This document shows, in pieces, positions 1 to 64,000 of a stretch of 64,000 nt of DNA. The position numbers were made by a program, and so were the translations under genes. The DNA comes from Xanthomonas sacchari. Its GTDB lineage: Bacteria; Pseudomonadota; Gammaproteobacteria; Xanthomonadales; Xanthomonadaceae. The stretch covers positions 2,852,001 through 2,916,000 of the forward strand of contig NZ_CP132343.1 in NCBI RefSeq assembly GCF_040529065.1, given 5' to 3'. The notes beneath the pieces are model-generated. The model was not told the origin of the DNA. It saw nothing but the letters and a program-made list of their open reading frames with translations, and ran no database searches. How positions within the stretch are numbered: the stretch's first letter is position 1; every line of letters begins with the position of its first letter.

Positions 1-70
1 AGGCGCGTCAGCGCTGATCCGACCCGGCCTGCCCTGCCGCACCGCGCGCAGCGGTGGCCGGTCGTCGACG

Positions 71-94
71 AAAGCCGCCTTCGGGCGGTTTTTT
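71..94 (+). terminator. Rho-independent terminator
   Basis: A GCCGCC stem, a TTCG loop and a GGCGGT stem are flanked by AAA on the left and six T on the right. The C(UUCG)G tetraloop is very stable. It most likely ends a gene lying before the window. No gene could be identified in bases 1-70. Confidence 0.8.
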
Positions 95-144
95 GTTGCC
101 GAAGTTTGCTGTAATCGGCGTTCGTCCTCTGGGGAGTACACGTG

Positions 145-474
145 ATGAAGCATCGTCTGTCCGTCCTGCCGCTGCTGGCCGTGTTGGGCCTGGCCGGCGG
201 CGCCCACGCCGAGACCCTGCTGGTCGACCGGGTCAAGGAAGAACCCGCGGCGGCGCTGCCGACCCGCGGCCTGAGCATGGCCCAGGTGCAGGCGCGCTAC
301 GGCGCCCCGCAGCAGAAGCTGGAGCCGCGCGGCGGACAGAAGCGGCAGTGGCCGACCATCAACCGCTGGGTCTATCCGGCCTTCACCGTGTACTTCGAGA
401 AACAGAAGGTGGTGGACGTGGTCGCCAACAAGGCCGATCCCAACGAGATCGGCCCGAAGCCGGCGATCCGCTAG
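145..474 (+). CDS. Small secreted protein, SmpA/OmlA-like (hypothetical)
   Basis: A 109-residue protein with a clear signal peptide (basic MKHR, hydrophobic core, cleavage near AHA-ET). The mature part has the segment SMAQVQARYGAP followed by WVYPAFTVYFE. This recalls the short 'M..V...G.P' start and beta-strand pattern of SmpA/OmlA-type envelope proteins. That is a fold-level impression and no function is assigned. A GGGGAG ribosome site at 131-136 sits 8 bases before the ATG at 145 and only 5 before a GTG at 142, so 145 is preferred. It stands alone between a terminator and aguA and is probably periplasmic. Confidence 0.75.
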   Translation: MKHRLSVLPLLAVLGLAGGAHAETLLVDRVKEEPAAALPTRGLSMAQVQARYGAPQQKLEPRGGQKRQWPTINRWVYPAFTVYFEKQKVVDVVANKADPNEIGPKPAIR

Positions 475-564
475 CGCGCGTCCCGGGCAAACACCCGCAC
501 ATGTCTGTGCGGGGACGTAGATAACCGCCGGGCGTCCCCCGGCAACACGTGAGTAGTGGTCGCA

Positions 565-1602
565 ATGTCTGATCGTCTTCGCCTTCCCGCGGAATGGGAG
601 CCCCAGTCCGCCATCCTGATCGCCTGGCCGCATGCCGGCACCGACTGGGCCGAACGCCTGGCCGAGGTCGAGGAGACCTACATCGCCCTGGTCGCGGCGA
701 TCGTGCGCTTCCAGCGGGTGCTGATCTGCGTGGCCGATGCCGACCTGCAGATCTATGCCGAGGCGCGGCTGCGCTCAGCGCGGGTGGACATGCAGCGGGT
801 GCGCTTCGTCGAGGCCGAGTACGACGACACCTGGTTGCGCGATTCTGGCCCGATCACCCTGGCGCGCGCCGGCGGCGGCTTCCAGTTGCTGGATTTCCGC
901 TTCACTGGCTGGGGCGGCAAGTTCCAGGCCAGCCGCGACGATCAGTTGGTGAGCGTGCTGGCCGAGCAGGGCCTGTTCGCCGACAGCGCCGTGCGCCGCA
1001 TCGATTTCGCCCTGGAAGGCGGCGCCATCGACTGCGACGGTGCCGGCACCCTGCTGACCACCTGGCAATGCCTGCACGAGCGCCACCCGCAGCGCAGCCG
1101 CGAATCGCTCAGCCACGACCTGGCCGACTGGCTGGCACAGCAACGTGTGCTGTGGCTGGACCACGGCTACCTGGAAGGCGACGACACCGACGCGCACATC
1201 GACACCCTCGCCCGCTTCGCCGGGACCGACGCGATCGTCTACCAGGCCTGCGACGACGCCGGCGATTCGCACTACGCCGAGCTGCAGGCGATGGGCGCCG
1301 AACTGGCGGCGTTGCGTACCGCCGAGGGCGCGCCCTATCGCCTGTTCCCGCTGCCGTGGGCGCAGCCGGTCATCGATGAGGGCCGGCGCCTGGCCGCCTC
1401 CTACGCCAATTTCCTGATCGTCAACGGCGCGGTGCTGATGCCGGCCTACGGCGACGCGGCCGATGCGCAGGCGCAGGCGGTGATGGCGCAGGCCTTCCCG
1501 CAGCACGAAATCGTGCCGATTCCCTGCCGTGCGCTGATCTGGCAGAACGGCAGCCTGCACTGCATCACCATGCAGTTGCCGGCCGGACTGCTCGCGGACT
1601 GA
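565..1602 (+). CDS. aguA: Agmatine deiminase
   Basis: Hydrolyses agmatine to N-carbamoylputrescine and ammonia (EC 3.5.3.12), the first step of the arginine-decarboxylase route to putrescine; cytosolic. The 345-residue length fits the family. Family features include the opening PAEWEPQSAILIAWPH, the EGGAID and GT strand, the GYLEGDDTDAHID segment carrying acid and histidine residues, and the nucleophilic cysteine (about Cys333) in GSLHCITMQ near the C-terminus. The ATG at 565 is chosen over an in-frame GTG at 556 because homologous proteins start close to the PAEW segment. The next enzyme of the pathway, aguB, follows 143 bases downstream on the same strand. Confidence 0.93.
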   Translation: MSDRLRLPAEWEPQSAILIAWPHAGTDWAERLAEVEETYIALVAAIVRFQRVLICVADADLQIYAEARLRSARVDMQRVRFVEAEYDDTWLRDSGPITLARAGGGFQLLDFRFTGWGGKFQASRDDQLVSVLAEQGLFADSAVRRIDFALEGGAIDCDGAGTLLTTWQCLHERHPQRSRESLSHDLADWLAQQRVLWLDHGYLEGDDTDAHIDTLARFAGTDAIVYQACDDAGDSHYAELQAMGAELAALRTAEGAPYRLFPLPWAQPVIDEGRRLAASYANFLIVNGAVLMPAYGDAADAQAQAVMAQAFPQHEIVPIPCRALIWQNGSLHCITMQLPAGLLAD

Positions 1603-1745
1603 GCCGCCGCCGCTGCGCCGCACGCCGGCGCAGCGCCGACCACGCCCGTGCTGCGGCCACGCGCGGCGCGGGATTCATCTCCCTGGAACCTGCCGCGCGG
1701 CCATCCGCGCTACCATGCCGGTTTACCGCGAACCTTGATTCCGCA

Positions 1746-2630
1746 ATGAGCCGAAACACTCTTTCCGTCGCGCTGATCCAGGAGCGCAACCACGGCGACG
1801 CCGCGGCGAACCTGGCAGCGATCGAATCGCGTGTGGCCGAGGCTGCCGCGCAGGGCGCGCAGCTGGTGCTGCTGCAGGAACTGCACAACGGCGCGTACTT
1901 CTGCCAGCACGAGTCGGTGGACGAATTCGACCTGGCCGAGCCGATTCCCGGCCCCAGCACCGAGCGCCTGGGCGCGCTGGCCAAGCGCCATGGCGTGGTC
2001 CTGGTCGGCTCGCTGTTCGAGCGCCGCGCCGCCGGCCTGTACCACAACACCGCGGTGGTGTTCGAAACGGACGGCAGCCTGCTGGGCAAATACCGCAAGA
2101 TGCACATCCCCGACGATCCGGGCTTCTACGAGAAGTTCTACTTCACCCCGGGCGATCTGGGCTTCACCCCGATCCAGACCTCGGTCGGTCGCCTCGGCGT
2201 GCTGGTGTGCTGGGACCAGTGGTACCCGGAAGCGGCGCGGCTGATGGCGCTGGCCGGCGCCGAACTGCTGCTGTATCCCACCGCGATCGGCTGGGACCCC
2301 AACGACGAACAGGCCGAGCAGGAACGCCAGCGCGATGCCTGGATCCTCAGCCATCGCGGCCATGCAGTGGCCAATGGCGTGCCGGTGTTGAGTTGCAACC
2401 GTGTGGGCCACGAGCCGTCGCCGCTGGGCGCATCGGGCATCCAGTTCTGGGGCAACAGCCATGTGCTCGGTCCGCAGGGCGAGTTCATTGCCGAGGCCGG
2501 CGCCGAGCCGACCGTGCTGGTCTGCGACGTCGACCTGCAGCGCAGCGAGCACGTGCGGCGGATCTGGCCGTTCCTGCGCGACCGCCGCATCGATGCCTAC
2601 GGCGATCTGCTGAAACGCTACATCGACTGA
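1746..2630 (+). CDS. aguB: N-carbamoylputrescine amidase
   Basis: Second step of agmatine use: N-carbamoylputrescine to putrescine, CO2 and ammonia (EC 3.5.1.53). A 294-residue nitrilase-superfamily enzyme with the Glu-Lys-Cys triad visible: Glu45 in LLQELHNG, Lys118 in YRKMHIPDD and Cys155 in VCWDQWYPE. The DQWYPE context after the cysteine is typical of this subfamily and separates it from aliphatic nitrilases. It follows aguA on the same strand. The pair may supply polyamine or allow use of agmatine as nitrogen source. The 143-base gap between them could contain its own promoter, but none stands out. Confidence 0.93.
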   Translation: MSRNTLSVALIQERNHGDAAANLAAIESRVAEAAAQGAQLVLLQELHNGAYFCQHESVDEFDLAEPIPGPSTERLGALAKRHGVVLVGSLFERRAAGLYHNTAVVFETDGSLLGKYRKMHIPDDPGFYEKFYFTPGDLGFTPIQTSVGRLGVLVCWDQWYPEAARLMALAGAELLLYPTAIGWDPNDEQAEQERQRDAWILSHRGHAVANGVPVLSCNRVGHEPSPLGASGIQFWGNSHVLGPQGEFIAEAGAEPTVLVCDVDLQRSEHVRRIWPFLRDRRIDAYGDLLKRYID

Positions 2631-2774
2631 CCCGCAGCGCCGCCCCGGTCCTCGCATGCGCCGCGCCGCGGGCTGCGACGCAGCCCGCCCCGGCGGCAGG
2701 CGCCCATGCCTGTCGCGGCCGATGCCCTCACCCCCCATGCCCGCTTAGCCCCGGCGCCGACGAGGCGCCCTCCG

Positions 2775-4067
2775 ATGAGTGATGGAATGAACGAACTTTC
2801 CCAGGCCGACGGCGACGATGCGCTGTTCGACGGCCAGCCGTACCGCATCGTCGAACGCGATGGCATCCGCTACACCCTGCTCGGCACCGCGCACGTGTCC
2901 CTGGCCAGCGTCGCTGCCGTGGAACGGGCGATCGGCAGCGGCCGTTTCGATGCGGTGGCGGTGGAACTGGATCCGCAACGCCTGCAGGCGCTGACCGATC
3001 CGGACGCACTGACCAAGCTGGACCTGGTGCAGGTGATCCGCAAGGGCCGGGTGGCCTTGTTCGCCGCCAACCTCGCGCTGGCCGCCTACCAGCGGCGCCT
3101 GGCCGAGCAACTGGGCATCGAACCCGGCGCCGAACTCAAGCGCGCGGTGCTGCTGGCGCGCGAACGGCAGTTGCCGGTGTACCTGGTCGATCGCGAAGTC
3201 GGCCTGACCTTCAAGCGCGCGTCCAGCCGGCTCGGCTTCTTCGGCAAGCTGAAGCTGGCCAGCGGCCTGCTCGGCGGCCTGTTCGCCTCCGACGAGGTCG
3301 GCGAGGCGGAGATCGAGAAGCTCAAGCAGGGCGACATGCTCGAGGCCAGCTTCGGCGACTTCGCCAGCGAGAGTCCGGCGCTGTACGAAACCATCATCGC
3401 CGAGCGCGACCGCTACATGGCCACGCGCCTGCGCGAGGAACGGGCGCAACAGCGCGCGCTGCCGCTGACCGACAATGCCGAACCGCTGGAGGGCGCGCCG
3501 TCGACCGGCGTGCGCGAGGTGCTGGCGGTGGTCGGTGCCGGTCACCTGGCCGGACTGGCGCGGCATCTGCAGGGCGACCAGGACGACCCGGCGACGCTGC
3601 GCAAGGCGCTGGAAGAGGTGCAAACCAAGAAGAAGGTGCCATGGATCACCCTGACCCTGACCGCGCTGGTGCTGGGCGGCGTGGCCTGGGGCTACTGGCA
3701 CGGCGGCTTCGCGCTGGGCACCGACCTGCTGCTGCAGTGGGTGCTGTTCACCGGCGGCCTGGCCGGGCTGGGCTGCATCCTCGCCGGCGGCCATCCGCTG
3801 AGCGTGATCGCCGGCGCCATCGCCGCGCCGCTGAAGCCGTTCCGCCCCGGCGTGCCCGCCGGGGCGTTCAGCGCCCTGGTCGAGGTGCACATGCGCAAGC
3901 CGGCCTATGGCGATTTCCTGGCCCTGCGCGACGATGCGCAGAACCTGCGCGGCTGGTACCGCAACCGCGTCTCGCGGGTGGTGCTGACCTTCCTGCTGAC
4001 CAACCTGGGCAGCATGCTCGGCGTGTGGCTGGCCGGCTTCCGCATCTTCGGCAAGCTGGCGGGTTGA
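2775..4067 (+). CDS. TraB/PrgY-family membrane protein
   Basis: About 430 residues from the ATG at 2775 (MSDGMNEL). An upstream in-frame ATG at 2706 would add 23 low-complexity residues and is less likely. The N-terminal half has the family signature LGTAHVS and a VAVELDPQR strand. The C-terminal third is hydrophobic, with about four membrane segments starting near residue 290. TraB/PrgY proteins include an enterococcal pheromone-shutdown factor and many bacterial and eukaryotic homologues, often described as inhibitors or metalloprotease-like proteins. The true activity here is unknown. It is followed by a palindromic repeat that may act as its transcript end. Confidence 0.8.
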   Translation: MSDGMNELSQADGDDALFDGQPYRIVERDGIRYTLLGTAHVSLASVAAVERAIGSGRFDAVAVELDPQRLQALTDPDALTKLDLVQVIRKGRVALFAANLALAAYQRRLAEQLGIEPGAELKRAVLLARERQLPVYLVDREVGLTFKRASSRLGFFGKLKLASGLLGGLFASDEVGEAEIEKLKQGDMLEASFGDFASESPALYETIIAERDRYMATRLREERAQQRALPLTDNAEPLEGAPSTGVREVLAVVGAGHLAGLARHLQGDQDDPATLRKALEEVQTKKKVPWITLTLTALVLGGVAWGYWHGGFALGTDLLLQWVLFTGGLAGLGCILAGGHPLSVIAGAIAAPLKPFRPGVPAGAFSALVEVHMRKPAYGDFLALRDDAQNLRGWYRNRVSRVVLTFLLTNLGSMLGVWLAGFRIFGKLAG

Positions 4068-4115
4068 ACACCCGCCGCGCGGCGACGGCAACTGTCACCG
4101 CGCGGGTTTCGCCTT

Positions 4116-4179
4116 TGTGGGAGGGACTTCAGTCCCGACGCCTCGGTGGTACGGCGTCGGGGCTGAAGCCCCTCCCACA
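4116..4179. repeat. REP-like palindrome (variant)
   Basis: Two 27-base arms (4116-4142 and 4153-4179) form an inverted repeat with only two mismatches and a 10-base loop. The core reads GGGCTGAAGCCCCTCCCACA instead of the more usual GGCTGAAGCCGCTCCTACA, so it is a divergent member of the repeat family seen elsewhere in the window. It lies between the convergent ends of the TraB-family gene and the RND operon and may serve both as transcript terminator or mRNA 3' protector. Confidence 0.85.
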
Positions 4180-4199
4180 GGTCGTTTGAAGCCTTTGGA

Positions 4200-7100
4200 T
4201 CAGGACGCCAGCTGCGCGGCCATGCCGCGACGCCCACGCGCGCGCCGGACCAGGTTGGCTACGCCGTTGCTCAGATCGTCCAGGATCGCGTAGATGGTCG
4301 GCAGGAACAGCAGGCTGACCACGGTCGAGAACGCCAGGCCGCCGGCGATCGCGCGTGCCATCGGGTAGTAGGCCGGGCCGTCACCGAACATCTGCGTGGT
4401 GGTCAGCGAGATCGGCACCATCGCCAGGATCGCCGTGCCCATGGTCATCATGATCGGGCGCAGGCGCTCGCGCGAGCCTTCGATCAGCGCCTCGGTGCGG
4501 GCAAGGCCGCGCCGGCGCAGGTTGTTGATGTGCTCGATCATCACGATGCCGTTGTTCACCACCACGCCCATCAGCACCAGGATGCCGATGAAGGCCATGA
4601 TCCCGAAGCTGGTGCCGGTGATCCAGAACAGCCAGAACACGCCGAACACCGAGAACAGCACGCCGCTCATGATCGCCACGGGAAACAGCAGCGATTCGAA
4701 CATCGCGGCCATCACCACGTAGATCATCACCAGCGCGATCAGCAGGTTGAACAGCATCTGCTTGCTGGCCTGATCGTCGTCCTGGCCGTCCGCGCCGTCG
4801 AAGCTGTAGCGGTAGCCGACCGGGAAATCGACCGCCTTGAGGGTGTCCTCGATCGCCTGCTTGGCTTCCGGCGCGGTGACCTTGGCACCAAGGTTGGCGG
4901 TGATGGTCAGCGTGGTCTGCCGATTGGTCCTGGCGATCTGGGTCGCGGCGGCGCGCGGCTGCGTCTCGACCAGGCTCAGCAAGGGCACGCTGCGCCCGTC
5001 CTGGGTACGCACGTTGAAGCTGTCCAGGTCTTCCGGCGAGGTCTGCTCGGCGCCGGCAAAACGCACCCACACCGGCACCTCGTTGTCACCGTGGCGGAAC
5101 TCGCGCAGCGAGGCGCCGCGCAGCGCCAGGCCGACGAAGCTGGCGACCTGCTCGGCGCTGAAGCCGAACGCTGCGGCGCGTTCGCGATCCACCCGCACCG
5201 CCAGTTCGGTGCTGCGGTCGCCGCTGTCCACGCGCACGTCGCGCAGTTCCTTGCGCCGTGCCAGCAGCGGCACCACGTCGTCGGCGAGCGCGCGCAGCGC
5301 CTCGGTGGAATCGCCGACCAGTTGTACCTGCACGGTCTGCCCGCCGCCGTTGCCGCCATCGCCGCCGTTGCTGTTGCCGACGTGGAAGTCCACCCGCGCC
5401 GAACGCGGCAGTTCCTTGCGGATGCGTTCCATCAGGGCCGGCAGGTCGCGGACCTGCTTCAGATCCACGGTCAGCGTGGTGCTGCTGCCCTCCTCCTCGC
5501 TGAACCAGGAATACACCTGGGTCACGTGGTACTGCGCGCGCCGCGCATCGATGAAGCGCTCGAGCCGGGTCACTTCCTCGGCCATCTGCTCGCGCGTGTA
5601 GGCGCCCTTCCACTGGTAGCCGATGAAGACCTGCTCGCCGCCGTCGCCGCCGAACATGTCCTTCTTGGTCTGCATCATCGGGATCACACTCAGCGCGCTG
5701 ATCAGCACGATCGCGCAGACGCTCCAGCCGCGGTGCGCCAGCGACCAGGCCAGTACCCGCGCGTAGCGGCGCTGCAGGCGCGGGATCAGCCCGTGCGGGG
5801 AATGCAGCAGCGCCGGGGTGCGCATGCGTGCCGACAGCATCGGGATCAGGCTCACCGCCACCAGCCACGACGCCAGCAGCGACACCGAGATGGTGATGGC
5901 GATCTGCGACATGAAGATGCTGATGTTGTTGGTCTCGCCGAACAGGTTCGGCAGGAACACGATGCAATGGCACAGGGTGCCCGCAGACAGCGCGATGGCG
6001 ACGTTGCGGGTGCCGACGATGGAGGCGCGCTGCGGCTGGTCGGGCATGCGCTCGCGCTCCTGGTAGATGCTCTCCACCACCACCACCGCGTTGTCCACCA
6101 GCATGCCCACCGCCAGCAGCAGGCCCATCATGGTCAGGATGTTGAGGGTGACCCCGGCGAAATACATGAAACCCAGGGTGATCGCGAAGCAGATCGGGAT
6201 CGCCAGGGTCACCATCAGGGTCGACGGCCAGTGCCGCAGGAAGAAGAACAGCACCGTCACCGACAGCAGCAGGCCCACCGCGCCGGCTTCGGCCAGTTCC
6301 GCCAGCGACGAGGTCACCGCCTTGCCCTGGTTGTCGATGACCTTGATCTGCACGTCGCTCAGCGCCGGCTGCTTGCGGATCTGCTCGACCTCGGCCAGCA
6401 CTGCGCGCGAGACCTCGACCAGGTTGGCGCTGCGCTCCTTGAACACGTCCAGGCCCACCGCCGGGCGCCCGTCCAGGCGCCGGCCGTAGCTCATCCGGGT
6501 CGGCTTCAGCCGCACCTCGGCAATGTCGCCCAGGCGCAGGCCCTTGGGGTCGATGACCAGGTCGCGCAGTTCCTGCAGGTCGCGCAGTTCGCCGACCGGC
6601 TGCACCCGCAGGCGCTGGCCGTTGTCGTCGATCTGCCCGGCCGACAGCGAGAAGTTGAGCTTGCCCAGGCGCTCGCTGAGCTGGTTGAGGCTGAGGTTGT
6701 GCGCACTGAGCCGGTCCGGGGCGATGGCGATCTCGACCTCGTTCGGCGGCGCGCCCGACACCGACACCTTGGCCACCCCAGGAATGCGCTCCAGCCGGCG
6801 CTTGAACTCGCGATCGAGCATGTCGTATGCGCCGGTCAGGTCGGCCGCGCCGGCCAGGCGCACCTTCAGCACCGGCTGATCGCTGCTGGACCACTTGAAC
6901 ACGTTGTAGCGCCGCAGGTCGGTCGGCAAGTCGGCGCGGATCGCGTCGATGCGCTCGCGCGCATCGGAGGCGGCGATGGCGATGTCGCGGTCCCAGTCGG
7001 AAAACTCGATGAAGATGTTGGCGCCGTCGGCGGTGGCGGTCGAGCGCATGCGCTTGATCCCGGTCATCGTCGCCAGCGCTTCCTCGGTCGGCCGCACCAG

Positions 7101-7286
7101 GTTGCGCTCGACCTCGTCCGGAGTGGAGCCGGTGTACGGCAACTGCACGAACAGGAACGGCGCGGAGATGTCCGGCAAGGCCTCCAGCGGCAGGCGAAAG
7201 GCGGCGATCAGCCCGACCACCACCAGCGACACGAAGCACATGATGGTGGTGACCGGACGGCGGATGCTGAACTCGGCGACGCTCAT
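4200..7286 (-). CDS. RND efflux transporter permease (distal of two)
   Basis: A 1028-residue inner-membrane proton antiporter of the AcrB/MdtBC (HAE-RND) type. Visible features: N-terminal RRPVTTIMCF membrane entry, PDI and SAPF after the first helix, the VGMLVDNAVVVVE segment with the Asp of TM4, and the second repeat with VLMGVVVNNGIVMIEHINNLRR. The start ATG overlaps the stop of the preceding permease in an ATGA, so translation is probably coupled. It is the third gene of an adaptor-permease-permease operon. Two permeases in one operon recall MdtB/MdtC, which work as a heteromultimer, and a mixed complex is possible here. No outer-membrane channel gene is present nearby, and the substrate is unknown. 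Confidence 0.92.
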   Translation of the reverse strand: MSVAEFSIRRPVTTIMCFVSLVVVGLIAAFRLPLEALPDISAPFLFVQLPYTGSTPDEVERNLVRPTEEALATMTGIKRMRSTATADGANIFIEFSDWDRDIAIAASDARERIDAIRADLPTDLRRYNVFKWSSSDQPVLKVRLAGAADLTGAYDMLDREFKRRLERIPGVAKVSVSGAPPNEVEIAIAPDRLSAHNLSLNQLSERLGKLNFSLSAGQIDDNGQRLRVQPVGELRDLQELRDLVIDPKGLRLGDIAEVRLKPTRMSYGRRLDGRPAVGLDVFKERSANLVEVSRAVLAEVEQIRKQPALSDVQIKVIDNQGKAVTSSLAELAEAGAVGLLLSVTVLFFFLRHWPSTLMVTLAIPICFAITLGFMYFAGVTLNILTMMGLLLAVGMLVDNAVVVVESIYQERERMPDQPQRASIVGTRNVAIALSAGTLCHCIVFLPNLFGETNNISIFMSQIAITISVSLLASWLVAVSLIPMLSARMRTPALLHSPHGLIPRLQRRYARVLAWSLAHRGWSVCAIVLISALSVIPMMQTKKDMFGGDGGEQVFIGYQWKGAYTREQMAEEVTRLERFIDARRAQYHVTQVYSWFSEEEGSSTTLTVDLKQVRDLPALMERIRKELPRSARVDFHVGNSNGGDGGNGGGQTVQVQLVGDSTEALRALADDVVPLLARRKELRDVRVDSGDRSTELAVRVDRERAAAFGFSAEQVASFVGLALRGASLREFRHGDNEVPVWVRFAGAEQTSPEDLDSFNVRTQDGRSVPLLSLVETQPRAAATQIARTNRQTTLTITANLGAKVTAPEAKQAIEDTLKAVDFPVGYRYSFDGADGQDDDQASKQMLFNLLIALVMIYVVMAAMFESLLFPVAIMSGVLFSVFGVFWLFWITGTSFGIMAFIGILVLMGVVVNNGIVMIEHINNLRRRGLARTEALIEGSRERLRPIMMTMGTAILAMVPISLTTTQMFGDGPAYYPMARAIAGGLAFSTVVSLLFLPTIYAILDDLSNGVANLVRRARGRRGMAAQLAS

Positions 7287-10200
7287 GCCGGGGCGCCCTC
7301 GCCGTTCTGCAGGCGCTCCTCGCGTTGCCGTGCACGCCGCCCGCGTTCGGCGTAGTACGCGTCGGCGCGGCGGTCCAGGCGGTCGTAGACCACCGGGATC
7401 ACCAGCAAGGTCAGCAGCGTGGACACCAGCAGCCCGCCGATCACGGTGATCGCCATCGGCGCGCGCACCTCGGCGCCCTCGCCGCTGGCGATCGCCAGCG
7501 GCAGGAAGCCGAACAGCGTGCACAGCGTGGTCATCACGATCGGCCGCAACCGCGAGCGTGCGCCTTCGATCAGCGCCGCGCGCTTGGCCACGCCCTCCTC
7601 GCGCAGCTGGTTGACCTTGTCGATCAGGATGATCGCGTTCTTGGTCACCAGGCCCACCAGCAGGATCAGGCCGATGAACACCACCACCGACACCGGCTTG
7701 CCGGTCAGCAGCAGCGCCAGCACCGCGCCGACCAGCGCCAGCGGGATGGTGAACAGGATGACGAACGGATGCAGCAGCGATTCGAACTGCGAGGCCATCA
7801 CCAGGTACACCAGGAACACCGCCAGGCCGAACGCGAACAGCAGCGAGCGTGCCGACTGCGCCAGTTCCTCGCCCTGCCCGCCGATGTGCATGCCGACGCC
7901 GGCGCCGAGCGGATCGCGCGCCACCATCTCGCCCACCTCGCGCACCGCCGTGCCCAGGTCGATGTCGCGCAGGTTGGCCGAGACGATCGCCACGCGGATC
8001 TGGTCGGCGCGGTGGATCTCGCTGGGGCCGGTGGTGGCGACCACGTCGGCGACCGCGTCCAGGGTCACCGGCCGGCTGCTGCCCGGATTGACGATCAGCC
8101 GGCGGATGCTGTCGACACTGGCGCGGTCGCTCTGCTGCGCGCGCACCAGCACGTCGATCTTGCGGTCGCGGAAGCTGTAGCGGGTGGCGACGTCGCCGCG
8201 CACCTTCTTCACCACCACGTCGGCGATCTGCCGCGTGGTCAGTCCCAACGCACCGGCACGTTCCTGGTCGAAGCGGATCTGGATCTCCGGGAAACCTTCT
8301 TCCACCGTGGATTTGACGTCGGCGAAGTGGCCGTTGCCGCGCAGCAGCGCCGCCAGCTTCTGCCCGGCGTGCTGAATGGTCTGCAGGTCCTGGCCGCGCA
8401 GTTCGATCTCCAGCGGCGTGGAGAAACTGAACAGCTCCGGTCGGCTGAAACCGACCTGCACGCCCGGATGGTTGCGCATCGTCGCGCGCATGCGCTCGCT
8501 CTGCTGCGCCTCGAACTGCGCGCTGCCGCCGCCGGCCATGGCGATGGTCAGCTTGCCGATGTTCTCGCCGCTCTCGGTGGGGTTGGCGTCGAGTCGGGTG
8601 CCGCTGCCGCTGACCCCGTACAGCGCCTGCACGCCAGCGTCCTTGCCGTGGACCTCCTGCAGTTCGCGCACCAGCGCATCGGTCTGCCGCAGCGGCGTGC
8701 CGGCCGGCAGTTTCACGGTCATCTCGAAGCGGTCCTGCGCCAGCTGCGGGATCAGGTCGGCGCCCAGCAGCGGTGCCACCGCCAGGGTCGCGGCGAAGGC
8801 CAGCGCCGCCAGTCCCAGCACCCAGCCCGGACGCGCCAGCGCGCCGGGCAGCAACCGCAGGTAGCCGCGCTCGGCCAGCGCGTACGGCGCCATCGCCAGG
8901 GCGCTGGCCTTGCGCATCACCGGCGCGACCACCGCCACCGCACCGCGCCACAGCCGCACGCACAGCCAGGCCACGCCGAAGAACACCCCGCGCACCGCCG
9001 CAGCGGCGCCGCGCCGGCTCCAGGCCAGCGGCTTCAGCCAGCCGCGCCGCGGCTGCCAGTGCGGCGGCGCCGGTTCCACCGGGAACGCCAGCGGCGCACG
9101 GCCCTTCAGCGAGCTGAGCATCGGGATCAGGGTCATCGACACCACCAGCGAGATCGCGATGGCGATCGCCACGGTCAACGCCTGGTCGCGGAACAGTTGC
9201 CCGGCCACGCCCTCCACGAACACCAGCGGCAGGAACACCGCGATCGTGGTCAGGGTCGAGGCGACCACCGCCATGCCCACCTCGCGGGTACCGACGATCG
9301 CCGCATCGAGCACGCTCAGGCCGCGCTCGCGCGCCTTGGCGATGCTTTCCAGCACCACGATCGAATCGTCCACCACCAGGCCGGTGGCCAGCGCCAGCCC
9401 ACCCAGCGACATCACGTTGAGGCTCAGGCCGATCCGATCCATGAAGAAGAACGTGGTCACGATCGACACCGGCAGCGACAGCCCGATCACGAACGTGCTC
9501 CAGCCGTCGCGCAGGAACAGGAAGATGATCAGGATCGCCAGCAGGCCGCCGATCACCGCATCCTTCTTGACGTCGCCGATGGCGTGTTCGATGAAGCGCG
9601 ACTGGTCCTCCAGCGTGGTCAGTTCGGCGTCGGCGGGAATCTGCGCCTGCAGTTGTTCCAGGCGCTTGCGCAGCGCCGCCGCGGTGGCCACGGTGTTGGC
9701 GTCGCCTTCCTTGTAGATCGCCAGTTCCACCGCCTCCTTGCCGCCCAGGCGGATGATCGCCTCGCGTTCCTTGTAGCCCTGCCGCACCTGCGCCACGTCC
9801 TTGAGCCGGATCGGCATGCCGCCGGCGACGGTGGTGGTCGTGCTGGAGGTCGCGCTCTGCGCTGCCGACGCCGCGGCCAGCGCCGCTTCCGAGCCGGTGG
9901 AGGCGGCGATCGCATACATCTGCTGCAGGGCCGCGTCGGCCGCGTTGCCACCGGCGCCCTGAGTGGTCAGCAACAGGTTGCGGATCTCGTCCAGGTCGGC
10001 GAACTGGTTGACCGTGCGCACCAGGTAGCGCTGCGTGCCCTGCTCCAGGCGCCCGCCGGAGAGATTGACGTTCTCGTCCTTGAGCCGCGCGATCACCGTG
10101 TCGATCGGCATGTTGAGCTGCGCCAGCCGCTGCTGGTCGATGTCGACCTGGATCTCGTCCTCCAGCCCGCCGCCGACCTTGACTGCGGCCACGCCCGCCA

Positions 10201-10780
10201 CCGGCTCCAGCTTCTTCTTCAGGTCCTCGTCGGCGTAGCGACGCAACTGGGTCAGCGCGCGCACCGCCTCGGCATCGGTGTGCGCGGCGGTCTTGCTCGA
10301 CAGCACCAGGCGCATGATCGGCTGGGTGGAGGGGTTGAAGCGCAGCAGCACCGGCGCCTTGGCCTCCAGCGGCAGCGACAGCGCCTCCATCTTGTCGCGC
10401 ACCTCCAGGCTGGCCTGGTCCATGTTGGTGCCCCAGGCGAACTCCAGCACCACGTCGCTCTGTCCGGTGCGCGAGACCGACTTGAGCTTGCGCAGGTTCT
10501 TGACCACGCCGACGGCTTCTTCCACCGGCTCGGTCACCAGCGTCTCGATCTCCGACGGCGCGGCGCCGGCGTACTCGGTGCGCACGGTCAGCGTTGGATA
10601 GCTCAGGTCCGGCAGCAGATTGACCTTGAGCCCGTGCAGCGCGATCGCGCCGAACAGCAGCATGGTCAGCGTGATCATCGCGATGGTCACGCGGCGGCGG
10701 GTGGCGAATTCGACCAGGCCGCCGCCGTGTGCAGCGGAAGTTGGCGGTGGGACGTGCGCGTCGGGACCGGCGCCGTGCAT
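7283..10780 (-). CDS. RND efflux transporter permease (proximal, with insert)
   Basis: A 1165-residue RND permease, clearly longer than the usual 1030-1050. The N-terminus has about 22 extra residues before LVEFATRRRVTIAM. An Ala/Thr-rich insert occupies roughly residues 275-321 in the first large periplasmic domain, and the cytoplasmic loop after the sixth helix is extended. Core motifs are intact: LLPDLSYPTL, LVVDDSIVVLESI in TM4, and VGLVTKNAIILIDKVNQLR in the second half. The ATG shares one base with the stop of the adaptor gene (TGATG), and the gene's own stop overlaps the next permease, so all three products should be made together. The substrate cannot be read from the sequence. Confidence 0.92.
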   Translation of the reverse strand: MHGAGPDAHVPPPTSAAHGGGLVEFATRRRVTIAMITLTMLLFGAIALHGLKVNLLPDLSYPTLTVRTEYAGAAPSEIETLVTEPVEEAVGVVKNLRKLKSVSRTGQSDVVLEFAWGTNMDQASLEVRDKMEALSLPLEAKAPVLLRFNPSTQPIMRLVLSSKTAAHTDAEAVRALTQLRRYADEDLKKKLEPVAGVAAVKVGGGLEDEIQVDIDQQRLAQLNMPIDTVIARLKDENVNLSGGRLEQGTQRYLVRTVNQFADLDEIRNLLLTTQGAGGNAADAALQQMYAIAASTGSEAALAAASAAQSATSSTTTTVAGGMPIRLKDVAQVRQGYKEREAIIRLGGKEAVELAIYKEGDANTVATAAALRKRLEQLQAQIPADAELTTLEDQSRFIEHAIGDVKKDAVIGGLLAILIIFLFLRDGWSTFVIGLSLPVSIVTTFFFMDRIGLSLNVMSLGGLALATGLVVDDSIVVLESIAKARERGLSVLDAAIVGTREVGMAVVASTLTTIAVFLPLVFVEGVAGQLFRDQALTVAIAIAISLVVSMTLIPMLSSLKGRAPLAFPVEPAPPHWQPRRGWLKPLAWSRRGAAAAVRGVFFGVAWLCVRLWRGAVAVVAPVMRKASALAMAPYALAERGYLRLLPGALARPGWVLGLAALAFAATLAVAPLLGADLIPQLAQDRFEMTVKLPAGTPLRQTDALVRELQEVHGKDAGVQALYGVSGSGTRLDANPTESGENIGKLTIAMAGGGSAQFEAQQSERMRATMRNHPGVQVGFSRPELFSFSTPLEIELRGQDLQTIQHAGQKLAALLRGNGHFADVKSTVEEGFPEIQIRFDQERAGALGLTTRQIADVVVKKVRGDVATRYSFRDRKIDVLVRAQQSDRASVDSIRRLIVNPGSSRPVTLDAVADVVATTGPSEIHRADQIRVAIVSANLRDIDLGTAVREVGEMVARDPLGAGVGMHIGGQGEELAQSARSLLFAFGLAVFLVYLVMASQFESLLHPFVILFTIPLALVGAVLALLLTGKPVSVVVFIGLILLVGLVTKNAIILIDKVNQLREEGVAKRAALIEGARSRLRPIVMTTLCTLFGFLPLAIASGEGAEVRAPMAITVIGGLLVSTLLTLLVIPVVYDRLDRRADAYYAERGRRARQREERLQNGEGAPA

Positions 10781-11898
10781 CAGCGCGCTCCGGAAGCGGT
10801 CGCCGGTGCGGCAGCGGCGACCTCGCGTTGCGGGGCGATCACCTGCACGCGGCTGCCGTCGCGCAGCGCGACCTTGCCAGCGGTGACCACCTGATCGCCG
10901 GCCTGCAGTCCCTGGCGGATCTCCACCCACGGCCCCTCGGCATAACCCAGCGTCACCGGCACCCGCGCGACCTTGCCGGCGACCACGCGGAACACCGCCG
11001 GCTCGCCATCGTCGAGCAGCGCCAGCCGCGGCACCACCAGCGCATCGGTGCGCTGGTCGTAGTCGATGCGGATGCGGCCGAACATGCCGGGCTGCAGCGC
11101 TTCGGCGCCCTCGTCGAAGGCGCAGACCACGCGGAAGGTGCCGCTGCCAGCATCCACCACCGGCGCGATGCGGTCGACCCGGCCGCGGAACTGCTTGCCC
11201 GGCAGCGCATCGGCCAGCAGGGTCACCGGCTGCCCGGTCTTGAGCGTAGCCAGTTCGCGCTCGGGCACGTTGAGCGTGGCCTCCAGCCGCGAATCGTCGA
11301 CGATGCGAAAGATCGGCGTATTGATCTGCACGAAGTTGCCGGTCTTGATCGAACGCGAGGCGATCACCCCGGAGATCGGCGCCACCACCGTGGCATAGGA
11401 CAGCTCCAGCGCGGCCAACTGGTGTTGCGCGCGCACGTTGGCCAGGTCGTACTTGATCTGGTCGACGTCGGCGGCGCTGACCAGTTGCTGGCCCACCAGT
11501 TGCTGCGAGCGGCGGTAGTTGTTCTCCAGCTTGCGCAGCTGCGCCTCGCTCTGCGCCAGCGCCAGCCGCGCGCGATCCGGGTCCAGCCGCACCAGCGGCT
11601 GCCCGGCGCGCACCTGCTGGCCTTCCTCGGCCAACACCGCCAGGGCCACGCCGGAGGTCTTGGCGACCACCTGCGACTCGGCGCGCGCTTCCAGCGCCGC
11701 GGTGCCGCTGTAGCTGGCCGCCACCGCGCGGCGACTGGCCGCCGCCACCTCCACCGGCACAGCCTCCAGTGCCTTTTCGCTGTCGGCGGCCTTGGCCTTG
11801 GCCTCGGCGGCTGGCTTGCAGCCGCCGAGCAGCAGCGTGGTGGTGACCAGCAGCGCGGCAGCGCAAGTGGCAGTGCGGCGCATCAGCGGTCGCGTCAT
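10780..11898 (-). CDS. RND efflux periplasmic adaptor lipoprotein (HlyD/MFP family)
   Basis: A 372-residue membrane fusion protein that links the inner-membrane permeases to an outer-membrane channel. It begins with a lipoprotein signal ending LLLGGC (Cys27), so the mature protein is lipid-anchored in the periplasm. It then has the lipoyl-like half motifs, a long alpha-hairpin (LDPDRARLALAQSEAQLRK region), the second lipoyl half ATVVAPISGVI, and beta-barrel strands. The ATG at 11898 is chosen because AAGGACA lies 7 bases upstream and the lipoprotein signal starts there; longer readings cross a promoter region. It is the first gene of the three-gene efflux operon. Confidence 0.92.
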   Translation of the reverse strand: MTRPLMRRTATCAAALLVTTTLLLGGCKPAAEAKAKAADSEKALEAVPVEVAAASRRAVAASYSGTAALEARAESQVVAKTSGVALAVLAEEGQQVRAGQPLVRLDPDRARLALAQSEAQLRKLENNYRRSQQLVGQQLVSAADVDQIKYDLANVRAQHQLAALELSYATVVAPISGVIASRSIKTGNFVQINTPIFRIVDDSRLEATLNVPERELATLKTGQPVTLLADALPGKQFRGRVDRIAPVVDAGSGTFRVVCAFDEGAEALQPGMFGRIRIDYDQRTDALVVPRLALLDDGEPAVFRVVAGKVARVPVTLGYAEGPWVEIRQGLQAGDQVVTAGKVALRDGSRVQVIAPQREVAAAAPATASGAR

Positions 11899-12004
11899 CG
11901 TCGTGTCCTTGGTGGATGGCGTGAATGGTGTTGTAGATAAGTAGATCACCAAACAACGTCGTGCCGTATGCCCCAAAGGTCACGGGTCGCCCACCGCCGC
12001 CAGT

Positions 12005-12033
12005 TTCGGAGCCGCGAAAGGTGAGGCTATACT
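12005..12033 (+). promoter_or_regulatory. Predicted promoter of the cytochrome c pair
   Basis: A good -10 hexamer TATACT (12028-12033), within GCTATACTCG, lies about 60 bases before the first cytochrome gene. The base block 17 upstream (TTCGGA) is only a weak -35. The same intergenic space must also hold the leftward promoter for the efflux operon, for which no confident hexamers were found. Confidence 0.35.
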
Positions 12034-12092
12034 CGGGCCGTTCCGTGTTCCCCCACGCCGGAACCCCAATCCGTCCTCCGGACCACGAAACC

Positions 12093-12476
12093 ATGCGCAC
12101 GCAGCCGCTAGCCGCTTGTTTTGCTCTGGCCGTACTCGTTTCTGTTGGGGCCGCCCCGGCCATGGCGCAGACCGCGCCGGCGCCCGCCGCTCCCGCCGCC
12201 GCAGCCGCGGCGCCCGCCCCTGTGCAGGGCAATGCCGCCAACGGCCGGGTACTCACCTACACCTGCCAGGGCTGCCACGGCGTCACCGGCTACAAGAACG
12301 CCTACCCCAGCTACCGCATCCCCAAGATCGGCGGGCAGTCGGCGCAGTACCTGACCCAGGCGCTGACCGAATACCGGCTGGGCAAGCGCAAGCATCCGAC
12401 CATGCAGGCCCAGGCGGAAAGCTTCTCCGACCAGGAGATCGCCGACATCGCCGCTTTCCTGTCCACCCTCAAGTAG
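12093..12476 (+). CDS. Small periplasmic cytochrome c (c553/c5 type)
   Basis: A 127-residue protein: Sec signal peptide (cleavage near AMA-Q), an Ala/Pro linker, then a single class I heme c domain with CQGCH (residues 59-63). A candidate distal methionine ligand lies in KHPTMQAQ, and the C-terminal helix is DQEIADIAAFL. It carries electrons in the periplasm. The start ATG at 12093 is fixed by the signal peptide. The second cytochrome gene starts 7 bases after its stop, so the two are surely one transcript. No oxidase or dehydrogenase gene is adjacent, so the partner is unknown. Confidence 0.88.
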   Translation: MRTQPLAACFALAVLVSVGAAPAMAQTAPAPAAPAAAAAAPAPVQGNAANGRVLTYTCQGCHGVTGYKNAYPSYRIPKIGGQSAQYLTQALTEYRLGKRKHPTMQAQAESFSDQEIADIAAFLSTLK

Positions 12477-12483
12477 GCCTCCC

Positions 12484-12945
12484 ATGCCGAACGCCGCGCA
12501 CGCCTTGCGTCCCGCCCTCGTCCTGCTTGCCGCCCTGTGCCTGGGGGCCTGTTCGCAATCGCAGGTGGAATCCACCAGCACCTCCGCCGGCGACCCCGGC
12601 CATGCCAGCGGCGAGCACGGCTCCGGCTCCTCCGCCGGCCTGCCCGGCGGGCGCATCGAGGCCGGCGACAAACTGGCCCACGCCAAGGGCAAGGCCACCG
12701 GGCAGAGCTGCATCGACTGCCACGGCGCCGACGGCAACGCGCCGATCGACCCGACCTATCCCAAGCTCGGCGGCCAATACGGCGACTACCTCGCGCACGC
12801 GCTGCAGGCCTACCGCGGCGGCACCCGCACGCATCCGCTGATGAGCCCGCAGGCGGCGCAGTTGAGCGACCAGGACATCGCCGACCTGGCCGCCTACTTC
12901 GGCTCGCGCAGCAGCCAGTTGCGCGATTTGCACGGCGTGAATTGA
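12484..12945 (+). CDS. Cytochrome c lipoprotein
   Basis: A 153-residue protein with a lipoprotein signal ending CLGAC (Cys23), a Ser/Gly-rich spacer, and one heme c domain. The domain has CIDCHG, the likely methionine ligand in HPLMSPQ, and the closing helix DQDIADLAAYF. Domain and spacing match the preceding cytochrome, suggesting the pair arose by duplication, one copy soluble and one membrane-tethered. It is in an operon with the preceding gene (7-base gap). Confidence 0.87.
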   Translation: MPNAAHALRPALVLLAALCLGACSQSQVESTSTSAGDPGHASGEHGSGSSAGLPGGRIEAGDKLAHAKGKATGQSCIDCHGADGNAPIDPTYPKLGGQYGDYLAHALQAYRGGTRTHPLMSPQAAQLSDQDIADLAAYFGSRSSQLRDLHGVN

Positions 12946-13351
12946 ACGCACCACGCGCGGGGGACCACGCACGCCGTGTGACGTGCGTGGTTGCCTGCAT
13001 GGTGCGCTGCTGAGCAGCGGCGGCCCGGCCGCACACGGCGCACTCCGGATGCGCGTTCGCACACGCGCAATCCTGTCGCTCCGGCGCCATCCAACGCGAG
13101 GGCCCCACATAGGAGCGGCTTCAGCCGCGACCGGGCTTCACCGGGAACGCCCGTCGCGGCTGAAGCCGCTCCTACGAAACAGCACGCCGTGCGCGACAGG
13201 TTGTTTGGAGTTGTCTTTCCGCAGCAATGAGCCCGCTCATGGAAAGCCGTGCCGCTGAAGCCGCTCACTCAGTGCAGCCGCGTCGCTCGCATGTGCTGAA
13301 AGCAGGTGATATGCGGCGCCCTCTTCTGACACCAAGCCCGCACCCCGCCAC
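12946..13351. other. Intergenic region with REP palindrome, no gene seen
   Basis: About 400 bases between convergent genes. It has a short ACGCACG/CGTGCGT dyad at the left and one complete REP palindrome (listed separately). Open frames here lack ribosome sites and recognisable protein features. Confidence 0.6.
13110..13174. repeat. REP palindrome, complete copy
   Basis: Two perfectly complementary 22-base arms (13110-13131 and 13153-13174) centred on TAGGAGCGGCTTCAGCCGCG surround a 21-base loop. It belongs to the family also seen at 24565 and 61623, with single arms at 44366, 45650 and 56550. Confidence 0.92.
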
Positions 13352-15097
13352 TCAACGACTGCCGTTATCTTCCTGCAGCTCGCGCTTGAACGGGACGTTC
13401 GGCGGCGGCCGTGCGCCGGCCGGCTGCTCGTTGAGATTGGGATCGGTGATGCTGCAGCCGCCGCCCACCTGCAGGATCGAGATCACGCAGGAAATGCTGC
13501 TGGTGGTGCCGGGAATCGGGATCTTCACCGACTTGATGCCGCGCCGCACCCACTCTTCCAGCAGCGTCGCGTTCGGCAGCCAGTACTTGTCGAACGAGGT
13601 CGGCGTGTAGTCGTACGGCGGGCGCTTGAGCCACTCGCCCGCCTTTTCGATGCGCTCGCGCGTCCAGGTGTCGGTCTCCGAGCCGGGCGCGCTGCGCGCC
13701 GGCGCCTGGTCGTTGCCGCGGCCATCGGCCAGGCGCACGCTGCCGTCGGCATTGAACAGGCCGCCGCCCTTGCTGGCGCCCGCACCGGCATCGCCTGGGC
13801 GATTGCGGGCGGCCGCACCCCAGTCGTCGCCGCGCTGCGGCGTGGCCCAGCCGCCGTCGCGGGCGACCGGCGCAGGACCACTACCAGGCGCTGCGGCCTG
13901 ACTGCCGGGCGGCGCGGTGCCGGCCGCAGCGGCGGTCGGCTTGGCAGTCGCGCTGGCCGCAGCGCCGGCAGCGGCGGCCGGCGCCGGCTGCGGGGTCGGC
14001 GCCGGCTGCGGTGTCGGCGCGCTCGCCGGCGTGGTGTCCGGGCTGGCGACCAGGGCAGCTGGCGCTGCCGGCGTGGGTGCGCTCGCGGTGGCGGTATTCG
14101 TCGTCGTCGGCACTTCGATCTGGCGCACCTGCGGCACCTCGGCACTGCGCAGCACCGGTGTCGGCACCGGCGTGCGCAGCTGTGGCGCCGGAACCTGCAC
14201 CTGCGGCAACGGGGCCGGCACCTCGCGTTCGCGCACCTGCACCTGCGGCGCGGCCGGGCGCGGCACCGCGATGTCGCGCGGCCGCAGCTGCGCCACGGTC
14301 GGCACGTCGGTGACCACCTCGACCTCGCGCACCGGCACCTGCACGTCGGGCGGCACCACCGCGCGCGGCGTCGGGACCGGCACACGCACGCTCGGCGGCG
14401 GCGGCAGTACGAAATCGCGGGTGGGCGTGGGCGTTTCGGTCACCTGCAGCGGCTGTTCCGCTGGCGGCGGTGGTGGCGCACTGGCCGTGGTCGGCGCGGG
14501 CACCGGTGGAACGGGTGCCGGCGCTGCGGCCGCTGCCGGCGCAGGCGCTGCCGCGGCGGGCGGCGTCGGGCGCGGACGCGCGGACGCGGCGCGCTGCGCA
14601 CGCGGCGGCGTCGGCGACGTCGCCTCCGTGGATGCGGCCGCCTCGGCCGGCGCACCACCACCGCTCTCGGCGGGCGTGCCGCGGCCGACGAATTCGACCT
14701 GCACGCGTCCGGCTTGGTCCGCATCGGTCAGCGGCGGCAGCCAGCGCACGAACGCCACCCACAGCAGGAACACCGCGAACAGCAGATGCAGCAACAGGCT
14801 CAGCAGCACGGCGATGCGCCGCCACCAGCGCTGGTCGTACGGCGCCGGATCCCAGTGCTGCCACCACAGGCGGCGGAACGCCTGCCACAGCGGCAAGGCC
14901 GGCAGACGCGTGGTCACCGGCGGCTGCGCCGGCGGCAGCGCCGCAATCAGCTCGGGGGCGGCGAACGGCCGCGGCACGGCGGGTTGCGCCGCGATCCAGT
15001 GCGCCCATGCGTATGGCAGACCGGTGCGGCGGTCGCGCAGCAGCTTGCGCGGCGTGCGCGCCAACAACACATCAAGGATGTCGGTGGCGCGCGTCAC
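13352..15097 (-). CDS. Transmembrane repetitive protein (TonB-like Pro/Ala/Val-rich)
   Basis: A 581-residue protein starting with GTG. The first 85 or so residues are cytosolic, followed by one membrane helix (IAVLLSLLLHLLFAVFLLWVAF). Then come about 330 residues dominated by Pro, Ala, Val and Thr with loosely repeated units such as VRVPVPTPR and VQVPAPQ. A small C-terminal domain (from about residue 490) has WTRERIEKAGEWLKRPPYDY and a conserved-looking CVISI...GCSI. The architecture resembles TonB or TolA (anchor, extended span, C-terminal contact domain), but there is no canonical TonB C-terminal domain. It follows nfuA by 13 bases and is probably co-transcribed. Function unknown; a cell-envelope-spanning role is an inference. 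Confidence 0.75.
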   Translation of the reverse strand: MTRATDILDVLLARTPRKLLRDRRTGLPYAWAHWIAAQPAVPRPFAAPELIAALPPAQPPVTTRLPALPLWQAFRRLWWQHWDPAPYDQRWWRRIAVLLSLLLHLLFAVFLLWVAFVRWLPPLTDADQAGRVQVEFVGRGTPAESGGGAPAEAAASTEATSPTPPRAQRAASARPRPTPPAAAAPAPAAAAAPAPVPPVPAPTTASAPPPPPAEQPLQVTETPTPTRDFVLPPPPSVRVPVPTPRAVVPPDVQVPVREVEVVTDVPTVAQLRPRDIAVPRPAAPQVQVREREVPAPLPQVQVPAPQLRTPVPTPVLRSAEVPQVRQIEVPTTTNTATASAPTPAAPAALVASPDTTPASAPTPQPAPTPQPAPAAAAGAAASATAKPTAAAAGTAPPGSQAAAPGSGPAPVARDGGWATPQRGDDWGAAARNRPGDAGAGASKGGGLFNADGSVRLADGRGNDQAPARSAPGSETDTWTRERIEKAGEWLKRPPYDYTPTSFDKYWLPNATLLEEWVRRGIKSVKIPIPGTTSSISCVISILQVGGGCSITDPNLNEQPAGARPPPNVPFKRELQEDNGSR

Positions 15098-15110
15098 CGG
15101 CAGCGGGACG

Positions 15111-15707
15111 TCAGGCGGCCGAATCGCGCGGAATGTAGGGAGCGCTGCCGCTGTCGTGGTCGGTGGCGTCGCGTACTGCGGTCACCCCCGGCACGCGGCC
15201 CATCAGCGTCTTCTCGATGCCCTGCTTCAGGGTCACGTCGGCCATGCCGCAGCCGTGGCAGCCACCGCCGAAGCGCAGCAGCACCACGCCATCGGCGGAC
15301 ACTTCCTGCACCGCCACGCGGCCGCCGTGCTGGGCCAGCTGCGGATTGACCTCGTTCTCCACCACCCAGCGCACCCGCTCCACCAGCGAGGCCGCTTCGC
15401 CCGGGGCTTCGCCCTTGATCTTGGGCGCCTTGATGGTGAGTTGCTGGCCGGTGCCCTGGGTGACGTAGTCGATTTCCGCGCCGTCGAGCCAGCCGACGCT
15501 GTCGGCCGCCACGTACAGGGTGAAGCCGGCGCAATCGATCGCCCATTCGTCGCCGGCCAGGTCCGCCGGCTCGGCGAACTCCAGCCGCGCATCCGCGCGC
15601 GGGGTGCCGGCATCGACCGCGCTCAGGCGCACGCCCATGCCGGGCACGGCCTCGCGTTCGAGCAGCTTGCGGAAATGGGCCTGTGCGTTGTCTGAGATCT
15701 GGATCAT
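15111..15707 (-). CDS. nfuA: Fe-S biogenesis protein NfuA
   Basis: A 198-residue protein: an A-type-carrier-like N-terminal domain (to about residue 100) fused to a C-terminal Nfu domain with the CxxC cluster ligand site in [14 protein letters not shown]. It receives 4Fe-4S clusters and delivers them to target apoproteins, especially under oxidative or iron stress. The length matches enterobacterial NfuA (about 190). The ATG at 15707 has no visible Shine-Dalgarno, and a TAGAAT hexamer sits directly upstream, so the mRNA may be leaderless. It is divergent from phhB and probably leads a two-gene transcript with the repetitive membrane protein. Confidence 0.93.
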
Positions 15708-15793
15708 GCGGCTATTCTAGACCCTTCCACGCCCTGCGCTCATCGCGGGCGGTATGTTGTCCGGCCCTGTCCGTTCCACCGCAGAGACCCTTC

Positions 15794-16135
15794 ATGAACG
15801 ACCTGATCCCCCTCGCCCAGGCCCATTGCTCGCCCTGCAAGGGCAGCGAGTACAAACTGACCCAGGCGCGCGTCGCCGAACTGCTGCCGCAGGTGCCCGG
15901 CTGGGAGGTCGTGGAGAACGGCACTGCGATCAGCCGCACCTTCCGCTTCCCCGACTATTACCGCACCCTGGCCTTCGTCAACGCGCTGGCCTGGATCGCG
16001 CACCGCGAGGACCATCACCCCGACCTGGGCGTGCACTACGACCGCGTGGTGGTGCGTTACTCCACCCACGACGTCGGCGGCCTCAGCGAGAACGACTTCA
16101 TCTGCGCCGCCAAGGCGTCCGCCCTTCCGGAATGA
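15794..16135 (+). CDS. phhB: Pterin-4-alpha-carbinolamine dehydratase
   Basis: Dehydrates 4a-hydroxytetrahydrobiopterin during recycling of the phenylalanine hydroxylase cofactor (EC 4.2.1.96). The 113 residues match the family. The active-site block [19 protein letters not shown] contains the catalytic histidines, followed by [13 protein letters not shown]. The N-terminal cysteines (HCSPCKG) are common in bacterial members. ATG 15794 is chosen because this is where homologues start; upstream sequence looks non-coding. Its stop overlaps a possible ATG of the next gene (ATGA). phhA is not in the window. Confidence 0.92.
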
Positions 16136-16140
16136 CCCCG

Positions 16141-16572
16141 ATGACCGCTACCGCCCGCCGTCTGCTCCCCCTGGCCTGCCTGAGCGCTGTGCTGCTCAGC
16201 GCCTGCGGCCAATCCCAGCAATCCCAGACACACACCGTGGCGCAGCCGCCGACCGAGGTGGCCGCGGTGAAGACACCGCCGCCGGACTACCCGATCGACG
16301 TGGCCTGCGCCGGACTCGGCGGCACGGTGGTGCTGAAGGTGGTGGTCGGCGTGCAGGGCAAGCCGACCGAGGTGGACGTGGTCACCGGCAGCGGCCAGGC
16401 CAAGCTCGATGCCTCGGCGCAGGAGGCGGTGCGCGGCTGGACCTTCAAGCCCGCCACCCGCAACGGCCAGGCGGTGCCGTGGACCATCCAGGTGCCGGTC
16501 AACTTCAATCCGCCGCAACCGCGCCCGGACCGTTGCTTCGCGTTGGACGCGCAGGCGCACAAGGCCGGCTGA
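16141..16572 (+). CDS. TonB-domain lipoprotein
   Basis: A 143-residue protein with a lipoprotein signal ending LLSAC (Cys22). A TonB C-terminal-type domain follows: GTVVLKVVVGVQGKPTEVDV, then a Ser-Gly turn and a VRGWTFKPAT helix-strand. Such short TonB-domain proteins occur in many copies in xanthomonads, and most have no proven role. An alternative ATG at 16132 overlaps the phhB stop and would add three residues. Either start couples it to phhB. It lacks the membrane anchor and Pro-rich span of real TonB, so direct energy transduction is doubtful. Confidence 0.78.
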   Translation: MTATARRLLPLACLSAVLLSACGQSQQSQTHTVAQPPTEVAAVKTPPPDYPIDVACAGLGGTVVLKVVVGVQGKPTEVDVVTGSGQAKLDASAQEAVRGWTFKPATRNGQAVPWTIQVPVNFNPPQPRPDRCFALDAQAHKAG

Positions 16573-16657
16573 CCCACGGGCGCGCGCCGCGCGCCTTCAC
16601 GCGACACCCGCAGCGCGCCAGGTCTGATCGACGCCTCTTCTTCGGAGCCGCCGGCGC

Positions 16658-17479
16658 ATGCTGGACATCCCACTGCACAACGTCCTGGTCGCGCTGGCCG
16701 TGACCCTCGGCGCCGGCCTGGCCACCGGCCTGGGCAGCGTGCTGGTGTTGTTCAGCAAGGGACCCAATCCGCGCCTGCTCGCCTTCGGCCTGGCGTTCTC
16801 CGCCGGCGCGATGGTGTATGTGTCGCTGACCGAGATCCTCGGCAAGTCGATCACCGCCTTCAGCGCCGCCTTCGACCCGCGCCTGGGCCAGGCCTACGCC
16901 ACCCTGGCGTTCCTGGCCGGCATGGTGCTGATCGTGGCGATCGACCGGCTGGTGCCCAATCCGCACGAAAGCCTCAACAGCCGCGATCCGCTGTTTCGCG
17001 ACGACAACCGCGCCTACGTCAAGCGCGTCGGCCTGCTCACCGCGGTGGCGATCACCGCGCACAACTTCCCCGAGGGCCTGGCCACCTTCTTCGCCACGCT
17101 GGAGAGCCCGGCGGTGGGCATGCCGCTAGCCTTCGCCATCGCCGTGCATAACATCCCCGAAGGCATCGCCATCGCGGTGCCGGTGCACTACGCCACCGGG
17201 CGCAAGTCCTATGCCTTCGCCGCCAGCCTGCTGTCCGGCCTGGCCGAGCCGATCGGCGCGCTGATCGGCTACGTCGCGCTGGCGCACGTCCTGTCCGAGG
17301 GGGTGTTCGGCGCGGTGTTCGGGCTGATCGCCGGGGTGATGGTGTTCCTGGCCCTGGACGAATTGCTGCCGGCGGCCAAGCGCTACGCGCAGGGGCACGA
17401 GACGGTGTACGGCCTGGTCGCGGGCATGGCCACGCTGGCGCTCAGCCTGGTGCTGTTCCGCCTGTCCGCGCCGGTCTGA
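16658..17479 (+). CDS. zupT: Zinc/metal transporter ZupT
   Basis: A 273-residue ZIP-family divalent metal importer of the inner membrane, with about eight hydrophobic segments. The two metal-site motifs are intact: HNFPEGLATF in TM4 and HNIPEGIAIAVP in TM5. SAGAMVYVSLTEI in TM2 is also characteristic of ZupT. Length is close to the 257 residues of the E. coli protein. It stands alone between the TonB-domain gene and a DUF3300 gene. No Zur-type operator was recognised upstream. Confidence 0.92.
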   Translation: MLDIPLHNVLVALAVTLGAGLATGLGSVLVLFSKGPNPRLLAFGLAFSAGAMVYVSLTEILGKSITAFSAAFDPRLGQAYATLAFLAGMVLIVAIDRLVPNPHESLNSRDPLFRDDNRAYVKRVGLLTAVAITAHNFPEGLATFFATLESPAVGMPLAFAIAVHNIPEGIAIAVPVHYATGRKSYAFAASLLSGLAEPIGALIGYVALAHVLSEGVFGAVFGLIAGVMVFLALDELLPAAKRYAQGHETVYGLVAGMATLALSLVLFRLSAPV

Positions 17480-17605
17480 TGGCAGCGGCCGACGCCGGCT
17501 GAACGCGCGCTCGCTGGCCTGCGCGACAGCGCTGCGCAGAAAGGTCGCAGACACCCAAGGCGGCGCATGCTGCGGCCACCTTCGCCCCGCTCGATGAGGT
17601 GTCGC

Positions 17606-19447
17606 ATGGATCTCCGCCCCTGTCCTCCGGCCAGGCTGGCCCTGTTCACCGCCCTGAGCGTGGTGGCGCTGGGCGCCTGTCAACGACAGGATGCGCCCGC
17701 ACCCGCGGCCCAGGCCGATGCGCCGGCCCCCGCCGCAGCGCCCGCACCTGCACCCTACGTCCCGCCCACCGCCGATCAGCTGTATCAACTGGTCGCGCCG
17801 ATCGCGCTGTTCCCGGACAAGCTGCTGGCGCAGACCCTGGCCGCCTCGGTGTATCCGGACCAGGTGATGTCCGCGCAGGACTGGCTGCGCAACAACCGCA
17901 CCCTGTCCGCCACCGACCGCCTGCAGGCGGCCGCGGCGCAGCCCTGGGATCCCAGCGTCAAGGCGCTGACCGCCTTCCCCGACGTGGTCGACCAGTTGGC
18001 CGGCAACGGCGACTGGACCCGCGCGCTGGGCGACGCCTACGCCCACGATCCCAACCAGGTGCTGGACGCGGTGCAGGTGATGCGCCAGCGCGCGCAGGCA
18101 CAGGGCCACCTGCGCAGTACCCCGCAGCAGCGCGTGCAGGTGGTGCAGCGCACCGTGGTGGAGCCGGCCCCGGCCTATGCCGACGCGGTGCCGCCGCCGA
18201 CCCGCACCATCGTGATCGAACCGGCGCAGCCGGACGTGGTCTACGTGCCCCGCTACGATCCCGACGTGGTCTACGGCGCACCGGTCAACGTCTATCGCGA
18301 GTACCGTTACCGCCCGCCGCGCCCCTACTACGACACCGGCGACCTGGTCACCGCCGGCATCATTTCGTTCGGCGTCGGCGTGCTGGTCGGCGATGCGCTC
18401 GAACATCACCACCACAGCGTGTTCGGCTGGCTGGAACCGGCGCCGCCGTGGCACAGCTGGGGCTGGAACAACTGGGGAGTGAACTGGAACGCGCCGCCGT
18501 CGGCACCGAACTACGTGGTCTACCGCAACAGCGTGTACGCGCCGCGCACCACCATCATCAACAACCACTACGACAACCGCAGCTACGTGCACAACGACTA
18601 CCGCGGTGCGCCACCGCCGGCCGCGCCGATGGGAGGTCCGGGCGGGCAGCAGGCCTTCGCTGGCGCGCGTGCGCCGGCGGGCGCCGCGATGGCCGCCGCG
18701 GCGATGGCGGCGCGTGCGCCGGCAGCTGCGTTCGGACCCGCGCGGGCCCAACCCCCGGCGATGCCGCAGACCATGCCGCATTTCACCAACCAGATGCTGC
18801 AGGCCGGCCGCCCGGTGGCAGCGATGCCACCGCCGGTGCAGCGCCTGCCAGCGCCGGGCACACCGGCAGCGATGACGGCCGTGCGCGACCAGCGTCTGCT
18901 ACCCGGTTTCGCCCAGCGTGCCGCCGCACCGCAACACAGCGTGGCGATGGCGCAGCCGAATGCACCACGCACGGCACCGTCGATGCCGGTCCCGCAGTTC
19001 CATGGCCGGCCGGTGCCGCAGGCGCTGACGCCCAACCAAGCGCCGCGCGAGGCCATCGCCAATCGCGGCATGCCGGAAGCGCGATTTGCGGAACCGCCGC
19101 GGCGCGGCGACCCGGGCATGCAGCCGTCCGGTTTCGCCCGCGAGATGGCACGCACGGAGCCGCCGCGCCAGGCACTGCCGAGCGAAGCCCCGCGCGCCCA
19201 GGCCTGGCATGCGCCGGCGCCCCAGCATGAGGCGCGCGCGCAGGAGATGCCGCGCGAGACCATGCGCGCGCCGATGCCGGAACCGCGCCAGGAGCAGCGT
19301 CAGGAACAGCACCAAGAACAGCGCGTGGCCCGGTTCTCCCCACCGCCGCGCATGCCCGAGCAGCGGCCGGCCGAGTCGCATCCGGCACAACGTCCGGCAC
19401 CCGCGCACCACGACGGGCACCACGATCACGACCATCACGAAAGCTGA
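17606..19447 (+). CDS. DUF3300 lipoprotein with long disordered tail
   Basis: A 613-residue protein. The lipoprotein signal ends VALGAC (Cys25), then an Ala/Pro linker, then the DUF3300 domain at about residues 50-250 (YQLVAPIALFPDKLL, YPDQVM, SVKALTAFPDVVDQL). The second half is low complexity: Pro, Ala, Met and Arg, then a Glu/Gln/Arg stretch, ending HHDGHHDHDHHES. That terminal His/Asp cluster could bind metal. GAGGTG precedes the chosen ATG at 17606. The domain's function is unknown. The zupT neighbour makes a metal link attractive but unproven. Confidence 0.82.
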   Translation: MDLRPCPPARLALFTALSVVALGACQRQDAPAPAAQADAPAPAAAPAPAPYVPPTADQLYQLVAPIALFPDKLLAQTLAASVYPDQVMSAQDWLRNNRTLSATDRLQAAAAQPWDPSVKALTAFPDVVDQLAGNGDWTRALGDAYAHDPNQVLDAVQVMRQRAQAQGHLRSTPQQRVQVVQRTVVEPAPAYADAVPPPTRTIVIEPAQPDVVYVPRYDPDVVYGAPVNVYREYRYRPPRPYYDTGDLVTAGIISFGVGVLVGDALEHHHHSVFGWLEPAPPWHSWGWNNWGVNWNAPPSAPNYVVYRNSVYAPRTTIINNHYDNRSYVHNDYRGAPPPAAPMGGPGGQQAFAGARAPAGAAMAAAAMAARAPAAAFGPARAQPPAMPQTMPHFTNQMLQAGRPVAAMPPPVQRLPAPGTPAAMTAVRDQRLLPGFAQRAAAPQHSVAMAQPNAPRTAPSMPVPQFHGRPVPQALTPNQAPREAIANRGMPEARFAEPPRRGDPGMQPSGFAREMARTEPPRQALPSEAPRAQAWHAPAPQHEARAQEMPRETMRAPMPEPRQEQRQEQHQEQRVARFSPPPRMPEQRPAESHPAQRPAPAHHDGHHDHDHHES

Positions 19448-19490
19448 GCGCAGCGCGGGGGCGGCAGCAGGCCGCTCCCGCGGGCCTGGC

Positions 19491-20480
19491 TCAGCCGAGG
19501 CGGTTCAGCGCCTCGGCCAGTTCGTCGGCCAGCGGTGCGTTCAATAGATAAGGTGTCTTGCCGTCGTCCAGGCTGAACTCCAGCGAGGCGGCATGCAGGA
19601 ACAGGCGCTTGAGCCCGATCTGCTCGCGCAGGCGCTTGTTGACCGCCGGATCGCCGTACTTATCGTCGCCGGCGACCGGATGCCCGAGATGCTGGGCATG
19701 CACGCGGATCTGATGGGTGCGGCCGGTCTCGATCCGTACCTCGCAATAGGAATGCCCGCCACGCCGCTCCAGCACCCGAAAGTGGCTCAGCGACGGCTTG
19801 CCGGCCGCGTTCACCTGCACGTGGCGCTCGCCGCCCTGGCGCAGGCCGATGTGCAGCGGCGCGTCCACGCTCATGGTGCCGTCGGGCATGCGCCCGACCA
19901 GCAGGGTCAGGTAGCGCTTGCTGATGCCGCGGCCCTGGACCCGGTCGTCCTCGCGCATCAGCGCCTGCAGTTCGGTCAGCGCCGAGCGCTTCTTGGCCAC
20001 GATCAGCAGCCCGGAGGTGTCGCGGTCGAGCCGGTGCACCAGCTCCAGCGACTGATTGGGACGTAGCGCACGCAGCGTCTCGATGGCGCCGAAACTGATC
20101 CCGCTGCCGCCGTGGCTGGCGACGCCGGATGGCTTGTTCAGCGCCAGCAGCCGCGCGTCCTCGTAGACGATCGCCGCCTCGAGCCGGGCCATGAACGCGT
20201 CCGGCGGCGCGCTCTTCTCGCCCTCCTCGGTCAGCCGCACCGGCGGGATGCGCACCTCGTCGCCGGCCTCGAGCTTGCGCTCGGCCTTGGTGCGGCCGCC
20301 GTTGACCCGCACCTGGCCGCTGCGCATCAGCTTGTAGATCAGGCTGCGCGGCGCGCCCTTGAGCTGGCCGAGCAGGAAATTGTCTACGCGCTGTCCGGCC
20401 CTGTCTTCCGGGACCTTGAGAATGCGCACCGCGCTGGTCGCGACATCGCGCAGCTTCGGAGGGATCGGGGGGGAAGTCAT
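19491..20480 (-). CDS. rluC: 23S rRNA pseudouridine synthase RluC
   Basis: Makes pseudouridines in 23S rRNA (E. coli positions 955, 2504 and 2580). A 329-residue RluA-family enzyme with an N-terminal S4 RNA-binding domain (VDNFLLGQLKG to VRVNGGRT) and the catalytic HRLDRDTSGLLI motif carrying the nucleophilic Asp. It is divergent from rne exactly as in E. coli and many gammaproteobacteria, which supports the RluC assignment over RluD. The end lies 43 bases from the convergent DUF3300 gene, with a GC-rich hairpin between them. Confidence 0.92.
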   Translation of the reverse strand: MTSPPIPPKLRDVATSAVRILKVPEDRAGQRVDNFLLGQLKGAPRSLIYKLMRSGQVRVNGGRTKAERKLEAGDEVRIPPVRLTEEGEKSAPPDAFMARLEAAIVYEDARLLALNKPSGVASHGGSGISFGAIETLRALRPNQSLELVHRLDRDTSGLLIVAKKRSALTELQALMREDDRVQGRGISKRYLTLLVGRMPDGTMSVDAPLHIGLRQGGERHVQVNAAGKPSLSHFRVLERRGGHSYCEVRIETGRTHQIRVHAQHLGHPVAGDDKYGDPAVNKRLREQIGLKRLFLHAASLEFSLDDGKTPYLLNAPLADELAEALNRLG

Positions 20481-20497
20481 CAGGCAGTTTATTCTGT

Positions 20498-20874
20498 TAC
20501 ACTCGGGGGGCGAGATAAGGGTTTGATTTCGTTGGAAGTTAGTTGAGGGCCAGAAGCCCGGCTTACGACGATTCCGGCACAGTGCGCGACCACCGCCCCC
20601 GGGGCGGCCATGTTAGCGGCTCACCGGCCTACCCGGCCATCGCCGGATGCCGCAAGCGTCCGCGCTGAACATGCCCCGTGCGGCGCCCAGCCTGGCTGGA
20701 GTCGCCGCCGGTCCTGAACCACCTAAAAGCAAAAAGCGCTCCCGCGGCTCGCCGTGGTGTCGTAGCGCTGGAAACCCAAGACGCCCACCCCGCGCCTGCG
20801 CGATGGGCGACGAAGCGTGACCAGAAGCGAAACCCCATGGCGTTCCGCGCGGTAGCAGCGCGAGGAACGCAACA
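20498..20874 (+). promoter_or_regulatory. rne promoter and long 5' leader (predicted)
   Basis: A TACACT -10-like hexamer (20498-20503) lies just upstream of rluC in the divergent space, which would give an untranslated leader of about 365 bases before rne. No good -35 is present. In E. coli the rne leader is similarly long (about 360 bases) and is itself cut by RNase E for autoregulation. The region has no protein-like frame and includes A-rich patches such as CTAAAAGCAAAAAGCG that could be single-stranded cleavage sites. Confidence 0.45.
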
Positions 20875-23800
20875 ATGAAGCGAATGCTGATCAACGCCAC
20901 GCAGGCAGAAGAACTGCGTGTGGCCATCGTGGACGGCCAGACCCTGTACGACATCGACATCGAGCAGCCGTCCAAGGAACAGAAGAAGTCCAACATCTAC
21001 AAGGGCCGCATCACCCGGCTCGAACCCTCGCTGGAAGCGGCCTTCGTCGAATACGGCGGCGAGCGCCACGGCTTCCTGCCGCTGAAGGAAATCTCCCGCG
21101 ATTACTTCCAGGCCGGCGTCGACCACAACAAGGCGACGATCCGCGAATTGCTGCGCGAGGGCCAGGAAGTCGTGGTGCAGGTGGACAAGGAAGAGCGCGG
21201 CAACAAGGGCGCGGCCCTGACCACGTTCATCTCCCTGGCCGGCCGCTACATGGTGCTGATGCCGAACTCGCCCAGCGCCGGCGGCGTCTCGCGCCGCATC
21301 GAGGGCGAGGACCGCGCCGCGCTGAAGGAAGCGCTGGACAAGCTGAACATCCCCGACGACATGGGCGTGATCATCCGCACCGCCGGCGTCGGCCGCGATG
21401 CCGAAGAGCTGCAGTGGGACCTGGACTACCTGCTGCAGGTATGGAAGTCGATCGCCGAGGCCGCCCTGGCCAAGCCGGCGCCGTTCCTGATCTACCAGGA
21501 ATCGCGGCTGATCATCCGCGCCCTGCGCGACTACCTGCGCGCCGACATCGGCGAGATCCTGGTCGACACCGAGGAGATGTACGGCGACGCCAAGGAGTTC
21601 ATGCAGCAGGTGATGCCGCAGAGCCTGCGCAAGCTCAAGCACTACACCGACGACATCCCGCTGTTCAACCGCTTCCAGATCGAGTCGCAGATCGAGGCCG
21701 CCTACGAGCGCAGCGTGCGCCTGCCCTCCGGCGGCTCGATCGTGGTCGACCAGACCGAGGCGCTGACCGCGGTGGACGTCAACTCCTCGCGCGCCACCAA
21801 GGGCAGCGACATCGAGGACACCGCGTTCCAGACCAACCTGGAGGCGGCCGAAGAGGTCGCGCGCCAGCTACGCCTGCGCGACCTCGGCGGCCTGGTGGTC
21901 ATCGACTTCATCGACATGGCCTCCAACAAGCACCAGCGCGAGGTCGAGAACCGCCTGCAGAACGCGCTCAAGTACGACCGCGCGCGGGTGCAGATCGGCC
22001 GTATCTCGCGCTTCGGCCTGCTGGAGATGAGCCGCCAGCGCCTGCGTCCGTCGCTGGGCGAATCCAGCCAGATCGTCTGCCCGCGCTGCGACGGCCACGG
22101 CCGCATGCGCAGCGTCGAGTCGCTGTCGCTGTCGATCATCCGCGTCGCCGAAGAGCACGCGATGAAGGAGAACACCGGGCAGGTGCTGGTGCAGGCCCCG
22201 GTGGAGATCGCCAACTACCTGCTCAACGAGAAGCGCCGCGCGCTCAGCGAGATCGAGAAGCGCCACGACGCGCCGATCGTGATCGTCGCCGACGAGCAAC
22301 TGCACACCCCGCACTACGAAGTGACCCGCCTGCGCGAGAACGAGCTGGGCGAGGAAAGCACCAAGCCCAGCTACCAGCGCGGCACCCCGCGCAAGCTGCC
22401 GGTGCACGCGCTGACCAAGGCGCAGCTGAACATCCCGGCGCCCGCGGTGACCAATGTGAAGCACTCGCAGCCGGCCCCGGTGCGCGAAGTGGTCGAGGAA
22501 CCGGTGGCGGCACCGGCTCCGACGCCGGTCGTCGCACCGGCCCCGGTCGCGCCGCCGGCCACCGGCGTGGTCGGCTGGCTGAAGCGCATCTTCGGCGCTG
22601 GCGACAGCCCGGCCCCCGCTCCGGCCGCCGCCGAGCCGGCCCAGCGCCAGCGCCCGCAGGACGGCAACCGCAACCGCAACGACCGTGGCGATCGCAACGA
22701 CCGTAACGCCCGCCGCGACGGCAACCGCAACGGCGGCCAGGGCGGCAATGCCGCACGCGGCATCGGCAACAACGGTGGCGGCAACGCGCGCCGCGACGAG
22801 CGCCGCGCCAGCAACGGTGGCGCCGCGCCCGCCGGGCAGCAGAACCAGCAGCCCAAGGCGCCGCGCAACGAGCAGGCCGCGCAGCAGGCCAAGCCGCAGC
22901 AGCAGCCGCAAACGCCGAAGCCGCCGAAGCAGCAGCAGCCGCAGAACCCGCCGCGCCAGCCGAAGCCGCAGCAGGAGCCGGTGCCGGCCGCCGCGCAGGG
23001 CGACAAGCCGCAGCGCCAGCCGCGCGCCGACGAGGCCGTCGCCAAGCAGCAGGCCGCGCCTGTCGCGACCGCTCCGGTGACGCCGGCGCAGGACGCCACC
23101 ACCCTGGCCGCCGCGGCGGTCGCCGGTGGCGCGATCGCCGCGACCCAGGAGCCGGCAGCGGCCGTCGAGGCCGCCACCCCGGCACCGGTGCAACCGGCAC
23201 CGGCCGCCGCCGCAGACAGCATCGACGCGCGCGAAAGCGCCGCGGAAACCGCGCAGGCCGTGCCCGCTGGCGAAGGCGCCGAGGGTGAGGACGGTACCGG
23301 CGACGCCGGCGGCCGCCGCCGTCGTGGCCGTCGCGGTGGCCGCCGCCGCCGCCGTGGCAATGGCGAAGCCGGCGCTGCCGGCGATGCCAGCGGGTTGGAC
23401 GATACCGACCTGGATGCCGGCGACAGCGACAGCGATGGCGAAAGCGCGCAGGCGCCGAGCCGCAGCCAGCCGGAGTTCGACTTCGACGACGACGCTGCCT
23501 CCGACGCGCCGGCGCCCAAGCCGCAGTCGCCCGTGCAGGAAAAGCGCGAGCCGCAGGAAAAGCGTGAGCCGCGTCGTGAGCGTCCGGCTGCTGTCAGTGC
23601 ACCAGCACCGACCGATGACGCAGCCCAGGCCCCCGCGCCGATCACCGCCGACCCCGTGCCTGCGCCGGCCACCGCACCGATGCAGCCGGCCGCTGCCGAT
23701 GCCGTGATCGCATCGCCTGCGCCGACTGCACCGACCGCTGCAGCGCAGGGCGTCAGCGCTGCCGCCGTGGCCCACGCCGATACCGTGGTGGCTGCGGCAC

Positions 23801-24420
23801 CGGCTCCGGTCGCCGCGACCACGCCGGTTGCGCAGGAGACTGTCGCCGCCGAGCGCGCGGCATCGCCATCCGAGCCTGCAAGCCCGGCCGTCGCGCCGGC
23901 TGCGCCGCAGCAGCCGCAGGCGGTCGCCACGTCAGTCGAGAAACCGACCGCCACCGCCGCCAAGGCACCGGTTGTGGAACCGGAGGCCGCGGATGCCACG
24001 GCGACGGTCGAGGATCCGGCGAGCGTGACTGCACCGGCGACGGCTACCGTCGCGCCGAGCGCGGCGCCGACGACCGCGCCCGCCGTTTCCGCGGAACCGC
24101 GTGCCGAGGAAACCGCGCCGGTCAAGCCGGCCTACGCGCCGGTGCAGACCACCCTGCTCGACGCCTTCGCCGAGGCACCGGCGCAGGTCTCGCAGAGTGG
24201 CGAAGCAGCGGCCGCGACGCCGACCGAGCCTGCATCGGCGCCCTCCGCGAACGACAGCAGCGCCGCGGTCGCCACGCCAGCCGCGCCGACGCAGGCGCAG
24301 GTCGCGGCTGCAGACGAGGCGGACAAGAAGGAACGTGCCGCCGCAGCTGCGCAGGCCACAACGCATGCGCCGCATGCCGCGGACAAGGCGGACGGCGACG
24401 AGCACAAGGATCGCGGCTGA
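20875..24420 (+). CDS. rne: Ribonuclease E
   Basis: Essential endoribonuclease and degradosome scaffold, 1181 residues. The catalytic half (to about residue 520) has the start [10 protein letters not shown], an S1 domain, and the 5' sensor. The two catalytic aspartates lie in [10 protein letters not shown] and VVIDFIDM, and the zinc-link CPRC is at about residues 402-405. A conserved WLKRIFG segment near residue 565 resembles the amphipathic membrane-binding helix of E. coli segment A. The rest is disordered: Arg/Asn-rich, Gln/Pro/Lys-rich, an Arg cluster ([14 protein letters not shown]), then Ala/Pro/Val-rich. Sequence-divergent tails are normal for this family and carry partner sites, which cannot be named here. 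Confidence 0.96.
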
Positions 24421-24445
24421 TCCAAGCGCGTTCCGTTGCAGCATG

Positions 24446-24473
24446 AAAAAAGCGGCCTTCGGGCCGCTTTTTT
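24446..24473 (+). terminator. Rho-independent terminator of rne
   Basis: Stem AGCGGCC / GGCCGCT with a TTCG loop, preceded by a run of A and followed by TTTTTT. It begins 26 bases after the rne stop and could work in both directions. Confidence 0.92.
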
Positions 24474-24564
24474 CATGGTCGGTGCGCAGCGCGCGCAATG
24501 CGGTAGTTCAAGGCGATCGCCTGCATGGCGAGATCTTCAGCGCCTCCTGCTCGCTCTGCCATCC

Positions 24565-24631
24565 CGTAGGAGCGGCTTCAGCCGCGAGGCTTCACCGGTA
24601 ACGCCTCGTCGCGGCTGAAGCCGCTCCTACG
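24565..24631. repeat. REP palindrome, complete copy
   Basis: Complementary 23-base arms at 24565-24587 and 24609-24631 surround a 21-base loop. It is the same family as 13110-13174, with CTTCACCGG in the loop as in that copy. Confidence 0.92.
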
Positions 24632-24919
24632 AGACCGCGTGATGGGTGGCGCGTGAGATGCGTGGAAGGCGATCGACCGGAGTGTCATGAAGACGCACCA
24701 ACACAGGCGTGTCGGCGGGAGGCTCGCGCCAAGTCCTGGGCGATGCATGCGCGCACAGCGCGGCGCGCCTCCATCCACCGCGCTTGCGCCAAGCCATTCC
24801 ATGTAGGCCCAGCCATTCCAACCGCGACACTCGCGAATGCCATTCGTCGGCGAAGCCGGCGGACACATGGTCGCAGCCAATCCACATCGAACAGGCCTGC
24901 TCGTTCGCGCAAGCACAAC

Positions 24920-24943
24920 GCAAGAGCGGCCCGAAGGCCGCTC
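24920..24943 (-). terminator. Hairpin terminator of the response regulator gene
   Basis: Read leftward, GAGCGGCC - TTCG - GGCCGCTC is followed by TTGCGTTG. The stem is very stable with a UUCG loop, but the T tract is poor. It starts 26 bases after the stop codon. Confidence 0.6.
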
Positions 24944-24969
24944 CCATGCAGTCCGACCAGTCCCGGCGA

Positions 24970-25617
24970 TTAAAGCGGGTGCGCCGGATCCAGCAACCCG
25001 TATTGCGTGGCCAGGCGCGCCAGGGCGATGTTGTCCTGGATCCCGACCTTCTCGAACAGCCGCGCCTTGTGCGTGTTGACGGTCTTGGCGCTGAGGCTCA
25101 GGCGCTTGGCGATGTCTTCCTGGCGCAGGCCGCGGGTCAGCAGCAGGGCCACTTCCAGTTCACGCGGCGACAGCGCGTCGAACGGCGAACCTCCGCCCTC
25201 CAGATTGGCCAGCGCCAGGTTCTGCGCGATGTTGGCGCCGAGGTAGCGCTTGCCCATCGCCACGTCGCGCACCGCGCGCAGCAACTCCTGCGCGTCGCCG
25301 GCCTTGCCCACGTAGCCGGACGCACCGGCTTCCAGCAGGCGCTTGGGCAGCGGACCGTCTTCCAGCACCGAGACGATGATGACCTTGGTGCCGTGGTCGC
25401 CCTTGACGATGCGCTCGGTGACTTCCAGCCCGCTGACGCCGGGCATGTGCAGATCGCACAGGACGATGTCCGGCTTCAGCTGGCGGATCTGCGGGAGCGC
25501 ATTTTCGCCGCTGTCGGCCTCGCCGACGATTTCGATATCCGTTTGATTCGACAGGATCAGCTTCATGCCCGTGCGGACAAGAGCGTGATCATCGACCAGA
25601 AAAACCCTGATGGCCAT
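24970..25617 (-). CDS. gacA: GacA/UvrY-family response regulator
   Basis: A 215-residue two-component regulator. The receiver domain has the acidic pocket VDDH, phospho-acceptor Asp55 in VLCDLHMPG and Lys105 in GYVGK. The C-terminal LuxR-type helix-turn-helix has LSPRELEVALLLTRG and LSAKTVNTHKARLFEKVGI. The segment SPFDALSPREL and the tail LARLATQYGLLDP match GacA/UvrY closely, which elsewhere act with a BarA/GacS hybrid kinase to switch on Csr/Rsm small RNAs. No kinase is adjacent, as is usual for this family. ATG 25617 is used; a start five codons earlier is possible. The symbol rests on similarity only. Confidence 0.85.
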   Translation of the reverse strand: MAIRVFLVDDHALVRTGMKLILSNQTDIEIVGEADSGENALPQIRQLKPDIVLCDLHMPGVSGLEVTERIVKGDHGTKVIIVSVLEDGPLPKRLLEAGASGYVGKAGDAQELLRAVRDVAMGKRYLGANIAQNLALANLEGGGSPFDALSPRELEVALLLTRGLRQEDIAKRLSLSAKTVNTHKARLFEKVGIQDNIALARLATQYGLLDPAHPL

Positions 25618-26079
25618 CTCGTATAACCCCAACGCAGCGGATACCGCACCATCCAGCCTATCTGCGTGAATTATTCAGGGCAAGACGAATTCGTAGACAA
25701 ACGACGACGCTTCACGGGGTGCTCATTCACACCTCGCGAAACGTCATGATGTCGTCATCAAAACCCTGCCGAGCTTACTCAAGGCTCGGCACGCAGGGTC
25801 GAGTGACCTGCCTGCGCTTTCCTCGGAAGGCGCGCGACGGTCCCTGCGTCAGGCCGAGGCCAGTATGCTGGCGCGGAGGGGAAAGCGTTATCAGGACAAT
25901 CCTGATCTCACGTCAGAATTATCTGACCCTCGCCCTTCTCGCTCCCGGACACTCCCCACCGCGGATTCCCGGACAGAGCCGGCGAAATTTTCCGACAACC
26001 GGCTTGGGAAATGGCCGACGCGCGCCATCGCACTTAGTACGACCACGACGCGCTTGGCCGCCTGCTGCACACTGCCCGG
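25618..26079. other. Long divergent intergenic region
   Basis: About 460 bases between the divergent response-regulator and acetyltransferase genes, lower in GC than its surroundings near 25680-25790. It holds the twin dyads listed separately and the repeated words CCCGGACA and TCCGACA near 25945-26000. No open frame is convincing. It presumably contains both promoters and could encode a small RNA. Confidence 0.5.
25890..25927. promoter_or_regulatory. Two adjacent perfect dyads (possible operator or RNA hairpins)
   Basis: ATCAGGA-CAA-TCCTGAT (25890-25906) and GTCAGA-ATTA-TCTGAC (25912-25927) lie only 5 bases apart. Both share the half-site core TCAG/CTGA. Paired operators for one dimeric regulator, or two small RNA hairpins, are both possible. 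No known regulator consensus was recognised. Confidence 0.45.
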
Positions 26080-26547
26080 ATGAACATGATCCGCCCCTAC
26101 GTCACCCAGGACCACGCCGCCTGCCTGGCGCTGTTCGACAGCAACGTCCCGCAGTTCTTTGACCGCAGCGAACGCGCCGCCTTCGAGCGCTTCCTCGAAC
26201 AGGACGTCGGCACCTGGCACTATCTGGTCATCGTGCGCGCGGGCGCGGTCGTGGCCTGCGGCGGCCACGCGCTGAGCGCCGACGGCCGCGTCGCCAGCTT
26301 CGGCTGGGGCATGGTCGACCGCCTCCTGCACTGCCAGGGCCTGGGCCGCGCCTTGACCGAGGCACGGCTCGACGCCTGCCGGCGCAGCGCCGGCGTAACG
26401 CGGATCGAACTGGACACAAGCCAGCACACCCAGGCGTTCTACGCGCGCTTCGGCTTCGGCGTCGAACGCGTGATGGCCGACGGCTATGGCCCGGGGCTGG
26501 ACCGTTGGGACATGGCGCTGGACCTGGATCGCCTGCTCGCCTGCTGA
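26080..26547 (+). CDS. GNAT family N-acetyltransferase
   Basis: A 155-residue acetyltransferase. The acetyl-CoA site is visible as CQGLGRALTEARL (motif Q-x-x-G-x-G/A), followed by GVTRIELDTSQHTQAFYARFGF, the usual beta5-alpha5 end of a GNAT fold, and the FYxxFGF motif. Substrate unknown. ATG 26080 is taken; an internal ATG two codons later is equally possible. It is divergent from the response regulator across a long regulatory-looking gap and convergent with the hydrolase operon. Confidence 0.85.
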   Translation: MNMIRPYVTQDHAACLALFDSNVPQFFDRSERAAFERFLEQDVGTWHYLVIVRAGAVVACGGHALSADGRVASFGWGMVDRLLHCQGLGRALTEARLDACRRSAGVTRIELDTSQHTQAFYARFGFGVERVMADGYGPGLDRWDMALDLDRLLAC

Positions 26548-26742
26548 CTCGCCGCGGCCACCGGCATGCGCCAAGCTGCAGTGCGCTCGGCCATGGCGGC
26601 CCTTGGCCAGGACGAAAGCAGCAACATGCCCCGCTGCAGGCAAGGCCTGCGACCAGGACGAAAAAGCACACACGCAGGCGGCGCACTGCGCTCGGCGCAT
26701 CCGATCGATGCACTGATCGCCGCCGCCCCCACGCACACGCAC

Positions 26743-27666
26743 TCAGCCGCGCGCCACCGCGCAGATCGCCTCGATCAGCAGGCGCTCGCAGCCGCGCGGC
26801 AGATCATGGCCCATACCCGGCACGGGCAGATACCTGGCGCTGGGAATCGCGTGCGCCGTGTCCTCGCCACAGGCCGACAGGATCAAGGGATCGTCACTGC
26901 CGTGAACGACCAACGTGGGCGCGGCGATGGTGGCCAAGCGCGCGCGCCGATCGCCGGCCGTCGCGACAGCCGCCATCTGCCGTGCCGTGCCGCCCGTGCC
27001 ACGGCAACGCGCCAGTTCCTGCAGCAGCAGCTTGCGATGGGCTTGAGCATCGAACGGATACCGCCTGCCCGCGAGCCGGCGCGCGAACGCCAGACGCGCT
27101 CGCAGATAGCCGTCCAGATCGTGCGCGGGATCGGGTTCAGGCGCCGACATCAGCGCCATGACCTCCGGCGTCGCCTGTGGCAGCGCGGGGTTTCCCGTGC
27201 TCGACATGATCGAGGTGAGCGACAGCACCCGCTGCGGATAATCGCTTGCCAGTATCTGCGCGATCATGCCGCCCATCGAGCGTCCGACGATGTGCGCACG
27301 CGCCACGCCCAGCCCATCGAGCAGTCCGATCGCATCGCTGGCCATTGCGGCGAGCGTATACGGCGTCTCGGGCCGTCGCCCGGCCCGCAGTGCGGCGGCG
27401 AGTTCGGCGAAATCCGGCACTGCGCACGTGCTGAAGTGAGTGGAGGCTCCGGCATCACGGTTGTCGAAGCGGATGACGCGATAGCCCCTGGCTGCCAGCC
27501 GCGTGCAGAAGGAGCTGGTCCAACGAATCATCTGCGTCCCCAATCCGGAGATCAGCAGCACCGCCTCGGCATCGGCATCGGCATCGCCCACGCTGTCCCA
27601 GGCGATGTCGAGGCCTTCGACGCGTACGCGTTGTACGGTGCCGATCGCTCCAGCATCGCCGATCAT
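26743..27666 (-). CDS. Alpha/beta hydrolase
   Basis: A 307-residue serine hydrolase. Nucleophile elbow GRSMGG (Ser130), oxyanion LISGLGTQMIRW, acid in VVHGSDDPLI, and histidine in PGMGHDLP. The DNRDAG motif and overall pattern recall aclacinomycin methylesterase and 3-oxoadipate enol-lactonase-like esterases. The substrate is unknown. ATG 27666 is chosen because it forms an ATGA overlap with the upstream gene; an ATG four codons earlier (27678) is an alternative. Last gene of the three-gene operon. Confidence 0.86.
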   Translation of the reverse strand: MIGDAGAIGTVQRVRVEGLDIAWDSVGDADADAEAVLLISGLGTQMIRWTSSFCTRLAARGYRVIRFDNRDAGASTHFSTCAVPDFAELAAALRAGRRPETPYTLAAMASDAIGLLDGLGVARAHIVGRSMGGMIAQILASDYPQRVLSLTSIMSSTGNPALPQATPEVMALMSAPEPDPAHDLDGYLRARLAFARRLAGRRYPFDAQAHRKLLLQELARCRGTGGTARQMAAVATAGDRRARLATIAAPTLVVHGSDDPLILSACGEDTAHAIPSARYLPVPGMGHDLPRGCERLLIEAICAVARG

Positions 27667-28100
27667 CCGACAGAACACTCGGACAGTGGCAACAGGCGCG
27701 CGTCCTGCAGCGCCGCAGTGCGATGCCCAAGACCGGCGAGATACGCGGGATGGCTGGCGAAGCCGACGAACGCCGCCGGACTAGCTTGCCGGATCAGCAT
27801 CGCCATGTCCCAGCGCTCGTCGTCGGGGCCGATCAGGAACGGACCGCCGCGACCGAGGAACAGCAGGTCGCCCGCGCTCGCGCGCAGATGCGGCAACGTA
27901 TGCCGGATGTAGCGATCGAACGCCTGCGCGCCGCTGATGGGCACGGCGGGTGCCAGTTGCGGATGCTGCGCGTAATCGGCAACCTCGCGAAATCGCAGCA
28001 GGTTGAGCATCACCAGCGACGCAGTCATGCCGCTCTGCAGGAAGCTGCGACCGGCGTCCTGGGTCGGTTCGAGATAACGCGTGCGGCCCGGGTCATGCAT
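27663..28100 (-). CDS. DUF1330-like (dimeric alpha-beta barrel) protein
   Basis: A 145-residue protein with the DUF1330 pattern: LVMLNLLRFREVADY, an AFDRYIRHTLPHL helix, LIGPDDERWDMAMLIRQ, then a FASHPAYLAGLGHRTAALQDARLLPL ending. This small ferredoxin-like fold is common in enzymes and stress proteins. No catalytic residue can be named. The start at 28100 overlaps the end of the DUF2239 gene by 8 bases, and the stop overlaps the hydrolase ATG (ATGA), so the three genes form one coupled operon. Confidence 0.78.
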   Translation of the reverse strand: MHDPGRTRYLEPTQDAGRSFLQSGMTASLVMLNLLRFREVADYAQHPQLAPAVPISGAQAFDRYIRHTLPHLRASAGDLLFLGRGGPFLIGPDDERWDMAMLIRQASPAAFVGFASHPAYLAGLGHRTAALQDARLLPLSECSVG

Positions 28101-28752
28101 GCGGCGCTCCAGATATGGGGGGCGAAGACGCGCCAGCGGGGGCATCGAAGGCGAGGCGCAACGCATATGCGCGGACATCCGCAGGCCAACCGGCGATGCG
28201 GTGTTCCAATGCGGCGCGATCGTCCGCAAAGAGTGCGCGCAGCGCCTCTTCGTAACCGGGCAAATCGCCGGCCAGCGCCTGCATGAAACGATATGCGCGC
28301 TCCTGCGCAGCGCGGCGCTGCTGGCGTGGCTGCGTTGCCTTGCGGGCCTCGTCCACCAGCCGACGCAGCACGGCCGAGGCACCACCGGGCTGCGACGCCA
28401 GCCATTCCCATTGCCGCGGCAACAAGGTCACCTCGCGCGCGACGACCCCCAGCTTGGGGCGTCCGCGGCTTCTGCCGTGTCCCCCCGCGTCCGGCACGAC
28501 GGCGGCGACGGCGCCAGAGCCGTCGCGTTCGGTGGCGGAGGACGGCGGTCGCGACCACCGTGCCAGAACCTCCGCATCGCTGCCCCGCACATCGAGATCG
28601 ACGATGCCGCCGCTGGCGTCGTCGAAGATCAGCAGCGTCTCGCCCGCCAGTACCGCGCGCTTTGCAGCCAATGCGACCTCGCCCAGCGGCCCGGCCATCC
28701 ACATGCGGTGGCCGGCGAAGGCGGTACAGGGCATTTGCAGGGGATCGGGCAT
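28093..28752 (-). CDS. DUF2239 family protein
   Basis: About 219 residues of the uncharacterised DUF2239 family: CTAFAGHRM near the start, LAAKRA, TLLIFDDASGGIVDLDVRG, then PKLGVVAREVTLLPRQWEWLASQPGGASAVLRRLV with a Trp-rich helix, and a basic/helical C-terminus. The start is decided by the promoter: the -10 hexamer lies at 28780-28785, which puts the transcript start near 28773. The possible TTG at 28779 is therefore not transcribed, and ATG 28752 is the first usable start. First gene of the DUF2239/DUF1330-like/hydrolase operon. Function unknown. Confidence 0.82.
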   Translation of the reverse strand: MPDPLQMPCTAFAGHRMWMAGPLGEVALAAKRAVLAGETLLIFDDASGGIVDLDVRGSDAEVLARWSRPPSSATERDGSGAVAAVVPDAGGHGRSRGRPKLGVVAREVTLLPRQWEWLASQPGGASAVLRRLVDEARKATQPRQQRRAAQERAYRFMQALAGDLPGYEEALRALFADDRAALEHRIAGWPADVRAYALRLAFDAPAGASSPPISGAPHA

Positions 28753-28779
28753 GGCAGACACGCTGGAAACGTTCGGCAA

Positions 28780-28808
28780 TTTATACCCGGGTAAAATTTA
28801 TCCGTCAA
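28780..28808 (-). promoter_or_regulatory. Strong sigma70 promoter with embedded palindromic operator
   Basis: Leftward -35 TTGACG (28803-28808), 17-base spacer, -10 TATAAA (28780-28785): the best promoter in the window. A perfect 10-base palindrome TACCCGGGTA (28784-28793), with matching TT/AA further out, overlaps the spacer and the edge of the -10, a classic repressor position. It should drive the DUF2239 operon. TetR- or MarR-type repressors often use such sites, but no regulator gene is adjacent. Confidence 0.75.
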
Positions 28809-28886
28809 CGACGTCCGCAGATCGCTTCGTTGGGTCGACACGCGCTGTCGAACGCGGCCCCGCTCTTCGCCGCGCCGCATTCGTCC

Positions 28887-30158
28887 TCATGCGGCGAGCG
28901 CATAGCGACGGCAGTGCTCCAGATAGCCGGCCTCGTGGTGGCCGGCGAGCGCGACCACGCTCTCCCAGAGCCACGACGGTGCGTCGATGGCCTTGCGCCG
29001 ATCGGCGTTCAGCAGTTGGAGCCACCCGGCGCGCGTCCGCGGCTTCACCTGCCGCGCATGCGCCTTGCCGACGACGAAGGCGAGATAGCGTGCCGAGCGC
29101 ACCGCCTCGGCGTGGTTGAACTGGTCGACTTCGAGTTTCAGATCGCGCGGCGAGAGTTCGCGAATGAACAGCGAGCGGCCCAGCATGTGCACCGGCATCA
29201 TCCGGCTGCCCAGGTAGGGCGACAACGCCCGCGCCGCGGCGGTGACGCGTTCGGCGTTGTCCGCCGGCATCCGCACGTCGGGCGCCGCCGGCGCGATCGG
29301 CGCAACCGCCTCCTTCAGATCGACCAGCGCATAGGACCAATGGCCCTTGCCGGTCTTCAGCGCGACGATCGCCGCGTAGCGCAGCAGGCCCAGCGAACTG
29401 CAGCCCTTCATCCAGTACGCCGCATCGACCAGGCGCACTTCGCGATCCTTGGGTTTCCCCTTCAGCGACAGCACCATCTGCGCCACCTTCGGATCGGCGA
29501 ACAGCCGTTCCAGCGCCTCGCGCTCTTCCGGCGCCAAGGCCCAAAACTTCTCGCCAAGCGGGATGCGCGGCTCCACCGCCTGCAGACGCTCCTTGGCCAG
29601 ATGCCGCCAGCGCCGGCCGAAGGCCTCGCGGCGGATGCTGCGCACGGTCTCGGGTTCGGCGCCCGGATGCTCGCGGGTCGGGTCGGCGATCGCCGCGCTG
29701 TAGCCGTCGATCATCGCTTCCATCATCCGCGCCGTGGTGACGCCGGGCAGGTCCGAGCCGCGCGCCGCGGTGGCCAGCGACAGGCCCAGGCGGATGAGAT
29801 CGTGCGCGGGGTTGCCGATCACGCCCTGGTCGAGGTCGCGGATCTGGATTTCCACGCGCCCCTCACCGTCGGCGACCGGGCCCAGATTGCCGAGGTGGCA
29901 ATCGCCGCAGATCCAGATCGCCGGCCCCATCGGCACGCGTCGCGCCGCTGGCGACGCTGCCAGCCATTCGTAGAACCTGGCGGTATTGCCGCGCACGTAG
30001 GCATGGGCGGAGCGGGCCATCTTCAGGGTGCGCTTGTCTTCGAGAATCGCGGGGCGTTCGGCGAGGCTTGGCATGGCGGGGAGAACCGAAGCAATGGGCG
30101 TGGAGGTCACGCGCGGCGGCGCAGACGCTAGCAGAGCCGAGCGGAATGGTCCGTGCAC
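28887..30158 (-). CDS. DUF2252 family protein
   Basis: Up to 423 residues from a GTG at 30158; an ATG at 30074 (MPSLAERP) would give a 395-residue protein and is a fair alternative, as neither has a clear ribosome site. Family marks: MARSAHAYVRGNTARFYEWL, ICGDCHLGNLG, IQIRDLDQGVIGNPAHDLIRL, and a C-terminal RSARYLAFVVGKAHARQ. The GDxHxGN and D-D segments resemble the catalytic loop and metal Asp of aminoglycoside-kinase-like phosphotransferases, so a small-molecule kinase activity is a reasonable inference but not shown. Cytosolic. It stands alone, downstream of the divergently transcribed DUF3617 gene. Confidence 0.8.
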   Translation of the reverse strand: MHGPFRSALLASAPPRVTSTPIASVLPAMPSLAERPAILEDKRTLKMARSAHAYVRGNTARFYEWLAASPAARRVPMGPAIWICGDCHLGNLGPVADGEGRVEIQIRDLDQGVIGNPAHDLIRLGLSLATAARGSDLPGVTTARMMEAMIDGYSAAIADPTREHPGAEPETVRSIRREAFGRRWRHLAKERLQAVEPRIPLGEKFWALAPEEREALERLFADPKVAQMVLSLKGKPKDREVRLVDAAYWMKGCSSLGLLRYAAIVALKTGKGHWSYALVDLKEAVAPIAPAAPDVRMPADNAERVTAAARALSPYLGSRMMPVHMLGRSLFIRELSPRDLKLEVDQFNHAEAVRSARYLAFVVGKAHARQVKPRTRAGWLQLLNADRRKAIDAPSWLWESVVALAGHHEAGYLEHCRRYALAA

Positions 30159-30422
30159 GGCGGCCGCGGCGGCAACGCGCTCCGTGTCTCCGGATCACGC
30201 GCGTTCGAGGCGCATGCAATCGAGCGGCGATATCGCGCGACTTCGCAAGGTTTCTCTGTTCCGTTGCAGCCGCTGGGCGAGCCTGCAGCGATCGGTTCGT
30301 CCGCTTCCCCGGTGCCGCTGCGGCGCCAGGCGCGGGTCGGCGGCGAGCGTCCGGCGTCGACGCGATCTTAATCACGCCCCCGGCTATGCTCCGCGCACCT
30401 CACATAACTTAGGGAGAAGTTC

Positions 30423-31001
30423 ATGCGTCTGACCGTGCCGGCAACGCTTGCCGTGTGTGTGTTGCTCGCCGCCTGCAGCAAGGGCGGCGACAAGAACGGC
30501 GACAACGTCGCCATGTCCAATGCCTCGGTCGCCGACGTGGCCAAGGTGCAGGCGGCCAAGCTGCAGCCCGGCCAGTGGGAGATGCGGATCGAACAGGTGA
30601 GCAGCGAGACCAGCGGCGGTTCCGGCAACATGCCGCAGATGCCGAAGATGCCGCCGAGCACCGCCAAGGTGTGCCTCACCGCCGAGCAGATCAACGATCC
30701 CGCCAGCCTCTTCGGCAGCGCCTCGCCGATGCAGAAGAACTGCGTGTACGACACCTTCAGCATGAAGGACGGCAAGATCGACGCGAAGATGCATTGCACG
30801 ATGGGCGACATCAAGGTCGCCGGCACCAGCACCGGCACCTTCAGCGCCACCGAGATGGCGTCCGAATCGCACTCCACGATCACCGGCCTGCCGGGCGGTA
30901 TGTCGATGAAGACGCACATGAAGATGGACGGCAAGCGCCTGGGCGAGTGCCAGCCGGGCGACATCAAGGCCGGCGATACCAAGGCGCCGGCTGCCGGCTG
31001 A
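30423..31001 (+). CDS. DUF3617 lipoprotein
   Basis: A 192-residue protein with a lipoprotein signal ending LLAAC (Cys18). The DUF3617 domain reads LQPGQWEMRIEQVS, KVCLTAEQIND, NCVYDTFSMKDGKIDAKMHC, GECQPGDI; the paired cysteines likely form disulfides. The mature N-terminus is rich in Lys, Gly and Asp. Proteins of this family are periplasmic or outer-membrane-attached, with unknown function. An AGGGAGA ribosome site sits 6 bases before ATG 30423. Terminator-like hairpins follow at 31021-31037 and 31067-31098. Confidence 0.85.
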   Translation: MRLTVPATLAVCVLLAACSKGGDKNGDNVAMSNASVADVAKVQAAKLQPGQWEMRIEQVSSETSGGSGNMPQMPKMPPSTAKVCLTAEQINDPASLFGSASPMQKNCVYDTFSMKDGKIDAKMHCTMGDIKVAGTSTGTFSATEMASESHSTITGLPGGMSMKTHMKMDGKRLGECQPGDIKAGDTKAPAAG

Positions 31002-31066
31002 GTACGCTTGTCCCTTGAGGGCGGCGCCCGGCGCCGCTTTCCGGGAAGTCCCTGTGCTTGTTCAAC

Positions 31067-31098
31067 ACGCCGCGATGGTGACCCGTCGCGGCGTTTTT
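31067..31098 (+). terminator. Rho-independent terminator
   Basis: Arms ACGCCGCGA (31067-31075) and TCGCGGCGT (31086-31094) with a 10-base loop, followed by TTTT. It is 65 bases after the DUF3617 stop. A second, shorter hairpin with three T lies at 31021-31040. Confidence 0.82.
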
Positions 31099-31292
31099 CA
31101 TGGGCGCGTCCACGCGCTTGCAGATGCTCGATCCACCACTGACCACGCGCGGCCGCGCAGCGAAGGCAATGGGTTGTTCATGCCTGGTTGCAGGCGGATC
31201 GGCTGAATGTAGATCGCCCACGCCAGTCTCCACCCACACCACTGCCACCCCTCGCGGCGAACCGTGCCGAACCACAATCAACAGGAGACACC

Positions 31293-31622
31293 ATGCGCAA
31301 CGCCCTTCTCACCACGCTGATCGCGCTCGTGGCCGCCCCCGCCATGGCGAGCGCGCGCACACCGGCGTCGGATTGTCACGCGGTGATGCTGGCCGCGGTG
31401 GAGGACGACATGCACAACACCTGGAACAAGGGCCAGACCGTGCCGGTGGACATCGCGCGCGACACGCCGTCGGGCAGTGCGTTCTGCACGCATGGCGGCA
31501 GTTGCCTGCCGCGCAAGGTCGCCGGCCACGAGGCGGTGCGCCTCGCCGATTGCAAGATCGGGCCGTCGATCGGCGATGGAGACTCCCGATTGATTGCATT
31601 GCCGCGTGCGCACAAGCGCTGA
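31293..31622 (+). CDS. Small secreted four-cysteine protein (hypothetical)
   Basis: A 109-residue protein with signal peptide (cleavage near MASA-R). The mature part has four cysteines: DCHAV, FCTHGGSC and ADCK, which suggests two disulfides. It begins with a helix-like DCHAVMLAAVEDDMHNTW. AGGAGA lies 6 bases before the ATG at 31293. Not recognised as a known family. The next gene starts 29 bases after its stop, so the two are likely one transcript. Confidence 0.72.
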   Translation: MRNALLTTLIALVAAPAMASARTPASDCHAVMLAAVEDDMHNTWNKGQTVPVDIARDTPSGSAFCTHGGSCLPRKVAGHEAVRLADCKIGPSIGDGDSRLIALPRAHKR

Positions 31623-31651
31623 ATCTCCGACGTGCGCCAGGAGTGCCAACC

Positions 31652-32422
31652 ATGAAACTTCGATTGCGACTGGCAGCGCTGTGTTGCCTGGCGTTCGCCT
31701 GCGTGTCCGCGGCGAACGCACAACCCCCGATCCGGGTCGCGGTCTATCGCGGCGCTGCCGGCTGCGACGACTGCTCGGAAACCGCCAAGGACGCGATCGA
31801 GGCACTGAGTCCGCAGTACAAGGTCGACATCATCGGCCCGAAGGAGGCGCAGGACGTCACGCCTGCCACCCTGCGCGGCTACGCGGTGTACGTGCAACCG
31901 GGCGGCGGGCAGGACATCCCCGCCGCGCTGCAGGCGATGGGCGAGCGCCGCATCGCCGCCATCCGCGACTTCGTCGCGCAGGGCGGCGGCTATCTGGGTC
32001 TGTGCATGGGCGCGTATCTCGCCGACGACACCAACATGGGCCTGATCGGCGACGATCTCGATGGCGAGGTCGGGCGGCCCGGCTTCCCTGTCACCACCAT
32101 CGATGAGGACGCCGTCGCGGTTCGCTGGAAGGGCCGGCCCGACAGCGTGTTCTTCCAGGACGGCCCCTACTTCCCGCAGAGCACCCAGGGTGGCTTCCGC
32201 GCGCTCGCCACCTACGCCAACGGCGACGTGGCCGCGGCTCGTTACAGCTTCGGCCGCGGCACCGTCGTCCTCAGCGGTCCGCATCCCGAGGCAGACCGGA
32301 GCTGGTTCGAAGAGGCCGAGATCCCGCTGGACAGGATGCCCAGGACGCCGGTGCTGCGAGCGCTGTTCGACGAATTCGCCACGCAGTCGTCACAGCCGTC
32401 ATCTGTCCGTGTCGACCGCTAG
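31652..32422 (+). CDS. Secreted BPL_N / glutamine-amidotransferase-like protein
   Basis: A 256-residue protein with a signal peptide (cleavage near ANA-Q). The rest follows the class I glutamine-amidotransferase-like fold found at the N-terminus of fungal biotin-protein ligase (BPL_N): RVAVYRGAAGC, YVQPGGGQDIP, and the nucleophile elbow GGGYLGLCMGAYLA with Cys118. RYSFGRGTVVLSGPHPEAD supplies the likely histidine. A secreted location is odd for this fold; its substrate is unknown. AGGAG precedes the start by 9 bases. It probably shares a transcript with the upstream four-cysteine protein. Confidence 0.78.
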   Translation: MKLRLRLAALCCLAFACVSAANAQPPIRVAVYRGAAGCDDCSETAKDAIEALSPQYKVDIIGPKEAQDVTPATLRGYAVYVQPGGGQDIPAALQAMGERRIAAIRDFVAQGGGYLGLCMGAYLADDTNMGLIGDDLDGEVGRPGFPVTTIDEDAVAVRWKGRPDSVFFQDGPYFPQSTQGGFRALATYANGDVAAARYSFGRGTVVLSGPHPEADRSWFEEAEIPLDRMPRTPVLRALFDEFATQSSQPSSVRVDR

Positions 32423-32447
32423 AGGCAAAAGCCCAAGACAGGCCGGA

Positions 32448-33752
32448 CTACTTCAACGCCCGCCAACTACGCCCGGCACGGAACGCGCGCTCCAGCGTCG
32501 CCGCGAGCAGGCAGATCTTCAGCGTCTGCGGCAGGATGCCCTCGCCCGGGTCGCTGGGCATGCCCAGCACCACCGACAGCTGATTGGCGATCGCCTGCCA
32601 CACCACCTGCGGGTGCGGGCCGATCAGCCGGGTCAGGCCCATCCAGGCCCAGGCCGAGGCCCAGTCCAGGGCGCGATACAGCACGATCAGCGTCACCAGC
32701 GCTGCCAGCCCGGTCGCACCGGCCAACTGCACGCTGTTGGCCGCAGCGCGATAGCGCGAGACGGTGCCGGCCCAGAAATGGCCGATGAAGTCGCGCAACC
32801 AGGTCGGCAGTTTCCGCCACAGTCCCAACGTACCGTCGACCTTGCTCGACCACTTGGCGGACGCATTCCATTCGGCATTGTGGACGTCGTAGCGGTAGAT
32901 CAGCGCGGCCAGCGCCAGCCAGACTACCGGCAACAAGGCCGAGAAGAAGATCGCCACCAGCGTGTCCGCCACGCCCGGCGGTGCCTGCTCTACCGCGCCC
33001 GGCAACGCGGCGTGGGCGACGCCGATCGGATGGCTGATGCCCTGCCAGAGTTGCTGGCCGAGATCGGCGATACGCAGATGCGCCAGCCAGCGGAATACCC
33101 CGCCCTTCCATTCGGTGAGCACGTACATGCCGACGAAGGTCCAGCCCGCCTCGCACAGCACGATCAGCACGTTCCATGCCGGATGCGCGCTACGCTGCTT
33201 CTGTTTTTTCGCAGCGCGCCGGATCAGCCACAGCAGTGCCACCGACGCCGCCAGCCACCAGCCGCCGGACACCTCGAACAGCGATCCCCGATAGGTCGGA
33301 TCGAAGGGATTGAACTGCCCCAACCCCTCGCGCCCATAGGCGCGGATGGTCTCGCCGAGGAAGCCCCAGGCGGCGTAGTAGGCGAAGAACGGCACCAGCG
33401 CCTGCGAGACGATCGTAGACAGGCGGCGCAAGCGCGCCCTACCCGCGTCCTCTGCTGCCGACGCGTCGGCCTGCTCGGCCAATGCCGCGCTGGCGATCCC
33501 CGGCAAGGCCGGGCGCAACGTTTCGAACAGCAGGACGAAGATCACCAGCTTGACCAGCACCACCAGGGTCAGCGACAGCAAGCCGGCGAGCCGGTTCTGA
33601 TAGCCGATCCACACCGCGGCTTGCAGCAGCAGTTCGTTGAGCAGTAAGCCGGCCAGCGCCACGGCGAGCAATTGCGGCAAGTAGCGAAACCACAGCCGCA
33701 GCGTGTCGCCGATCAACCCCAGCGACCCGCCGCGCAGCGCCATCTCGGTCAT
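32448..33752 (-). CDS. Polytopic membrane protein of unknown function
   Basis: A 434-residue protein with about seven or eight hydrophobic segments. The first two (LPQLLAVALAGLLLNELLL and the following segment) are near the N-terminus, the last (GLAALVTLIVLYRAL) near residue 365. An aromatic, charged region between (FNPFDPTYRGSLFEVSGGWWL) may be outside the membrane. No family was recognised. The ATG at 33752 overlaps the stop of the preceding gene (ATGA) and has GAGAGGAG upstream. It is the last of four coupled genes (35503 to 32448) and faces the amidotransferase-like gene tail to tail. Confidence 0.75.
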   Translation of the reverse strand: MTEMALRGGSLGLIGDTLRLWFRYLPQLLAVALAGLLLNELLLQAAVWIGYQNRLAGLLSLTLVVLVKLVIFVLLFETLRPALPGIASAALAEQADASAAEDAGRARLRRLSTIVSQALVPFFAYYAAWGFLGETIRAYGREGLGQFNPFDPTYRGSLFEVSGGWWLAASVALLWLIRRAAKKQKQRSAHPAWNVLIVLCEAGWTFVGMYVLTEWKGGVFRWLAHLRIADLGQQLWQGISHPIGVAHAALPGAVEQAPPGVADTLVAIFFSALLPVVWLALAALIYRYDVHNAEWNASAKWSSKVDGTLGLWRKLPTWLRDFIGHFWAGTVSRYRAAANSVQLAGATGLAALVTLIVLYRALDWASAWAWMGLTRLIGPHPQVVWQAIANQLSVVLGMPSDPGEGILPQTLKICLLAATLERAFRAGRSWRALK

Positions 33753-34339
33753 GGCGTTGCTCCTCTCGCGAAGCGCAGGTAACGCGGACGGCCGCCGCGC
33801 GTGCTCACGGTAAGTTGCAGCTGCGCGGCCACCGCACGCGGCACCAGGTAGTAGCCGTCGATCGCCAAGGGCACGCCCGGCTTGGCCGCGGACACGGCCA
33901 GCCCATCGCAGGCCACGCCGGGTGGTTCGCCCGGCTTGGCCAGGGCACGCTGCAACAGGTCCGGCACGGTGTCGATCGCAGCCCACGACCGGCCAGTGCC
34001 ATCGACCAGTTTGAGTGTGCAATCGCTCCATTGCGCGCCGGCGGCGCCAGGCACCAGCGACAGGCGCGTGCGCACGAAGGTGCGGTCGGCGGGCAGACCT
34101 GGCTCGAACGGCAGCACGTCGACCGATACCAGTCGGACGGCGGCACCGTCGTACTCCGTGGTCTGCGCCATCGCCCCCTCGACCGGTCGCCATTCGCGTG
34201 CATGCAGCAGTTCCCGCGCGTCGCGCCAGCCGGTCGCGGCCATCGTGAATGGCACCAGCACCAGCAGCGCCGCCAGGGCGAGCCAGCGCATGCGCCGCTC
34301 GGAAACGACCGGGGGCACGTCGCGGTCAGAGGCGTGCAT
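33749..34339 (-). CDS. Membrane-anchored hypothetical protein (operon gene 3)
   Basis: A 196-residue protein: short basic N-terminus, one membrane helix (MRWLALAALLVLVPFTMA), then an extracytoplasmic beta-rich domain (VRLVSVDVLPFEPGL, LSLVPGAAGAQWSDCTLKLVDGTGRSW, DGYYLVPRAVAAQLQL). Two cysteines could pair. The start at 34339 overlaps the preceding gene by 14 bases, and the stop overlaps the next gene by 4. No family was recognised. It shares its general plan (anchor plus small beta domain) with the two genes before it. Confidence 0.72.
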   Translation of the reverse strand: MHASDRDVPPVVSERRMRWLALAALLVLVPFTMAATGWRDARELLHAREWRPVEGAMAQTTEYDGAAVRLVSVDVLPFEPGLPADRTFVRTRLSLVPGAAGAQWSDCTLKLVDGTGRSWAAIDTVPDLLQRALAKPGEPPGVACDGLAVSAAKPGVPLAIDGYYLVPRAVAAQLQLTVSTRGGRPRYLRFARGATP

Positions 34340-34904
34340 GCAGCGCATCCAGATCGAGCACATCGGTGACCGCCGTTGCGGGTGGGAGCGGCGGATAGCG
34401 CACCTGCGCCTCGGCCGTCAGCTGCGGGTCGCGGTCTTCCGACAGCACCAGCGTGCCGCCCGCCGTGGCGAGTGCGGACGGCAGTTCGAACACCAGCACG
34501 TCCTTGCGCTCCAGCCCGGGCTGCAGTGTCTTGATCGACGACAGCACCGCGTCGCCCATCTCGGCGCGGCCGCTGGCGCGGTAGCGGCGGCCGTCGGGCG
34601 TCGCCCAGACCCGGCCATACACGCGTGCGGTCGCGCGCGCGACCTTCGATCGTACCGGCACCACCAACCACAGGCCGCCGCTGTCGCGCTGCTGCGCCGC
34701 GCCCGCTGCCTTGAAGCGGATGTTGCGCGCGAGCTGAGGTGTGCGGGCGTCGACGGCCAGATTGTCGGTCTGCACCCAGCCGCCCGGCGCGCCGGACACC
34801 GCGATCGGGCCGGTGATGCGCTCGTAGCGCGGCATCGTCCAGCGCATCCCGGCGAGCAGCACGAAGCCGAGCAGCAGGATCGCAATGGCGGCCAGTCGCT
34901 TCAC
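34326..34904 (-). CDS. Membrane-anchored hypothetical protein (operon gene 2)
   Basis: A 192-residue protein starting with GTG in a GTGA overlap with the preceding stop. N-terminal helix LAAIAILLLGFVLLAG, then an extracytoplasmic domain with TDNLAVDARTPQLARNI, RATARVYGRVWATPDGRRYRASG and KDVLVFELP. No cysteines, no recognised motif. The coupling to both neighbours suggests the four products form one membrane complex. Confidence 0.72.
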   Translation of the reverse strand: MKRLAAIAILLLGFVLLAGMRWTMPRYERITGPIAVSGAPGGWVQTDNLAVDARTPQLARNIRFKAAGAAQQRDSGGLWLVVPVRSKVARATARVYGRVWATPDGRRYRASGRAEMGDAVLSSIKTLQPGLERKDVLVFELPSALATAGGTLVLSEDRDPQLTAEAQVRYPPLPPATAVTDVLDLDALHARL

Positions 34905-35503
34905 GGCGCACCTGCCCCAGTGTTGGAACGCGACGCATCAAGCGGCAACTGCACGACCCCGACCGGATGCGGATCGGTCCATATCGGCTGCGCGTAGAGA
35001 TTGTCGAAGGCCTTGAAGGTCCTGGCGGTGATCTCGAAGCGCAGGCGGCCAGCCACCTGTTCCGTCGCCGGATAGGTCCAGACCAGCGCGATCTGTTCCG
35101 GCAGGCCCGGTTGCAGTTCGGTGGTCGCCGCGTGATCGCGCAAGAGGTAAGCAGTCGGCCGCGCATCGGCCCCGCGCGGCGGCGTCTTCAACGCCACCGC
35201 CTGCACCAGCGAGCCGCTGGTCTGCGTGGTGCGATTGGTGGCCTGCAGATACAGCACGATCGCCTTGCGCCCGTCGCGCGACACGGTGTCGCCATTCGGT
35301 AGCCGGTCACTGGTCTCCACGTGATCGAGGCGAAGTGACCACTCGCCCGCGGCGACGTCCTTCCCGGCCTGCAGCGCGGGCGGCACCGGCACGTCCTTGG
35401 CCTCGAACAAGCCGATGCCCCACCCCACCACGATCGCGGCAATGCCACCGATCCCGGCCAGCATCCGTGTCCGCCATTGCCCTAGAGACGCTTTGCTCGC
35501 CAA
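34901..35503 (-). CDS. Membrane-anchored hypothetical protein (operon gene 1)
   Basis: About 200 residues from a TTG at 35503 preceded by AAAAGGG. ATG 35464 is the alternative start; the open frame continues further upstream into the AT-rich segment, but that part has foreign composition. One membrane helix (MLAGIGGIAAIVVGWGIGLF) is followed by a beta domain: WSLRLDHVETSDRLPNGDTV, AIVLYLQATNRTTQTSGSLVQAV, LPEQIALVWTYP. The 'L..TNRT...GSL' pattern is like DUF4352-type extracellular immunoglobulin folds, an impression only. First of four coupled genes. Confidence 0.65.
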   Translation of the reverse strand: MASKASLGQWRTRMLAGIGGIAAIVVGWGIGLFEAKDVPVPPALQAGKDVAAGEWSLRLDHVETSDRLPNGDTVSRDGRKAIVLYLQATNRTTQTSGSLVQAVALKTPPRGADARPTAYLLRDHAATTELQPGLPEQIALVWTYPATEQVAGRLRFEITARTFKAFDNLYAQPIWTDPHPVGVVQLPLDASRSNTGAGAP

Positions 35504-35689
35504 ACCGGGTGACCCTTTTGGAAGCTCGGCCGGACGGTAGCACCGGGTTGCAAAAAAATGCAACATCAAGCGAAATACGGTGTAGCACCGCACTGGAAAG
35601 TCAGATTCAGAACGAGCGATCAAGCTTCGTACAACGTAATCGCTAAGGTTGGTTAAGAATTCCCAAATGCGACTTCCAGAGGATGGAAA

Positions 35690-38041
35690 ATGAGTTCTGA
35701 AAATAATCCATTGATCGGCAACATCTACGAGATAGTCATAAAGACAGACACGAACGACGGGCGATTCGAGTCTTTCGCTTGCGGGGTCGTTTCTCAACTT
35801 GAAGGAAACGGTTCTATCCTTACTACTAGACCGAAATGGGACCTAGGACGTGACGGCGTAGGGTTCGGCGCAAGTAAAGGTATATTTGTCTGTGCCAGCC
35901 TACGAGATGACGTTGACGCAAAAGCGTTATCAGACATGTCTCGCCTGGAAGATAAAACGTGTGGAATCAAGAAAGTTTACTTCTGCTCCAGTCAGCTCTT
36001 AACGGAACATGCTCGGAATAAAATCACATCAGCACTCATACAGGAATACGGCAGCACATATGAATATGAAGTACTTGGTGCGCACCAACTTAGAGAGCTA
36101 AGCCTTCGAGATCCAGATTTAATAAAGACAAAATACGCCGCAGAAATAGCAAATTGTAAAGCAGCGATCGAACCGGAGGATGATGACTCCGCCGAAACAG
36201 CGGGACTTCGACTTGCTCTCATGACATCGGGAGCAGAGAATTCTCTAGAAATTCGCTCTTCAATCTATGCCGCAGCCATTCTTGATTCACTAAATGAATC
36301 AAAAAAAACCATACGAACGATCTGCAACTCAATTTCACAGCGACTTCGTCTCCCAGGAACTCTCGACGAAAAAACACTCGCACCTTATCTTGGCCCAATG
36401 GCTGCAGAAGGACTCATCGAGCTACACCGGCACGACCGTGAAAAGAGCAAAGACATATACGCTATAACACAATTAGGCATCGACAGACTGACTGAAAGAG
36501 AGACATCTGCGGCTCAAAGCCTGATGGAGGGGCGCTCCAAAATTCAAATAGCGCTCGAAACAGCCATCGGAATGAAAATGCTTCCTGACGCCTTCGCTTC
36601 TATATGGAATGTTTTCGAAGAAAAGCTCGCATATGCCCTTTATGTACGCGGAGCCTCAGTAGTTGCGGAGATTAGCGCATTAATTGAACCAAATTCATCT
36701 AGTGGCAACGATGTTATCGAGCCATTAAGCTTTGTTGAGGATATCGCCGAAGCAGTTTCAGCTGTAGCAGGACATCAACAGCGTCAAGCCGAGATCCAGC
36801 AGGCGATCAAGGATCTCTTCTCGAACAGAGTCGGCCCAGCAGCCGATTGGCTGGTGCAGGTTTGCGCGGGTTTTATCGCAGCATGCACTATGGGGTTAGA
36901 GCACAAAAGCGCAAATGCTATTGGCAAGCTACTTGCTCGAACGACAATTGTACTGGACTCTGACGTCGTTTTATCTTTACTGGGAGAAGGTGAGCCGGAT
37001 CATGATGCAGTCCAGACTATAGTCAAGCATTGGAAAAAAAACAAAGGCACAATTCTTGTTGCTGAGCCTGTACTGCAGGAACTTGCTCATCATGCATGGA
37101 TTGCGGATAACGATTACCAAGAAGTAAAACACTTCCTACCTGGAACTCCTCAAGATCGACTCAATTCTATTGACAATGTGTTCGTTCGATCATTCGCAGA
37201 GATTCTAAGTCGAAACGGCATTCGCAGAGATGGCTGGAGATCCTATTACCTCCACTTTGCAGGCAAGAACAAGGATGACTATACCTCCATCCAGCAAACT
37301 CTGTCCGCCGACTATTCGATTCTCCGACTTCCGGGAAGGTCATCGGTTCAGGGCGACCTCGCGCAGCAGGTCTATAAGTACTCTCTAGACCTCTTTGAAA
37401 AAAGCCAGTTGAGAGTTACAAAAATAATGCGCGATAAAGCCGCCCGCGACTCGGAGCTATATACAGCATTTGTGAATTACGTTAATTCCGTAAGAGATGC
37501 TGATCCAGGCGCCTCCTGTTTATTGGTCAGTTCGGGCCGACGTCTGTCACAAGTTGAGGATCATTTCAAAGAGACCGGCGAACGTCAAATGATCATTTCT
37601 GTGCAAAGCACTCTCTTACTTGTCTCGCTCCTACCCAATCTTGCATTAGGACTTTCACAAATGAAAGCATTCCTATTTGATGAACATCGCCATAGATTTA
37701 CTACGGGATTCGAGCGGAAGCTCATCCGCATTGTGCGATCAAGCCGCGAATTGGAGATGCCGTGGGCAAAGCGCGGTATACTGATGCGCAATGTCAGAGA
37801 TCGCCTCCTTACTAATGCGAAGCAGGAAGGACGCCCTCGAGCCGAGCAACACATGGATACGTTGGAGAGAGATGCGCTGAAGGAAGACAGTAGAGATTTG
37901 ACCGTCCAGATATTGAGAGACTCTTTAGACGCACTAGCCATTGATACACGCCAAGATAAGCAGATCCGAGAGCTTAAAAGAGAAAATGAACGCCTAGAAG
38001 AAGAAATCAAAAAACTCCGCAAGTTTCGAGAAAAAAAATAG
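35690..38041 (+). CDS. AT-rich multidomain protein, putative nuclease-type defence protein
   Basis: A 783-residue protein with no recognised family. Residues 10-160 look like a diverged restriction-endonuclease/Mrr fold: FESFACGVVSQL, WDLGRDGVGFG (Asp51, Asp55), GIFVCASL where Q-x-K would be expected but Ala69 replaces Lys, then KKVYFCSSQLLTEHARNKI and LGAHQLRELS. Residues 190-270 resemble a winged helix ending YAITQLGIDRLTE. Residues 418-475 look PIN-like: TIVLDSDVVLSLL (Asp423, Asp425) and VLQELAHHAW (Glu464), with a later LLVSSGRRLS strand at 611-620. The tail (755-783) is a charged coiled coil. AGAGGA sits 6 bases before the ATG. Sampled GC is about 40-55 percent, far below neighbours. 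Domain calls are by eye. Confidence 0.7.
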   Translation: MSSENNPLIGNIYEIVIKTDTNDGRFESFACGVVSQLEGNGSILTTRPKWDLGRDGVGFGASKGIFVCASLRDDVDAKALSDMSRLEDKTCGIKKVYFCSSQLLTEHARNKITSALIQEYGSTYEYEVLGAHQLRELSLRDPDLIKTKYAAEIANCKAAIEPEDDDSAETAGLRLALMTSGAENSLEIRSSIYAAAILDSLNESKKTIRTICNSISQRLRLPGTLDEKTLAPYLGPMAAEGLIELHRHDREKSKDIYAITQLGIDRLTERETSAAQSLMEGRSKIQIALETAIGMKMLPDAFASIWNVFEEKLAYALYVRGASVVAEISALIEPNSSSGNDVIEPLSFVEDIAEAVSAVAGHQQRQAEIQQAIKDLFSNRVGPAADWLVQVCAGFIAACTMGLEHKSANAIGKLLARTTIVLDSDVVLSLLGEGEPDHDAVQTIVKHWKKNKGTILVAEPVLQELAHHAWIADNDYQEVKHFLPGTPQDRLNSIDNVFVRSFAEILSRNGIRRDGWRSYYLHFAGKNKDDYTSIQQTLSADYSILRLPGRSSVQGDLAQQVYKYSLDLFEKSQLRVTKIMRDKAARDSELYTAFVNYVNSVRDADPGASCLLVSSGRRLSQVEDHFKETGERQMIISVQSTLLLVSLLPNLALGLSQMKAFLFDEHRHRFTTGFERKLIRIVRSSRELEMPWAKRGILMRNVRDRLLTNAKQEGRPRAEQHMDTLERDALKEDSRDLTVQILRDSLDALAIDTRQDKQIRELKRENERLEEEIKKLRKFREKK

Positions 38042-38356
38042 CTCACAGCAAACTACAGCAAGCATATGTAGCGGCAAAACTCACTCATCGCTTCCAGACA
38101 TAATTAAGCAGAGCCCCAACCATGCCACTTAAGCATTCTCATGCACATTTAAAACTCTAAATATAGAGAGCGACAATAGGGGCACGCCGCTTAAATGAAA
38201 CGCAAGGCATTCAAACGACCAAAAGCGACGTACCCACCAGCCAGACCAGTAATAAAAACTTAAATCAGACGCCCGCAGCATCCATATCCACTCTAGATAT
38301 TTGCCTAGAGCCCAGAAATAAAAATTTCATAACATCAATCAAATTTATATTAAGAA
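38042..38356. other. AT-rich intergenic tail of the inserted segment
   Basis: About 315 bases, low in GC, with no ribosome site, open frame or terminator of note. It runs directly into the 3' end of the tRNA-Ser gene. No copy of the tRNA 3' end was found at the other side of the AT-rich segment. Confidence 0.6.
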
Positions 38357-38446
38357 TGGCGGAGAGAGTGGGATTCGAACCCACGGAAGGTTTGACCCTT
38401 CGCCGGTTTTCAAGACCGGTGCCTTAAACCGCTCGGCCATCTCTCC
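38357..38446 (-). tRNA. tRNA-Ser (UGA)
   Basis: A 90-base class II tRNA read leftward: acceptor GGAGAGA pairing with TCTCTCC, D-arm GCCGAGCGG, anticodon loop CTTGAAA with anticodon TGA, a long variable arm, T-arm GGGTTCGAATCCC, and encoded GCCA end. The anticodon and long variable arm identify serine. Its 3' end faces the AT-rich segment, a classic integration position. Confidence 0.95.
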
Positions 38447-38659
38447 GTTTGCGAACGCGGCGGTACTGCGGAAGAGCGTCGCAGCCGCTTGAAGCACAAC
38501 GCCGCGGAAGCGCGACGCTGCAGTGCCTGTCCAGCCTGAAGCAATCGGTGCCGATGACGGCACCACATGAACCCCGAACCCAGGACCACCAGCACGGGCG
38601 CGCATTTTCGCACGCCCGCGGCGGTTTTGCTCGACCGACGTGCGCGGCCGGCGTCGCGA

Positions 38660-39649
38660 TCAACCCGCCTCGACCGCCATCGCGCCCAGGGTCGAGTGAC
38701 GAGCCTTGGTGCGTTCGGGACAGTTGCCGCCACAGTCCAGGCGCGAGGCTTCGATCTGGCGCGGCAGGTGTTCGGCGAGGAAGTCGATGAACACGCGCAC
38801 CGCCGGCAGCAGGCCGCGGCGCGAGGCGAACACGGCATGGCAGATGCCCTGCGGCAGCGACCATTCCGGCAGCACCACTTCCAGTTCGCCGTTGCGCACC
38901 GCTTCGGCGCAGACGGTCTCGGGCAGCAGGGTGATGCCGAAGCCGTCCTTGACCATCGACTGCAGCAGCGGGAAGTCGAAGCCCGCCACGCGCGGCTGCA
39001 GGTCGACGCGGCGCACTTCGCCGGCCGGGCCGTGCAGTTCCCAGCGCTGCCGCGCCTCGTCCTCGCTGATGCTGAGGGTGACGTGCGAGGTCAATTCCTC
39101 GGGATCCTTGGGACGGCCGGCGCGGTCCAGGTACTTGGGGCTGGCGACCAGCAGTTCCTGGACCTGGCCGAAGCTGCGCATCACCAGGCTGCCGTCGTCG
39201 TCCAGGCGAGAGCGCACGCGCAGGGCGACATCGTAGCCTTCGTTGATGATGTCGACGCGGCGGTTGCTGATGTTCAGTTGCAGCCGCACCTTGGGGTACT
39301 GGTCCAGGAACATCGGCAGCAGCTTGGGCAACTGCATCTGCGCCAGCGACACCGGCACGCTGACCCGCACCAGCCCGCGCGGCTCGGCGCTGAGCCGGTC
39401 GACCACTTCGCGTGCGGCCTGCGCCTCGGCCAGCATGGTCTGGGCGTGGCGATGCACGCTCATGCCCAGGTCGGTGACGGCGAAACGGCGCGTGGAGCGC
39501 TGCAGCAGACGCACGCCCAGGTCGCTCTCCAGCTGGCTGATGCGGCGGCTCAGGCGCGACTTGGGGATGCCCAGGGCGCGTTCGGCGGCGGCGAAGCCGC
39601 CGTGGTCGACCACCATGGCGAAGTAGTACAGATCGTTGAGGTCGTGCAT
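38660..39649 (-). CDS. LysR-family transcriptional regulator
   Basis: A 329-residue regulator: N-terminal winged helix-turn-helix (LNDLYYFAMVVDHGGFAAAERALGIPKSRLSRRISQLE pattern), then a periplasmic-binding-protein-like effector domain (PRGLVRVSVPVSLAQ, GFGITLLPETV). The Pro-Lys-Ser recognition start and LSAEPRG linker place it with the CrgA/DsdC-like group. The last 35 or so residues, with Cys and Arg (RLDCGGNCPERTKARHS), are a short extension. Target unknown; no adjacent divergent gene suggests one. Confidence 0.9.
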   Translation of the reverse strand: MHDLNDLYYFAMVVDHGGFAAAERALGIPKSRLSRRISQLESDLGVRLLQRSTRRFAVTDLGMSVHRHAQTMLAEAQAAREVVDRLSAEPRGLVRVSVPVSLAQMQLPKLLPMFLDQYPKVRLQLNISNRRVDIINEGYDVALRVRSRLDDDGSLVMRSFGQVQELLVASPKYLDRAGRPKDPEELTSHVTLSISEDEARQRWELHGPAGEVRRVDLQPRVAGFDFPLLQSMVKDGFGITLLPETVCAEAVRNGELEVVLPEWSLPQGICHAVFASRRGLLPAVRVFIDFLAEHLPRQIEASRLDCGGNCPERTKARHSTLGAMAVEAG

Positions 39650-40034
39650 GTTCTTTCGATATTTAGAACGATGGGGACAATCGGATCCGGTTCATTCTAC
39701 TCCTACAACGATTTGCGCTGCAGGGACGCCGGTCGCGCTCGCGCGGTGGCTCAGGCACGGATAGAGACGGACGCAGGGTAACCCCGGCTTGGCTAGCACG
39801 AAGTGATGGGGACGGGAGTTCGGCGCACGCGGAACGTCGCTGCGGCGAGTGCTGCAGCGGGCAATGCATGCGAACGCCCTGCCCCGTCCGGGTCGAATAC
39901 CCACTTGTGGCGCAAGGCGGTGCACTGCCCGCATCAGGACAATTTGCCTGAGCGCAAGGACGGACAGGGGTGCGTCGCCGCAGCAACGGCGACGCGAGGC
40001 GCGCCCGGGGCGGATGCCCCGGGCTGGACGGCAA
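39650..40034. other. Intergenic region with two hairpins after serS
   Basis: About 385 bases without a convincing gene. Two perfect stem-loops sit just past the serS stop: GCGTCGCCG/CGGCGACGC (39972-39995, 6-base loop) and GCCCGGGG/CCCCGGGC (40003-40024, 6-base loop). Neither has a T tract in the serS direction, so they may stabilise the mRNA 3' end rather than terminate on their own. Confidence 0.55.
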
Positions 40035-41444
<1,410 letters not shown>

Positions 41445-41446
41445 TC

Positions 41447-42112
41447 ATGTCCACGTCGCCCTCGTCTTCCAAGCCCGGCATCGTGCTGCATCTGCCGCGG
41501 CGTCTGCTCGCGATCGTCGGCATCGCCTTCGTCGCCGGCCTGCTGCTGTTCCTGGTGGTGTGGCTGGTCGGACGCAAGGACAACGATTTCTACAAGCCGC
41601 AGCCGGCGCAGCAGGTGCAGCAGGTGCAGCAGGACACCGAACAGGTGAAGCCGCTGCCCGAGCCGCTGCCCGCCGGCAGCGCCGCCAGCAGCATGCCGCA
41701 GGCCAAGCCGGCGCCCGCCGGCGACGCACCGAAGCTGGTGGAGACCGCGCCGACCCCGCCGCCGACCACGGAAGCACCGGCTCCTGCCGCAGGCAGCGAT
41801 GGCGCCGGCAGCACGGCCACCGCGCTGGCCCCGGGCGACCGCCCGGTGCCGCTGGAAGGACAGACCCCGCCGCCGCGCTATCCGCCAGCGGCGCTGCGCC
41901 GCGGCGATGCCGGCACCGTGGTGGTGCGAGTCGAGGTCGATGCCAGCGGCGCGCCTGCCGGCGTGGCCCTAGTGCGGCGCAGCGGCTCGCGCGACCTGGA
42001 CCGCGCGGCGATGGAAACCGTGCGCCGCTGGAAGTTCCGCCCGGCGCAGCAGAACGGCCGCGCGGTGCCGGCCAGCATCGAGATCCCGTTCGACTTCAAG
42101 CCAGGACCGTAA
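41447..42112 (+). CDS. TonB-family energy-transducer-like protein
   Basis: A 221-residue protein: basic N-terminus, one membrane helix (LLAIVGIAFVAGLLLFLVVWLV), a Gln/Pro/Ala-rich span of about 80 residues, and a TonB C-terminal domain (PPRYPPAALRRGDAGTVVVRVEVDASG, RDLDRAAMETVRRWKFRPA). It could link proton-motive force to an outer-membrane receptor, but no ExbB/ExbD or receptor gene is adjacent. ATG 41447 is chosen; GTG three codons earlier (41438) is possible. Xanthomonads carry many TonB-like paralogues. Confidence 0.82.
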   Translation: MSTSPSSSKPGIVLHLPRRLLAIVGIAFVAGLLLFLVVWLVGRKDNDFYKPQPAQQVQQVQQDTEQVKPLPEPLPAGSAASSMPQAKPAPAGDAPKLVETAPTPPPTTEAPAPAAGSDGAGSTATALAPGDRPVPLEGQTPPPRYPPAALRRGDAGTVVVRVEVDASGAPAGVALVRRSGSRDLDRAAMETVRRWKFRPAQQNGRAVPASIEIPFDFKPGP

Positions 42113-42227
42113 CCGAAATAACTGAACCGCCGCCCGGTTGCGCCGGCGGCGTTCACATGGGGGTGACACTGCAGGTACGGGTCCTGGGCGACACTGGCCC
42201 CGCACCCACGGCACCGGAGTTGCCGCC

Positions 42228-42479
42228 ATGCCAACCCCCTACAAGTCGACACAGCCGATCCATGCGTGGAAGCGCTCTTCCGCGCGACCGGCTGACCGCG
42301 GGGAGCAGCATGCGCGCGCCGACCACGGATCGCCCTGGGCCTGGATGGTGGTGATCGCGCTGGCGCTGGCCGTGGCCGGCTGGTGGCTGGCGCTGGACCG
42401 CGACGACGACGCCAGTGGCTATCAGACCTCGTCATCGACACCTGCCAAGGATCCGCCGCGTCCGCAGCCGACGCACTGA
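42228..42479 (+). CDS. Small single-pass membrane protein
   Basis: An 83-residue protein: about 45 polar, basic residues, one membrane helix (WAWMVVIALALAVAGWWLAL), then a short acidic and Ser/Thr/Pro tail. CGGAG lies 8 bases before ATG 42228. No family was recognised. It lies 115 bases after the TonB-like gene and converges on aroA. Confidence 0.55.
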   Translation: MPTPYKSTQPIHAWKRSSARPADRGEQHARADHGSPWAWMVVIALALAVAGWWLALDRDDDASGYQTSSSTPAKDPPRPQPTH

Positions 42480-42546
42480 CTTCCTGACTGCCTGACGTGC
42501 TTGTTCCGTCGGCCGCGCTTGCACGCGGCCGATGCGGTGCGCTCAC

Positions 42547-43857
42547 TCAGGAGCTGCGCAATCCGAAGCCGGCGCCGCGCGCCAGCGCGTCGAAGCCCGG
42601 GAACGACGTCGCCACATTCGCCACGTCCTCGATCAGCACCTCGCCCTGCGCCAGTTGCCCGGCGATGGCGAAGGCCATCGCGATGCGATGGTCGCCGTGG
42701 CTCTCGATGGTCCCGGCGCCCAGCGTGCCGCCGTGAATGGTGGCGCCGTCCGGGGTTTCGTCGACGACGATGCCCAGGCTGCGCAATCCGGTGGCCATCG
42801 CCGCCAGGCGGTCCGACTCCTTGACCCGCAGCTCTGCCGCGCCGCTGACCACGGTCTGGCCTTCGGCGGCGGCCGCGGCGACGAACAACGCCGGGAACTC
42901 GTCGATCATGTCCGGCACCACGCTCTCCGGAATCGTCGCACCGCGCAGCGGCGCATAGCGCACGCGCAGGTCGGCGACCGGCTCGCCGCCGTGCTCGCTG
43001 TGGTTGTGCTCGACGATGTCCGCGCCCATCAGCCGCAGCGCCGCCAGCAGCCCGGTGCGACGCGGATTGAGCCCGACCGCCTTCAGGGTGATGTCCGAGC
43101 CGGGAATGATGCTGGCCGCAACGATGAAGAACGCCGCCGACGAGAAGTCCGCCGGCACCGCGATATCGGTGGCGCGCAGGCGCTGACCACCGCGCAGCCG
43201 CGCCTGGCCCGGCGAGAACGCGATGTCCACACCGAATGCGGACAGCATGCGCTCGGTGTAGTCGCGGGTGGGATGCGGTTCCTGCACCGAGGTGACGCCT
43301 TCGGCGTAGAGCCCGGCCAGCAGCACCGCCGACTTGACCTGGGCACTGGCCACCGGCGAGACGAAGTCGATGCCGCGCAGCGGCTGCCCGCCATGGATGC
43401 GCAGCGGCGGCACGCCATTGGCCTCGGTATCGATGCGCGCGCCCATCAGCGCCAGCGGCTCGGTCACCCGCCGCATCGGCCGCTTGGACAGCGACGCATC
43501 GCCGACCAGCACGCTGTCGAACGGCTGCGCCGCGAGCAGCCCGGCGAGCAGGCGCATGCCGGTGCCGGCATTGCCGCAATCCAACTCGCCCTGCGGCGCC
43601 TGCAGCCCATCCACGCCCACGCCATGCACGATGCGCTGCGACGGCGACGGCGTCTCGATCCGCACCCCGAGCCGCGCGAAGATCGCCGCAGTCGAACGCG
43701 TGTCCTCGCCCTCGAGAAACCCCTCGATCCGCGACGTCCCATCGGCCAACGCCGCGAACATCACCGCCCGATGCGACACCGACTTGTCCCCCGGCACCGT
43801 CAGCGTGCCCTGCAGCGCAGTGCCGCGCGTTGCGATCCAGCCTTGCTCGTTGCTCAT
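42547..43857 (-). CDS. aroA: 3-phosphoshikimate 1-carboxyvinyltransferase (EPSP synthase)
   Basis: Joins PEP to shikimate-3-phosphate (EC 2.5.1.19) in aromatic amino acid synthesis. A 436-residue enzyme with LTVPGDKSVSHRAVM at the PEP site, LDCGNAGTGMRLLAGLL, and the C-terminal LRVKESDRLAAM. Pro-Gly-Asp-Lys-Ser-Val-Ser and Gly-rich GNAGTGMR hint at class II-type sequence, but this is not certain. Two ATG codons are adjacent (43860, 43857); AGGA is 7 bases before the second. It follows pheA and serC on the same strand but is separated from pheA by 600 repeat-rich bases. Confidence 0.95.
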   Translation of the reverse strand: MSNEQGWIATRGTALQGTLTVPGDKSVSHRAVMFAALADGTSRIEGFLEGEDTRSTAAIFARLGVRIETPSPSQRIVHGVGVDGLQAPQGELDCGNAGTGMRLLAGLLAAQPFDSVLVGDASLSKRPMRRVTEPLALMGARIDTEANGVPPLRIHGGQPLRGIDFVSPVASAQVKSAVLLAGLYAEGVTSVQEPHPTRDYTERMLSAFGVDIAFSPGQARLRGGQRLRATDIAVPADFSSAAFFIVAASIIPGSDITLKAVGLNPRRTGLLAALRLMGADIVEHNHSEHGGEPVADLRVRYAPLRGATIPESVVPDMIDEFPALFVAAAAAEGQTVVSGAAELRVKESDRLAAMATGLRSLGIVVDETPDGATIHGGTLGAGTIESHGDHRIAMAFAIAGQLAQGEVLIEDVANVATSFPGFDALARGAGFGLRSS

Positions 43858-43970
43858 CATCGTTCCTGAAAGTCCAACCACCCGAAGATCCACCATCACC
43901 CGGCGACATCGGCGCCGCTAAAGCGCGCTTACGCTGCTGGCACGACGCTTACACCAAGTCAGCCACCGCC

Positions 43971-44040
43971 GTTGCTGTTGCTGTTGCTGTTGCTGTTGCC
44001 GTTGTTGCTGTTGCCGTTGTTCTTGCTTTCGCTGTTGCTC
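43971..44040. repeat. GTTGCT hexanucleotide tandem repeat
   Basis: About 70 bases of imperfect GTTGCT units, perfect for roughly four copies at the left and decaying to GTTGCC, GTTGTT and CTTGCT at the right. A similar TTGCGG/TTGCCG cluster appears again near 44297-44335. Such a tract is prone to copy-number change and lies 110 bases upstream of aroA. Confidence 0.85.
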
Positions 44041-44060
44041 TCAATCCCCCGTAAGGGCTG

Positions 44061-44290
44061 GCGGACACGACGGGTAAAACCCCATGAGGGGCGACGCGCA
44101 GGATGCGCGTCGTTTTCGGCAGGCACATGGATGTGCCTTCCGAAAATTCCCGTCGTGTCCGCGGACCCCGCGCGCAGCGCGGGGCAGCCCGCCCGGGGGT
44201 GTGTTTCTTTTGGTTACTTTGATCAGCCTCCGGCTGCTGTAAAGCCCTTCTTTGCACAAGCAAAGAAAAGTAACTCGCGCGTCAGCGCGA
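44061..44290. repeat. Composite element of nested dyads
   Basis: Outer arms GCGGACACGACGGG (44061-44074) and CCCGTCGTGTCCGC (44149-44162) are perfect complements and enclose two smaller dyads: CGACGCGCA/TGCGCGTCG (44092-44112) and GGCACATGGATGTGCC (44122-44137). A further stem CCCGCGC..GCGCGGG follows at 44167-44183, and the TTTCTTTTGGTTAC tract (44203-44216) is roughly answered by GTAACTTTTCTTTG on the other strand (44260-44274). It looks like a mobile non-coding repeat of the kind scattered through xanthomonad genomes; no protein is encoded. Confidence 0.65.
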
Positions 44291-44365
44291 AAGCTGTTGC
44301 GGTTAGCTGTTGCCGTTAAAGATGTTGCTGCTGAAGAAGCGGTTTCACATTCCAGGGAACGCCCC

Positions 44366-44389
44366 GTCGCGGCTGAAGCCGCTCCTACA
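44366..44389. repeat. REP single arm
   Basis: One arm only of the REP family, GTCGCGGCTGAAGCCGCTCC and TACA, preceded by the loop remnant GGAACGCCCC also present in the complete copy at 13110. Confidence 0.85.
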
Positions 44390-44457
44390 ACAGATGCACA
44401 TCTCCTCGTAAGCAAAGCAGCGCGCAACGACAGGGCCGACACAACCGCGCGAGCAAC

Positions 44458-45606
44458 TCAAGGCACTGCCACCGGATACGACCCCAACACCTTGATCTGC
44501 GCCGAATGCGCCTTCAACTCCGCCAACGCCAACTTCATCGCCTCATCCTCCACATGCCCCGCCAGATCGATGAAGAAACCGTACTCCCACTTCGCCTGAT
44601 GCGACGGCCGCGACTCGATCCGGTTCATGCTGATCCCATGCCGCGCGAACGGACTGAGCACATCGAACAGCGCACCCGGCTTGTCGTGGATGAATACCAG
44701 CACCGACGTGCGATCGTGCCCCGACGGCGGGAAGATCTGCCGCCCGATCACCAGGAAGCGCGTGGTGTTGTCCGCGTCGTCCTCGATCGACTTCATGATG
44801 ACCTTCTTCAGCGCATACACATGCGCCGCGCTTTCCCCACCGATCGCCGCCGCATCGTCGGCATTGCGCGCCCGGCGCGCGCCCTCGGCGTTGCTGGAGA
44901 CCGGAATCTTCTCCACCTTGGGCAGGTTCGCGCGCAGCCAGCCGGCGGTCTGCGCGAACGACTGCGGATGCGCATAGATCCGCTCGATCGCGTCGAGCCG
45001 CCCGCTGCGCGAGAGCAGGAACTGGTGCACGCGCAGCTCGGTCTCGCCGCAGATCTTCAGGTTGGAGGTCAGGAACATGTCCAGGGTGACCTGGATCGTG
45101 CCCTGCCCCGAGTTCTCCACCGGCACCACGCCGAAGTCGGCGTTGCCGCTTTCCACTTCCTGGAACACTTCCTCGATAGTGGCCATCGGCAGGCCCACCG
45201 CCGAGCGACCGAAGTGCTTGAGCACCGCCTGCTGGCTGAAGGTGCCTTCCGGCCCCAGGTAGCCGATCTTCAGCGGCTCCTGCTGCGCCAGGCACGCGGA
45301 CATGATCTCGCGGAACACGTGCACCAGCACCTCGTCGCTGAGCGGGCCCTGGTTGCGGTCCACCACCATGCGCAGCACCTGCGCCTCGCGCTCGGGGCGG
45401 TAATAGTCCACCGCCGCGGCGAGCTTGCCCTTGGCCTTGCCGACCTGGCGCGCGAACTGCGCGCGCTCGGCGATCAACGCCTGGATGTTGCGGTCGATCT
45501 CGTCGATCTTGGCGCGCACGTCGGCCAGGGCCGGCGTGGCGGCGGGTTTCGCGGACTTGGCCGGCTTGGCGTCGGCGGCGGGAGATTTCTTCGGCTTTGC
45601 GGCCAT
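44458..45606 (-). CDS. pheA: Chorismate mutase / prephenate dehydratase (P-protein)
   Basis: A 382-residue bifunctional enzyme for phenylalanine synthesis (EC 5.4.99.5 and 4.2.1.51). After a Lys/Ala/Pro-rich leader of about 30 residues comes the AroQ mutase helix bundle (RAKIDEIDRNIQALIAERA), the dehydratase (IGYLGPEGTFSQQA, VVPVENSGQGTI, NTTRFLVIG), and a C-terminal ACT domain for phenylalanine feedback (SVLVFIHDKPGALF, SRPSHQAKWEYGFFID). ATG 45606 fits the family; longer frames upstream read through a REP arm. serC lies 79 bases upstream on the same strand. Confidence 0.96.
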   Translation of the reverse strand: MAAKPKKSPAADAKPAKSAKPAATPALADVRAKIDEIDRNIQALIAERAQFARQVGKAKGKLAAAVDYYRPEREAQVLRMVVDRNQGPLSDEVLVHVFREIMSACLAQQEPLKIGYLGPEGTFSQQAVLKHFGRSAVGLPMATIEEVFQEVESGNADFGVVPVENSGQGTIQVTLDMFLTSNLKICGETELRVHQFLLSRSGRLDAIERIYAHPQSFAQTAGWLRANLPKVEKIPVSSNAEGARRARNADDAAAIGGESAAHVYALKKVIMKSIEDDADNTTRFLVIGRQIFPPSGHDRTSVLVFIHDKPGALFDVLSPFARHGISMNRIESRPSHQAKWEYGFFIDLAGHVEDEAMKLALAELKAHSAQIKVLGSYPVAVP

Positions 45607-45649
45607 GGATCGGGGGTTCCTCGGTGGTCCGGATCGCCGGCGCGATCCG

Positions 45650-45673
45650 GTCGCGGCTGAAGCCGCTCCTACA
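45650..45673. repeat. REP single arm
   Basis: One REP arm between serC and pheA, immediately next to a separate dyad GGATCG-CCGGCG-CGATCC (45631-45648). On the leftward transcript it would sit just before pheA and could form secondary structure between the two cistrons. Confidence 0.85.
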
Positions 45674-45685
45674 AAAATCGGCGAC

Positions 45686-46771
45686 TCAGCCGTGGCGCTG
45701 CTGGAAGTCGCGCATGAACGCAACCAGTGCCTGCGCGCCGGTCAGCGGCATGGCGTTGTACAGCGACGCGCGGATGCCGCCGACCGCCTTGTGGCCCTTC
45801 AGCGCCAGCAATCCGGCCGCCTTGGACTCGGCGACGAAGCGCGTGGTGAGGGTCTCGTCCGGCAGGAAGAACGGGATGTTCATCCGCGAGCGCACCGCCG
45901 CCGCGACTTCGTTGCGATAGAAGCCACCGGAGGCGTCGATCGCCGAATACACCAGCGCCGACTTGGCCTGGTTGCGCGCGGCGAACGCCTCCACGCCACC
46001 CTCGGCCAGCATCCATTTGAACACCAGCCCGGCCAGGTACCAGTTCCAGGTCGGCGGGGTGTTGAGCATGGAGTCGCGCGCCACGTGCGAGCGATAGTCG
46101 AAGATGTCCGCGCGCGGCTGGCCGGCGCGTTCGAGCAGGTCGCGGCGGATGATCACCACCGTGACGCCGACCGGGCCGAGGTTCTTCTGCGCACCGGCGT
46201 AGATCAGCGCGTACTTGGAGACGTCGATCGGCTCGGAGGCGATGCTGGAGCTGAAATCGGCGAACAGCGGCACGTCGCCGACGTCGGGCGTGTCGCGGAA
46301 CTCCACGCCGTGGATGGTCTCGTTGGCGGTGATGTGCACGTAGGCGGCATCCTCGCGCAGCTGCCATGCGGCGCGCGGCGGGATGTCGCGGAAGCCGTCG
46401 GCCTCGCTGCTGGCGGCCACGTGCACGTCGACGTACGGCCCGACCTGCTTGATCGCGGTCTTGCCCCAGTGCCCGGTCACCACGTAGTCCACGGTCTGCC
46501 CGGGCGCGGCGAAGTTCAGCGCCAGCAGCGCCTGCTGGGTGGTGGCGCCACCGGCCAGGAACAGCACGGCATAGTCGTCGGGAATGCCGATCAGCCGGCG
46601 CAGGTCGGCGTCGGCCTGCGCCGCCACCTCCATGAACTCGGCGCCGCGGTGGCTCAGCTCCACGATCGAGGCGCCCACGCCATTCCACTCCAACATCTCC
46701 GCCTGCGCCTGGCGCAGGACCGATTCCGGCAAGGCAGCGGGGCCGGCACTGAAATTGAACGCGCGCGTCAT
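45686..46771 (-). CDS. serC: Phosphoserine aminotransferase
   Basis: Transaminates 3-phosphohydroxypyruvate to phosphoserine, and the equivalent pyridoxal-pathway intermediate (EC 2.6.1.52). A 361-residue class V aminotransferase: start [31 protein letters not shown] phosphate loop, PLL-type FADFSSSI, and the PLP lysine in [13 protein letters not shown]. First of the serC-pheA-aroA gene series. A possible -10 CATACT lies upstream at 46798-46803 without a clear -35. Confidence 0.96.
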
Positions 46772-46924
46772 GGGGCACCTATCGGACAGGACCCCTAGTA
46801 TGCCGCAGCGCAACAGCTTGCGGCCCGGGCAATTTAGGTTGCATTTGCATCCATTCGCCCTGCGCATGCGTAGTCTGTGTTGAAGTCCCCGCCACTGCTC
46901 GCCCCTTCGCTCCAGGAGTCCGCC

Positions 46925-47893
46925 ATGTCGTTGCGCGATGCCCTCACCGTTCCCAGCCGCGAGATCACCGACGAGGCGGTCTACCGCGACCGGCGGCGCC
47001 TGCTGCAGGCCCTGGCACTGACCCCGGTGGCCGGCCTGGTCGGCTGCGCCGACGCCGAACCACCGGCCCCGCCCAAGACCGTGGTGACCCCGGAGCAGGC
47101 ACGCAGCGGGTTCCGCACCAACGAGGAGCTGACCCGCTACGAGGACGTGACCAGCTACAACAACTTCTACGAATTCGGCACCGACAAGACCGATCCGTCC
47201 AAGGCGGCCAAGACCCTGCGCACCTCGCCGTGGTCGGTGAAGGTGTCCGGCGAGTGCGAGAAGCCTGGCACGCTGAGCCTGGACGACCTACTCAAGGGCC
47301 ACACGCCCGAGGAGCGGATCTACCGCCTGCGCTGCGTGGAAGGCTGGTCGATGGTGATCCCGTGGCTGGGCGTGCCGCTGGGCGATGTGCTCAAGCGCTT
47401 CGCGCCGACCTCCAAGGCCAAGTATGTCGCCTTCACCACCCTGGCCGATCCGCAGCAGATGCCCGGGGTCCGCTATAGCTCGATCGATTGGCCGTACAAG
47501 GAAGGCCTGCGCATCGACGAGGCCATGCACCCGCTGACCCTGCTCGCCACCGGCCTGTACGGCAAGCCGCTGCCGCAGCAGAACGGCGCGCCGCTGCGGC
47601 TGGTGGTGCCGTGGAAGTACGGCTTCAAGAGCATCAAGTCGATCGTGGAGATCCGCTTCGTCGAGCGCATGCCGGAGACCGCCTGGCACGAACTGCAACC
47701 GTCCGAGTACGGCTTCTTCTCCAACGTCAATCCGGCGGTGGACCATCCGCGTTGGAGCCAGAAGACCGAGCGCCGTATCGCCGGCAAGGCCAGCAAACTG
47801 TTCGCCGAGCGCATTCCCACCCGCCCGTTCAACGGCTATGCCGACCAGGTGGCGTCGCTGTATGCGGGGATGGATCTGAAGAAATGGTATTGA
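46925..47893 (+). CDS. msrP: Protein-methionine-sulfoxide reductase catalytic subunit MsrP
   Basis: A 322-residue periplasmic molybdoenzyme that reduces oxidised methionine in envelope proteins. The twin-arginine-type signal ([21 protein letters not shown]) fits export of a folded molybdopterin protein. Domain features: [13 protein letters not shown], molybdenum-ligand Cys137 in [40 protein letters not shown], and the ending [11 protein letters not shown] 46925 is preferred; an earlier GTG/TTG-type extension is poor. msrQ, its heme b partner, follows 105 bases downstream. Confidence 0.95.
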
Positions 47894-47895
47894 GC

Positions 47896-47926
47896 CGGGA
47901 TTGGGGATTCGGGATTGGGGATTCGC
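47896..47926. repeat. GGGATTGGGGATTCG short tandem repeat
   Basis: Two and a half copies of GGGATT(G/C)GGGATTC directly after the msrP stop. The same motif occurs at 54179-54212 and, inverted, at 54301-54332, so it is a dispersed short repeat of this genome. Confidence 0.75.
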
Positions 47927-47998
47927 GGAGCGGTCGCTGCGCGCGGCGGGTTTGCGCGTCCTCTCTGGCAGCATTGGTGCGCATTGGTTTGAGACTGC

Positions 47999-48628
47999 AT
48001 GGCTAAGACCTCCGCTTCAGTGATCGCCGCCAAGGCGGTGGTGCATGCGCTGGCGCTGGCGCCGATGGCGTACCTGGGCTGGCAGTTCTGGCAGGTGTGG
48101 CAGACCGGCAGCGATGCGTTGGGCGCCGATCCGGTGGCCGAGGTCGAGCATCGCACCGGGTTGTGGGCGCTGCGGCTGCTGCTGTTGACCCTGGCCATCA
48201 CCCCGCTACGGCAACTGACCGGGCAATCGGCGCTGCTGCGCTTCCGGCGCATGCTCGGGCTGTACGCGTTCTTCTACGCGACCGTGCATCTGGGAGCCTA
48301 TCTGGGGCTGGACCTGCGCGGCTACTGGACGCAGATCTTCGAGGAGATCGTCAAACGCCCGTACATCACCGTGGGTTTCCTGGCCTGGCTGCTGCTGGTG
48401 CCGCTGGCGATCACCTCCACCCAGGGCTGGATGCGCCGGCTCAAGCGCAACTGGGGCAAGCTGCACAAGGCGATCTATGCGATCGGCGTGCTCGCCGTGC
48501 TGCACTTCTGGTGGCTGGTGAAGTCGGACATCCGCGAACCGCTGCTGTACGCGGCGATCCTGGCGGTGCTGCTGGGCTGGCGCGGCTGGCGGGCGCTCAG
48601 CGCGCGCCGAACCACAGCAGGCCGCTGA
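47999..48628 (+). CDS. msrQ: Heme-binding membrane subunit MsrQ
   Basis: A 209-residue inner-membrane protein of the ferric-reductase-like family with six hydrophobic segments, which feeds quinol electrons to MsrP. Heme ligand histidines are expected in YATVHLGAYLGLD and GVLAVLHFWWLV, and GKLHKAIYAIG also carries one. RRMLGLYAFFYA is typical. The 3' end overlaps the 3' end of the oppositely oriented FHA gene by 32 bases. Confidence 0.94.
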   Translation: MAKTSASVIAAKAVVHALALAPMAYLGWQFWQVWQTGSDALGADPVAEVEHRTGLWALRLLLLTLAITPLRQLTGQSALLRFRRMLGLYAFFYATVHLGAYLGLDLRGYWTQIFEEIVKRPYITVGFLAWLLLVPLAITSTQGWMRRLKRNWGKLHKAIYAIGVLAVLHFWWLVKSDIREPLLYAAILAVLLGWRGWRALSARRTTAGR

Positions 48629-49394
48629 GCGCGGCAGCCAGCAACAAGGCGCTGAGCAACAGCCACGGCCAGCGTCGCGCGGTGGCCGGACGCGGCGCCA
48701 CCGCCGGGGTCAGCGCGAGCGCGGCCAGGGCGGGGTCGTCGCGCAGCGGCTCGGCACCGACGACCTGCGGGACTTCGAGCACGAAGCGGTGCTGGGCATC
48801 GAATACCACCTGGTCGCCGGGCTGCAGCCAGCAGCTGCGCACGGCGACGCCGTTGACCTGGGTCTGCGCCTCGCCGAAGCCGCGCAGCAGCACCCGCTCG
48901 CCGTGCCGTTCCAGGCGCGCGTGCTGCTCGGCGCAGGCCGGATCGTCGATGCGGATGTCGCACTCGCGCAGGCGGCCGACGCTGCGTACGCGGTCCACGG
49001 TGAAGCTGCGGCCATGGTGCGGGCCGCCGACGCCGCGCAGCACCAGGCGCGGATCGTCGTGTTCGGCCTCGCTGACCTCGGGCAGGCGCTGCAGCGGCTC
49101 GCACTTGCCCTGCACCACCATTTCGACGCCATCGGCGTAGACCGCGTCGCCGGCGCGCAGCAGCGCCATGCGCCGCACCGGGCGGCCGTTGACGTGGATA
49201 CCGCGGCTGCCGTTGGCGACCTGCAGCCACAGACCGCGCCGGTCCAGGCAGAACTGCGCCAGCAGCAATGCGCCCTGGGTGTCGTCGACCACGCTGACCT
49301 GGCCAGAGGCCAGCCGCACGATGCGATGCACGCCCGCGCGCAGGGGCCGGTCGGGGTGTTGGCGGTTGCTGAAATGGACTAGCAGATCGTGCAC
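48597..49394 (-). CDS. Tandem FHA-domain membrane protein
   Basis: A 265-residue protein. The first FHA-like domain is at about residues 20-95 (LQVANGSRGIHVNGRPV). The second, canonical one is at about 115-205 (HHGRSFTVDRVRSVGRLRECDIRIDD, HARLERHGERVLLRGFGEAQTQVNG). A C-terminal membrane helix (WPWLLLSALLLAAALSGLLWF) follows. The FHA fold binds phosphothreonine, and the topology implies a cytosolic sensor tethered by its tail. No kinase gene is adjacent. Convergent with msrQ with a 32-base overlap. Confidence 0.85.
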   Translation of the reverse strand: MHDLLVHFSNRQHPDRPLRAGVHRIVRLASGQVSVVDDTQGALLLAQFCLDRRGLWLQVANGSRGIHVNGRPVRRMALLRAGDAVYADGVEMVVQGKCEPLQRLPEVSEAEHDDPRLVLRGVGGPHHGRSFTVDRVRSVGRLRECDIRIDDPACAEQHARLERHGERVLLRGFGEAQTQVNGVAVRSCWLQPGDQVVFDAQHRFVLEVPQVVGAEPLRDDPALAALALTPAVAPRPATARRWPWLLLSALLLAAALSGLLWFGAR

Positions 49395-49510
49395 GGCGGG
49401 CAGCCTAGCAGGTTGCCTGCGCGCGCAGAAGCGCGCGTGCTGGACAATGCACCGCGCATACGCACAATGCCTGATCGTTCACGCGGGCACCCGCCCGCAC
49501 AGGAGCCAGC

Positions 49511-49786
49511 ATGTCCAGCATCGACATCCGCCACGACCACGACAAGACCCCCGCGCAGGCGCGCAAGGCCATCGAAACCGCCGCCAAGAAACTGGCCGAG
49601 CGCTTCGACCTGGAATCGCACTGGGATGGCGATTCCTTGCTGTTCTCGCGCTCGGGCGTGGACGGTCGCATCGAACTGCTGCCCAAGCAGGTGCACGTGA
49701 CCGCTGAATTGGGCTTCCTGCTGTCGGCGATGAAGGGCACGGTGGAAAGCGAGATTCGGCGGGTGCTGTCGGAAAAGCTGGGCTGA
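49511..49786 (+). CDS. Polyhydroxyalkanoic acid system family protein
   Basis: A 91-residue protein matching the small 'PHA granule region' family: RHDHDKTPAQARKAIETAAKKLAERFDL, then HWDGDSLLFSRSGVDGRIELLPKQVHVTAELGFLL. Found near polyhydroxyalkanoate or granule genes in many proteobacteria; exact role unknown. The ATG at 49511 is preceded by CAGGAGCC. The phasin gene lies 2.5 kb downstream, supporting a granule context. Confidence 0.85.
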   Translation: MSSIDIRHDHDKTPAQARKAIETAAKKLAERFDLESHWDGDSLLFSRSGVDGRIELLPKQVHVTAELGFLLSAMKGTVESEIRRVLSEKLG

Positions 49787-49798
49787 TCGGTGCATCGA

Positions 49799-50117
49799 GT
49801 CCCTCTCCCCTCGGGAGAGGGGTTGGGGGTGAGGGTGCGGCGTCAAGCGCTGACGCAATCAGCTGCACGAGGCTTCGCTCGTACCCTCATCCGCCCCTGC
49901 GGGGCACCTTCTCCCAGCGGGAGAAGGGAGAAGCCAAAGCCCCTCTCCCACCGGGAGAGGGGTTGGGGTTAGGGTGCGGTACCAAGCGCTGACGCGATCA
50001 GCTGCACGAGGCTTCGCTCGTACCCTCATCCGCCCCTTCGGGGCACCTTCTCCCGAGGGGAGAAGGGAGAAGCCAAAGCCCCTCTCCCACCGGGAGAGGG
50101 GTTGGGGTGAGGGTCCA
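49799..50117. repeat. 139-base tandem repeat array, 2.3 copies
   Basis: A 139-base unit is repeated with few changes (AGCTGCACGA at 49861 and again at 50000). Each unit holds CCCTCTCCC...GGGAGAGGGG, a conserved middle (GAGGCTTCGCTCGTACCCTC), CGCCCC..GGGGC, and TTCTCCC..GGGAGAAG hairpins. The third copy is cut after GGGGTGAGGGT. No protein is coded. It could also terminate transcription between the convergent genes on each side. Confidence 0.9.
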
Positions 50118-50126
50118 GCCGCTCAC

Positions 50127-50846
50127 TCACTCCAACGCAAACGGATCCGGATCGCCCGCGAACAACCGTTCCGACACGGCGCGCTCGGTGGTCTCGATGT
50201 CGCCGATGAACCCCTCGGCGTCGCCCAGCTTGGAGAACGCGTCGAAACCCCGCTCCAGGAATCCCTGCAGTTCCGACAGCCCCGCCGCCTTGGCCGGGCC
50301 GCGGGCGAAGCGCAGCAGCATGCGCACGCCCGGGGTATGCACCGCCTTGGCCAGGCCCAGCCCCACGCGGGCGATCAGGTCGATCTGGCGCTGGCGCAGC
50401 CGGTGGAGCCCGGTCTGCCGATAGGCGTCGCCATACAACGCTTCGTCCAGGCGCTTGCGCCGCGGTGCCAGGGCCTGCAACGCCTCGGCCATGCGCAGAT
50501 CCAGGGCATGCGTGAGCGCGCCCAGTTCGATGCCGTCGGCCACGGTGTCCAGCAGCGACGCCGGCATCAGCCGCTGCATCATCGGCAACACCTTGACGAT
50601 GTCCGCGTCGCGGCGGCTGAAGTCGCGGTCGCCATAGACGTCGGTCAGGAAGAACATCGCCGCCGGACGCCGCTGCGGATCCTCCAGGAAATGCTCGAAG
50701 CTGCGCTCCAGCCGCTCCGATTGCCAGCGCCGCAGTTCCTGCAGCCAGCGCAGTGCGTTGCGCGGTTCGCGCACGGGGTCGTGCAGCGCCTGGTGCCACG
50801 CCAGGCGGCGGCCGAGTCGTTCCAGGACGGGAGTGCTGCGCGCCAT
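50127..50846 (-). CDS. Conserved hypothetical protein (FFLxDVYG motif)
   Basis: A 239-residue soluble, mostly helical protein. Distinct motif PAAMFFLTDVYGDRDFSRRDADIVKVLPMM around residues 61-90, then LDTVADGIELGALTHALDLRMAEAL; the C-terminal half is basic then acidic. No function is known to me. It is divergent from the patatin-like gene with an 87-base gap, next to PHA-type genes, so a link to granules or lipid is possible. The open frame continues upstream on the same strand, but that part is antisense to the patatin gene; ATG 50846 is used. Confidence 0.75.
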   Translation of the reverse strand: MARSTPVLERLGRRLAWHQALHDPVREPRNALRWLQELRRWQSERLERSFEHFLEDPQRRPAAMFFLTDVYGDRDFSRRDADIVKVLPMMQRLMPASLLDTVADGIELGALTHALDLRMAEALQALAPRRKRLDEALYGDAYRQTGLHRLRQRQIDLIARVGLGLAKAVHTPGVRMLLRFARGPAKAAGLSELQGFLERGFDAFSKLGDAEGFIGDIETTERAVSERLFAGDPDPFALE

Positions 50847-50933
50847 GGCCGCCGATGATGGTCGCAGCCCGGCACGACCGCAAGCGTCACGGCGCTCGGC
50901 TACACTCGCGCCACTGCCTCCTGCGGACCGCGC

Positions 50934-52199
50934 ATGCTTTCCCTCCACAGCGCCTCGCCCCGTCCCCACTCCAACGGCCGCATCGGCCTGGCCATCGCCG
51001 GTGGCGGCCCGATCGGCGGCATGTACGGCCTCGGCGCGCTGCGCGCGCTGGACGAGGCGCTGGACGGACTGGACCTGACCCGCCTGGATTGCTACGTCGG
51101 GGTCAGCTCCGGCGCCTTCCTCACCGCCGGGCTGGCCAACCGGGTCAGCAGCGCCGAGATCTGCCGGATCTTCGTCACCGGCAACAGCGACGATGCGCAC
51201 TTCCGCCCGGAAGACTTCCTGCGGCCCAACGTCTACGAATACCTGCGCCGCGCGGCGACCCTGCCGCGGCTGGCCTACGGCTGGTGGCACGACCTGCTCA
51301 CCGAACCGCGCAAGACCCGCTGGTCCGACCTGATCACCCGCTTCGGTGGGCTGGTGCCGAGCGGCCTGTTCGACAACGCCGGGGTCGAGCGCTTCCTGCA
51401 GGACGTGTTCAGCCGTCGTGGCCGCAGCAACGATTTCCGCGAGCTGGGCACCAATCTGTTCGTGGTTGCGGTGGACCTGGACAGTGGCCGCACGGTGCGC
51501 TTCGGCGAGCCGGGCATGGACCACGTGCCGATCTCGCTGGCGATCCAGGCCAGCGCGGCGCTGCCCGGGCTGTACCCGCCGGTGCAGATCGACGGCCACC
51601 ACTACGTGGACGGTGCGCTGCGCCGCACCATGCACGCATCCACCCTGCTGGAGCGCGGTATCGACCTGATGATCGGGATCAACCCGCTGGTGCCCTACGA
51701 CGCCACCCACGCGCCGCGCCGCAATGGCCACGTCGACCGCGCGCGGCTGCTCGCCGGTGGCCTGCCGGCGGTGCTGTCGCAGACCTTCCGCACCCTGCTG
51801 CAATCGCGCATGCAGGTGGGGCTGGAGAAGTACGCACGGCAGTACCCGCAGGTGGATCAACTGGTGTTCGAGCCCAACGCCGACAACGGCGAGCTGTTCT
51901 TCACCAATCTCTTCAGCTACGCCGCGCGCCACCGCGTGTGCCAGCTCGCCTACCGCAACACCCTGTCGGACCTGCGCCGCAACGCGCAGACGCTGGAGCC
52001 GCTGCTGGCCGCGCACGGCATCGCACTGCGCCACGACATCCTCAACGACCGCAAGCGCACCTTCCTCGATGGCGTGGACGTGCAGCCGCGGCGCATGACC
52101 GAGACCACCGCGCGCCTGCGGCGTGCGCTGGACGACGTCGACCAGGTCATCGCCAACCGCCGCGCCAAGCGCCGCACCCGGCGTTCGCCGGAGGCGTAG
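50934..52199 (+). CDS. Patatin-like phospholipase
   Basis: A 421-residue serine acyl hydrolase. Oxyanion hole LAIAGGGPIGGMYG, nucleophile elbow GVSSG (Ser58), and dyad Asp226 in YVDGALRR are all intact. There is no signal peptide, so it should act in the cytosol, perhaps on granule or membrane lipid. The C-terminus is basic (RRAKRRTRRSPEA). A -10-like TACACT (50901-50906) lies 28 bases before the start, with no clear -35. The phasin gene follows 125 bases downstream. Confidence 0.9.
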   Translation: MLSLHSASPRPHSNGRIGLAIAGGGPIGGMYGLGALRALDEALDGLDLTRLDCYVGVSSGAFLTAGLANRVSSAEICRIFVTGNSDDAHFRPEDFLRPNVYEYLRRAATLPRLAYGWWHDLLTEPRKTRWSDLITRFGGLVPSGLFDNAGVERFLQDVFSRRGRSNDFRELGTNLFVVAVDLDSGRTVRFGEPGMDHVPISLAIQASAALPGLYPPVQIDGHHYVDGALRRTMHASTLLERGIDLMIGINPLVPYDATHAPRRNGHVDRARLLAGGLPAVLSQTFRTLLQSRMQVGLEKYARQYPQVDQLVFEPNADNGELFFTNLFSYAARHRVCQLAYRNTLSDLRRNAQTLEPLLAAHGIALRHDILNDRKRTFLDGVDVQPRRMTETTARLRRALDDVDQVIANRRAKRRTRRSPEA

Positions 52200-52324
52200 C
52201 GTGCAGCGCCGGCCGACGTCGCCATCGCTCCCAGCGCACGTCCTGCGCGCGCTGGTGTGATTACTCTAGTCACAGTCCCGAGTCTCGAATCCCGCCACTC
52301 ACCCGCCGAAGGAACCGCACCGTC

Positions 52325-52975
52325 ATGGCCACTCTGAAGAAATCCGCGCGCAAGAAGCGCAGCACCGCCGCTGCCGACGACACCCTGCAGGCGCAGGCGG
52401 AGAAGCTGTCCAAGCGCCTGGGCGAATCGGCGCAGCAGGTCTGGCTGGCCGGGGTCGGCGCGTTCGGCCGTGCGCAGGCCGAGGGCGGCAAGCTGTTCGA
52501 GACCCTGGTGAAGGAAGGCCTTAGCCTGGAGCAGAGCACGCGCAAGCTAGCCGGCGGCGGCGTCGACGCGGTGCGCGATGCGGTGGAGAACCGCGTCGGC
52601 CAGGCCCGCGAGCGCGCCGCCGATACCTGGGACCGCCTGGAGAAGGTGTTCGAGGACCGCGTGCAGCGTGCCCTGCGCCGCCTGGAAGTGCCCAGCCGCG
52701 AAGACCTGGGTGCGCTGATCGAACGCGTGGACGCGCTCAACGGCGAACTGCGCCATCTGCGCGGCGGCCGTGCCACGCAGGCCGCGGGCAAGGCGCCGGC
52801 GGCGAAGAAGGCCGCCAGGAAGACCACTGCGTCGCCCGCCGGCGCCGCAAAGCGCGCGGCACCGGCGCGCCGACCTGCCGGCCCGGTGGTCGCCAAGGTC
52901 GCGCCAGCCAAGCGCGCGGCCGCGCCCAAGCGCGCCAGCCGCAAGCGCAACGAGGCCCCGTCCGCGGCCGAGTAA
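52325..52975 (+). CDS. Phasin (PhaF/PhaI-type granule-associated protein)
   Basis: A 216-residue protein. The helical phasin domain at residues 20-145 includes LGESAQQVWLAGVGAFGRAQAEG, FETLVKEG and a coiled-coil near REDLGALIERVDALNGEL. The Ala/Lys/Pro/Arg-rich histone-H1-like tail (AAKKAARKTT and similar repeats) is as in Pseudomonas PhaF, where it binds DNA. It probably coats polyester or lipid inclusions and tethers them to the nucleoid. No PHA synthase is present in the window. Confidence 0.88.
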   Translation: MATLKKSARKKRSTAAADDTLQAQAEKLSKRLGESAQQVWLAGVGAFGRAQAEGGKLFETLVKEGLSLEQSTRKLAGGGVDAVRDAVENRVGQARERAADTWDRLEKVFEDRVQRALRRLEVPSREDLGALIERVDALNGELRHLRGGRATQAAGKAPAAKKAARKTTASPAGAAKRAAPARRPAGPVVAKVAPAKRAAAPKRASRKRNEAPSAAE

Positions 52976-53019
52976 CGGAATTGTTGCAAAGCAACACGTT
53001 TTTCCAGACAATCGAAGCG

Positions 53020-53087
53020 GACCCGCCAGTCCATCAGAAGACCGTTTGCTCCCCTCCCCTCTCGGCTTCGGACTGGCGGGTCTTTTC
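53020..53087 (+). terminator. Terminator with a long loop
   Basis: Perfect 13-base arms GACCCGCCAGTCC (53020-53032) and GGACTGGCGGGTC (53070-53082) are followed by TTTTC. The 37-base loop is pyrimidine-rich. A small GTTGC-AAA-GCAAC hairpin followed by ACGTTTTT lies just before it at 52983-53002. Either could end the phasin transcript. Confidence 0.75.
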
Positions 53088-53174
53088 TGTCCGCCGTTCC
53101 CCGCTGTCGCCTTGCCGGCGCCGTGACACGCTGGCGATACACTGACTTCTTTCGGCGCGTGTGCGGGTGCGAGC

Positions 53175-54176
53175 ATGTTTTCCTGGATAGCGGCAACGGT
53201 CTTGGCAGTCGCGGCATGGCTGGCGGCCAGTCTCTACCTGTGGCTGGTGCGGCGCCGCGAGAACGAGACCAGCGCCGGGTTGCACGCGCTGGCCGGCCTG
53301 CACTGGCGCGATTTCTCCTACATGGTGCGGCGCGCGATGCGCGAACAGCGCGACCTGCAGGACGCCACCGTCGACGAGCACACGAGCCAGGAACCGCAGA
53401 GCGACTTCGTGATGACCCGCGGCGACGCGCGCTGGCTGCTGTCGTGCAAGCACGGCCGCGCCTACCGGATCGGCTCGGCCGCGGTCAACGAACTGGGTGC
53501 GGCGGCGCGGCTGATGGGCGCGCAGGGCGGCATCCTGATCACCGAAGGCAAGGTGCAGCGCGACGGCATCGCCGCGGCCGAGAAGCAGGCGGTGGAAATC
53601 CTCGACGGCCGGCGCATCTGGCCGCTGCTCAAGCCCTACCTGCCCAGCGAACTGGAAGACGGCGTGGTCGGCGCCAGCCGTCGCCGCGCGCAACGCCACA
53701 TCGCCATCGCCGGCCTGGCGTCGCTGGCCTTGGGCGTGGTGGTCGGCGTCGGTGCGTTGGCGTTGCAGCAACCCGAAGCGCCGCCGGCAGCCGTGGCCGC
53801 AACGACGCCATCGCCTACGCCCGCCGCCGCAGCCGCCCCTACGCCGGCCGCAACCACGCCAACCAGCACTAGCGCTGCCGCGCCGGCGCCGACGCTCGAC
53901 GACGCCGGCGACCTGGCCGAACCCGACCCCGCCACCGAACAACGCCACCGCCAGGATCTCTCCAAGACCCTGGCCGGCACCCCGGGGGTGATCCGCGGCA
54001 TCTGGCAGACGCAGATGACCCTGGTGGTCGACCGCAGCGGCGACGACGCCCAGGTGTGGCCGCGCATCTGCAAGGAAGTGGAACGCTACCCGTCCCTGCG
54101 CACCGTCCGCATCCAGCTCAACCCTCGCCCCGGCCACGAGGAACCGGTGCGGTGGCGGCAATGTAGGACGTTTTGA
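53175..54176 (+). CDS. Membrane-anchored restriction-endonuclease-like protein
   Basis: A 333-residue protein. A membrane helix at residues 2-24 is followed by an Mrr-type PD-(D/E)xK-like domain (40-155): LHWRDFSYMVRRAM, QSDFVM (Asp77), RWLLSCKHG (Lys92), GAQGGILITEGKVQRDGI. A second helix (177-197), a Pro/Ala/Thr linker, and a C-terminal domain of about 85 residues (GVIRGIWQTQMTLVVDRSGDD) complete it. The topology puts the nuclease-like domain in the cytosol and the tail in the periplasm. The D and xCK residues are present, so activity is possible; the usual second acidic residue is not clear. The role may be housekeeping rather than restriction. Confidence 0.75.
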   Translation: MFSWIAATVLAVAAWLAASLYLWLVRRRENETSAGLHALAGLHWRDFSYMVRRAMREQRDLQDATVDEHTSQEPQSDFVMTRGDARWLLSCKHGRAYRIGSAAVNELGAAARLMGAQGGILITEGKVQRDGIAAAEKQAVEILDGRRIWPLLKPYLPSELEDGVVGASRRRAQRHIAIAGLASLALGVVVGVGALALQQPEAPPAAVAATTPSPTPAAAAAPTPAATTPTSTSAAAPAPTLDDAGDLAEPDPATEQRHRQDLSKTLAGTPGVIRGIWQTQMTLVVDRSGDDAQVWPRICKEVERYPSLRTVRIQLNPRPGHEEPVRWRQCRTF

Positions 54177-54178
54177 GC

Positions 54179-54332
54179 GGGGATTGGGGAATCGGGAATG
54201 GGGAGTCGGTAGAGCGGGCTATCGGCGCGCGACGAGCATGCACGAGCGACTTTTTTGCCTGAATGGCACAGCAGCGGCGCTGCGTGCAGCCAGCGCCTTT
54301 GCAATTCCCGATTCTCTATTCCCGATTCCCAG
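54179..54332. repeat. Inverted pair of GGGATTGGGGAATC-type repeats
   Basis: Left arm 54179-54212 (GGGGATTGGGGAATCGGGAA and following) and right arm 54301-54332 (AATTCCCGATTCTCTATTCC and following) are imperfect complements about 90 bases apart. They lie between two convergent genes; the space between has no gene. Same repeat family as 47896-47926. Confidence 0.65.
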
Positions 54333-54335
54333 CTC

Positions 54336-56324
54336 CTACCAATGGACGCCCCGCATCAACGCCGCAAACGCGATCTGCTCCTGGCTCGGCTTGGTCTCGC
54401 GTAGCGCCTTGCGGTCGCCCTTGGCCGCGGCCGAGTCGGGGAACAGTTCGAAGGCGGTGTTCATCACCACCTCGTAGGCCTTCGGCGCCACCGCATTGAC
54501 AAGGGCGGCGAAGATGCCCAGGCGGGTGGCCACGCGGCTGGGGCGTTCGATGATGGCCTTGACCATCAGGTCGGCGGCCTCGTCCACGCTCAGCGTCGGC
54601 ACGCTGTCGTACATCTTGGTCGGGGCGATCATCGGGGTCTTCACCAGCGGCATGTTGACCGTGGTGAAGCTGATGCCCTTGCCCGAGAGTTCGCCCTGCG
54701 CGCAGCGGCTCCAGGCGTCCAGCGCGGCCTTGGAGGCGACGTAGGCGGAGAAGCGCGGCGAGTTGGCCAGCACGCCGATTGAGCTGACGTTGATGATGTG
54801 ACCCTTGCGCCGCGCGGTCATGCCCGGCAGCACGCCCATGATCAGGCGCAGGCTGCCGAAGTAGTTCAGCTGCATGGTCCGCTCGAAATCATGGAAGCGG
54901 TCGTAGCTCAGTTCGATCGAGCGGCGGATCGAGCGGCCGGCGTTGTTGATCAGCACGTCGACATGGCCGTGCGCGTCCAGCACGGTCTTGAGCAGGCGGT
55001 CGCAGTCGGCCAGGTCCGACAGGTCGGCGGTGTAGGCGAAGACCTTGCCGCCCTTGGCGTTCATCGCATCGCGCGCGGCATGCAGTTCCTGTTCGCCGCG
55101 GGCCACGATGACGGTGATGGCGCCGGCCTCGGCGACGCGCTGCGCGGTGGCCAGGCCGATGCCGGAGGAACCGCCGGTGATCAGCACCACCTTGCCGCGG
55201 ACCTTGCCCTTGAGCGAACGGTCGACGAACAGGTCCGGGTCCAGGTGCCGTTCCCAGTGGTCCCACAGGCGCCAGGCGTAGTCTTCCAGCCGCGGCACGG
55301 CAATGCCGCTGCCCTTGAGCGCGCGCTCGGTCTCGCGGCTGTCGAAGCGCGTGGGATAGGTGATGAACTTCAGCACCTCGCGCGGGATGCGGAAGTCGCG
55401 CAGCAGCATGCCGGTGAAGCGGCGGATCGGCGGCAGGCTGCCGACCGCGGCGCGGATGCTGGAGGGCACGAACGCGAACATGCGCGCGTCCACGCGCAAG
55501 GTCATTTCCGGGGCGTGGCCGGCGCGGCAGAACACGTTGAGCACCTCGCCCACGCGCAGCGGCTCCGGATCGGTGAGGTGGAAGGTGTGGCCGTCGAGCT
55601 TGGGCTTGTGCGCGATGTGGTCCATGGCGTCGGCGACGAAGTCCACCGGCACCAGGTTGATCCGCCCGCCCTCGATGCCCAGCATCGGCGCCCACGGCGG
55701 CAGCAGCTGGCGCAGCTTCTTGATCAGCGGGAAGAAGTAGTACGGGCCGTCGATCTTGTCGATGGCGCCGGTGCGCGAATCGCCCACCACCATCGCCGGG
55801 CGGTAGATGCGCCACTTGATGCGGGTCTCGGCGCGCACCAGCGCCTCGGCGTCGTGCTTGGTGCGCAGATAGGGATCGTCCAGTCCCTCGGCTTCCTCGA
55901 ACATGTCCTCGCGGAAGATGCCCGGGTACAGCCCGGCCACCGCGATCGAACTGGTGTGGTGGAAGATGCCGGCGCCGAGTTGCGCGGCCAGTTCCAGCGC
56001 GTTGCGGGTGCCGTCGAGATTGGCGACGCGCTGGTCCTCGGCCTTGGCGGTGAGGTCGTACAGCGCGGCCAGGTGGAAGAAATGCTTGACCTTGCCCTGC
56101 AGCGCCTTGCGCTGCGCCGCGGTCAGCCCGCAGTACGCCGTGCCGACGTCGCCGTGCAGCACCACTAGGCGCTTGGGATCCCAGCCCTGCTCGCGCACCA
56201 GCGCATCGAACTTGCGCTGCGACTCCTTGCGCAGCAGCACATGCACGACGCCCTTGCGCCGCATCAGCTTGGCCATCAGGTAACGGCCGATGAAACCGGT
56301 GGCGCCTGTCACGAAATACGTCAT
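54336..56324 (-). CDS. Two-domain fatty acyl-CoA/ACP reductase (fatty-alcohol-forming type)
   Basis: A 662-residue fusion of two short-chain-dehydrogenase domains. The N-terminal extended domain (1-360) has TGATGFIGR, HTSSIAVAGLYPG, and YLRTK as the Tyr-x-x-x-Lys pair. The C-terminal classical domain (375-620) has ITGGSSGIGLATA, INNAGRSIRRS and YVASK. Length, order and long blocks (FREDMFEEAEGLDDPYLRTKH, DFERTMQLNYFGSLRLIMG) match, from memory, the Marinobacter reductase that takes fatty acyl-CoA or acyl-ACP to the alcohol. It probably yields fatty aldehyde or alcohol. No wax-ester synthase is nearby. ATG 56324 starts at MTYFVTG; longer readings are non-coding. Confidence 0.86.
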   Translation of the reverse strand: MTYFVTGATGFIGRYLMAKLMRRKGVVHVLLRKESQRKFDALVREQGWDPKRLVVLHGDVGTAYCGLTAAQRKALQGKVKHFFHLAALYDLTAKAEDQRVANLDGTRNALELAAQLGAGIFHHTSSIAVAGLYPGIFREDMFEEAEGLDDPYLRTKHDAEALVRAETRIKWRIYRPAMVVGDSRTGAIDKIDGPYYFFPLIKKLRQLLPPWAPMLGIEGGRINLVPVDFVADAMDHIAHKPKLDGHTFHLTDPEPLRVGEVLNVFCRAGHAPEMTLRVDARMFAFVPSSIRAAVGSLPPIRRFTGMLLRDFRIPREVLKFITYPTRFDSRETERALKGSGIAVPRLEDYAWRLWDHWERHLDPDLFVDRSLKGKVRGKVVLITGGSSGIGLATAQRVAEAGAITVIVARGEQELHAARDAMNAKGGKVFAYTADLSDLADCDRLLKTVLDAHGHVDVLINNAGRSIRRSIELSYDRFHDFERTMQLNYFGSLRLIMGVLPGMTARRKGHIINVSSIGVLANSPRFSAYVASKAALDAWSRCAQGELSGKGISFTTVNMPLVKTPMIAPTKMYDSVPTLSVDEAADLMVKAIIERPSRVATRLGIFAALVNAVAPKAYEVVMNTAFELFPDSAAAKGDRKALRETKPSQEQIAFAALMRGVHW

Positions 56325-56624
56325 GCCGAACCATCCCTCGTTCCGCGGCCACGGCCCCTCGCCCGGCCCTGACGCTAACTTGCCAGAGTGCGGCAGGCAG
56401 GACAAACGCACGCTGGCGTATGGCGAACGTGCGGCATCGCAACATCGCGCAGCGCAGAGGCGACGGCGGGTACCGCTAGCAACCTGCGTTCGCCTCGGGC
56501 CATGTGGTCGTGAAGGAGCGCCGTCAACCGCGACAGCACGGACAAGCGCGTCGCGGCTGAAGCCGCTCCTACAGGATGCTTCCCGGCGTACGTGAATCGC
56601 CTGCAGTCGCCGGGCGCGCCCGGC
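56325..56624. other. Intergenic region with a REP arm
   Basis: 300 bases between the reductase start and the hutC end. It contains the reductase promoter region and, at 56550-56573, a single REP arm (GTCGCGGCTGAAGCCGCTCC plus TACA). Nothing else stands out. Confidence 0.55.
56550..56573. repeat. REP single arm
   Basis: One arm of the REP family, 51 bases past the hutC stop, without a partner arm in the flanking sequence. Confidence 0.85.
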
Positions 56625-57356
56625 TCAGCGCGCGCCGGGCGAGAAGCGCGCGACGAGGTCGTAGGTGTCGCCGAGAAACACCTGGCGTACGAAGGTCACC
56701 GCCTGCTCGCCGCGCCAGGTGCGGCGGTCGATCAGTAGACACGCGGTGCCGGCCGGCACCTGCAGCCGCGCCGCCTGCGCGGCACTGGCGCCGACCGCGC
56801 TGATGCGGTGCTCGGCGCGCGTCCAGGGCACGTGCTGCAGCAGCCAACTGCCGGGCACGGTGACCGCGAAGTCCATCTGCAAGGCCTCCGGCACCGCCAC
56901 CGGATTGATCACCCGCTCCTCCAGCGCGAACGGGCGGCCGTCGGCGTAGTGCAGGCACTGCAGCGCCAGCAGGCTGCCGTCCGCGGCGACCTCGGCTTCC
57001 TGCGGCAACGCCGCGCGCGGCGCACGCTGCTGCCGCTCCAGCAGTTCGAAACGGTAGACATGACCGCGCGCGGCGACCTCGACCGGGATGTCCGGGATCT
57101 CCAGCGCGACCTGCTCCATGTGCGGATGCGGCCGCGCCACGAACGAGCCGGCGCGGCGCCGGCGCTCGATCATGCCGGCGTCGGCGAGCAGCGCCAGCAC
57201 CTTGTTGACGGTCATGCGCGAGCAGCCGTACTGCGCCATCAGTTCGTGCTCGAACGGAATGCGGTGGCCTGGTGGCCACTCGCCGCTGCGGATGCGCGCC
57301 TCGATGTCGCGGCGGATGCGCTGGTTGAGCGGCAGCGTCGGCGCGGCGGGACTCAC
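56625..57356 (-). CDS. hutC: Histidine utilization repressor HutC
   Basis: A 243-residue GntR-family (HutC subfamily) repressor: N-terminal winged helix (NQRIRRDIEARIRSGEW, QYGCSRMTVNKVLALL) and C-terminal UTRA effector domain (RFELLERQ, FALEERVINPVAVPEAL, YDLVARFSP), which senses urocanate in known members. The start is a GTG at 57356. It lies 52 bases after hutF on the same strand, so it is under the same operator and would repress itself. Confidence 0.94.
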   Translation of the reverse strand: MSPAAPTLPLNQRIRRDIEARIRSGEWPPGHRIPFEHELMAQYGCSRMTVNKVLALLADAGMIERRRRAGSFVARPHPHMEQVALEIPDIPVEVAARGHVYRFELLERQQRAPRAALPQEAEVAADGSLLALQCLHYADGRPFALEERVINPVAVPEALQMDFAVTVPGSWLLQHVPWTRAEHRISAVGASAAQAARLQVPAGTACLLIDRRTWRGEQAVTFVRQVFLGDTYDLVARFSPGAR

Positions 57357-57408
57357 GGGCGCTCCGCGCTGCGGCGGCGACTGCGCAAGGCGACGCGAGG
57401 CGCGCGCC

Positions 57409-58806
57409 TCATGCGTCCAGCAACCGGGTCAACGCACGTGCATAGCGCGCGGCGACGGCTTCGCGCTGCAGGTGGCGGCCTTCGCGCACCAGTTCGCGAC
57501 CGTGGCGCCACACCGAACGCACCGCGCCGCCGCGCGCGGCGAACAGCCAACTGTCCAGCCAGGCGTCGCCATGGCGTGCCTGCAAGGCCGGATGCGCTGC
57601 GTCCAGTTCGACCAGATCGGCCGGGGCGCCCTCGCACAGGCCCTGTTCGACACCGAGCGCCTGCGCCGCGCCCCGCGCGGCGGACTGGAACAGGAAGCGG
57701 CCGCTGGACAGCGCAGTGTCGCCGGTCAGCACGTTGCGCCCACGCAGGCTCAGGCGCTGGCCGTACTCGAGCAGGCGCAGTTCCTCAGCCGCATCGATCA
57801 GCACATTGGAATCGGAGCCCACGCCGAAGCGGCCGCCGACGCGCAGGAAGTCCTGCATCGGGAACAGGCCGTCGCCGAGGTTGGCCTCGGTGATCGGACA
57901 CAGCCCGACCACGGCGCCACTGGCGGCGATGCCCTGCACTTCGGCGGCGTCGACATGGGTGGCGTGCACCAGGCACCAGCGCGCATCCACCGGCGCGTGC
58001 GCCAGCAGCCACTGCACCGGCCGCTGCCCGCTCCAGGCCAGGCAGGCGTCGACCTCGCGGGTCTGCTCGGCGATATGGATGTGCACCGGGCCGTCGCACA
58101 GCGGCAGCAGCGCCGCCAGTTCGTCCGGGGTGACCGCGCGCAGGCTGTGCGGGGCCAGGCCCAGCACCGCGTCGTCCAGTCCCTGCAGGGCGCGGCGGCT
58201 GCCGTCCAGCAACGCGGCGAAGCCGTCGACGTCGTGCAGCAGACGCTGCTGCGCCGGGTTCGGCGCAGCGCCGCCGAAGTCGGCATGCGCATAGAACACC
58301 GGCAGCAGGGTCAGGCCGATACCGCTGGTCTGCGCCGCGGCGGCCAGGCGCTGCGCCATCTCGGCGCGGTCGGCGTAGGGCCGGCCGTCGGCGGCGTGAT
58401 GCACGTAATGGAACTCGCCGACCCGGGTAAACCCGGCCTCGAGCATTTCCACATAGGCCTGCTCGGCGATGGCCTGCAGATCGTCCGGGCTCAGCCGCTG
58501 CAGGAAGCGGTACATCAGCTCGCGCCAGCTCCAGAAGCTGTCGCCGCTGCGCCCGCCGATCTCGGTCAGCCCGGCCATGCCGCGCTGGAAGGCGTGGCTG
58601 TGCAGATTGCCCAGCCCGGGCACCACGATGTCCAGGCGTCGATCGCCCAGCGCCGCGGGCGCGCCGCTCTCGACCGCGACGATGCGGCCGCCGCGCACGC
58701 CGATGCGCACGTCGCGCGCCCAGCCCTGCGGCAGCAGCGCGTGCGCGCACCAGAATTCGCCCGATCCCGCGTTGCCGCTGGCCTGCTGCTGCACCTGGGT
58801 CTGCAC
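57409..58806 (-). CDS. hutF: Formimidoylglutamate deiminase
   Basis: Converts N-formimino-L-glutamate to N-formyl-L-glutamate and ammonia (EC 3.5.3.13). A 465-residue amidohydrolase with metal-site [36 protein letters not shown] and [12 protein letters not shown]. Together with HutG this gives the two-step route instead of direct HutG-type formiminoglutamase. The GTG at 58806 is chosen because GGAGGG lies 6 bases upstream; the frame extends further but crosses the hut operator. First gene of the leftward hutF-hutC unit. Confidence 0.95.
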
Positions 58807-58831
58807 TGGACACCCTCCATCGACCACAATA

Positions 58832-58843
58832 TTGTATATACAA
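58832..58843. promoter_or_regulatory. HutC operator
   Basis: Perfect 12-base palindrome TTGTATATACAA between the divergent hutF and hutI genes, agreeing with the published HutC-type site TTGTAT(A/G)TACAA. It lies within an A/T-rich patch that should contain both promoters, so one repressor dimer could control both arms. Exact promoter hexamers could not be fixed. Confidence 0.85.
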
Positions 58844-58869
58844 AATAACCGACGAACCTGCCCGTGACC

Positions 58870-60072
58870 ATGCCCTGCGACACGCTCTGGCACAACGCGC
58901 ACCTGATGACGCTGGACGCCGAGGACGGCGGCCTGGGGCTGGTCCACGACGGCGTAGTGGCGTGCCGCGACGGCCGCATCGTCTATGCCGGCGCGGCCGC
59001 GCAGTTGCCCGGCCCGCTGTCGGCACAGCGCAGCATCGACTGCGGCGGACGCTGGATCGGCCCCGGCCTGATCGATTGCCACACCCACCTGGTCTATGCC
59101 GGCAACCGCGCCGGCGAGTTCGAGCAGCGCCTGCTCGGCGCCAGCTACGCCGACATCGCCCGCGCCGGCGGCGGCATCGTCTCCACGGTGCGCGCCACCC
59201 GCGCCGCCGACGAGGACGCCCTGCTCGCCGCCAGCCTGCCGCGGCTGGACGCGCTGCTGGCCGAAGGCGTGACCACGGTGGAGATCAAGTCCGGCTACGG
59301 CCTGACGCTGGAGGACGAGCTGCGCCTGCTGCGCGTGGCCCGCCGCCTGGGCGAACTGCGCGCGGTGGCGGTGTCGCCGACCTTCCTCGGCGCGCACGCG
59401 GTGCCGCCCGGCGGCGAGGCGCAGGCCTACATCGACGAAGTCTGCGAGCGCATGATCCCGGCGGTCGCCGCGCAGGGTCTGGCCGAGGCGGTGGACGTGT
59501 TCTGCGAGCACCTGGCGTTCACCCCGGCGCAGACCGAGCAGGTGTTCCAGGCCGCGCAACACCATGGCCTGGCGCTGAAGATCCACGCCGAGCAATTGTC
59601 CAACCAGGGCGGTGCGGCGCTGGCCGCGCGCTACGGCGCGCGCTCGGCCGACCATGTCGAATACCTGGACGACGCCGGCGTCGCCGCGATGGCCGCGGCC
59701 GGCACCGTCGCGGTACTGCTGCCGGGCGCGTTCTATTTCACCCGCGACACCCAGCTGCCGCCGATCGCCGCACTGCGCGCCGCCGGCGTGCCACGTGCGC
59801 TGGCCACCGACTGCAACCCCGGCACTTCGCCGCTGACCAGCCCGCTGCTGGCGATGAACCTGGCGGCGACGCTGTTCCGGCTGACCGTGGCCGAATGCAT
59901 CGCCGGCTTCACCCGCGAGGCGGCGCGCGCGCTCGGGCGCCACGACCAGGTCGGCCGGCTGCGCGCCGGGCTGGCCTGCGACCTGGCGATCTGGGACATC
60001 GCCGAACCGGCCGAATTGGTCTATCGCATGGGCTTCAACCCGCTGCATGCGCGTATCTGGAGAGGACAATGA
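58870..60072 (+). CDS. hutI: Imidazolonepropionase
   Basis: Opens imidazolonepropionate to formiminoglutamate (EC 3.5.2.7). About 400 residues, amidohydrolase fold: [15 protein letters not shown] metal site, [39 protein letters not shown], and [11 protein letters not shown] with the metal Asp. ATG 58870 is used; a GTG two codons earlier (58864) is an alternative, and neither has a strong ribosome site. Its stop overlaps the hutH start (ATGA). Confidence 0.95.
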
Positions 60073-61607
60073 GCGACGACGAGATCCTGCTGCGCCCTGG
60101 CGCGGTGAGCCTGGCGCAGTGGCGCGCGGTGTACCGCGGCGCCGGCGTGCGGCTTGACCCGGCCTGCGCCGACGCGGTGCTGCGCAGTGCGCAGACCGTG
60201 GAGGCGATCGTGGCCACCGGCGCGCCGGTGTACGGCATCAATACCGGCTTCGGCAAGCTGGCCAGCGTGCGCATCGAGCGCGAGGACCTGCACGCCCTGC
60301 AGCGCAATATCGTGCTGTCGCATGCGGCCGGGGTGGGCGCGCCGATGCCGGTGCCGGTGGTGCGGCTGATGATGGCGCTGAAGCTGGCCAGTCTGGCGCA
60401 GGGCGCCTCCGGTGTGCGCCCGGAAACCTTGTCGATGCTGGAAGCACTGCTGCAGCACGAGGTGATCCCGGTGGTGCCGTGCCAGGGCTCGGTCGGCGCC
60501 TCCGGCGACCTGGCGCCGCTGGCGCACCTGGCCACGGTGATGCTCGGCGTCGGCGAGGCCTTCGTCGGCGACGCGCGCCTGCCGGCGGCGCAGGCGCTGG
60601 CCCAGGCCGGGCTGCAGCCGCTGACGCTCGGCGCCAAGGAGGGCCTGGCGCTGCTCAACGGCACCCAGTACTCCACCGCCTATGCGCTGGCCGGGCTGTT
60701 CGAGATCGAGCGCGTGTTCCATGCCGCGCTGGTCGCCGGCGCGCTGTCCACCGAGGCCGCGAAAGGCTCGGACACCCCGTTCGATCCGCGCATCCACGCG
60801 CTGCGCGGCCAGCCCGGGCAGATCGCCACCGCCGCGGCGCTGGGTGAATTGATGCGCGACTCGGCGATCCGCGATTCGCACCGCGACAACGACGTACGCG
60901 TGCAGGACCCGTACTGCCTGCGCTGCCAACCGCAGGTGATGGGCGCGGCGCTGGACGTGATGCGCCAGGCCGCCACCACCCTGGCCACCGAGGCCAACGG
61001 CGTCTCCGACAATCCGCTGGTGTTCAGCGACACCGGCGAGGCATTGTCCGGCGGCAACTTCCACGCCGAGCCGGTGGCCTTCGCCGCCGACATGCTGGCG
61101 CTGGCGGTGTGCGAGATCGGCTCGATCAGCGAACGCCGCGTCGCCATGCTGGTGGACCCGGCGCTGTCCGGGTTGCCGGCGTTCCTGACGCCCAAGCCCG
61201 GCCTCAACTCCGGCTTCATGATCCCGCAGGTGACCGCCGCGGCGCTGGTGTCGGAGAACAAGCAGCGCGCGTATCCGGCCAGCGTCGATTCGATCCCCAC
61301 CTCGGCCAACCAAGAAGACCACGTGTCGATGGCCGCGCACGGCGCGCGTCGCCTGCTGGCGATGGCCGAGAACGCGGCCAACGTGGTCGGCATCGAACTG
61401 CTGGCGGCCACGCAGGGCTGCGACTTCCACGCGCCGCTGCGCTCCAGTGCCGCGCTGGAAGCGGCACGCGCGCTGCTGCGCGCCCGCGTGCCGGCGCTGC
61501 AGGACGATCGCTACTTCCACCCGGACATGCTGGCCGCGACCGCGCTGGTGCGCGATGGCGCGCTGGCTGCGGCGGTGGGGATGCGCTTGCCCGAGGCGAG
61601 CGCCTGA
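60069..61607 (+). CDS. hutH: Histidine ammonia-lyase
   Basis: Turns histidine into urocanate and ammonia (EC 4.3.1.3), first step of the pathway. A 512-residue enzyme with the self-forming MIO prosthetic group from Ala144-Ser145-Gly146 in [12 protein letters not shown]. The active-site [11 protein letters not shown] loop and [14 protein letters not shown] are present. AGAGGA lies just upstream, inside hutI. Length and motifs are standard. Confidence 0.97.
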
Positions 61608-61622
61608 TCCGACGCCCCCCTC

Positions 61623-61705
61623 GTAGGAGCGGCTCTCGCCCCCTGGGATTAGCCGCGACCGTGCTTTCTCGGTAATGCCCGGTCGCGGCTGAAGCCGCTC
61701 CTACA
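61623..61705. repeat. REP palindrome with an interrupted left arm
   Basis: The right arm (61682-61705) is normal. In the left arm the expected TCA between TAGGAGCGGCT and GCCGCGACC is replaced by a 17-base segment (CTCGCCCCCTGGGATTA), so the hairpin would have a bulge. It separates hutH from hutG inside the operon. Confidence 0.85.
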
Positions 61706-61729
61706 ACACCGCATAACCCGCGAGGCCGT

Positions 61730-62593
61730 ATGACATCCCTGCCCGACTGGCTCACTGTGCACCGCGGCGATGCGCCGCTGATCCTCAGCTTCCCGCATAC
61801 CGGCACCGAACTGCCGGAGGCGCTGGCCGACCGCTTCGTCTCGCCATGGCTGGCGCAGCGCGATGCCGACTGGTGGGTGCACCTGCTGTACGACTTCGCC
61901 GAAACACTCGGCGCGACCACGGTGCGCACGGCGATCTCGCGCTCGGTGATCGACGTCAACCGCGACCCGGCCGGGGTGTCGCTGTATCCCGGGCAGAACA
62001 CCACCGGATTGTGCCCGCTCACCACCTTCGACGCGCAGCCGCTGTACCGGCCCGGCGCCGAACCCGACGCGACCGAGATCGACGCGCGCCGCACGCGCTG
62101 GTTCACGCCCTACCACGCCGCACTGGACGCGGAGATCGCGCGCCTGCGCGCGCTGCACCCGGCGATCGTGGTGTACGACGCGCACTCGATCCGCTCGCGC
62201 ATTCCGCACCTGTTCGACGGCGAGCTGCCGCAGTTCAACATCGGCAGCGCCGGTGCCTCCGGCGCGGTCGATAGCAGTTGCGCGGCGGCGCTGACCGACG
62301 CGGTCGAACGCGTCTGCGCCGGCAGCGGCTTCAGCCACGTGCGCAACGGCCGCTTCAAGGGCGGCTGGAGCACCCGCCACCACGGCGCGCCGGCCAACGG
62401 CGTGCACGCGATCCAGATGGAACTGGCCTGCCGCGGCTACATGCACGAGCCGGACACGGTCGACCAAAGCAACTGGCCCTCGCCGTGGCAACCCGACCAC
62501 GCCGCGCCGCTGCGCGCGGTGCTGCAGCAGGTGCTGCAGGCCTGCCTCGATTTCGCCCGCCGCCCCGCCGCATCCGCCCGCGCCGCCGACTGA
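61730..62593 (+). CDS. hutG: N-formylglutamate deformylase
   Basis: Hydrolyses N-formyl-L-glutamate to glutamate and formate (EC 3.5.1.68), the last step of this route. A 287-residue enzyme with LSFPHTGTELP, SVIDVNRDPAG, YDAHSIRSRIPHLF and FKGGWSTRHHG. This is the FGase type, not the arginase-like HutG, and so agrees with the presence of hutF. The REP element lies just before it; hutU starts 52 bases after it. Confidence 0.94.
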   Translation: MTSLPDWLTVHRGDAPLILSFPHTGTELPEALADRFVSPWLAQRDADWWVHLLYDFAETLGATTVRTAISRSVIDVNRDPAGVSLYPGQNTTGLCPLTTFDAQPLYRPGAEPDATEIDARRTRWFTPYHAALDAEIARLRALHPAIVVYDAHSIRSRIPHLFDGELPQFNIGSAGASGAVDSSCAAALTDAVERVCAGSGFSHVRNGRFKGGWSTRHHGAPANGVHAIQMELACRGYMHEPDTVDQSNWPSPWQPDHAAPLRAVLQQVLQACLDFARRPAASARAAD

Positions 62594-62644
62594 CGCGCGC
62601 GCAGCGCGCTTTCGCCTTCCGCGCATCCACCTGAGGATTCCCGC

Positions 62645-64000
<1,356 letters not shown>

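What the first reader, a model, noticed from the sequence alone, without database searches (positions are those of the whole stretch)
35690..38041. Unrecognised AT-rich 783-residue protein with two nuclease-like regions and a winged helix
Seen: one large, intact, well-started gene with GC of about 40-55 percent in sampled lines, in a chromosome of about two-thirds GC. By eye it has a diverged Mrr/endonuclease-like N-terminus in which the expected Q-x-K is VCA (Ala69), a winged helix near 190-270, a PIN-like block near 418-475 with Asp423, Asp425 and Glu464, a strand LLVSSGRRLS where PIN domains usually have another Asp, and a C-terminal coiled coil. A single-gene insert of this size with such a mix looks like a stand-alone antiviral or toxin-type effector, possibly with a degenerate sensing nuclease fold and an active PIN fold. 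I do not recognise a named defence system that matches.
Basis: partly seen in the sequence, partly recalled or inferred. Interest (0 to 1): 0.8.

Follow-up and report, generated by a model that had tools for sequence, protein, structure and literature searches.

The report
Rare single-gene nuclease-fold defence candidate
A foreign-looking gene beside a bacterial tRNA encodes a large, rarely seen protein that joins a DNA-cutting-like fold, a DNA-binding winged helix and an RNA-cutting (PIN) fold, and it sits in a chromosomal slot where some related bacteria keep virus-defence genes, so it is a candidate for an unstudied one-gene defence system.

Summary
An intact 783-residue ORF (35690-38041, +; 46.7% GC) lies in DNA of about 70% GC. 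It is the only plausible gene in a 2.8-kb insert (about 35565-38353) between a conserved gene block and the 3' end of tRNA-Ser(UGA). In sister species this tRNA slot holds other cargo, including PARIS (AriA+AriB) and PADLOC Hp1-Hp2-Hp3. No library gave a significant sequence match. A degenerate motif search of the 84,980-species collection found two full-length relatives: Rugamonas rivuli (42% identity) and a Chloroflexi MAG (27%). Both are low-GC genes at unrelated places, so this does not look like a core gene. A three-sequence AlphaFold2 model (mean pLDDT 66) matches a PadR-like winged helix (about 181-291) and a VapC-type PIN fold (414-653) broken by a helical insertion of about 85-95 residues. 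The N-terminus only resembles PD-(D/E)XK: classical E/QxK is replaced by C-A-[ST]-L-R-x-D-[VI]-D-A-K, conserved in all three. PIN acids D423, D425, E464, D582 and D587 are invariant; the usual last Asp is Ser-Ser. Best reading: a stand-alone sensor-plus-RNase defence effector. Function is untested.

The parts
35565..38353 (.). Foreign insert (about 2.8 kb, 46% GC) between the conserved gene block ending near 35564 and the tRNA-Ser 3' end
   Evidence: blastn of window 32000-40000 against 19 sister-species regions, junction alignment of 5 sequences, GC
35690..38041 (+). 783-aa protein: REase-like / PadR-type winged helix / helical / PIN with insertion / C-terminal helices
35762..36079 (+). Residues 25-130: PD-(D/E)XK-like alpha-beta region; invariant E27, D51, D55 and C68-A69-[ST]70-L71-R72-x-D74-[VI]75-D76-A77-K78 in place of E/QxK
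   Evidence: secondary structure of the model, conservation in 3 of 3, weak PADLOC hits of the homologues' N-termini to Aga_REase-TIR (E 0.0021) and PDC-S73 (E 0.011); the window protein's own N-terminus hits neither
36236..36562 (+). Residues 183-291: PadR/MarR-like winged helix-turn-helix
36929..37648 (+). Residues 414-653: VapC-type PIN fold; D423, D425, E464, D582, D587 invariant; S614-S615 where a fourth Asp is usual; residues about 480-575 are a helical insertion
37946..38035 (+). Residues 753-782: C-terminal single helix, possible coiled coil
   Evidence: weak DivIC/SlyX matches
38357..38446 (-). tRNA-Ser (UGA); the insert lies at its 3' side
   Evidence: ARAGORN

Best explanation
A mobile, stand-alone defence effector of the abortive-infection type. 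SHOWN: it is a foreign single-gene insert in a variable tRNA slot; it belongs to a family found here in three distant bacteria with the same full-length layout; a PadR-like winged helix and a VapC-type PIN fold are predicted. INFERRED: the N-terminal PD-(D/E)XK-like domain, with the winged helix, recognises invader nucleic acid or an infection-linked molecule; the winged helix and C-terminal helices hold a dimer; sensing releases the PIN domain (metal held by D423/D425, E464, D582/D587) to cut RNA, which stops translation and phage growth.
For: GC outlier and single-gene insert. The same tRNA slot in sister species holds PARIS (AriA E 2.8e-29, AriB E 1.8e-17), Hp1-Hp2-Hp3 (E 3.6e-58, 5.5e-40, 5.2e-12) and a weak PDC-M34A/DUF5343 gene (E 7.4e-5). 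Two full-length relatives in other groups, with GC 0.49 and 0.45 against 0.56-0.64 in the adjacent flanks; the Rugamonas one also lies on the 3' side of a tRNA gene, tRNA-Thr. The first PIN segment, 416-475, is the most conserved part (62, 45 and 48% pairwise) and the PIN acids named are invariant in 3 of 3. PIN and winged-helix folds. N-terminal similarity of one relative to PADLOC's Aga_REase-TIR model (that this is an Argonaute-associated effector is recalled). PARIS is described as an abortive-infection system, and P4 and P2 hotspots as averaging 2.6 and 3.2 kb, in passages of PMC9122126.
Against: No PADLOC match of the protein itself. No defence genes were recognised near the homologues (mostly by eye). 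Only three members are known, so conservation is a weak test; the second PIN segment, 576-640, is only 43, 20 and 29% identical. The PIN fold lacks the usual last Asp. In L052, L053 and L058 the slot seems to hold ordinary genes, and only 10 chosen slot proteins were scanned. The Rugamonas gene's GC contrast is modest. Nothing on activity was or could be tested.
Confidence: 0.5

Rival explanations
1. A stand-alone type-IV-like restriction nuclease: the N-terminal PD-(D/E)XK fold is active with a moved lysine (K78), the winged helix reads modified or foreign DNA, and the PIN domain is a second DNA or RNA nuclease.
For: E27, D51, D55 and K78 are invariant in 3 of 3 and the 68-78 motif is conserved. 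Winged-helix/endonuclease fusions that act on modified DNA exist (PMC11037411, title and start of abstract seen in the listing).
Against: The classical lysine position is Ala69 in all three. Residues 47-62 are poorly modelled and only two strands precede the helix in the model, so the site geometry cannot be judged. The first PIN segment is more conserved than the N-terminus.
Confidence: 0.2
2. A mobile-element or stress RNA-processing/regulatory protein with no defence role: a PadR-like regulator fused to a PIN RNase that controls its own or host transcripts.
For: Most of the 50 listed structural matches are winged-helix transcription regulators; no defence genes were recognised near the homologues.
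Against: In the window it comes alone, with no other mobile-element gene in the insert, in a slot that in two sister species carries defence systems; a REase-like N-terminus is unusual for a regulator (recalled).
Confidence: 0.2
3. A one-protein toxin-antitoxin-like addiction cassette: a VapC-like PIN with its repressor fused in the same chain.
For: VapC proteins are among the solved PIN folds matched; no antitoxin-sized ORF in the gene-free part of the insert.
Against: The winged helix is PadR-like rather than a small VapB-type antitoxin (recalled comparison); a REase-like domain has no place in this reading.
Confidence: 0.1

Closest known systems
VapC toxins (PIN domain, VapBC)
   Different: Helical insertion of about 85-95 residues, Ser-Ser at the place of a fourth Asp, no antitoxin gene seen, embedded in a 783-aa protein
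PadR-family winged helix regulators
   Different: Not a free regulator; part of a multidomain protein with nuclease-like folds
REase domain of REase-TIR proteins (PADLOC Aga_REase-TIR-PNTD1-PNTD2)
   Same: N-terminus of the Chloroflexi relative matches near the N-terminus of that model (17-114 to 9-105, E 0.0021)
   Different: The window protein's own N-terminus does not hit it; downstream domains differ; E/QxK replaced
PADLOC candidate PDC-S73
   Same: Single-gene candidate (model of 752 positions), matched on the diagonal by the Rugamonas N-terminus (89-150 to 80-139, E 0.011 as a fragment, 0.057 whole)
   Different: Only about 60 residues match, and neither the window protein nor the Chloroflexi one hits it
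PARIS (AriA/AriB)
   Same: Occupies the same tRNA slot in a sister species; compact cargo of similar size
   Different: Two genes, AAA ATPase plus DUF4435; no sequence relation

Membership tests
PIN-domain nuclease superfamily | PIN alpha/beta fold | tested here: met
PIN-domain nuclease superfamily | Acidic positions (Asp, Glu, Asp) conserved (motif recalled) | tested here: met
   D423, D425, E464, D582, D587 invariant in 3 of 3
PIN-domain nuclease superfamily | Fourth acidic residue after the late strand (recalled as usual, not universal) | tested here: not met
   S614-S615 in 3 of 3
PIN-domain nuclease superfamily | Metal-dependent RNase activity | not testable with these tools
   needs protein
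VapBC toxin-antitoxin | Adjacent small antitoxin gene | tested here: not met
   upstream gap in the insert is only about 125 bp; downstream only ORFs of 27, 39 and 50 aa, and one of 86 aa over the tRNA
PD-(D/E)XK (Mrr-like) nucleases | Alpha-beta core topology | tested here: inconclusive
   H25-37 E43-45 E65-70 H75-89 E95-100 H106-120 E125-129 is compatible though only two strands precede the helix; the 50 rows shown were filled by other domains; Foldseek itself could not be run
PD-(D/E)XK (Mrr-like) nucleases | E/QxK catalytic motif | tested here: not met
   [VL]-C-A in 3 of 3; K78 invariant nearby
PadR-like winged helix | Winged-helix fold of the PadR/MarR type | tested here: met
Known anti-phage systems in PADLOC-DB 2.0.0 | Profile match of the protein | tested here: not met
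   0 families at E up to 5 for the window protein
Known anti-phage systems in PADLOC-DB 2.0.0 | Protection against phage | not testable with these tools
   needs plaque assays

The most novel reading that the evidence does not exclude
A new family of one-protein antiviral effectors in which a PD-(D/E)XK fold has lost its cutting lysine and, with a PadR-type winged helix, has become the invader sensor that switches on a split, insertion-bearing PIN RNase in the same chain.
Probability: 0.3. Interest if true: 0.75.

Novelty: new variant of a known kind. Interest (0 to 1): 0.55.

Why it matters
If true, it would be a compact one-gene defence system with sensing and killing in a single chain, built from familiar folds in an arrangement that the libraries searched here do not name. 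The conserved C-A-[ST]-L-R-x-D-[VI]-D-A-K motif would be a direct handle on how a nuclease fold is turned into a sensor or re-armed with a moved lysine. It also marks a tRNA-Ser slot in this genus as a place to look for further defence genes.

Tried and rejected
Sequence searches that found nothing usable for the window protein: Pfam, PADLOC, NCBIfam, PHROGs (best E 0.025, none, 0.061, 0.03), PDB sequences (the alignment), plasmids and phages by tblastn (at E up to 10 only scraps; N-terminal and PIN pieces in plasmids), both relatives in plasmids and the Chloroflexi one in phages, genome contigs and viral contigs by peptide patterns (and the alignment, 78), and two further DNA patterns in viral contigs. 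NCBIfam on the relatives gave nothing of note. The E. coli and metagenome collections were not searched.

Whole-genome searches: the protein matched only its own genome in 60 and 369 genomes at E up to 0.001 and in 397 at E up to 0.01. In 398 phylum genomes at E up to 0.1 it matched 17, own included; the other 16 (10.7-14.1 bits) are no more than chance would give and were dropped. N-terminal and PIN pieces in 249 genomes each gave 1 and 4 further weak matches. I looked at two of these proteins: one reads as a chemotaxis receptor, one starts like a TIR protein, both by eye. The alignment profile in 126 genomes of the Chloroflexi relative's phylum and 121 of the Rugamonas family found only the two known members. 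Samples overlap between calls, so the numbers must not be added.

Of 15 genome loci hit by the motif pattern, 2 are relatives; of the other 13, five read as one beta-ketoacyl-synthase-like family (name recalled, by eye) and eight look like chance. Of the 2 viral hits of that pattern, L072 has a stop right after the motif in that frame; L073 carries nearly the same proteins by ORF list.

A tRNA-derived repeat flanking the insert was looked for and not found, and the insert has no integrase gene. Promoter and terminator scans were at chance level. The single-sequence fold was poor (pLDDT 38.9) and not used. The absence of REase chains from the 50 rows is not evidence. Paper searches for this architecture: 46, 98 and 101 gave no paper; one listed one (Shield) and 102 listed ten of 18, of which I saw only the listings, so I claim no more than that none of the titles names it.

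Full report
WHAT IS THERE. The window holds an intact ORF of 783 aa at 35690-38041 (+). Its GC is 0.467; 566 overlapping windows of the same length outside the insert average 0.698 with sd 0.020 and minimum 0.649. A tRNA-Ser(UGA) lies at 38357-38446 on the minus strand, so the ORF is on the tRNA's 3' side.

THE INSERT. A gene on the right (38660-39649) was used to fetch the same place in the 19 other held species of the genus. All 19 show the right flank and a match over the tRNA, in L060 and L068 in pieces; the left flank (32443-35550) was found within the fetched 9-10 kb in 6 of 19 (L050, L052, L053, L054, L055, L058). Between the flanks these six hold 0.9 to 2.7 kb of other DNA. At E up to 1e-5 none of the 19 shows DNA similarity inside the window's insert (35565-38353), except that one match (L059) starts 29 bases inside its right end, at 38325. 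No tRNA-derived repeat marks the insert. Downstream of the ORF the other ORFs of 25 aa or more are 27, 39 and 50 aa, an 86-aa one running over the tRNA and a 153-aa frame antisense to the gene.

WHAT SISTER SPECIES KEEP THERE. I listed ORFs in 8 of the 19 and scanned 10 chosen proteins from five of them. L054: AriA (E 2.8e-29) and AriB (1.8e-17), that is PARIS. L051: Hp1, Hp2, Hp3 (3.6e-58, 5.5e-40, 5.2e-12) near a resolvase-like gene; only its right flank was seen. L055: a DUF5343-like gene with a weak PDC-M34A hit (7.4e-5). L064: an N6-methylase gene, with transposase-like ORFs by eye (right flank only). L050: one 250-aa gene with an R-x4-H motif that looks HEPN-like to my eye but hits nothing in Pfam or PADLOC. 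L052, L053 and L058 show genes that look ordinary and were not scanned. So two of these eight places carry recognised defence systems; there is no random-locus control.

RELATIVES. The protein has no relatives that the ordinary searches found (see Tried and rejected). A degenerate pattern for W-D-x-G-R-D-G followed by S-x3-D-x3-K, scanned over the 84,980-species collection, gave 15 loci, of which 2 encode full-length relatives: Rugamonas rivuli (650 bits) and a Chloroflexi MAG (299 bits). They are 42% and 27% identical to the window protein. GC of the genes is 0.49 against 0.56 and 0.59 in the flanks of the 8-kb locus, and 0.45 against 0.64 and 0.59. On one side of the Rugamonas gene, about 620 bp away and with a 125-aa ORF between, is tRNA-Thr(CGT), again with the gene on the tRNA's 3' side. 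About 18 kb on either side of each gene, read by eye from ORF lists, shows metabolic and other ordinary genes and no recognised defence system; 6 flanking proteins scanned with PADLOC gave only weak hits, all of one HTH gene (best E 0.0095).

ACTIVE SITES. In 3 of 3: E27, D51, D55, C68, A69, R72, D74, D76, K78 in the N-terminus; D423, D425, E464, D582, K583, R586, D587, S614, S615 in the PIN part. Pairwise identity by segment: 416-475 62, 45, 48%; N-terminus 49, 33, 36%; late PIN segment 576-640 43, 20, 29%; PIN insertion 33, 23, 30%; winged helix 28, 19, 27%. A conserved first PIN segment with a fast-changing winged helix would fit a variable sensing surface; that is inference from three sequences.

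MECHANISM. Shown: foreign single-gene cargo, slot, family layout, two predicted folds. Inferred: sensing by the N-terminal part and winged helix, RNA cutting by the PIN part, growth arrest. The missing lysine can mean a pure binding domain or a moved lysine (K78); the model cannot decide.

NOVELTY. Every fold is known; the combination is not named by Pfam, PADLOC, NCBIfam, PHROGs or PDB as searched here, nor in the paper listings seen. I file it as a new variant of a known kind (stand-alone multidomain nuclease effectors), not as a member of VapBC, Mrr, PARIS or PDC-S73. That the genus may be Xanthomonas or a close relative is only my guess from genome size and GC, and no argument rests on it.

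Noticed in passing
L054:7301-9614 (sister species G005, same tRNA-Ser slot): A PARIS system (AriA and AriB) fills the slot as a 2.7-kb insert of 48% GC.
   Followed up: partly
L051:2204-7215 (sister species G008, same tRNA-Ser): Hp1-Hp2-Hp3 genes with a pentapeptide-repeat gene, a nucleotidyltransferase-like gene and a resolvase-like gene (the last by eye).
   Followed up: partly
L050:1395-2147 (sister species G013, same slot): Lone 250-aa gene with an R-x4-H (RNDVVH) motif, HEPN-like by eye, no hit in PADLOC or Pfam and nothing of note in NCBIfam: another possible single-gene effector.
   Followed up: partly
L055:2291-3169 (sister species G011, same slot): DUF5343-like gene with a weak PDC-M34A hit, next to a short ORF that looks HNH-like by eye.
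   Followed up: partly
L074:2100-2441 (Rugamonas): XRE-type HTH gene (by eye) downstream of the homologue, weak PDC-M69A hit (E 0.0095).
   Followed up: no
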